From: a virus
Strand: one strand, 5' to 3'
IMG/VR virus record: IMGVR_UViG_3300025703_000014
Span: 1 to 28,829 of that record
Length of the DNA: 28,829 bases
Shown one piece after another: positions 1-28,829 of the stretch. Position numbers and translations under genes: made by a program. The stretch's first letter is position 1. Each line of letters starts with the position of its first letter. Below the pieces are notes generated by a model that saw only the letters and a list, made by a program, of their open reading frames with translations, was not told where the DNA came from and searched no databases.

Positions 1-797
1 ACCCCGGCCCCGGCGATGATCTGTCCAACCGCCAGCGTGCCGAAGGCGACGGCGGAAGCCGTCAGCGTCGTCGTCGAGATCGTGCCGGCGAACAGCGCGG
101 CGGGTTGCGTCGCGGTGATCGTCTCGGCCGGAGTTACGGTCTGCGATGCGCTGATGGTGTAAGTTCCGACTCCACCCGTGCCTGACCCGAGGGCGCTGAT
201 ATAGGTGCCAGCAGTGACCCCGGCGCCGGTGATCACCTGGCCAACCGCGACGGTGCCGGATTGCATCGCCGTAACGGTGAGCGTGGTGGTCGAGATGGTG
301 CCGGTGAAAACGGCTCCCACCGGGTTGCTAGTGATGCCGAGCGTATCGCTGATTATCTGCGCCGCGTTGGAGAACGAGGTCGCGCCCGAAAGGTTGACGC
401 TGCCGCTATGAGCCGAGCCATCGATAGTGATGCTCAGCGCGCCGTTGACCGCCTGGATCGCGGCGAGACCGGCCGAACCGATAGGTCCTCCCCACAAGTA
501 CGCTGACACCGGGGCGATGTTGTACTGGGCGAACAGCATCTCGCCAGGCTGCACCAGGATCCCAGTCGGGTCGTTCGGCCCGAGGAAGTAGATGGAAGCG
601 AGCGCAGCCTCGTTGGCGTTCTGGCCGAAGAAGTCAGCGACCTCGATAGCATCCGAGAACAGCATGACCTCGCCGATCGGCACGCGGGTATTCTGCGTGA
701 GGAACAGGCCGTTGAGGTCGACGCCGTTGCCACCCGGACCGAGTACACCGGGGATAACGTCAACGATTGCACTTGCCGGGATGGCGGGGGTGATCAT
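1..797 (-). CDS. Tail sheath protein, DUF3383 family (partial, C-terminus beyond the window)
   Basis: About 265 residues are present, starting at the ATG at 795-797 and running open through position 1. The N-terminus (PGVLGPGGNGVDLNGLFLT, then TRVPIGEVMLF and DFFGQNANEAALASIYF) is what I know of DUF3383 proteins, which form the contractile sheath around the tail tube of myovirus-like phages. An AAGGG ribosome site lies upstream. After about residue 160 the family pattern is interrupted by glycine/threonine-rich beta modules: one complete copy (begins FTGTISTTTLTV, ends near ASQTVTPAETI) and the start of a second (FAGTISTTTLTA). They resemble modules in two other structural proteins here and probably form surface domains. 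It is the last gene of the visible leftward run. The family call is fairly secure; the module's role is inference. Confidence 0.8.
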   Translation of the reverse strand, partial: MITPAIPASAIVDVIPGVLGPGGNGVDLNGLFLTQNTRVPIGEVMLFSDAIEVADFFGQNANEAALASIYFLGPNDPTGILVQPGEMLFAQYNIAPVSAYLWGGPIGSAGLAAIQAVNGALSITIDGSAHSGSVNLSGATSFSNAAQIISDTLGITSNPVGAVFTGTISTTTLTVTAMQSGTVAVGQVITGAGVTAGTYISALGSGTGGVGTYTISASQTVTPAETITATQPAALFAGTISTTTLTASAVAFGTLAVGQIIAGAG

Positions 798-853
798 TCT
801 GATTTAGCCCTTTTAGCTAAAGGCATCACTGGTATGGCGGGGGTAACGGCCAA
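794..853 (-). CDS. Possible 19-codon leader ORF upstream of tail sheath
   Basis: A TTG at 851-853 follows an AAAGGAG ribosome site by 7 nt and opens a 19-residue frame whose TGA overlaps the sheath ATG (ATGA). Its start (AVTPAIP) echoes the sheath N-terminus (ITPAIP), so it looks like a duplicated, diverged gene start. It may serve translational coupling, or may be only a relic. Expression is not demonstrated. Confidence 0.3.
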   Translation of the reverse strand: MAVTPAIPVMPLAKRAKSE

Positions 854-865
854 ATGATATCTCCT

Positions 866-1633
866 TTACGGAGGAAACGAGCCTTCGACATCCACGGGAG
901 TAACCGTAGCAACGGTGGCAAATTGTTGCGCGACACCCGTCACAGGGTTCACTTGAAGGTGTACGTCGAGTGTCCACCGCTCTTCGTACTGTGACTCGCC
1001 GTCGACGAAGGCAAGCTGCCGCGGGTCATCGGCGTGGAGCGGCGACACGGCCGGATTCTCAGCATGGAAAAACTCGGTCGCCACCTCGGACCGCAGCAAA
1101 GTCGATAACGTCTGTGCGGAGTCGCCGGCCGGACCACCCTGAAGTCCGTACACGTCGATCTGGACAACGAACTCCGTTTCCTGGAGGTCCTGCCGCTGGT
1201 CGGCGTACATCGTCTCCGATGCGATGGTCTGCGATGGGGAAATCGTATAGGTGCCGACACCGCCAGTCGGCGAACCTGTGAGCTGAGCGACGATCACAGT
1301 GTTGGTGGCGACTGTATTCGGCCAATTGCCGTCAACGATCTGCATGCCAGCCTGGATACCAGAAGGACCGAGATATTCCGTCGCCGACACAGTCAAAACT
1401 GTTCCAGTAACAGAACCCGTGAACACGTTGTCCACGTAGCTCGTCTCGTTGGTGCCGAGCCGACGCCGCCGTAGAGGCGACATAATGACGTAGTTCGGGC
1501 CAGCGGAGGATGGGACGCGGTTCACCTGACCCTGCTCCACGTCAACGCCCGGTGGAAGCACCGCCGTGATGAAGTCCCCAAGAACCTGGAAACACTGGGA
1601 CTCGGTTAGGTTTATGCTGGCGGGTACGGGCAT
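866..1633 (-). CDS. Tail terminator/connector-like protein with inserted beta module
   Basis: 255 residues. The start (SINLTESQCFQVLGDFITAVLPPG), a middle strand (ETEFVVQIDVYG) and the position directly before the sheath gene fit the protein that closes the neck end of a phage tail tube. I infer this from order and composition, not from a diagnostic motif. Residues about 70-147 (FTGSVTGTVLTV to SQTIASETM) form a glycine/threonine-rich module like those in the sheath and cement proteins. It sits between RRRLGTNETSYVD and YADQRQDLQET, as if inserted in a surface loop. The gene upstream ends 111 bp away, a larger gap than usual in this operon, and I see no gene in that gap. Confidence 0.6.
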   Translation of the reverse strand: MPVPASINLTESQCFQVLGDFITAVLPPGVDVEQGQVNRVPSSAGPNYVIMSPLRRRRLGTNETSYVDNVFTGSVTGTVLTVSATEYLGPSGIQAGMQIVDGNWPNTVATNTVIVAQLTGSPTGGVGTYTISPSQTIASETMYADQRQDLQETEFVVQIDVYGLQGGPAGDSAQTLSTLLRSEVATEFFHAENPAVSPLHADDPRQLAFVDGESQYEERWTLDVHLQVNPVTGVAQQFATVATVTPVDVEGSFPP

Positions 1634-1744
1634 AATCGCTTTACTCGCGTCGAATTTCGCGGTATAACGCGCTGAACTTGAGGGATACGCCGCTATGCGA
1701 AACCTAACAGCGAATTTCTGCGATGCCGAATATGGCGCGATCCG

Positions 1745-2143
1745 CTAGGCGGGTGGGTTGACCTGCTCGGTGAGCCCAACGGAACACCACCCAGCCTGGT
1801 CGAACGCCTCGATGACTGCGGTAACAAGCCACGTCTGCATGACGCCACTCACCGGGAATTGGAGCATCGTGCCGCCGGTCTGCGCCGCGCGGTTGACGCC
1901 CTGGATGCTGCCGTAGAGATACGCCTTGCGCGTGACGCCGGTAATGTTCATCGCCGCGAGCTGCCGCAGGTCGTTGGACCCGAGCGGCTGAACCTGGACT
2001 GTCACCGGCGAGGTCGTGTAATTGGCGGTGCGCGTGTAGTCCGGGTTCTTGGTGCTCCCGATATAAAGATACAGCAATCCCGACGTAGGTGGATTTGCCG
2101 ACGCGATTACGTTGCTTACTATTGCGTGCAGATTTAGGCCCAC
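1745..2143 (-). CDS. Small tail/neck structural protein
   Basis: 132 residues, starting at GTG (2141-2143), which sits after a GGGAAAG site and 3 nt past the stop of the upstream gene. The N-terminus (MGLNLHAIVSNVIASANP) and the strand-rich middle resemble short proteins found just before tail-terminator and sheath genes in myoviruses with DUF3383 sheaths. I do not recognise a named family with confidence. There are no membrane segments or catalytic motifs. Its place between the HK97 gp10-like gene and the tail connector points to a neck or tail-completion role. Confidence 0.55.
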   Translation of the reverse strand: MGLNLHAIVSNVIASANPPTSGLLYLYIGSTKNPDYTRTANYTTSPVTVQVQPLGSNDLRQLAAMNITGVTRKAYLYGSIQGVNRAAQTGGTMLQFPVSGVMQTWLVTAVIEAFDQAGWCSVGLTEQVNPPA

Positions 2144-2146
2144 GAG

Positions 2147-2716
2147 CTAGCTTTCCCGTGGACCTTCGAAATGCTCGTCGTCCACCTCGTAATCTATACT
2201 GTTGAGCATATGCCCGGTCCAGACCAACGGTTTTGTACTAACTCCGTCAGCGGTCTCCCCCGCTTTGACGCGGCGCCTGGCCTCCAGCACGTCGGCGAAG
2301 GTCGCGTGACCGTTCGGCCCGATAATCTTGCGGATCATCAACGTAATAGGTGACAGAGCCGGCTCATTCGTGTCGACAATGCTCTCTCGGAGTTCTCCCG
2401 CGATGAGCGCGCCGACGCGCTTCAGGGTTAACTCGGCGTTACCGTCCGTAACCTTTAGCTGCTGGGCTATGACGCCGGGCCACTCGGCCTCATGCTTCGC
2501 GACCATATTGCGGAAGAACGGGCGCGGGGGGATACCAGCGCGGGGGGCACCGAATTCCTGAATTGCGGCAACCGTGGGAACATTCAATCCACCGTCAGGA
2601 TAAGTGGCTGTATCGTAAAAGCCGACAGTAAGCGTCCCCGCAGAAGCGAGCTTGCGCCCGATCTCTTTGATCGCTTCTGCGAACTTCGCGCCGCCGCTAA
2701 CGTATTTGGTCGCCAT
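2147..2716 (-). CDS. HK97 gp10-like tail completion / minor tail protein
   Basis: 189 residues from the ATG at 2714-2716 (begins ATKYVSGGAKFAEAIKEIG). The frame is open further upstream, but that part lies antiparallel over unrelated codons of the preceding connector gene, so it is probably not translated. A TTG at 2767 that would overlap the upstream stop is the main alternative start. Features typical of HK97 gp10/tail-completion proteins are VGFYDTATYPDGGLNVPTVA followed by IQEFGAPRAGIPPRPFFRNMV, a basic GIPPRPF loop and helical C-terminal half. Such proteins join head and tail. It lies between the DUF4054-like connector and a small tail protein, which supports the role. Confidence 0.65.
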   Translation of the reverse strand: MATKYVSGGAKFAEAIKEIGRKLASAGTLTVGFYDTATYPDGGLNVPTVAAIQEFGAPRAGIPPRPFFRNMVAKHEAEWPGVIAQQLKVTDGNAELTLKRVGALIAGELRESIVDTNEPALSPITLMIRKIIGPNGHATFADVLEARRRVKAGETADGVSTKPLVWTGHMLNSIDYEVDDEHFEGPRES

Positions 2717-2756
2717 CTCAGCCAGAAGCGTTTTTAAGCGAATCGCGTCGTTAACA

Positions 2757-3245
2757 TCACTGCACAATGAACCGGCGCGAGCCGAGCGGATAAGGGCCGC
2801 CGAACGGGAACGCCTGCCCCATCGAATTGCCCACGACGTAGCGCGCTGTGCGGTAGCGCGCGGTGGCCGCCCAGAACGCAGCACCGGGGGCAGTTTGCAT
2901 GTACCATGCAGCCTCCTGCGGCGTCTGGGCCATCTCGAACGCCACGCTGACGGAGCCTTCGCTGGCGTTGCTGATGCGCCCGACCTGAGCAGGCGCGGGC
3001 GAAGTACCCGTGGTGTTCGGCTGGCCGTCCAATTGCGGCGAATTGAGGTACGCCAGATGTGCCGTGAGCATATTCAACAGCGTTAGCAGCGTCGTCGGAT
3101 CGCAGACGATCCCGATGACGTTCGCACAATACAACGATGCCTCATTGAAGAGCAACTGCGCGAAATCGTCGCCGACGTTCGCCAGGCTCGGGTAACGGGC
3201 CTGCCACGCGGTGTAGTTGAAGGTTACGGCGGGGGTGAAGGTCAT
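2757..3245 (-). CDS. Head-tail connector protein, DUF4054-like
   Basis: 162 residues. The N-terminus (FNYTAWQARYPSLANVGDDFAQLLFNEASLYCAN), a leucine-rich helix (TLLTLLNMLTAHLAYLNS) and a C-terminus with AAFWAATARYRTARYV are the pattern I associate with DUF4054 phage proteins, which form a ring below the portal (head completion/adaptor). The start ATG overlaps the stop of the upstream MuF-like gene (ATGA), so translation is likely coupled. Length is normal for the family. No enzymatic motif is expected or seen. Confidence 0.7.
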   Translation of the reverse strand: MTFTPAVTFNYTAWQARYPSLANVGDDFAQLLFNEASLYCANVIGIVCDPTTLLTLLNMLTAHLAYLNSPQLDGQPNTTGTSPAPAQVGRISNASEGSVSVAFEMAQTPQEAAWYMQTAPGAAFWAATARYRTARYVVGNSMGQAFPFGGPYPLGSRRFIVQ

Positions 3246-4066
3246 CTAGCCTCGCTCTGGGTCAATGTCGGGAGCACTGGGATCGCCGTACATCGACAAT
3301 TAGGTAATTCTCCCGGCCATATATTCTTCTTCGCGTCGGGGTCGAACCAGCCGTCGGCGATCGCGTACACGACCTTGTCGCGCCCGGCCTTGACGTGGGA
3401 AGGTCGAGGCGTCTTACCTCCCGCACTATGAAGCCAACGCGCGCTTTGGATCCCGATCTCTTGGTAACGCACGCGCGTTAGAACGGCCGTGGCTTTCTGA
3501 TTCTGATCTCGCGCGATGAACGCCGCACGCCGTCGGGCCACCCCGTAGCTCGCCTCGATCGCGTCGGTAAGGTAGCCGAGATCGCGCCCCGCCTGGACGG
3601 AACGCATCACGTGCCCCTGCACGTCGGCCAGGTAACGTTGGGGGATCGATTTTATCAACCCGACGTTCTCGCCGATGACCGCCTGGTACGCGTCGTTCAT
3701 CGGACGCGACATCTTGAACTCGACCGAAAAGCCACCGCGCTTGAGGATACCCTTCAGCGTTGTGTCGCTCCGCTTCGCGCTGGTCTGGGCGAACCATCTG
3801 CCGAGATTGTCCGCCGCCTCGTCGTATCGCTTCTGCCAACGCCGTATCAAAGATGACACGACCTCGTCCAACGTCCTCGCCGGGCTGGCGTCCTCGGCCA
3901 ACTTCACGATCTCCGGCGTCTTAGCGCGATACGCCGCCCGCACCCAATGCGTCACGGAGCGGTGCATTTCCTCCAGCAACCGATCGAGCCGTCCGTGGTA
4001 CGCCGCCCGTACGCCCGCGTTGGGACGTACGGGGCGGAGGGTTTTCGGCTTCCGTATTGCCGACAT
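3242..4066 (-). CDS. MuF-like minor head protein (SPP1 gp7 family)
   Basis: 274 residues. The C-terminal part holds the diagnostic layout of MuF/gp7 minor head proteins: RRRAAFIARDQNQKATAVLTRVRYQEIGI, then a strand-rich stretch and the terminal ELPNCRCTAIPVLP signature. The N-terminal half is helical and basic. These proteins sit inside the head near the portal and can be ejected with DNA. In most phages the gene directly follows the portal; here it lies after the major capsid gene, some 12 kb downstream, with a different enzyme-bearing gene in the usual place. The stop overlaps the next gene's start. The family call is strong; the displaced position is a direct observation. Confidence 0.85.
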   Translation of the reverse strand: MSAIRKPKTLRPVRPNAGVRAAYHGRLDRLLEEMHRSVTHWVRAAYRAKTPEIVKLAEDASPARTLDEVVSSLIRRWQKRYDEAADNLGRWFAQTSAKRSDTTLKGILKRGGFSVEFKMSRPMNDAYQAVIGENVGLIKSIPQRYLADVQGHVMRSVQAGRDLGYLTDAIEASYGVARRRAAFIARDQNQKATAVLTRVRYQEIGIQSARWLHSAGGKTPRPSHVKAGRDKVVYAIADGWFDPDAKKNIWPGELPNCRCTAIPVLPTLTQSEAR

Positions 4067-4070
4067 CCCT

Positions 4071-4676
4071 CTAAGCTGAGCGCGTGACCGCCGAACGGTA
4101 CGAGACGAAAGCGCCCGCCGTGTCCACTTGGTACACGCACTGGAAAGCGTTAGTCAGTACGACACCCGTCGTGCCTGCGATAGTGTCAATGGTGTCCGAT
4201 CCTGCCGCATATACTTTGAATGAGTTCCCCGGACCGTCGTTGATCACGGTCACCGTGCCGCCGACACCGATCGTGGCCGATGCCGGCAGGATAACACCCA
4301 CCGCGCTGGATGCCGCCGTGACAACGCGGTTTATCGCAGCGGTGAGAGCGAGCGCGTTCGTACGGCTCGATCCGACCGCAACGAGTCCTCCGGCGTAGCT
4401 CTGACTGGCATAGGTGGCGGCGACGGTAACGCCTCTGATCTTGCCCCCGGTGATGTTAACGTTGGACTGTTCTCCACCAAGAGCAGTCCAAGTCGGGGAT
4501 GCCGTTGTATTCGTGTTCACGTACAAGATAAAATTGACGTTATCTAGCAGAAGATCGTGCTGGTGAGCAACGCCAGCGAACGTGCCGGAGGTACCGCTGG
4601 TCGGAGGACCGGCACTGGGCCAGATCGGCTCAAAGTTTACGTCACCGAGCGAAGGGATGAAGAATTTCTGGGACAT
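4071..4676 (-). CDS. Putative head fibre/decoration-like structural protein
   Basis: 201 residues with an AAGGAAA ribosome site. The N-terminal part contains FILYVNTNTTASPTWTALGG, a short phrase common in phage fibre and decoration proteins. A long alanine/threonine/glycine-rich beta region follows (VGVILPASATIGVGGTVTVIND and later VYQVDTAGAFVSYRS), typical of virion surface domains. There is no enzymatic motif. It is packed between two structural genes, 1 nt after the upstream stop. Exact location on the virion is unknown. Confidence 0.55.
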   Translation of the reverse strand: MSQKFFIPSLGDVNFEPIWPSAGPPTSGTSGTFAGVAHQHDLLLDNVNFILYVNTNTTASPTWTALGGEQSNVNITGGKIRGVTVAATYASQSYAGGLVAVGSSRTNALALTAAINRVVTAASSAVGVILPASATIGVGGTVTVINDGPGNSFKVYAAGSDTIDTIAGTTGVVLTNAFQCVYQVDTAGAFVSYRSAVTRSA

Positions 4677-4677
4677 C

Positions 4678-5022
4678 TCAGGGATTTTCCTTATCTGGCT
4701 CTTCGACGATCGCGTACACCATGCCGCCGGTGACCAGCGAATTCTCGGCGTTGGCCTTCAGCCAAGCCTCCCAGAGCGCGAGCGGAACGGGCGTCACCGT
4801 GTACTCGCCGCCGTCGCCGATCGCTACGACCGACGAGTCGCGCAGCGCGTGGGTGCCTGGGAGGACGGCGTGAGCGGTCACCTCGAACTTAGGCAAGCCT
4901 GTGGAGGCGTCCATCACCTCGGCGTAGCTCTCTAGCACCAGGCCGTTATTAACCCGACAAGCAATCTTCACTAAAGATGAAGGATCGCTCGCCGCGTTAA
5001 GCCGCTCGGGCACCGGGGGCAT
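4678..5022 (-). CDS. Small structural-region protein, paralogue of the upstream gene
   Basis: 114 residues from the ATG at 5020-5022; a longer start at 5067 is possible but would extend the overlap with the preceding gene from 26 to 71 bases. It is not a family I can name. It aligns by eye with the upstream protein: VKIACRVNNGLVLESY against VTVACKYGPGIILRGF, and LWEAWLKANAENSLVTGGMVYA against LWECWLDQNKHSDLVRNRVVFA. The two are therefore likely tandem duplicates. Its place after the capsid gene suggests a virion or assembly protein. Confidence 0.6.
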   Translation of the reverse strand: MPPVPERLNAASDPSSLVKIACRVNNGLVLESYAEVMDASTGLPKFEVTAHAVLPGTHALRDSSVVAIGDGGEYTVTPVPLALWEAWLKANAENSLVTGGMVYAIVEEPDKENP

Positions 5023-5590
5023 GCTCGCTGGCGAAGACCTTACCCCGCAGCTCGGGTGAGCGGGCACCCGGCTTCGACGGGTCGATCGGCTCCAGTCCGG
5101 ATTTAGTATCCTTCAGGTCGCGGGCCTCGTCCATCGCGCGGTGGTAGTCGGGCGCGGCGAAAACGACCCGATTACGGACCAGATCGCTATGCTTGTTCTG
5201 ATCCAACCAACACTCCCACAGGTCGCGCGGAACGCCTTGGTTAAGCATATAGCCCCCGACGATACCCTCGGGTAGCTCGCCAATACGGCGATACGCGGCG
5301 TTGTTGGCGACCGGGCCACGGATGGTGTGCGTCTCGCCGGTCGGTTCCCACAGGGCGTATTTTTGGGTGCCTCCGCCCATGACCTCTCGCGTCGCCTCGG
5401 TCTTTACGAACCCGCGAAGAATGATGCCTGGACCGTACTTGCACGCCACGGTAACGGTGTCCGTCCCGCTGACCGGCGCTGAAGGCGGCGTAGGAGTGGA
5501 AACGAAAGCTGGAGCGCCGCGGGCGTCGGTAGGCTCGCCCCGCTGGATCGGCGTCGGTACGCCCTTCTGGGGAGGTTGCTGCTCGGCCAT
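4997..5590 (-). CDS. Structural-region protein downstream of major capsid, paralogue of next gene
   Basis: 197 residues, starting 3 nt after the capsid stop with GGGGAT upstream. The N-terminal 35 residues are proline-rich and probably disordered (QQPPQKGVPTPIQRGEP, PTPPSAPV). A strand-rich core follows (VTVACKYGPGIILRGF, IVGGYMLNQGVPRDLWECWLDQN). The C-terminal 50 residues are charged. Proteins of this design occur right after DUF2184 capsid genes in related phages as I recall, without known function. The core matches the next gene product, indicating duplication. Confidence 0.6.
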   Translation of the reverse strand: MAEQQPPQKGVPTPIQRGEPTDARGAPAFVSTPTPPSAPVSGTDTVTVACKYGPGIILRGFVKTEATREVMGGGTQKYALWEPTGETHTIRGPVANNAAYRRIGELPEGIVGGYMLNQGVPRDLWECWLDQNKHSDLVRNRVVFAAPDYHRAMDEARDLKDTKSGLEPIDPSKPGARSPELRGKVFASEHAPGARAA

Positions 5591-5593
5591 CGG

Positions 5594-6706
5594 TTAAATC
5601 CCCACCATCGATCCGATCGCAAACGGCTGGCGGATCACGGTGCCCCACGCGCCGGCCGAACGCTTCTGGCGGTACGAGGACGTAGCCGGGATCAGCCGAT
5701 GGGTGCGCATCCGGTCGGAATACGCAGGGGTCGCGGTCTTCTGCGTGGCGACCTCGGGCACGACGATCTGCATCAGATTGCCGGCCGCGATGCCCTGCGG
5801 GGTGGTCGCGCTGATCGCCGAATACTCCTGGATGCCCGTGATGATCTTCAGGTTCGGGTACGCGTCGGACAACAGGCCCTTAACGTTCACGCCGAACGAG
5901 TTGGCCGCGGTCACCGCGTTCCCGACCGAAGCGGGGATGCCCAGATTCATTGGCGAATCGGTCGTGATGTTGCCGTTACCCTGCGAGATGACCTGACCGA
6001 CGGTCGATTGGATGTCGGTAAAAATCTCGTTCGGGGTAGCCTTGATAACGCCGCCGACGGTCCACGCCGTCCCGCCGTACGCCTTGACCGCCGGGGTCAG
6101 GCTCGCGCTCAGGTCGGGGTCATTGGTCGAGCCATAGTTCTGCAGCCCGTTGACGCCGAAGGCGTAGATGTAGTTGAGCTGCCGCATGAGGATGTATGCG
6201 GCAGAGTTCTGCTTGTTGATGACGACGTTGTAGTTCGCCGTCGCGCCGCGGGCCACTTCGAGGTCACCATACGAGATGTTGGTCTCGAAAAGATAGTTCT
6301 CGCGCTGCGGCCAGTTGGCGTTCGCCGTCGACACGCCGGTCTCGGCGTAATCGTCGTAGGACGCGGTCTCGCCCACGAACTCGTTCGTCGGGAACATCGC
6401 GGAGATCATCTCCCATGAGCCGCGCTGCTCCTCGCCGCCGAACAGCTCGGCCACCTTGAGCGTCGCGAACAGGATGTCGAACGTTTTCGGATCGACGATG
6501 TTCACGAACTGCATCGGGACGCCCGCGTTCGGCTCGGTCGTCAGCGCCGGCAGCGCGTCCATCGCGATGCGATGTTGCGTGCCGCGCTTCGGATTGTCCG
6601 ATACGTACAGCATTGGCTCGGTGCCGGGCTCAAAGCGGACGCCCTTGACCTCGTCCAGCCACGGCAGGTGCGCCCGCATCGCGGCGAGCGACTGTTGAAG
6701 TTCCAT
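5594..6706 (-). CDS. Major capsid protein, DUF2184 (HK97-fold)
   Basis: 370 residues with a good AAGGAAA ribosome site. The start (AMRAHLPWLDEVKGVRFEPG), the FGGEEQRGSWEMISAMFPTNE block and the C-terminal LMQIVVPEVATQKTATPAYSD then RTHRLIPATSSYRQKRSAGAWGTVIRQP match my knowledge of DUF2184 major capsid proteins. Hundreds of copies build the icosahedral head. It follows the cement protein, with an endonuclease gene wedged between. Length is normal and no cleavable N-terminal scaffold domain is obvious, in keeping with separate protease/scaffold genes upstream. Confidence 0.85.
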   Translation of the reverse strand: MELQQSLAAMRAHLPWLDEVKGVRFEPGTEPMLYVSDNPKRGTQHRIAMDALPALTTEPNAGVPMQFVNIVDPKTFDILFATLKVAELFGGEEQRGSWEMISAMFPTNEFVGETASYDDYAETGVSTANANWPQRENYLFETNISYGDLEVARGATANYNVVINKQNSAAYILMRQLNYIYAFGVNGLQNYGSTNDPDLSASLTPAVKAYGGTAWTVGGVIKATPNEIFTDIQSTVGQVISQGNGNITTDSPMNLGIPASVGNAVTAANSFGVNVKGLLSDAYPNLKIITGIQEYSAISATTPQGIAAGNLMQIVVPEVATQKTATPAYSDRMRTHRLIPATSSYRQKRSAGAWGTVIRQPFAIGSMVGI

Positions 6707-6728
6707 GTCGTAATTTCCTTCTGTTCTG

Positions 6729-7472
6729 TCAGTTACACACCGGGGTAGTTGTAGTATCGAGTTGACGTAACGTTTTGCGCTTATGCCAACCTCGTCGTTT
6801 AGTCATTCCTCTTCGCCATCCCGGCGGTATATCGTTTTCGCTCTTAGCGTACTCGTTACGAATACCGTCAGTAATTCGTATCTGACCCATTCGCACTTTA
6901 CTTTGATTAGTGCGCCATTCTTGATTTTGCCAAGAACGTAAGGCGGCTTGTCTGTGATGTTCTCTAGTTTCCAAAGAAGGATTTTTCTTACCCTTGCTTA
7001 CATTCTCACAAAATTCTGGCGAACGCTTATAACCCGTAAGTTTCGCTACTCGTTTTGCGATCGTTTCGGCAGATGGATTTGTCACAGAGGCGGCGATACG
7101 CGCGCGCCATTCCGGTGTTCTCACCCGACTACTGGAAATCTCTCCAAGTCTTTTACGGAGATCGTCAGTAGGGTTCAAAATCCCAGAACCGCCGCCAGAA
7201 ATATTAGCTAACACGACACCAGCAGCACGTAATTCAGCTATCCGACCAATCTCCCAAAGATTAGCTTCGGCACGCGTTTCGACTTGTCCGATTATCTTAA
7301 TAATCGGCTTTAAGCTATACCAAGACAATTCTTCGACAAAAGCGTGATGAAACCGGTTGCGTTTAACTATATCTTCTGGACGCCCTTCAATCCCAATACC
7401 TACGTAAAAAGGGATATTAAAATCAGGACGCCAGTGTTCATATAGATATTGGCAACCGGTTCTTCTTTGCAT
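6729..7472 (-). CDS. GIY-YIG-type homing endonuclease with NUMOD3-like repeats
   Basis: 247 residues. Residues about 9-45 give a variant GIY-YIG core (YLYEHW, then PFYVGIG), with the expected glutamate in LWEIGRIAE (E74). Short helix-turn repeats follow (TPEWRARIAAS, SPEFCENVSKGKKNPS, TREHHRQAALRSW), as in NUMOD3 DNA-binding modules. It starts directly after the cement protein stop (TAAATG) and precedes the capsid gene, a classic free-standing homing endonuclease position. Base composition is visibly more AT-rich than the capsid genes either side, which supports recent transfer. It is probably dispensable for virion assembly. Confidence 0.75.
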   Translation of the reverse strand: MQRRTGCQYLYEHWRPDFNIPFYVGIGIEGRPEDIVKRNRFHHAFVEELSWYSLKPIIKIIGQVETRAEANLWEIGRIAELRAAGVVLANISGGGSGILNPTDDLRKRLGEISSSRVRTPEWRARIAASVTNPSAETIAKRVAKLTGYKRSPEFCENVSKGKKNPSLETREHHRQAALRSWQNQEWRTNQSKVRMGQIRITDGIRNEYAKSENDIPPGWRRGMTKRRGWHKRKTLRQLDTTTTPVCN

Positions 7473-8456
7473 TTACGGAAGACGACTGATCTTTACGATT
7501 TCGCCGACAGCGCCGGAACTCTGACAATACCAACTAGTTTCGACGTTAATCGCCGCGACCGTGATGGTAGAGCTGGTTACGGTCTGTGACGGGTCTACCG
7601 CGAAGGTGCCGCCGGTGCCGCCGGTGCCGGTGAGCAACTGCGTGAGCACCGAGCCGGCCGTCACGCCGCCGCCGCCCGAACCGGCGATCACGTCGTTGAC
7701 CGCGAAAACGCCGCCCGTAACGGTGCCCAGCGTAAGGGTGCCGTACGCGCCGGTGATCGTGGTCGAGAGCGCGGCCTGCTCGCCGATACTGACCGAGTAG
7801 GTGCCGACGCCGCCGGCCGTGCCGCTTAGCTGGGTGACGACCTTGGTGCCGGTAGCGACGTTCGTGCCGCTGAGCGTGGCACCCTTGACGATCGTGCCGG
7901 AGCCGACGGCCGTGACGGTCATCACGTCACCGCTGATCGAACCCGTGACCGAGAAAGTCGAGGCAGCGATCGACGAGGTGGCGCCGCTCGCGCCGGTCGA
8001 CGGCGAGCCGGTCGCCGCGAAGCTGACTGAGCCGTCCGCGAAGGTCGCATAAGCCTTCTGACCGATCAGCGCCTGGGTCGAACCGCGGTTGACGACCCAA
8101 CGGTCGCCGGCCGTGATCACCGCGCACGGGAGCCCCGTGGGGAGCAGCAGCGAGGCTTCCTTCAGGAAAACCGAGATCAGCCCCTGAAGATGGTTCCCGA
8201 TGATGCCGAGCGGAACGCCCGTACCGTAGTTGTTGACGATCGTCGGCTGGTTGTCGAGGTCGACCGACGTGTAGTCGGCCCAGACGAACCGTCCGACGAG
8301 AACGCCACCGTCGTTGGCGCCGTCGTTGCCGGCGATCATGCCGAACGGCCCAGCGGGATAATAATAGGTGGGATTGAAGCTGGCCGGCGACCCCTCCATC
8401 CCCGGCGCGGGAACTTGGTTGACTTGGGACTGGAAAGCCTGACTGATCTGTGCCAT
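7473..8456 (-). CDS. Structural cement/decoration protein with beta-module insertions
   Basis: 327 residues, GGAG ribosome site. The N-terminal half (NPTYYYPAGPFGMIAGNDG, FVWADYTS, TGVPLGIIGNHLQGLISVFL) and the region IGQKAYATFADGSVSFA look like the cement/head-stabilising proteins that precede DUF2184 capsid genes. From about residue 165 come two glycine/threonine-rich modules (SVTGSISGDVMTVTAVGSG and GTLTLGTVTGGVFAVND, each ending in a TGG/GGVGT then SQT-like phrase) before the cement-like C-terminus (ETSWYCQSSGAVGEIVKIS). Removing the modules leaves a protein of about 190 residues. Confidence 0.7.
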   Translation of the reverse strand: MAQISQAFQSQVNQVPAPGMEGSPASFNPTYYYPAGPFGMIAGNDGANDGGVLVGRFVWADYTSVDLDNQPTIVNNYGTGVPLGIIGNHLQGLISVFLKEASLLLPTGLPCAVITAGDRWVVNRGSTQALIGQKAYATFADGSVSFAATGSPSTGASGATSSIAASTFSVTGSISGDVMTVTAVGSGTIVKGATLSGTNVATGTKVVTQLSGTAGGVGTYSVSIGEQAALSTTITGAYGTLTLGTVTGGVFAVNDVIAGSGGGGVTAGSVLTQLLTGTGGTGGTFAVDPSQTVTSSTITVAAINVETSWYCQSSGAVGEIVKISRLP

Positions 8457-8477
8457 CGTGGCAATCTCCTCTTGGTG

Positions 8478-9371
8478 TTAGGCCGCGCTGACAGCGAAGA
8501 AGTCTTCGGGAGCCGGGACGCCGGCCGGCAACAGCGCGCGGTCCGCCGCCAAAGGCACGGAGCGGGCGCTTGATACCTTGGCAACCACGTCGTACAACGG
8601 CTCCAACGCGGCGTCCGGCACGTCCTTGACCGCGACGCCCTTCATCTCCAGCGCCTTGCGGAACACGGCCGGGGCCGAATCGCACGCCGCGCGGATTTCG
8701 CCGACGGCCGGGCGAACCTTCGCCAGAGCGTTGGCGATGGACGTGTGCCGCGCGTCGTTGGCCGCGAGGGCCGCGCCGATCGCGCTGTCCATCGCCTTTT
8801 TGTCGATCATGTTCTCCGGCATCGCGCCCTTGCCCTTCTTCATCACCATCTCGTCATGGGCGCTCATGCCTTCGCCCATGATCTTTTCCAGCGTGGCGCA
8901 ATCCTCAGGCGACATCTTCCCCGCGCAGAACTCCTTGACCTTCGCGATCATCGGATCGTCGTCGCGCGCCTCGTCGTCGTCGACTTCCTCGTCCGGGTCA
9001 TCGTCGTCCTGGCCCGGCTTAGCGGCGCGCGCGTCCGATTCCTCCATCGGGATCGCGGCGTTCGCCTTCAGGTCTTCGGTGCCGCCGCCCTCGCCCTCCG
9101 ACGCCTCGTCGATGAGCTTCTCGGCGGCCTCGATGACCTCGATCACGTCGTCCACGTCGGCGTCCTGCGCCAGACGACCGGCCACGGCGGCCTGGATCGC
9201 GGTGGCGATGCCCGTCCGCTGGGTGATGCGGTTCGTCTTCGGGGCACCCTTGAGGATGTCGCCGAGGTTCGGGAGCTTCGTGTCGGCCGCCATGCGCGGG
9301 GCCAGGTAGATGGTCAATGCGCCGCGGAGCTCACGGGCTGCGGGCGACAACTTTACGGGCTTGTTAGCCAT
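8478..9371 (-). CDS. Scaffold-like protein, probable C-terminal part of a DUF2213-type protease/scaffold
   Basis: 297 residues from the ATG at 9369-9371 (AAGGAAA site), which fits better than the farther upstream ATG at 9530. The N-terminus (KLSPAARELRGALTIYLAPRMAAD) and RLAQDADVDDVIEVIEAAEKLID match what I recall from the C-terminal region of DUF2213 head proteins. A very acidic middle (DDDDPDEEVDDDEARDDDP) and helical remainder fit a capsid scaffold. It stands downstream of the protease gene, separated by a small ORF and a homing endonuclease, so it may once have been closely linked with the protease. Function is inferred from composition and order. Confidence 0.6.
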   Translation of the reverse strand: MANKPVKLSPAARELRGALTIYLAPRMAADTKLPNLGDILKGAPKTNRITQRTGIATAIQAAVAGRLAQDADVDDVIEVIEAAEKLIDEASEGEGGGTEDLKANAAIPMEESDARAAKPGQDDDDPDEEVDDDEARDDDPMIAKVKEFCAGKMSPEDCATLEKIMGEGMSAHDEMVMKKGKGAMPENMIDKKAMDSAIGAALAANDARHTSIANALAKVRPAVGEIRAACDSAPAVFRKALEMKGVAVKDVPDAALEPLYDVVAKVSSARSVPLAADRALLPAGVPAPEDFFAVSAA

Positions 9372-9440
9372 GTCGTCGGTTTCCTTACGATGTGGTTGTC
9401 GCCGCGTTAGAAGACCCACGCGGTGGGGGTTTAGCGGTGA

Positions 9441-9489
9441 TTTCCATGAAGAAGGTCGGCCGAGTAACTGCCGATCTTCTTCATGGAAA
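9441..9489. repeat. Strong 20-bp inverted repeat (hairpin) between head genes
   Basis: Arms 9441-9460 and 9470-9489 match at 19 of 20 positions (the exception can form a G-U pair in one RNA strand) with a 9-nt loop. There is no T-run on either side, so it is not a standard intrinsic terminator. A 20-codon ORF begins inside the left arm (leftward ATG at 9446-9448) and stops just before the scaffold gene's ribosome site. It could be an RNA processing or translation-control element. Confidence 0.6.
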
Positions 9490-9507
9490 CGGAGCGGACT
9501 TTTCCGG

Positions 9508-9873
9508 TCAACCCAACCGCCCTTCTGCAATGTTCTTTGCTATAGCTGGCGTAATTCGGCCGGCCCCGGATGATGGGCCAGAGTTCTTGGACGAGGTTTT
9601 CTTATAATTTGTAAGTGGTGGCGAGCTAATACCCGCACTTCCATTCAAACGAACTTCCGTCTTTAACTTAGATACTGGGTGTTCGTAGTGGTGCGACCCG
9701 GTTTTATCGTCTCGACCTTTATGCTCATGCCCAGCTTCAGTAAGATGGGTGTGCGCCTCAGACTGGCCTGAAGTAAACTGGCCAGAATGTGGATCGTGCT
9801 TAATCTCGTCCTGCGCCATCCCCGCCATATCGGCCCAGCGGAAACCCTCGCGGGCGAATAGCTTGCTCGGCAT
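9508..9873 (-). CDS. Small head-region protein carrying a duplicate of the DUF2213 C-terminal motif
   Basis: 121 residues from the ATG at 9871-9873, chosen because GGAG lies 8 nt upstream; ATGs at 9891 and 10011 lack good sites. It begins PSKLFAREGFRWADM, and the codons just before read GDSAM, so the stretch repeats the C-terminus of the protease on the far side of the homing endonuclease (GDSALPRKQF then GFRWSDL). The rest has an HDPHSGQFTSG linker motif and is polar and histidine-rich (AHTHLTEAGHEH). It looks like the displaced C-terminal piece of the protease gene, or a fragment reborn as its own gene. No function is known. Confidence 0.5.
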   Translation of the reverse strand: MPSKLFAREGFRWADMAGMAQDEIKHDPHSGQFTSGQSEAHTHLTEAGHEHKGRDDKTGSHHYEHPVSKLKTEVRLNGSAGISSPPLTNYKKTSSKNSGPSSGAGRITPAIAKNIAEGRLG

Positions 9874-10017
9874 GGCGGAGTCTCCAGACATCTTTCGATT
9901 TACTTTCAGCGGGTTACGGGCTATAATCTCTATCGACGCGGCTAGGGTCTGCAGCCCGAAAGCCTTCTTTCTTGCCAAGGAAGTTGCCGCGTCATTCCTT
10001 GGCGGGAGCATGGCAAG

Positions 10018-11028
10018 ATGCCGCAGAAACTCGATTCCCGTACCATCTACTACACCTATATCCTGTTCGATTGGCGCGGCACCCCGCGCTATGTCGGAAA
10101 GGGTAAAGGCAACAGGTGGTTAGGACACGAACAAAGCACCGATCCGAATAACCCGATGAAGAACGAGTTCATCGAACAGACCTGGACGGTAATGGGAGAA
10201 ATCCCAAAGATAAAAGTTCAAGAAAACTTGAACGAAGGCGACGCTTTTACGCTTGAGGGTCTTCTAATAAAAGCCATCGGACGTCATCCTAACGGCCCTC
10301 TCGTAAACCTGACCGACAAACGAAACGGGCCTAGTAGCGAGCGTATTCGGGCTTGGCACGCTTCGCGAACGCCGGAAGAGAGAAGTGCTAGTGCTCGGAA
10401 ATCGATAGCGACACTAGGGCCGGAAGGAGTTAAGCGGCGCGGACAACGTGAAATATCGGACGATGAGCGAAATTTACGGGCCGAAAGAATGACTAAGACG
10501 CTGGCCTCGTTTACTCCAGAACAACGAAGAGCTAACGGAATCCTAGGTGGAAAAGCTGCTTCACTAGTAACTACACTAGAACAGAAAAGGGAACGAGCTA
10601 AGAAAATGCTAGAAACGTACTTAGCTTCTACTACTCCAGAAGAAAGATCAGAAAACTATAAGCGGAGCGGAATAGCTAAGCTCACTACAGAACAACTTAG
10701 CGAAAACGGAAAGAAGGGCGTAGCCAAGGCAAATGCGTCAAGAACTCCAGAAGAACGGAAAGAACTAGCCAGCAAGGCTGTAACAGCACTCCATGCTTCG
10801 CGTACCCCTGAACAACGCCAGGAAATGGCGCGGCGCGCCGGTTTAAAAGCGGCAGAATCTAGGACATTTGAATCCTATAGTGACGCCGCCCGTAAACGGG
10901 CTAAGACTGTAGGTAAAGAACGTTTAAGCGAAATCGGTAAAATTGCAGGAAGCGCCCCTCGCCGTCCGTGGGGCTCAGTTAAACGCGCATCCAAGAAAGA
11001 TCCGACCAACGAAACCCCGGACGAATAA
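10018..11028 (+). CDS. GIY-YIG homing endonuclease with multiple NUMOD3-like repeats
   Basis: 336 residues, on the strand opposite to the surrounding head genes, with GGGAG upstream. The catalytic domain reads YYTYILFDWRGTPRYVGKGKG at residues 11-31, with the expected glutamate in TLEGLLIKAIG (E80). About eight helix-turn repeats follow (phrases such as RTPEERSASARKS, FTPEQRRANGILGGK, STTPEERSENYKR), typical DNA-contact modules of GIY-YIG homing enzymes. Its last 50 bases overlap the 3' end of the protease gene on the other strand. The gene is AT-richer than neighbours. It likely cuts phage genomes lacking the insertion and spreads by repair. Confidence 0.85.
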   Translation: MPQKLDSRTIYYTYILFDWRGTPRYVGKGKGNRWLGHEQSTDPNNPMKNEFIEQTWTVMGEIPKIKVQENLNEGDAFTLEGLLIKAIGRHPNGPLVNLTDKRNGPSSERIRAWHASRTPEERSASARKSIATLGPEGVKRRGQREISDDERNLRAERMTKTLASFTPEQRRANGILGGKAASLVTTLEQKRERAKKMLETYLASTTPEERSENYKRSGIAKLTTEQLSENGKKGVAKANASRTPEERKELASKAVTALHASRTPEQRQEMARRAGLKAAESRTFESYSDAARKRAKTVGKERLSEIGKIAGSAPRRPWGSVKRASKKDPTNETPDE

Positions 11029-13180
11029 ACTGCTTACGAGGCAACGCTGAATCGCCGACCATAACGGAAGGTCCGCATCTCCCGTCTTCAACAAGCGCAA
11101 TGTGATTGAATCGTAGCGCGCGCATCACACCATCGTAGACTTCGCCTTCCGGCGTAACCCCTGGCGTCATATCTGCGTCATAGCGATAGCTCGCGCTGAG
11201 CTGACGACGATCGTCATTCTCGATATCATCGATTGCGTCTTTGGTATAGAATACCAAAGAGTTGCGCAAAAACGGAGCGTCGAAGGTTGCATCTGACCCA
11301 GTAGAGCCGATTACCAAATCGGTCGGATGGTCCTCGGCGGTCGAAGGTTTGTGTTCGTCCAAGATCGGAATACTATTTGCGGTATCAACCGCCTTGGAAA
11401 TTTCTTCTGGATCTCTATAAAGGCGATACACCTTTTTAGGATCAAGCGAAAGATTTTCCCATTCAGGTATCTCAGAGCCCAGATACGGATTCACCGCAGC
11501 CTTGCTGATATTCGCCACCGAAACCCGCAACCGCCCGTCGTGGTCGACTTTGCGCACGGTCTCCTTATCGAAAGCCACGCCCCCAACCTGCCGGCTGTCC
11601 AGGATCAGGTGGATACGCCCCGGCGCGCGATCTGCGGCTAGGACCAGCGCGGTGTCGCCGCCGGGGATTTTATCCTTAGATTCTGCAGCCCTAAGAGAAT
11701 TATGCATGGTACTAAATAATCGTTCGCTTTTATCTAAAGGATATTCAGTAACCGAGGTTTTTCCTTTATATTGTTGTTCACTATTATGGTTTATTACTTC
11801 ACCAGAGGGACCGTGAGTAATACTGTGGATAGAAGGATGAACACCTTTTTTACCAAAGAATGTTGGTTCTTTAACCGTATATTTCTTTTCCCCTTGAGAG
11901 GAAACAGGGCCGCGAGTTGCGATGTGTCCACTTTTTAGAGTTACGGTCCCACCAGACGAAGTAAATTGTCCGTTACTAGGATCATGCGCAGTTCCTGCGT
12001 CCTTAGCTCTAGGGAACTCCCTCCCCCGAATCTCATCCGCCCGGCGCGCTAAATCGGTGCGTCCGTGCATACGGGCTCGGCGCGCCGCGGCCAAAAGCAA
12101 ATCACGATCGTACTTGCCGTCCTTCTTCACCGGGTATTTCTTCTTATCCGGCAGCAGGAAGTCGCTCTCGGGGAGCGATTCGCGTTGCTTGGAGTTTACG
12201 CGACCTATCTCGGTGCGGGTGGAAGTGGGGAGATGACCTTCGTGTTCTTCCTTAGTCTCTGGGAATTCGTCTTTAGCCCGACCAGAAGAAACGCCAAGCC
12301 CATCGCTCTTGGCGTTAGCTTCTTCGGATTTCTTGAAACGATTTAGCCGATAGCCCTCGTGCGCAGTACGCGCCGTCTCGTGCGCGGCCATAGCCCCTCG
12401 AATGAGGAGCTTCCTGGGCTGTACCCCGTACGCTTCCGCTCTCGGCGATACTCTTTGCTTAGCGCCCATCGAAATATGATGCGAAGCTGAAGCAAACTTA
12501 CCGCTGTTATCACGTTGTTGTTCAGCATCCTCTGCCATCTTCGCCCGAGCCTTAGCGACCAGATCATCCAACGCTGGGTGCCTCGGCTCGGGCATCTCGT
12601 CCGGCGCGAACCATTGGTGCTCCGTGTGTTCTTCGGAAAGCCTAGGCGAAAACTCGTCCTTAGCGCGGACCAGGAACGTCGTATGATCCCAGCCCATTGG
12701 GGTCTTCTGCGCGTGGAGGGGCGACATATCGTCAAGTGCGCAATCGCCGACCTCTTCGCGCGTCTCCCGCGCAGCGCAGTCCTCGGCCGTCTCTTCGCCG
12801 TCGGCCTTCCCGCCGGGCAAGCCCCACTCGCCCGCGCGGTAGTCATCGGTCGGGGAGCGTTTCAGCAGCAGAACCTTGCCGGCTGGGCTCATGAACAGGA
12901 CGGAAGCTGCTTTACCGGAAGGGTCGGCGGCGTCCTTAGCCAACCTCGGCGCGATGAACCCGGTGATCTTGTCGAAGAACCGTGTTACCGCGCCCATCAC
13001 GCGGTCCTCGGCGTGCTCCGGCTCCTGACGCTCCTCCTTGATCCACTCGCCGAACAGACGGTCGAGTTCATCCCACTCCGGGCCAGCCATGTCCGCCGCG
13101 TCTACGCCGCTGATCTTTCCGGCATTTTTGGAAGCGTAAAAGACCTGCTCGCCGCGCTTAGCTCCATAAGAGCGTTGCAT
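10979..13180 (-). CDS. NUDIX hydrolase fused to DUF2213 head maturation protease-like domain
   Basis: 733 residues. The first 40 residues (YGAKRGEQVFYASKNAGKISGVD) are a short motif common in phage head-region proteins. Residues about 90-210 are a NUDIX hydrolase with box G124-x5-E130-x7-R138-E139 then EEVGD. A long polar linker has two G[QK]F phrases (DNSGKFASASHH, HDPSNGQFTSSGG) and an AT-rich stretch. Residues about 520-709 are DUF2213 (DSRQVGG, IPILDEHKPS, LSASYRYDADMTPG, RFNHIALVEDGRCGP), thought to be the prohead protease. The C-terminus ends abruptly in a motif repeated across the endonuclease insertion. The ATG start lacks a good ribosome site. Confidence 0.75.
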   Translation of the reverse strand: MQRSYGAKRGEQVFYASKNAGKISGVDAADMAGPEWDELDRLFGEWIKEERQEPEHAEDRVMGAVTRFFDKITGFIAPRLAKDAADPSGKAASVLFMSPAGKVLLLKRSPTDDYRAGEWGLPGGKADGEETAEDCAARETREEVGDCALDDMSPLHAQKTPMGWDHTTFLVRAKDEFSPRLSEEHTEHQWFAPDEMPEPRHPALDDLVAKARAKMAEDAEQQRDNSGKFASASHHISMGAKQRVSPRAEAYGVQPRKLLIRGAMAAHETARTAHEGYRLNRFKKSEEANAKSDGLGVSSGRAKDEFPETKEEHEGHLPTSTRTEIGRVNSKQRESLPESDFLLPDKKKYPVKKDGKYDRDLLLAAARRARMHGRTDLARRADEIRGREFPRAKDAGTAHDPSNGQFTSSGGTVTLKSGHIATRGPVSSQGEKKYTVKEPTFFGKKGVHPSIHSITHGPSGEVINHNSEQQYKGKTSVTEYPLDKSERLFSTMHNSLRAAESKDKIPGGDTALVLAADRAPGRIHLILDSRQVGGVAFDKETVRKVDHDGRLRVSVANISKAAVNPYLGSEIPEWENLSLDPKKVYRLYRDPEEISKAVDTANSIPILDEHKPSTAEDHPTDLVIGSTGSDATFDAPFLRNSLVFYTKDAIDDIENDDRRQLSASYRYDADMTPGVTPEGEVYDGVMRALRFNHIALVEDGRCGPSVMVGDSALPRKQFIRPGFRWSDLSWMRV

Positions 13181-13262
13181 GGCGTCTAGGATCGACTGAC
13201 CTTTGGAAGTGAGCGGGATTGTAGGTCTCCAAAATAAATAGGCGGGACGCCGCTTTTAGGGC

Positions 13263-13291
13263 TTTACTTATATAGGCGCGCGGCCTATATA
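13263..13291 (+). promoter_or_regulatory. Sigma70-like promoter for the rightward cassette
   Basis: TTTACT (13263-13268) and TATATA (13286-13291) are 17 bp apart, and the first gene's strong ribosome site lies about 30 bp downstream. It is the only good match upstream of the rightward genes in this gap. The spacer and -10 coincide with a palindrome. Confidence 0.6.
13269..13291. promoter_or_regulatory. Palindromic operator candidate overlapping the cassette promoter
   Basis: Perfect 9-bp arms (TATATAGGC and GCCTATATA) surround a 5-bp centre and cover the spacer and -10 hexamer, the expected place for a repressor to block polymerase. The cassette's last gene encodes a small Cro/XRE-like protein that could be the ligand; this is inference. 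Confidence 0.55.
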
Positions 13292-13334
13292 TAGATTGCC
13301 GGTTGAGGCCGGTTCCCCGGAAAAGGAGGTTGCC

Positions 13335-13406
13335 ATGACGGTCGCGGTCTGCGGACTTCTGACGATGGCCCTTTTCGCCCTGGCCGCCAAGTTACTGGCG
13401 GTTTAG
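13335..13406 (+). CDS. 23-residue hydrophobic micropeptide
   Basis: A 23-codon frame preceded by an ideal AAAAGGAGGT ribosome site. The peptide is a single hydrophobic stretch (CGLLTMALFALAAKLLAV) long enough to span a membrane. It is first in the rightward cassette, 21 nt before the next gene. It could be a small membrane peptide or a leader that sets translation of the operon. The ribosome site makes translation likely; function is unknown. Confidence 0.55.
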   Translation: MTVAVCGLLTMALFALAAKLLAV

Positions 13407-13427
13407 CCAAGGAGGTAGGAGCAAGTG

Positions 13428-13625
13428 ATGACGATATACGGCCCGACGACCAACGATAGCGCCCTAGCCCTCGCTCGTAGGCAATTCAACCGCAGCGATA
13501 ACCTTTTCCGCGCTGGCGTCAAGATACGGATCGCAAATCTGATCCAGTACGAGCCAACGCTCGATGCGGATAGTACTTTTATCAAGGCCGTAGCCGACGA
13601 ACAGCGCGGCGAACCACTACCCTAG
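13428..13625 (+). CDS. Small hypothetical protein of the rightward cassette
   Basis: 65 residues from the ATG at 13428 (a GTG lies directly before it), with AAGGAGG and GGAG upstream. It is mixed helical, with NDSALALARRQFNRSDNLFRAG and no membrane segment or known motif. It is the second gene of the cassette, and the next begins 18 nt after its stop. I do not recognise a family. Confidence 0.6.
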   Translation: MTIYGPTTNDSALALARRQFNRSDNLFRAGVKIRIANLIQYEPTLDADSTFIKAVADEQRGEPLP

Positions 13626-13643
13626 CCCGAAGGAGTCTACCAG

Positions 13644-13883
13644 ATGAAACGCATGAAACTCAAAGATGTCGAAAACTATACCGGCGTTACCAACATGACC
13701 GTCGAGGCGGCGCGGAAGTTCGCGTCTCCCGGTTTCGGGTGCGCGCAACAGGCACTCGCCCTCTCAATGATGACCTGGCGTAACACGCCGGAAGATTGGC
13801 TTCGGCTCCAGGCTTGCCTAACCTTCCTCAAGAAGGGCAAGTCGGTCAGCCGAGGCGGAGCGGTCCAGGGGCTCGCGCGGTGA
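13644..13883 (+). CDS. Small hypothetical protein of the rightward cassette
   Basis: 79 residues with GAAGGAG upstream. The N-terminus (LKDVENYTGVTNMTVEAARKF) could form a helix-turn-helix-like arrangement, but this is weak. The C-terminus is basic. Its stop overlaps the GTG of the following regulator gene (GTGA), so the two are probably translated together and may act as partners. No family is recognised. Confidence 0.6.
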   Translation: MKRMKLKDVENYTGVTNMTVEAARKFASPGFGCAQQALALSMMTWRNTPEDWLRLQACLTFLKKGKSVSRGGAVQGLAR

Positions 13884-14056
13884 CCGCGGACGAGTTCCGC
13901 GCCGAGCTTAAGGTGCTCGGCAAAACCCAGAGGTGGTTCGCGCAGTACGCTCGGGTCTCGGCCTCGGTCGTAAACCGCTGGGCTACCGGACTCATTCCAG
14001 TGGCAGGTTACGCCGATGCCCTAATCAATGCTCTCAAGGAAAAGACAGGCAAATGA
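13880..14056 (+). CDS. Cro/XRE-like helix-turn-helix regulator
   Basis: 58 residues from the GTG at 13880-13882; the longer open frame upstream lies over the preceding gene and is not needed. The sequence FRAELKVLGKTQRWFAQYARVSASVVNRWATG fits an XRE-type helix-turn-helix (LG.TQ..FA....V....V.RWA.G), as found in small phage and prophage regulators. It is the last gene of the cassette and may bind the palindrome at its promoter. It converges with the leftward gene ending at 14079, leaving 22 bp between, and I see no terminator there. Confidence 0.7.
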   Translation: MTADEFRAELKVLGKTQRWFAQYARVSASVVNRWATGLIPVAGYADALINALKEKTGK

Positions 14057-14078
14057 AACATCTCTAATGTGTCTAACC

Positions 14079-14243
14079 CTACAGACCTTCTCTCGCCTTC
14101 CTCAGCCGCGCCACGAGCGCGGCATCTTTTTCTTTCCACCCAGGGCTGCTCACGTCGAGGTCTTCGTCGTCGCGCCACGTCGGCTCGCCGTCGAAATCCT
14201 CCGGCGGGATCGGTCCGAGTTTGGATCTGGGTTCGTCGTTCAT
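14079..14243 (-). CDS. Small acidic protein coupled to the zeta-kinase-like gene
   Basis: 54 residues from the ATG at 14241-14243, which overlaps the stop of the upstream gene (ATGA). It is strongly acidic in the middle (PPEDFDGEPTWRDDEDLDV) and ends in a charged helix (DAALVARLRKAREGL). No family is recognised. Coupling to a kinase-toxin-like gene makes a partner or antitoxin role conceivable, but there is no motif to support it, and it could equally be an ordinary small head-region protein. Confidence 0.55.
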   Translation of the reverse strand: MNDEPRSKLGPIPPEDFDGEPTWRDDEDLDVSSPGWKEKDAALVARLRKAREGL

Positions 14244-15796
14244 TCTTTCTCTGCCATCTTCTCCGGCGTGTCGCCTTTGTGGCCATAGGAGCGATAGATG
14301 CTCCAATCGTCAAAATCGTCCCGTAAGGCGTCGAACGACGCCTCGTTAGTCGTGCTGCTCAGCACGTACGATGGCGCGACGTAGCGACCGGTCGTACCCT
14401 CGGGCGCGCCCTTCGCCGGAGCTTGCATAAAGCGCCCTAGGGCGCGACGTGCGGCCTCCTGGGGCGGGCAGAACATATATAGGCCGCGCGACGCGTAACC
14501 GCTAGCCTTGTAGGCGTCCAGACGGCGCGCTGCGCTCTCGTATGTCTTCATCGTCGCGTCGTGCGCTACGTTCAAACCCAACTCGCGGCCGAGGCGATCG
14601 GCCCGCTCGAAAAGATCGCTCGCCTCCTCGTGGAGCATCGAGGCGTTCCAGCCGCGGTACTCGGGGAGCATCGCCTTGATCTCGTCGTTGTCAAGCTTCA
14701 GAGTGTGCTTCTCATCGACGATACCGGCCTGCGAGAAGTAGCTCTTACCGCTGCCGCCACGGCCACCGATCATCGTGAACGTTGGTTTTTCGCCCTTCTT
14801 CGGCGTCGCGCGACGCACCGCCTCGTCGGAGAAGATGGCGGCAATGATCTCGTCGTGGAGCTTCTGGCGTTCCTCGGTGTAGGAACCATCCGACGGATTC
14901 TTGAAACCGCCCTTCGATACCGGCGCGTCGGTCGGTACGCTTTCACTCAACCGATGCTCGGCTTGGCGAACCGCCTTACCGACTTCCGCCGGCAATTTAG
15001 CGATCAGCGCCTCGCTGGTCGTGTTCTCGCCATATTCTTCGAGCAATCTGGACGCCGAATCGCGACCCGCGCTCTTCGGCCCCAAGCTTTCCGGCAACCC
15101 TTCGCCGAGCCCACGCTTGACAACCTTGCGCGGATCGTCGGTCAGTGGGTCGTGCGTTCCGAGGTGCCCGAAGACACCCCAATGCCCGGACTTCAGTATC
15201 TGCTCACGAAGGTACTCGGTCTTGATCGGGACGCCGAAGTACCCGTCTATCCCGCGCCCGTCGCGAATCGTCGGGTCCTGGACCTTACCTTCACCGTCTA
15301 CGAGCCATGCGTGCTCGATCGGGACGCCGTGGACGAGGACGTAACCTTCGACGTAGGTCTTGCCTGAATTATCCAGCGCTTCGCGACCGGCATTCGCGTA
15401 ACACTGCTGCGGCTTGCCGCGCTTGCCAGCGTAAGTTAGATCGTCGGCTATGAACTGACGACCGTGTTTCAACACGAACCGCGCCGGAGCCGTCATCCCC
15501 TTCGGGAGATGGGAACTTTCCTGGATGCTCGCCACTATTTTCAGGAAGCCGACGAGACCCTTAGCCGATTCCCTCTGCTTCGCCGGGCTCGCTACCGGAA
15601 TCGTCTGGCGAGAGGTTACGGGTTTCTTAGAACTAGAAGAACCACCGCCCTTACCGAACTGCCCCGCGTTACCGGGTTGCCCGCGAGGATGCTTGCCCTC
15701 TTCCCACTCCGCGTCTTCCGCGTAAATCGCACGCAATTCGCTACCTAACTGACGAACGGCGATAGCGATCTCGTTTCTGCGGTCCTGGGGGATCAT
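14240..15796 (-). CDS. Fusion of a Cys-protease-like domain and a zeta-toxin-like kinase in the head module
   Basis: 518 residues. Residues 30-50 hold a HPRGQPGNAGQFGKG linker common in phage head proteins. Residues about 100-200 form a domain with C132 (QQCYANAG), H162 (IEHAWLVD) and D174 (VQDPT), a spacing that suggests a papain/transglutaminase-like fold, though I cannot name it. Residues about 338-505 look like a zeta-toxin kinase: P-loop GRGGSGKS at 345-352, LDNDEIKAMLPEY, then AHDATMKT and GRYVAPSYV. Zeta kinases phosphorylate UDP-N-acetylglucosamine in toxin-antitoxin systems. It sits two small genes after the portal, where MuF genes usually are, so it may be packaged and injected. That is inference. 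Confidence 0.65.
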   Translation of the reverse strand: MIPQDRRNEIAIAVRQLGSELRAIYAEDAEWEEGKHPRGQPGNAGQFGKGGGSSSSKKPVTSRQTIPVASPAKQRESAKGLVGFLKIVASIQESSHLPKGMTAPARFVLKHGRQFIADDLTYAGKRGKPQQCYANAGREALDNSGKTYVEGYVLVHGVPIEHAWLVDGEGKVQDPTIRDGRGIDGYFGVPIKTEYLREQILKSGHWGVFGHLGTHDPLTDDPRKVVKRGLGEGLPESLGPKSAGRDSASRLLEEYGENTTSEALIAKLPAEVGKAVRQAEHRLSESVPTDAPVSKGGFKNPSDGSYTEERQKLHDEIIAAIFSDEAVRRATPKKGEKPTFTMIGGRGGSGKSYFSQAGIVDEKHTLKLDNDEIKAMLPEYRGWNASMLHEEASDLFERADRLGRELGLNVAHDATMKTYESAARRLDAYKASGYASRGLYMFCPPQEAARRALGRFMQAPAKGAPEGTTGRYVAPSYVLSSTTNEASFDALRDDFDDWSIYRSYGHKGDTPEKMAEKE

Positions 15797-16074
15797 CTCC
15801 CAGCCATAAGCTGCGCGAGGGTGGGCTGACGGATAAAGAACGATTCGATGACCGGCAACGGCGCGGATGCCCTAATCTTCACTCGCGGCGCGGGCGAATG
15901 GATGTGATTTCGCGCCTGCCGCTCCCGGCTCAGACCAAGCGCCGCCGCGCGTTCGTCGATCTTCTGCATCCGACGATGCAACGCCATCGCGATCCGACGG
16001 ATCGCGATGCGCCCGTACTGGCGGCGCAGGAGCGCATCCTCTTCCAGCGTGAACGGCTTCATCGGGCGGGGCAT
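15793..16074 (-). CDS. Small SANT/Myb-like or GcrA-like DNA-binding protein
   Basis: 93 residues with GGTGG upstream. The N-terminal half (FTLEEDALLRRQYGRIAIRRIAMALHRRMQKIDERAAALGL) is a helix-turn-helix pattern of the SANT/Myb or GcrA-like kind: an acidic start, a YG turn, then a recognition helix with the RAAALGL end. The C-terminal half is basic and likely flexible. It overlaps the upstream small gene by 16 nt and the downstream fusion gene by an ATGA, so all three are co-translated. A regulatory or DNA-packaging accessory role is possible. Confidence 0.6.
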   Translation of the reverse strand: MPRPMKPFTLEEDALLRRQYGRIAIRRIAMALHRRMQKIDERAAALGLSRERQARNHIHSPAPRVKIRASAPLPVIESFFIRQPTLAQLMAGR

Positions 16075-16253
16075 TGTTCCACCGACCAGATAACGTCGAG
16101 CTTGCGACCGGCGATCATCGCGGCGTCCTCGTCGTTAAAGCGCATAAACATCGTGCGATCGAGCCCGTTGGTGCGGACCGCCGTGAAGCCCTTGCGGCCG
16201 AACGCCTCCGAGCGCGCGATCGGCGCTACGATGATTAAGACGGCGCCATCCAT
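16059..16253 (-). CDS. Small hypothetical protein coupled to portal
   Basis: 64 residues from the ATG at 16251-16253, which overlaps the portal stop (TGATG); a GTG at 16256 is the alternative. The sequence (VLIIVAPIARSEAFGRKGFTAVRT, FMRFNDEDAAMIAGRKLDVIW) reads as a small alpha-beta protein. Its overlap with both neighbours argues that it is real. No family or function is recognised. Confidence 0.55.
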   Translation of the reverse strand: MDGAVLIIVAPIARSEAFGRKGFTAVRTNGLDRTMFMRFNDEDAAMIAGRKLDVIWSVEQCPAR

Positions 16254-17836
16254 CACGCTATAGCCTGTGCCTTAGCCGCCAAACGTTCGGCCGGCGTGCC
16301 GGTCTGCATAACGTGGATATGTTCCGCGAGTTCGGTGCCAAACGCCTCGGCCTCACCGTCTTCGAGCGAGCCGCCCTCGTCTTGGGTCTCGTCCAGATCG
16401 AGTCCCGAGTATGGCGACTCTGGGTCAGCGGAAAGCGCGGTGCGGACCTCCTCGGGGGTGATCGCCCCAAGCTCCACGTAAACCGAGTGCGTATCCGCTC
16501 GGGTCTTCTGCAACGTCGCCTTGCGCTCGGCGTCGAGCTGCATCAGCGGGTGCCACTCCCAAGTAATCTCGGGATCAATAAAGCCGTACTCGGTGAGCTG
16601 GGCGAAGTCGAGCACCTTCTTGATGATCGGCGTCAACAGCGACTTCTGCACGCCGCGGATCGTGTCGTAGTAGACCCGTAACTCGCCGTCAGAACTGGCG
16701 TTCAGGCCGGACGGGGTGATACCAAGCAGCTTGACCAGCGGCGTGCGCCCCGGCGCGGCCTGCTGCTCCTGCGCCTGCGCCTGGAGCTCGTGGAGACCGG
16801 CGATCGGGGCCGAAACGTTCTTCCAATCCTCGGTGCCCTTGTTGATGACCAGCGTGCCATTGTTGTTCATCACCGCGTTCATCGCGTTTACGCGGTTCAA
16901 AATATCGTCGGCGGCGCCGGAGGTTTGGAGCAGCGTCGACAGATCGGTCGCGAGTACGTTGACCGTGAACCGCCAGATCAGATCGGCAACGGACTGGCGC
17001 GTGCGTATCCAATTCTCGACATAGGGTTTCGCGAGCTGCGTCAGCGCGAGGCCGCCGAAGGCGTAGGCCGGCTTCAAGATATCCGGCACCGGACGCGTCG
17101 AACCCGTGAGCAGTCGAGTGGCGTGCGTCCGGATGCCGTTGACGTACCACTGCTGCGGCTTGTACCAGTTCTCGCGCAGCGGGTTCGTCGTGTCGTAGCT
17201 GTCCGGGTAGCACCACAGCGCCTCGACCGGACGCACGGCCTTCAGCTTGGGCAGCGCGTTCAGGCTGATCTTGTCGCGCCCGTCGCCAATCGACTTGGTC
17301 AGCGCGTCCAGGTCATCGGTGTCGCCAGTATCGAGGTAAAGATGTCCGACCCCGAAGTACCCGTCCTGCTCGGCATAAGCCTTGCACTGCTCCTGCATCC
17401 CCAGATCGTCGTTTAATATCTGGGTAAGTCGCTTGACCTTCTCGCTCTTGCCGTCGCCGGTCGCCTTGATCTCGCCCCACTCGCGGGTAAGCTCCTCGGC
17501 GGTCGTCCCGACCAGCTGGCGGTACTCCGAAACTTGGCTAAGCTGCGCCAGATACGAATAGCCCAGGAAACCGTAGCCGTTGGCCCACGCCAGATTGTAC
17601 TGGGACAACGTGCCGGAGGCTTGCAAGTTCAAGCTCGCGTCGTCGTTCGCCCAGGTAGCGCGGGCTTCGACGGCGCTATCGTTCGCGAAGCCTGGCGGAG
17701 CTACACCCGGAGGGAAGGCCGGGAGGGCGTAGGGGTTCTTAGACAACGAAGCCACGCCTGGAGACGGCCTGCGCGCAGCCGTCCGGAGACGGTGGACCAT
17801 GTCCCTCGTGAACGACAGAACGTTACCTTCAGCCAT
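16253..17836 (-). CDS. Portal protein, DUF1073 family
   Basis: 527 residues. The block NLAWANGYGFLGYSYLAQLSQVSEYR and the strand-rich central region with SLNALPKLKAVRPVEALWCYPDSYDTTNPL, followed by NNGTLVINKGTEDWKNVSAPI and TPLVKLLGITPSGLNASSDGELRVYYD, match DUF1073 portals as I know them. Portals form the twelve-subunit ring through which DNA enters and leaves the head. Databases sometimes label this family after the anti-CBASS protein Acb1 because some members carry that domain; I see no such catalytic domain here, only an acidic tail. The gene lies 36 nt after the large terminase. Confidence 0.85.
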   Translation of the reverse strand: MAEGNVLSFTRDMVHRLRTAARRPSPGVASLSKNPYALPAFPPGVAPPGFANDSAVEARATWANDDASLNLQASGTLSQYNLAWANGYGFLGYSYLAQLSQVSEYRQLVGTTAEELTREWGEIKATGDGKSEKVKRLTQILNDDLGMQEQCKAYAEQDGYFGVGHLYLDTGDTDDLDALTKSIGDGRDKISLNALPKLKAVRPVEALWCYPDSYDTTNPLRENWYKPQQWYVNGIRTHATRLLTGSTRPVPDILKPAYAFGGLALTQLAKPYVENWIRTRQSVADLIWRFTVNVLATDLSTLLQTSGAADDILNRVNAMNAVMNNNGTLVINKGTEDWKNVSAPIAGLHELQAQAQEQQAAPGRTPLVKLLGITPSGLNASSDGELRVYYDTIRGVQKSLLTPIIKKVLDFAQLTEYGFIDPEITWEWHPLMQLDAERKATLQKTRADTHSVYVELGAITPEEVRTALSADPESPYSGLDLDETQDEGGSLEDGEAEAFGTELAEHIHVMQTGTPAERLAAKAQAIA

Positions 17837-17872
17837 TATCCTATCCGACCCGAAGGCGAGGATGGGATATAC

Positions 17873-19474
17873 CTACGCATTACCCTGCAACCGCTGAACG
17901 TGCGCCGCGTTGAACCGAGTGCCGCCAGCCGCGAGTTGACGGACCACCTCACTACTGAAGACCACCGCCTGCTGGCCAGCAGCCATCACGAGCGCGCCGG
18001 CCGCGACGTTGGCCACGTCGTCGTGATCGGAAGCCGGGTGACTTATCGAATCGCGCCCAGTGCGCGAAATGCGACGATCCAAGCCAAGTATCTGATAATA
18101 CATGCGATGGTGATCCAACAACTCGGCTCGGCCCGTATTGATGATCGGCAGGAACTCGCGGTAGATATCGGACGCGCTCAGCTCAGATTCCTCGTACTGG
18201 ATGCCGCGCTTGCGGAACTGTTCGCGCGGGAACTCGCCGCCGTAGCGGTCTCCGCGGACCGATCCGACCCGGTAGTATTTGAGGATTGCCACGAAATCCT
18301 CGATGACCATCTCCGGACTCAACGGCGGTCGCGACTCGCGGAGCAGGTCCAGCACGACCTTCCCGTCGGCTTCGCGGTGGGATATGGCGAGGGTGAACGA
18401 ATCTACCATGCCGCCCGAAGGATCGACGAAAGCGTGGTACTGGGTGCCGTAGATTGGCGCCAATTCGAAGCGTCCCTCGACGATTACCCGATCCAGGGCT
18501 TCGCGGGATATGAACGCCGCCACGTCGGCGCGGAACTCCGCGCCGTACTCGGCGGCGGCCGATATCGGGTCCTTGCGGTACTCCTCGTCGATGAACGCTT
18601 GCGTAACCGACGGGTGCATCGTCCGCGTGTCGGCACGCCAGACCAGTGGTCCGTCGTCCTTGCCGTAGTGATCGGAGAACGCCTCCCACAGCGCGCCGCG
18701 GCGCGCGTAGGGTGACGAGGCCGCTAACAGCATCGCACGCGGGATCGTCGCCATAGCGGGGCGCAGTGCGTTCAATATCTCGGCGTCTGGGTTGGCGCTA
18801 GCTTCCTCGCTTTCCCAGAAAGCTATTTCGTCACACAGGGCAGCGATGACGGTGCGCGACCGGACGGCGCTTATCGACGCCGTGACGACCTCGATCCGAA
18901 CCGACCCCGCCAGATCGATCGATTCTGAAAGGTCGCGATTCACCAGCGGCCGAAGGCGGGGGTCGTTGAGTATCGCCTTCACGTAATCCATAATCGCCGC
19001 GGCCTGCTTGCGCTGCGCCGCGAGGACCACTATGTGACCGCGCTCGCCCGGCGATAGGTGCGGCGTCCAATCGACGCATACCGCCAGATAGACCGCGATC
19101 AGCGCAAGCACCCGGCTCTTGCCGCCACGGCGGCCGACCGGCTCCCACACTTCCAGGCTAGGCTCGGCAGGCGGACTAATCCGCCCCGTGCAGTGCTGGT
19201 AGACCTCAAGCTCGTCAGCGTCGAGCGGTTCAGCGAAAACCGTAGCCACGAACGAACGCCAGCCGATCCAACCGTCTTCGTACCACTCGAAACCGATTAT
19301 CTCGCCGATAAATTCGCGCGGACGACCGCCGAAACGCTCGATCCACCGCGCGTTCGGCGTCTCAAGCGTCTTCCGGCGCTGGCTCTCCTCCCACAGAAGC
19401 TTCGTCGAGTACGTCAACTCGCTCAACTCCCGGGATAGCCCCGAGGTATTCAATCTGAGCGGAAAGGGCTGCAT
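17873..19474 (-). CDS. terL: Terminase large subunit
   Basis: 533 residues. The ATPase has Walker A GRRGGKS at residues 114-120, Walker B ending LCDEIAFW with D215/E216, and a coupling motif LLAASSPYARRG. The RNase H-like nuclease has the acidic set D351 (FVDPSGG), D409 (RGDRYGGE) and D485/D486 (HDDVAN). The enzyme pumps DNA into the procapsid and cuts the concatemer. The only ATG near a full-length start overlaps the small terminase gene by 113 bases, longer than usual; no internal ATG precedes the ATPase motifs, so a slightly later alternative start codon is the only other option. All key residues are present. Confidence 0.92.
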   Translation of the reverse strand: MQPFPLRLNTSGLSRELSELTYSTKLLWEESQRRKTLETPNARWIERFGGRPREFIGEIIGFEWYEDGWIGWRSFVATVFAEPLDADELEVYQHCTGRISPPAEPSLEVWEPVGRRGGKSRVLALIAVYLAVCVDWTPHLSPGERGHIVVLAAQRKQAAAIMDYVKAILNDPRLRPLVNRDLSESIDLAGSVRIEVVTASISAVRSRTVIAALCDEIAFWESEEASANPDAEILNALRPAMATIPRAMLLAASSPYARRGALWEAFSDHYGKDDGPLVWRADTRTMHPSVTQAFIDEEYRKDPISAAAEYGAEFRADVAAFISREALDRVIVEGRFELAPIYGTQYHAFVDPSGGMVDSFTLAISHREADGKVVLDLLRESRPPLSPEMVIEDFVAILKYYRVGSVRGDRYGGEFPREQFRKRGIQYEESELSASDIYREFLPIINTGRAELLDHHRMYYQILGLDRRISRTGRDSISHPASDHDDVANVAAGALVMAAGQQAVVFSSEVVRQLAAGGTRFNAAHVQRLQGNA

Positions 19475-20318
19475 CTAGGTCTTTTTGGCTCATCTGTCTA
19501 ACGTCGCTCACCACGAGCATCTTGCGATCGATGAAGTACCCTTGGTGTTTGGCGATCATCTCGCGGGCCGCGTCCTGGTCCCGCATCATCATCTCGTAAC
19601 CGTTGGCGGTGACCCGGACGCCCTTGTACAGCAGCGCCGCGGTCGGGCTTAGCTTTCGCGTGTCGTGGAAGACGATGTGCGGGACGCCGTGACCATGGCA
19701 TTTAGGACACGTGTGATCGCACGTGGTTTCCACTTCCGCCTCGGGTTTACCTCGAAGGCTCGCTACACGCTGCATAAATTCGGCGTAATCGGGACCGCGA
19801 CACGGGTCGCGGTTGATCGTATAACCACCACCGCCCTGGTCATCGAACTCGATGCGCTCGTGCTCAGGGAGCTTCATCTGACGGATACGGTGCGCGTTGG
19901 TCGCCTCGCGAAGCTCTACGTCGTCGAACTGGTAAGAATGATCGTGGCCCCAGCAATGGCGACAAGGGACCATCCAGTGTTCGCTTAGCTCGCGGGGGTC
20001 GGCCTGCTCCAGCAGAAGCCAGCGTCGAAGGACGTAGTCTTGCGTAACCCCGACGCGGTCCGACCGGCCCCGGAGGCGGGCCATGAACGCGTGGTGAACG
20101 TGCGTGCGTTTCAGCAACGCCGCGCCGTCGGACCGGTTCGGCAGCCCGGCGCGGATCGCCGCCTCGGGCGGCTCCATGTCTATCATCAGCTCGTCCAGGA
20201 ACCGACGCTCCACGGCGTCGAGCTCGCGGGGAAGGCGGAGCGTCGTCGCGCCGGGGGCGGTGTAGCGGACCAGTTTGCCTTTTGGGCCTGGGGCGGGACG
20301 GCGTTTTGAGGGGGGCAT
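19362..20318 (-). CDS. terS: Terminase small subunit with Cys-rich segment
   Basis: 318 residues. After a basic N-terminus comes a DNA-binding region typical of phage small terminases (ERRFLDELMIDMEPPEAAIRAGLPNRSDGAALLKRTHVHHAFM). Two cysteine/histidine groups follow: CRHCWGHDH near residue 119 and CDHTCPKCHGHGVPH near residue 192, which could bind zinc. Then comes DTRKLSPTAALLYKGV. Small subunits select the packaging site and load the large subunit. The start ATG overlaps the upstream HNH stop (TAATG). Order before the large subunit confirms the role. Confidence 0.8.
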   Translation of the reverse strand: MPPSKRRPAPGPKGKLVRYTAPGATTLRLPRELDAVERRFLDELMIDMEPPEAAIRAGLPNRSDGAALLKRTHVHHAFMARLRGRSDRVGVTQDYVLRRWLLLEQADPRELSEHWMVPCRHCWGHDHSYQFDDVELREATNAHRIRQMKLPEHERIEFDDQGGGGYTINRDPCRGPDYAEFMQRVASLRGKPEAEVETTCDHTCPKCHGHGVPHIVFHDTRKLSPTAALLYKGVRVTANGYEMMMRDQDAAREMIAKHQGYFIDRKMLVVSDVRQMSQKDLDAALSAQIEYLGAIPGVERVDVLDEASVGGEPAPEDA

Positions 20319-21043
20319 TACTGCGGGACCGGATTACGGCGCCTACCAAATTGAGGGGCGCGAAAGTCGTCACACTTTTCTTTTGGTGGAAACAATTTAT
20401 TATGAAGTTCGTTATAACGAGCCACTCGTTCACTAACGAAGTCGGGTTTACGTTCGGCCCTAGGCTCAGCTTTCAGTTTAACACTATTTTCATGAACGAC
20501 TTGATAATACTCTTGGGTATCATCTACGTCAGAAATCCAAAAACGTTTGATGCTATTAGTCTTATGAGACAAAACTTTTATAGAAAATCCGTCAGACCAA
20601 ACCACTACTCCACTATATTTAACAAATTCCTTTCGCAGTGAAACGATCTTTCCATACGGATAAAGCTTCGTATCTAACAAAACAACAGTTTTGTCGTCCC
20701 TTTCTCTGCGCTTTCTATCTAAGAGAGGGCCGTAGGAATGACCGACTGGTAAAGAATCTAAACGATCTCTCCAATAGATCAAACATTTACCTGGAGCTTT
20801 TCTACCCTTTATCCACTCGATCATAGTTCTAGCATTCTTACTAGAATTGCAAGAACGACACATCGGTTGCAAATTACTCTGATCATTAGAACCTCCCCTT
20901 ATTCTGGGGATTATATGATCTATCGAGTACGTGGTAAAGGTGAGATAAACACCACAACCAGCGCACCGACAAGCTAATCGCGAGCTTGTGCGCGAGGTCA
21001 TCGGTTTCGGTATAGGTGGTGAAGAATTGGAAGGTCTTAGCAT
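20318..21043 (-). CDS. HNH homing-type endonuclease
   Basis: 241 residues. A zinc-ribbon HNH core is clear at residues 27-70: CAGC, YSIDHIIPRIRGGSNDQSNLQ, then CRSCNSSK. The remaining 170 residues are basic and unassigned and may bind DNA. The gene is AT-rich against GC-rich neighbours and stands directly before the small terminase, a frequent place for HNH genes in phages, where some also assist packaging. The last dozen residues (RAPQFGRRRNP) are GC-rich in coding and closely match the C-terminus of the NusG-like protein. The start has no good ribosome site; M15 is an alternative. Confidence 0.75.
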   Translation of the reverse strand: MLRPSNSSPPIPKPMTSRTSSRLACRCAGCGVYLTFTTYSIDHIIPRIRGGSNDQSNLQPMCRSCNSSKNARTMIEWIKGRKAPGKCLIYWRDRLDSLPVGHSYGPLLDRKRRERDDKTVVLLDTKLYPYGKIVSLRKEFVKYSGVVVWSDGFSIKVLSHKTNSIKRFWISDVDDTQEYYQVVHENSVKLKAEPRAERKPDFVSERVARYNELHNKLFPPKEKCDDFRAPQFGRRRNPVPQ

Positions 21044-21152
21044 TTATCGGCGCTTTAAAGATATCTCCCCCTACCCGCTGGGACAGAATTTTCTGACCCA
21101 TTCGGCGTGTAAGGCACCTCACAAGAAGAGGTCTTATTAGCCCGACAAGGTT

Positions 21153-21181
21153 TCTATAGCGGTAAACTAAGGCCGTGTAAA
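21153..21181 (-). promoter_or_regulatory. Leftward promoter ahead of the morphogenesis genes
   Basis: Read leftward, TTTACA (21181-21176) and TATAGA (21158-21153) are exactly 17 bp apart, a good sigma70-like match in the 157-bp gap before the HNH and terminase genes. A TTAGCTAA palindrome lies 8 bp upstream of the -35, where an activator would bind. Confidence 0.6.
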
Positions 21182-21189
21182 GGGTTTTA

Positions 21190-21197
21190 TTAGCTAA
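21190..21197. promoter_or_regulatory. TTAGCTAA palindrome beside the leftward promoter
   Basis: An 8-bp perfect palindrome centred about 47 bp upstream of the expected transcription start. The same octamer recurs in other gaps of this window. Confidence 0.45.
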
Positions 21198-21200
21198 CCG

Positions 21201-21479
21201 CTAAACGCTCCTGCCGCCCACGTTAGTTAACTCCCGACCTAAGCCCATCTTCTCGTTCATATCGCGCAGATCGTCCTTGCTAAGCAACCGCGCTCGGTAT
21301 TCCTCCGGCGGCAAGTCCGTAATCTCCCAACTAAGAACCTCTCCGCCAGGGTTCTCACCAATCGCATGAGCGCGCCTAGCTGCGTCTACGACCCCCGAGG
21401 CTTCTAGGATTAACGCCCCCAGGAAACGCTCGCCGGAAGGGCGGTCGCTATCGGCGAAACTCAGATAGTACCAAGTCAT
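21201..21479 (-). CDS. Small hypothetical phage protein
   Basis: 92 residues from the ATG at 21477-21479; the preceding GTG is the alternative. It starts MTWYYLSFADSDRPSGERFLGALILEA and continues VVDAARRAHAIGENPGGEVLSWEI. I recall short proteins of this pattern (WYLSFAD, FLGA, AHxxGxNPGGEV) from many phages without known function. It follows immediately after the upstream gene's stop. Non-secreted, no membrane segment. Confidence 0.6.
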   Translation of the reverse strand: MTWYYLSFADSDRPSGERFLGALILEASGVVDAARRAHAIGENPGGEVLSWEITDLPPEEYRARLLSKDDLRDMNEKMGLGRELTNVGGRSV

Positions 21480-21482
21480 CAC

Positions 21483-22001
21483 CTACCGCCAATCCAAAGG
21501 CCACTTCCGCACGCGGCGCAGCGATGACGACGTGAGATATCGGCCCCGACCCCATTTGACGCCGAGGGGCTTAAGCGCCTCGCGCAACTCGGGATACCGA
21601 ATGTCGCACGCGTCCGAATCATTCTGCTTGATCTTTTGTTCGCGCGTTTTCGCAAAGGCGAGCAGCGCCGCATTGACCGCGTCCTGGGCCGGCTTTTGGT
21701 TTGTCGAGGCAGCCCTCGGCGGCTTTGGCTTTCCGAACAGCTGCTCAATTTGCCAGCGGAGTACCTCGAAGTGCAGCCGCGGCTCGTGTTTCAGACCGAG
21801 CGGCCCGAGCCGCGGCGGTATGTATTCCCCGCGAAATTCGCCGTTGGGCTCCTCTATGACCCGCGTGATAGTTTCTCGCATGGGGACATAGCCCAACTCC
21901 CACGCCTTCCTCAGACGGCTCTCGGCCACGGCGGGCGGTATCGCATACTCCCGGCATTGCCACTCCACCGCCGCATCGTCGGTAATCCACTCTTCTTCCA
22001 T
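21483..22001 (-). CDS. Hypothetical protein, possibly DNA-binding
   Basis: 172 residues from the ATG at 21999-22001 (AGAAGG 8 nt upstream), preferred over a GTG two codons earlier. It is charged and mostly helical; the N-terminus (WITDDAAVEWQCREYAIPPAVAESRLRKAWELGYVP) and the C-terminus (ELREALKPLGVKWGRGRYLTSSSLRRVRKW) are basic enough to contact nucleic acid. No family is recognised. It belongs to the leftward string of small genes under the NusG-like gene. Confidence 0.6.
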   Translation of the reverse strand: MEEEWITDDAAVEWQCREYAIPPAVAESRLRKAWELGYVPMRETITRVIEEPNGEFRGEYIPPRLGPLGLKHEPRLHFEVLRWQIEQLFGKPKPPRAASTNQKPAQDAVNAALLAFAKTREQKIKQNDSDACDIRYPELREALKPLGVKWGRGRYLTSSSLRRVRKWPLDWR

Positions 22002-22098
22002 GTTCACACCTTCTGCCCGATGCCCTGCGATGATCGGCGGGGAAGCGCGCGCAGAGATCGCGCTTGTCGGCTGGCCGGCCTATCCCCGCCGAAGTCGA

Positions 22099-22179
22099 TT
22101 AACCCGTCGCTCGCGCCGTCGCCAGTTCGACCACATTCCCGGCCGCCTCGCGCTCGCCGCGCTCCTGCTTGTGGCTCAC
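22099..22179 (-). CDS. Possible 26-residue micro-ORF
   Basis: A GTG-start frame with GGGGGAGGA upstream and overlap (GTGA) with the stop of another tiny frame. The ribosome site could pair with nearby C-runs into a short hairpin. The peptide is hydrophilic (SHKQERGEREAAGNVVEL). With the neighbouring micro-ORF it fills the 272-bp gap between two leftward genes. Evidence is only start context and coupling. Confidence 0.28.
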   Translation of the reverse strand: MSHKQERGEREAAGNVVELATARATG

Positions 22180-22259
22180 GGGGGCGTCCTCCCCCGCTGT
22201 CTACCCGAGTAGCTTACCGCCCACCAAGGGATAAGTAAACCCCCTAAATTATAGCTCAT
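22176..22259 (-). CDS. Possible 27-residue micro-ORF
   Basis: An ATG frame starting 14 nt after the stop of the upstream gene, with weak GGGA upstream and a stop overlapping the next micro-ORF's GTG. The peptide begins SYNLGGLLIPWWAV and ends in a basic tail. It may be real given the compact arrangement, but cannot be separated from chance. Confidence 0.25.
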   Translation of the reverse strand: MSYNLGGLLIPWWAVSYSGRQRGRTPP

Positions 22260-22273
22260 TATCCCGCGACGCA

Positions 22274-22456
22274 TCATTCTTCCATCTCATCCGGCAGCCG
22301 CCAGCGATAGGCCCAAGAATGCGCGAGATAGCGCAACCGTTCGGGCGGCAGCATCCGCCACGCGCCGCAATCCGCGCAGACTTCCGTCTGGGACGAGCCC
22401 CAACGAAGAGGGATTTGCGGGCCTAAATTCAGGACTTGGTGAGCGCAGTCGGGCAT
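22274..22456 (-). CDS. Small Cys-containing protein
   Basis: 60 residues from the ATG at 22454-22456, preceded by GGAG and overlapping the stop of the upstream membrane protein gene (TAATG). Four metal-ligand-type residues are visible (CAHQ near the start, then EVCADCGAWR), as in a small zinc ribbon. The rest is tryptophan-rich. No family is recognised; it may be a metal-binding adaptor or DNA-binding protein. Confidence 0.6.
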   Translation of the reverse strand: MPDCAHQVLNLGPQIPLRWGSSQTEVCADCGAWRMLPPERLRYLAHSWAYRWRLPDEMEE

Positions 22457-22593
22457 TATAAGCTCCACGACCAGGCCATTAGAGCCCCGCCAAAGATACT
22501 AAAGGCGAGGCACCATAGCACGATGTGAAGGGCCATCCGAAAGAACGATATTCCGTAGATATCCTTAAACGTCTCGTGATTTCCATTACGCAT
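22456..22593 (-). CDS. 45-residue single-span membrane protein
   Basis: Not in a standard 60-codon ORF list. The ATG at 22591-22593 follows GGGAGAGG, starts 3 nt after the upstream stop, and its stop overlaps the next ATG (TAATG). Residues about 17-43 are hydrophobic (FFRMALHIVLWCLAFSIFGG, then ALMAW), a clear transmembrane helix after a charged N-terminus. Good ribosome site and tight coupling on both sides make it a confident small gene. Its role is unknown; a holin or membrane accessory is possible, but there is no lysis gene beside it. Confidence 0.65.
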   Translation of the reverse strand: MRNGNHETFKDIYGISFFRMALHIVLWCLAFSIFGGALMAWSWSL

Positions 22594-22596
22594 TAG

Positions 22597-23157
22597 CTAC
22601 CTCTCCCAAAACGCCGGATCGTCGCGTTGATTGCTATCGTCGTAATTGTAAGCCGACGGCTTCTCCGGGTCGTACTTCGCGAACACGAGCACGTCGCCGT
22701 CGGCGATTTCCCGCCGAGCGCGGTTATCCCACACGTGGTGGACGATATCGGGCTCGCCCCAGATGAGCACGGCATTAGCCCAGCGCTGGGGGTCGCGGAA
22801 GCCTACGAAGTGGGTGCATTGCTTAGTCATGTCAACTAACTCGTCAGACGCTTGAGCCACTCCCGTAAATTGCGACCAACGTTCTCCGGTGTTGTCGTGA
22901 ACACTATTCCGATGAACGCATTGAAGGCCATGCCGAGCGGACAGCACGCGGGGCGGCGCTGGCGCAGGGGTAGACAGCGGGCGCAGACCAGCCGCGGCAT
23001 CGTCCTCGGCACCCGTTAGGAGCCGTAACTGCCAGACACCACCCTCGACGCGCTCGACAACAACCGCGGGCGCCGCTCGCACGTGGGTGGCAGACTCGGT
23101 GTGTGTCACCTCGCCTGTATTCAGGTCCCACGTCCCCAAGTATTCTAAATCAGCCAT
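22597..23157 (-). CDS. Hypothetical protein
   Basis: 186 residues, GAAAGG upstream. The C-terminal half (CTHFVGFRDPQRWANAVLIWGEPDIVHHVWDNRARREIADGDVLVFAKYDP) is compact and looks like a folded domain. The N-terminal half is alanine/proline-rich. There is no motif I can assign. A TTAGCTAA palindrome lies 15 nt before the start codon, between this gene and the NusG-like gene, the same spacing as at the tail sheath gene. Confidence 0.55.
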   Translation of the reverse strand: MADLEYLGTWDLNTGEVTHTESATHVRAAPAVVVERVEGGVWQLRLLTGAEDDAAAGLRPLSTPAPAPPRVLSARHGLQCVHRNSVHDNTGERWSQFTGVAQASDELVDMTKQCTHFVGFRDPQRWANAVLIWGEPDIVHHVWDNRARREIADGDVLVFAKYDPEKPSAYNYDDSNQRDDPAFWER

Positions 23158-23172
23158 CGTACACGACCTTTC

Positions 23173-23180
23173 TTAGCTAA
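23173..23180. promoter_or_regulatory. TTAGCTAA palindrome 15 nt before a start codon
   Basis: The octamer lies in the 32-bp gap after the NusG-like gene, just upstream of the next gene's GAAAGG ribosome site. Related TTAGCTTAG and CTTAGTTTAG phrases adjoin it. Confidence 0.4.
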
Positions 23181-23189
23181 GTCACTAAA

Positions 23190-23798
23190 CTAAGCTAACT
23201 CAAACGCCGGCTGCGCGAACCGCCGTCGCCCGTACTGCGGCGCACGCATCTCGTTAGTCTCCCTTCGGCTAAGCTTCTCCAGCATCCTCGCCGAGTGCAG
23301 GATGTAAAGCTCACGGAAAAGGCCGGCGCCGGCCTTGGGTACGATCCGCGCGCCGTGGCGGTCGGACCAGGATACTACACCCAAGATCGGCGGGTCGAAC
23401 AGCCCGATTATGCGGACCAGATCGCCGGCTTTGTACTCCACCTCGACCTTGTCCTCGGTCGGCGTAGGCATAAGCCCCGTAGGATCGGCCCCCCGACCCC
23501 GTAGGGGCTCCAGGGCGCTATCTAAAACGCTAGTAGGGTACTCGCCGCCTAAAAAACTTATACCCCCTCCGCAGAGCTCCCTGACGGCGTGCCACTCGTG
23601 CGCGGTTTCCTCCAGGAAGCGGACGAACAACGTGCCGGCGCTCATGCGCTCGATCACGGTCGTTCGTTTCCCCAGGAGGGTCTTGCTTACCTCCCACCGG
23701 GGGAAGAAGACCGAGCGCCCGGCAGCGGTCAGCGCGTCGTAGTTCTTCCGGTCGTGCTGCGGCCAGCCGCGGATTACGTGCCATGGTTTTTCTGGCAA
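23190..23798 (-). CDS. NusG-like protein, possible phage antiterminator
   Basis: 202 residues from a TTG at 23796-23798 (GGGGGAA upstream); no in-frame ATG occurs before the conserved tryptophan. The N-terminal half reads like a NusG N-terminal domain (WHVIRGWPQHDRKNYDALTAAGRSVFFPRWEV, then SAGTLFVRF). Residues about 121-147 (EYKAGDLVRIIGLFDPPILGVV) fit a KOW motif. NusG-family proteins bind RNA polymerase and alter pausing and termination. Being first in the long leftward transcript under a strong -10 fits a role in reading through the late genes. The C-terminus (MRAPQYGRRRF) recurs in the HNH protein. Confidence 0.7.
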   Translation of the reverse strand: MPEKPWHVIRGWPQHDRKNYDALTAAGRSVFFPRWEVSKTLLGKRTTVIERMSAGTLFVRFLEETAHEWHAVRELCGGGISFLGGEYPTSVLDSALEPLRGRGADPTGLMPTPTEDKVEVEYKAGDLVRIIGLFDPPILGVVSWSDRHGARIVPKAGAGLFRELYILHSARMLEKLSRRETNEMRAPQYGRRRFAQPAFELA

Positions 23799-23832
23799 AG
23801 GGTTCCCCCGAGGAAAGGTCTAGCCAGGGGCT

Positions 23833-23861
23833 ATTATAGCGCCCAACGCCCGGGACCGAAA
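23833..23861 (-). promoter_or_regulatory. Leftward promoter for the NusG-like operon
   Basis: Read leftward, a perfect TATAAT (23838-23833) lies 35 bp before the TTG start. The hexamer 17 bp upstream (TTTCGG, 23861-23856) is a poor -35, so the promoter may need an activator; TTAGCTAA repeats lie about 30-50 bp further upstream. Confidence 0.55.
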
Positions 23862-23889
23862 GCCCGGTAAGATGAAAGGAGGGTTAGTT

Positions 23890-23915
23890 AGCTTAGCTAA
23901 TTAGCTTAGCTAATT
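23890..23915. repeat. Two tandem 13-bp repeats carrying TTAGCTAA
   Basis: AGCTTAGCTAATT occurs twice head to tail (23890-23902, 23903-23915). Each copy contains the palindrome TTAGCTAA (23893-23900 and 23906-23913), with an imperfect third (TTAGTTAG) at 23884. A protein binding as dimers on successive turns would suit this spacing. Confidence 0.7.
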
Positions 23916-23918
23916 TAA

Positions 23919-23949
23919 CCGTTACCCCTCCCACGAAGAGGGGTAACGG
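23919..23949. terminator. 12-bp perfect hairpin in the control region
   Basis: Arms CCGTTACCCCTC (23919-23930) and GAGGGGTAACGG (23938-23949) pair perfectly with a 7-nt loop. There is no long T-run on either strand, so a terminator role is only possible; it may instead be a pair of inverted protein-binding sites, since the TTACCCC half recurs nearby. Confidence 0.45.
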
Positions 23950-24160
23950 CTTCTAAGTTATTGATTTACTATACCCTTTTAACTTTAGTTACCCCTATAA
24001 CCCCTTTTTAAAGCCCCTACGAGGTTTTAGAGTTATTAAAAATTCTTCCACCTAAATATATATTTCGCCGGATATAGTAGGTGCCTCTAAACGCCGTCCT
24101 AATACCCTTTACGCGCGGTCTAAAAGTAGGGTTACGGGGGTAACTTTTTAGGCCCCTTTT

Positions 24161-24183
24161 CTTATATATCAAAGGCTTAGCTA
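24161..24183 (+). repeat. 23-bp direct repeat, copy 1
   Basis: Begins CTTATATATCAAA and ends CTTAGCTA. It matches the copy at 24285-24307 at 21 of 23 positions, with start points 124 bp apart. The copy ends in a partial TTAGCTAA palindrome. Confidence 0.75.
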
Positions 24184-24284
24184 TTTACAAAGTAACCCCC
24201 CTAAACCTCTAAAAACCCCGTTTTACCCCCTCCCCGCGCGTTTACGTTTTACCCCTATTAATATATATATTTTCCACGTCTTTC

Positions 24285-24307
24285 CTTATATATCAAATAC
24301 TTAGCTA
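24285..24307 (+). repeat. 23-bp direct repeat, copy 2
   Basis: Second copy of the repeat; here the full TTAGCTAA palindrome is present (24301-24308), about 75 bp upstream of the expected start of the rightward transcript. Confidence 0.75.
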
Positions 24308-24343
24308 AAAACGCTCGATGACGCTTCCACGAATATATTTATA

Positions 24344-24372
24344 TTTACGTTTAGCGCCCCGACCGCTATAAA
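24344..24372 (+). promoter_or_regulatory. Rightward promoter for the replication operon
   Basis: TTTACG (24344-24349) and TATAAA (24367-24372) are 17 bp apart and 28 bp before the first gene, which has a GGGGAGGG ribosome site. Same -35 flavour (TTTAC) and spacing as the promoters at 13263 and 21153. Confidence 0.6.
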
Positions 24373-24400
24373 GGGTTCGCACCTTATCGGGGAGGGATTT

Positions 24401-24724
24401 ATGGCCATCGAAGATCCTCAAATCGCCGCGCTGCTCGCTCGGTGGAACGATCTTTTCGGTACGACTCCGGTGACCGTGCGCGCGATCGTCAGCCTAGCCT
24501 TGGACGGCGATCCCGATCTGTTAAAGATAATGACGACGTTGACGCCAGACCTCGCCGACAATCCCGTCCCTCGCGTCTTTTCCAGATGGTTGCTGCGCCA
24601 CGAGAACTTCCCTCTCGCGGACCCCGAATCCAACGCGCACCGTTTTATCCGCCAGCGCACCACCGTCGACGGCGCGCTGTGGGTGCTGAAACCCGTCACC
24701 GAACCTGCCCTAGCCACCGCGTAA
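24401..24724 (+). CDS. Small replication-operon protein
   Basis: 107 residues with strong GGGGAGGG upstream. The part VRAIVSLALDGDPDLLKIMTTL followed by RVFSRWLLRHENFPLADPES and ending GALWVLKPV resembles the small C-terminal domains attached to phage and plasmid primase/helicase proteins (RxLxRWLxRHEN...W.L), here as a separate protein. A winged-helix or helicase-partner role is plausible. It lies 18 nt before the primase-helicase gene and is probably co-transcribed from the promoter just upstream. Confidence 0.5.
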   Translation: MAIEDPQIAALLARWNDLFGTTPVTVRAIVSLALDGDPDLLKIMTTLTPDLADNPVPRVFSRWLLRHENFPLADPESNAHRFIRQRTTVDGALWVLKPVTEPALATA

Positions 24725-24742
24725 GCGGCGGAGCGCGCCCGC

Positions 24743-27055
24743 GTGGCATTAACCGACGTAGCCGTCGGCTGGCTAACCGACCTCTCTCCGGAGGGGCCGT
24801 GGTGGCTGTACGCTTCCGACGAGAACAGCTTTAAGTTCGAACGGTTCACTCTCAACAGACTCGACGCGATGCGCGATTGGTTGGAGAAACGCCACGGTCG
24901 GGCCAACATATATTACTCCCCCAATACGCCGCTCCCGACGATCGCTAAGCATCCGAAGAAGACCGAGATCGTTTTTATAAATTTTATCCACGTGGACCTC
25001 GACCTGCCCGACGGGCAGCCCACCACCCAGGAAAATCTAAACCGCCTCCTCTTCCGCATACAGGCGCTGCGCCCTGCGCCCCATCTGTTGGTATTCTCCG
25101 GTGGCGGATACCAAGCCCTTTGGCGTCTGACCGAGCGGCTACCGGCCGACGAGTGGATCGAGCGCGTGGAGGCGACGAACCGCGAGATCGAGAAACAGAT
25201 ATCCGGTGACCATTGTTTCAACGTCAATCGCATACTTCGCGTCCCCGGTACTATAAATATCCCCAACGCGAAGAAGCTCGCGAAGCATCCCGGCCGTCTT
25301 CCGACGTTGGCAACGATCGTTTCGGCCGATTGGTCGGCCCGTTGGTCCTACGCTACCGATCCCGTCCCGCGCCTGGCCGACGACTTTATCGATTTGCCGA
25401 CTGCCGCGGAAGACGACGATCAGGATGAGCCCGATGAGGACGGGACGATAATCCACCATCGTCCGAGGGAATTGGGTTCGCTGTCGCGGAAACTCCAGCG
25501 CGCAATAAAGACCGGCGACACCACGGCTTATATGGGAGACCGTTCTCGCCTGGTCCTATTTATCGTGGCCAGCTTAGTACGTCTCGGGTGGAATGACGCG
25601 GAGATAACCCCCTTTATCCTGGACCCCCAGTATCCGTCATCGGCGCACTGCCGCGCGAAGCCCACCCCGGCCCGCGAGGCGCAGCGGCAGATAGACAAGG
25701 TGCGCCGCAAGGTCGCCGAGGACTGGCTGAGGAACGAGGACGGCGGCATTCGCATCAACGATCCACGCAACATAAGGAAGGGTATCGACCTCCTTGGGTT
25801 GCGGTTCTCGCACGACAAATTCTCGGATCAACCCTACGTGAACGGCGCCGGGCCGTTGCAACCGCTCAGCGACAGCGTGGCGAATTCCCTTCGGGTCAGC
25901 TCGTTCATAACCAAACACGACTTCATCCCGAGCAAGGACATGTGGTACGACGTCATCGCCGATCTGGCGGAGAGCGGCGCGTACCACCCCGTCTGCGACT
26001 ATCTGAACGACGCCCGCGAAGCTTGGGACGCCCGTAGTCGAATAGACTCTTGGCTATTCGACTACGGGGAGGTGAAGAGGAAAACCCTGTCTGATTTCCC
26101 CGAGGACAACCCCGTAGATGGCGAGGCGCGGGCTGAGCGTTACAACCGTTACGTGTCGGCGGTAGGGCGCCTGATGCTCGTGGCCGCGTGCCGCCGCGTG
26201 CGTCGGCCGGGCGAGAAGTTCGACGAGATGACGGTATTCGTTAACCCGAAGCAGGGCACCAACAAATCCAGCGCCCTGGCTATCCTGGCCGTTCGCAAGG
26301 ATTGGTTCATCGATTCCCTGCCCCTCCACGCGCGGGATCAGGAGGTTATCGAGAAGTTGTCGGGTAAGTGGATCGTCGAGTTCGCTGAGATGAACGGGCT
26401 GCGCACCAGCGACCTTGACCACTTGAAAGCGTTCCTCAGCCGCGACACCGACCACGCCCGCAAAGCGTACGGGCGGTTCGTCAGCCACCCGAAACGTCAG
26501 TGCGTTTTCTTCGGCAGCACGAACGAACCGGCCTTCCTCCGCGACACGGAGGATCGCCGGTTCTGGCCGATCCGCGTGGGCCGTTTCGATCTGGACGCCC
26601 TGCGCCGCGACCGCGACCAGCTTTGGGGTGAGGCGTCGGCGGCCGAGGCGACCGGGGAATCGATACGGCTCGACCAGAAACTGTGGGGCGCGGCGGCGGA
26701 GGTCCAGACCGAGCACCGCATCGAAGACCCTTGGGTTACCATGTTGCAAGAATATCTGGGCGATCAATCCGGGCGCATCACGGCGTTCGACGCGTGGAAA
26801 CTGATTAACAAGCCGGGGTATCAGCGCACCCAGGAGGACAACCGGCGTTTCGGCGTGGCGATCCGTACCGCCGGCTGGGAGCGGGTACACACGCGCGTCG
26901 GCGAGCGCTTGCAGTGGTGCTATGTGCGCGGCGAGACCCAGGTCGAACGCTCCAAGTGGTTAATGGTGTTCACCGATCCGTTCAACAACACCGTGACCGT
27001 TAGCGGCAATCCTCCCCTCGACGATCATAGCCCGCAGGCAGATCCACCATTCTAA
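24743..27055 (+). CDS. Primase-polymerase fused to VirE-type helicase
   Basis: 770 residues from GTG (GGAG upstream). The N-terminal third looks like an AEP/RepB-type primase: HVDLDLPD with D85 and D87, SGGGYQALWRL at 119-129 (glutamine where histidine is common), and RILRVPGTINIPNAKK at 164-179. An acidic linker follows (AAEDDDQDEPDEDG). From about residue 420 comes a VirE-type ATPase: PKQGTNKSS at 502-510 in the P-loop, WIVEFAEM as Walker B, VFFGSTNE as sensor, and DTEDRRFWP with the likely arginine finger. Such proteins prime and unwind at phage origins. The P-loop lacks both usual glycines around it (P and N). Confidence 0.8.
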   Translation: MALTDVAVGWLTDLSPEGPWWLYASDENSFKFERFTLNRLDAMRDWLEKRHGRANIYYSPNTPLPTIAKHPKKTEIVFINFIHVDLDLPDGQPTTQENLNRLLFRIQALRPAPHLLVFSGGGYQALWRLTERLPADEWIERVEATNREIEKQISGDHCFNVNRILRVPGTINIPNAKKLAKHPGRLPTLATIVSADWSARWSYATDPVPRLADDFIDLPTAAEDDDQDEPDEDGTIIHHRPRELGSLSRKLQRAIKTGDTTAYMGDRSRLVLFIVASLVRLGWNDAEITPFILDPQYPSSAHCRAKPTPAREAQRQIDKVRRKVAEDWLRNEDGGIRINDPRNIRKGIDLLGLRFSHDKFSDQPYVNGAGPLQPLSDSVANSLRVSSFITKHDFIPSKDMWYDVIADLAESGAYHPVCDYLNDAREAWDARSRIDSWLFDYGEVKRKTLSDFPEDNPVDGEARAERYNRYVSAVGRLMLVAACRRVRRPGEKFDEMTVFVNPKQGTNKSSALAILAVRKDWFIDSLPLHARDQEVIEKLSGKWIVEFAEMNGLRTSDLDHLKAFLSRDTDHARKAYGRFVSHPKRQCVFFGSTNEPAFLRDTEDRRFWPIRVGRFDLDALRRDRDQLWGEASAAEATGESIRLDQKLWGAAAEVQTEHRIEDPWVTMLQEYLGDQSGRITAFDAWKLINKPGYQRTQEDNRRFGVAIRTAGWERVHTRVGERLQWCYVRGETQVERSKWLMVFTDPFNNTVTVSGNPPLDDHSPQADPPF

Positions 27056-27066
27056 GGATAATCCAC

Positions 27067-27780
27067 ATGAACGAGATCATCCCGTTCGGCAAACATAGAG
27101 GGAAGCCAGTCGAGACGCTCGCGGCAGACCCGCAGTATGCGAATTGGCTGACGTGCCAAGATTGGTTCCGTGAGCGTTATCCAGATATCCATACTATCGT
27201 AATTAATAATTACGCAGAAACTGACGGAACCCCGGAACACAATAGACTTCAGGCCCGGTTCCTAGACGCCGAGTTCGTGCGCAAATTCGTGGGATTTACT
27301 CTATCTCGCCGGATAAAGGCGTTTCTGAATATACCGTTGCCCGATTTCGCGGCGACCAGGGAAGAACTGATAAGGACGCGCTCTTTTAAGGAATTAGAGA
27401 AATTAGATAAATTCGAATCCGATCCGACCAATTTGAAAAAATCGATATGCATCAACACTCCGACTTTTGAAGAAAAGGGAGCTGACGTTAGTGTAGTGGT
27501 GAGATTTGAAGGACCTTTAGAGGATCATTATGTCACGCGCCCTGTAAGTTATGCTTTCGGACTAATAGAAAAGCCGATCGGCCTTCGCGTTGAAATCAAA
27601 CCTTCTTTGGGCGATGACTACCCGGCCGTGATCCGCCAGATGCGTGCGTCGCGCTGCAATATTCTAATCATAGATGATTATGCCGGTTCCGGCGCGACTC
27701 TCAATGAGGTTCGTAAGATGTTTAACAACTCCGGTATCGCCTTCGTTTCGTTTTCCGATATCGAATGTGGAGAAACCTGA
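27067..27780 (+). CDS. ExoX C-terminal-like (DUF3820) protein with nuclease-like C-terminal domain
   Basis: 237 residues, AAGGAT upstream. The N-terminus (IPFGKHRGKPVETLAADPQYANWL) is the short domain shared with DUF3820 and the C-terminus of exonuclease X. After a helical middle, residues about 138-232 hold VEIKPSLGDDYPAVIRQM and ILIIDDYAGSGATLNEVRKMF. The E-x-K (E176, K178) with strands either side suggests a PD-(D/E)xK-like nuclease. The IDDYAGSGATL phrase looks like a phosphoribosyltransferase loop, the main alternative. Its stop overlaps the next start (TGATG). A recombination or replication nuclease is the likeliest role. Confidence 0.55.
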   Translation: MNEIIPFGKHRGKPVETLAADPQYANWLTCQDWFRERYPDIHTIVINNYAETDGTPEHNRLQARFLDAEFVRKFVGFTLSRRIKAFLNIPLPDFAATREELIRTRSFKELEKLDKFESDPTNLKKSICINTPTFEEKGADVSVVVRFEGPLEDHYVTRPVSYAFGLIEKPIGLRVEIKPSLGDDYPAVIRQMRASRCNILIIDDYAGSGATLNEVRKMFNNSGIAFVSFSDIECGET

Positions 27781-28106
27781 TGACAATCCCCATCCAAGCC
27801 TACCTCGCCTGCCTCCCCAAATGGGACGGCACCCCGCGCCTGGATACCTGGCTCCATATTTACGGAGGAGCCGAGGATACCGAGCATACCTGGACTGTCG
27901 GCCGCTCCACGTTGGTCGACGCGGTGCGCCGCGCGCTCATTCCAGGTTGCGCAGTGGGTTCTGTCCTTGTCTTGGCGGGAGGTCATTCCTGCGGAGAGGC
28001 GCGCTACTACGGGTGGCGGCTCTTCGTGCAGATCGGGCCGCTGGTAATCCTCGCCGGCCGCGCGCCCCCAGAAGCCGACGCCGAAAAGCCCAGCGCAGCG
28101 GAGTAG
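27780..28106 (+). CDS. Truncated VirE-type helicase fragment with altered P-loop
   Basis: 108 residues from the ATG at 27780, which overlaps the upstream stop (TGATG). YLACLPKWDGTPRLDTWLHI, YGGAEDTEHTWTVGRSTLVDAV and RRALIPGC are the region just before the P-loop of VirE-type helicases. The next phrase, VLVLAGGHSCGEARYY, occupies the P-loop but has glutamate where the catalytic lysine belongs, and the protein then departs from the family (GWRLFVQIGPLVILAGR) and stops. The full-length helicase is 0.7 kb upstream. It is either a decaying fragment fused to another tail, or a small protein reusing the domain without ATPase activity. The open frame and coupling argue against plain decay. Confidence 0.65.
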   Translation: MTIPIQAYLACLPKWDGTPRLDTWLHIYGGAEDTEHTWTVGRSTLVDAVRRALIPGCAVGSVLVLAGGHSCGEARYYGWRLFVQIGPLVILAGRAPPEADAEKPSAAE

Positions 28107-28111
28107 CGGAG

Positions 28112-28636
28112 ATGGCAACTGAATGGGCGCGCACAGAAGCTCGGCGTCTGACGGGGAAAGACCCGGATCGCTATCTATCATCAGCCCATGTCGCAGAAGC
28201 GCTTGACGCTGCCAAAACTGCGGGACGCACGGAAGCCAACACCCGCGAGGTCGAGCGGCGACGGGAGGCGGAAGCGCATAGCGCGCGGCGCAAGGCGGCT
28301 CTCGCCAATATGATACGGCGATTTGAGGCGTGCGCCAGGTTCGCCGGAAATGATGATGCGACGATCGCCGATGCCACGGCCAAGGCGCGGCTGGCGCTTG
28401 AGGAGCCAGAGTCTCCTCCGGTCGACCGCTGCGAAGAGCAGGTTCACCGGGCGGTCGCCGCTGAAAAGGAAGCGGCATGGCTACGTCGTCTTATTCAATG
28501 GTGCCGACCGCGACTGCGCCGCGAGCAACATGACGATGCTCTCGACCGCTACCTCGCGGCTGGCCCCACGGATGCGCCAGACGATCCGCCCATAGCCGCC
28601 TCGGTAGAGCGTCAGGGAGGATCACCCCATGGCTGA
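28112..28636 (+). CDS. Hypothetical coiled-coil protein
   Basis: 174 residues from the ATG at 28112 with GGAG upstream, 5 nt after the preceding stop; the longer open frame lies over other genes. It is rich in alanine, arginine and glutamate (TREVERRREAEAHSARRKAALANMIRRFEACARF) with extended helices and no membrane segment. No family is recognised. Part of the rightward operon. Confidence 0.55.
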   Translation: MATEWARTEARRLTGKDPDRYLSSAHVAEALDAAKTAGRTEANTREVERRREAEAHSARRKAALANMIRRFEACARFAGNDDATIADATAKARLALEEPESPPVDRCEEQVHRAVAAEKEAAWLRRLIQWCRPRLRREQHDDALDRYLAAGPTDAPDDPPIAASVERQGGSPHG

Positions 28637-28826
28637 ACGAAGCTATGACGACGTGAAGCACGATCACCGGCTTGCGGAGGTCGCTCTGAGCTTTCGAGAG
28701 ATGGCGCGTACCATCGAACGAAAAATGTTCAATTTCGGACCGCTGTCGAATCGCCAGCGGTCTTTACGAGCGTCGACGCGGGAGAGCTGCGGGGTTGCGA
28801 CCTTGCCTGTTGGTGTCGCCCGCTGA
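28629..28826 (+). CDS. Small hypothetical protein
   Basis: 65 residues with GGGAGGA upstream; its start overlaps the end of the preceding gene by 8 nt. The N-terminal half is a charged helix (HRLAEVALSFREMARTIERKMF); the rest is basic. The C-terminus is unremarkable. No family is recognised. Confidence 0.5.
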   Translation: MAERSYDDVKHDHRLAEVALSFREMARTIERKMFNFGPLSNRQRSLRASTRESCGVATLPVGVAR

Positions 28827-28829
28827 TGC

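Follow-up and report, generated by a model that had tools for sequence, protein, structure and literature searches.

Free-standing endonucleases of phages are usually described as lying between genes or as splitting them, and the locus considered here, at which the end of a head gene occurs twice, once on either side of such an endonuclease, raises the question of which end is native to the gene and how the other came to lie beside it. The locus belongs to the linear virus record IMGVR_UViG_3300025703_000014, of which a stretch of 28,829 bases, referred to below as the window, was analyzed. Its minus strand reads, in order, portal, NUDIX-DUF2213 protease, scaffold, minor head protein, and major head protein, and the features discussed in this report are collected in Table 1. 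The protease has Pfam matches to DUF2213 (E 1.3e-45) and NUDIX (E 1.5e-19), with the DUF2213 profile covered end to end (1-167 of 167) within one open reading frame, and positions 7-186 of PHROG 2229 match the protease, a later part of the same profile being matched by the scaffold. Low-GC3 inserts at 11681-12010 show, in addition, that the protease is already a mosaic.

Table 1. Features around the duplicated protease tail, in window coordinates
Feature	Coordinates	Strand	Description
Scaffold gene	8478..9371	-	PHROG 2229 positions 200-410; own gene apart from the protease, as in L035
Copy 2 ORF	9508..9891	-	Copy 2 plus 100-residue extension with KHDPHSGQFTSG; 127-aa frame
Copy 2	9811..9891	-	MSGDSAMPSKLFAREGFRWADMAGMAQ; displaced end, probably the native protease tail
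Putative inserted element, 1171 bp	9892..11062	.	Promoter, RNA leader, endonuclease, probably foreign protease end
Promoter-like site for the endonuclease	9899..9927	+	TTTACT-17-TATAAT; consensus scan, 1 found vs 0.7 expected
int-alpA-like RNA, endonuclease leader	9935..10006	+	RF02996, 32.5 bits
GIY-YIG endonuclease	10018..11028	+	PF22945 (LEM-3-like), E 3.5e-9; convergent with the protease
Copy 1	10979..11062	-	MVGDSALPRKQFIRPGFRWSDLSWMRV and stop; present 3' end of the protease; probably foreign and element-borne
Head maturation protease	10979..13180	-	NUDIX near the N-terminus; DUF2213 = residues 543-711; terminates in copy 1

The last 27 codons of the protease (11062-10982, minus strand) have a second copy at 9891-9811, beyond the opposite-strand GIY-YIG gene, and this duplication of the tail around the endonuclease is real and beyond chance. 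When copy 1 was scanned against every stop-free 27-codon stretch in the six frames of the whole window, copy 2 scored 81 and the runner-up 25, against a null distribution with a mean of -28 and a standard deviation of 10.7 (z = 10); tblastn of the tail against the window gave E = 6.6e-9, and a search of the whole record recovered the same duplication unprompted. Homology between the copies begins at an ATG in each case (11062 and 9891). The first-pass annotation of this DNA had reported a shared motif of 13 in 20 residues with strongly diverged codons, as well as a GGAG followed by ATG 9873 as the start of the downstream piece, and all of these are confirmed: the motif count is exact and extends to 15 identical residues of 27, the copies agree at 45 of 81 nucleotides and at just 2 of the 12 codons where a shared residue allows a choice, and the GGAG (9885-9882) stands 8 nt before ATG 9873, with ATG 9891 as a second candidate start in the same frame. 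The copy 2 ORF gave no Pfam or PHROG match, and no relative of it was found in viral contigs or in phages.

The gene between the copies is free-standing, having its own ORF on the opposite strand. Its match to PF22945 reaches 37.3 bits against a cut-off of 27 and spans residues 25-117, and the predicted endonuclease contains the motifs YVGKGKGNR, LEG, and VNLT. The ORF overlaps the protease stop, so that its last 50 bp are antisense to copy 1, and its GC3 is 0.43 vs 0.65-0.89 in the other structural and packaging genes of the window. No relative was found in viral contigs, and among phages the sole match was a 29%-identical protein of Achromobacter phage Motura. The promoter-like site ahead of the gene starts 8 bp from copy 2, and a transcription start 7-8 nt past it would coincide with the first base of the RF02996 match. 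The score of that match lies below the gathering threshold of 35.8 (E 2.2e-4 when searched locally, 0.0034 over the full window), and the leader RNA is therefore called int-alpA-like only; a second int-alpA match in the window, at 22023-22090, scores 44.7 bits. The first 60-66 bases of the leader fold to the int-alpA shape (-25.5 kcal/mol), and a longer leader favours an alternative hairpin that pairs the GGGAG lying 9 nt before the endonuclease AUG, the first four bases of which are then less than 5% unpaired. In this folding model the alternative hairpin overlaps the int-alpA-like RNA and would hide the ribosome-binding site, a form of control known from T4-type endonucleases, in which hairpins mask that site (PMC2988022). 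The fold is not unusually stable relative to shuffled sequences (z = -1.3), and our reading of the leader thus rests on the family match together with its position.

The sole close relative found, IMGVR_UViG_3300028558_000051 (L035), is 61% identical to the window in the protease, 56-58% in the scaffold, and 69% in the major head protein. It has no endonuclease at the corresponding site, where about 60 bp separate the protease and scaffold genes, and its protease terminates in a single copy of the tail, MVGDAALKKSVMRKDFRWADLPAMAR and stop (tail FRWADLPAMAR), without the SGQF extension. The tail is thus native to the lineage and occurs there once, which accords with the earlier proposal that insertion of an endonuclease at the 3' end of the protease gene produced its two diverged copies. 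No second tail copy was found in the other relatives compared, in two scans of which the second set aside ten Acetobacteraceae prophage loci rich in repeats, and the GFRW motif is absent from relatives other than L035. The finding named in advance as contrary to the proposal, namely endonuclease-free relatives with two separate genes that each carry the motif, was likewise not encountered among them. Two further observations support the proposal: removal of 9892-11062 in silico joins the flanks into one open frame of 833 aa, which runs through GFRW into the HSGQF region and ends in the SGQF extension, and in two distant relatives that are endonuclease-free at this junction (L046 and L043) the protease is continuous and bears a similar extension, HPRDKSGQFTS or HKRDQGGKFSS, after a GDS-type junction. 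The protease-plus-extension arrangement of these two relatives models the state before insertion.

The same comparison overturns one part of the first-pass annotation, according to which the endonuclease had made the scaffold a separate gene. Protease and scaffold are fused in most of the first 32 relatives, and they are separate with no endonuclease between them in six (L035, L042, L046, L047, L062, and L063); the gene order of L035 in particular indicates that the scaffold was already separate without any endonuclease. A parallel is offered by L045, in which a GIY-YIG gene (PHROG 314) occupies the protease-scaffold gap on the opposite strand and overlaps the protease 3' end by 121 bp. Its endonuclease has no detectable sequence similarity to that of the window, and L045 has no duplicated tail. 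The gap may be a favoured insertion site, which one such parallel does not show.

Which of the two copies is native was addressed through their codons; residue identity to L035 (14/26 for copy 1, 13/26 for copy 2) does not separate them. Where the residue is identical to that of L035, the codon is also the same at 8 of 10 positions for copy 2 and at 5 of 11 for copy 1, the value for the whole protease being 123 of 327; nucleotide identity to L035 is 53/78 for copy 2 and 46/78 for copy 1; and GC3 is 17/22 both in copy 2 and in the L035 tail, compared with 10/23 in copy 1. Fisher tests gave P = 0.016 for codon sharing and 0.033 for GC3, values that come from 20-odd codons and several comparisons, and with copies of just 27 codons the test is a weak one. 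The codon usage of copy 1 is matched in its likeness to the endonuclease by just 1.1% of 27-codon stretches from core genes. The L035-like codons and phage-like GC3 of copy 2, taken with the overlap between the endonuclease and copy 1, favour copy 2 as the native end, and we hold with moderate confidence, short of proof, that copy 1 is the foreign one. Low-GC3 codons also occur at 11063-11515, upstream of copy 1, as well as in the extension after copy 2 and in the protease core of L035, so that composition does not mark the edges of an element. The possibility of a conversion tract preceding copy 1 was rejected, as a sliding window reveals no step in codon identity with L035, and GC3 over this stretch is lowish in L035 too.

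The divergence between the copies had at first been ascribed to recoding against the nuclease. If synonymous sites are saturated and one end has the codon usage of the endonuclease, the other that of the phage, 3.4 of the 12 codons would be expected to be shared, and the 2 seen are compatible with this (P = 0.29 for two or fewer); for two phage-style ends the expectation is 6.0 of 12 (P = 0.011). A foreign, diverged end accounts for the codon differences, and deliberate recoding is therefore not needed. A candidate for a second recoded case was the decor gene by the second endonuclease, whose last 28 codons have a GC3 of 13/26 vs 252/294 (P = 5e-5); we do not claim it as one, as no reduction in codon agreement with L035 accompanies the low GC3 (10/23 vs 101/213).

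Together these observations lead us to consider it probable, with appreciable room for doubt, that the locus holds a homing cassette that brought its own diverged protease end and displaced the native one. A free-standing GIY-YIG homing endonuclease would have entered the protease gene close to its end, at the codon preceding MxGDSA. With it would have come copy 1, a diverged form of the last 27 codons, which became fused in frame to the resident core, so that the protease remains complete. The native end, consisting of copy 2 and the 100-residue extension, would have been pushed past the endonuclease, where it may now form a separate short ORF or be a remnant. The duplication, the flush placement of the copies against the endonuclease, their divergence, and the single tail of the endonuclease-free relative are seen directly; the foreign origin of copy 1 and the direction of insertion are what we infer. 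The left edge of the element is set by copy 2, and the right edge could extend further into the protease. Copy 1 differs at nearly every synonymous site, and a carrier would thus no longer match a target located in the native end, a loss that can reasonably be supposed from the sequences of the two ends. Native copies carried by co-infecting phages would remain open to cutting, with the carrier as the template for repair.

The main rival is the reverse history, in which copy 1 is native and the endonuclease arrived from another phage together with flanking protease DNA, namely copy 2 and the extension, coming to lie behind the protease stop. Copy 1 is indeed contiguous with the protease core as its present terminus, just as the L035 gene ends shortly past FRWADL, and the extension that follows copy 2 has a higher AT content than the head genes and yielded no relative; the codon and GC3 affinities of the two copies, however, run the other way, and it is copy 1 that the endonuclease ORF physically overlaps, which leaves the reverse history unlikely in our estimation. 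We give still less credence to the reading of GDSA...GFRW as a functional signal, for example a capsid-targeting peptide, gained by a small gene beside which the endonuclease is incidental. Such a signal would fit residues kept while synonymous sites are saturated, and would fit a copy 2 that sits in an open frame with a plausible start, but a second copy of the tail is absent from the other relatives compared, and the similarity starts within 8 bp of the promoter-like site of the endonuclease.

Two further explanations concern the process by which the pieces were joined. Ordinary mosaic exchange, with two recombination events at gene ends leaving a partial duplicate in which the endonuclease had no part, draws on the frequent recombination among phage genomes and on the mosaic character that the protease already has, and is nonetheless highly improbable in that the duplication borders on the endonuclease at both of its edges; because nucleases are known at exchange boundaries (PMC10448857), exchange and a role for the endonuclease are hard to separate. 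The least credible account is a splicing element, a group I or group II intron, whose removal would connect the protease with copy 2, with copy 1 as an unspliced alternative end. The frame would join correctly, and the two classes of endonuclease, free-standing and intron-borne, overlap in type, but no intron family matched at any threshold within 9400-11300, the endonuclease is antisense, and copy 1 is exon-like and has a stop.

The cassette that we favour has its closest counterpart in the gene hybrids formed by mobile endonuclease ORFs (mORFs) of fungal mitochondria, described for atp6 of Allomyces and for atp6, atp9, cox2, and nad3 of Glomus, in which the native ends are close to those of relatives and the inserted ends are diverged (PMC3630166). 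The locus shares with these hybrids the succession of a core, a diverged inserted C-terminal end, an endonuclease (of GIY-YIG type in atp9), and a displaced native end, and here too the protease ORF runs unbroken and in phase into copy 1, with copy 2 beyond the endonuclease. It differs in that the gene is a phage head-protease gene and not mitochondrial, so that we say that it works like an mORF hybrid without counting it as one; in that its endonuclease lies on the opposite strand, whereas the fungal hybrids often keep theirs in phase; and in that the distance of the donor and the relatives is too great for a near-identical native end to be seen. Among phages, the genes split by free-standing endonucleases, namely nrdA by mobE in Aeh1, gene 60 by mobA in T4, and gene 43 by seg43 in phage 25 (PMC2988022), likewise combine an endonuclease in an essential gene with a downstream piece that forms its own ORF. 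In those cases, however, the coding region is cut in two and both parts are needed, whereas in the window the catalytic domain is whole and the lost end has been replaced, and the review of split phage genes does not mention a duplicated gene end (PMC2988022). The HEG islands of phage structural operons, in which endonucleases bracket terminase, protease, and capsid genes, resemble the window in its three endonucleases (6729, 10018, and 20318), and the accessible text of their description includes no gene-end duplication (PMC10448857). The layout is thus well described in fungal mitochondria, and the open-access literature yielded no phage case of a gene end duplicated around an endonuclease.

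A more far-reaching proposal, which we put forward tentatively and would not expect to hold in full, is that of a phage cassette that has a promoter and a regulated RNA leader and spreads by replacing the 3' end of a gene, whose synonymously diverged end would keep the host gene working and the carrier immune to the enzyme, and whose antisense endonuclease would be controlled by an int-alpA-like RNA with two mutually exclusive folds. Were the locus to be a product of ordinary mosaic exchange instead, it would be a minor curiosity. If the cassette reading is true, it would show how an element that brings its own gene end can enter an essential head gene harmlessly and gain resistance in the same step. 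Phage elements would then be connected with the mORFs of fungal mitochondria, and phage genomes at large could be screened for a sequence signature, namely diverged direct repeats of a gene end that flank an endonuclease.

Between the scaffold gene and the ORF that carries the second, diverged copy of the protease's last 27 codons lies a very stable hairpin (9425-9495, minus; -31.9 kcal/mol, z -6.95), whose 19-nt arms contain one mismatch and which has no T run. The protease-scaffold gap that holds a GIY-YIG gene in the window is occupied in the related locus L045 by another GIY-YIG gene (5487-6728, minus), which is unrelated to it and overlaps the protease end by 121 bp in antisense. A motif of the type DP-SGQFTS/GNAGQFG recurs in the window at 12510, 11970, 9790, and 15700 (minus), where several head genes appear to hold inserts or extensions that begin with it. 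An insert at 11681-12010 in the protease has a GC3 near 0.2. Dispersed repeats of about 136 bp are found in the related Acetobacteraceae prophages L025 and L039 at about 6050-6400 and 9070-9500.

In the window, a second likely GIY-YIG gene (6729-7472, minus) is flanked by a minor head protein gene and the major head protein gene. In the gene preceding it, the final 28 codons (7473-7556) have a GC3 of 13/26, versus 252/294 in the gene body. An HNH endonuclease of low GC3 (0.33; 20318-21043, minus) is directly followed by the gene that lies upstream of the large terminase.

A second int-alpA RNA in the window (22023-22090, minus) scores 44.7 bits, over the curated cut-off, and has the ORF 21483-22007 immediately downstream. 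Six related phages carry int-alpA-like RNAs scoring 24-37 bits.

Int-alpA-like RNAs in related phages
Locus	Position	Strand
L069	1501-1567	
L071	1501-1566	
L072	1501-1570	
L073	1501-1570	
L068		opposite
L074		opposite

Because these RNAs sit directly past the major head protein gene and ahead of the next gene, the int-alpA family may also serve as a leader or intercistronic element outside the int/alpA setting.
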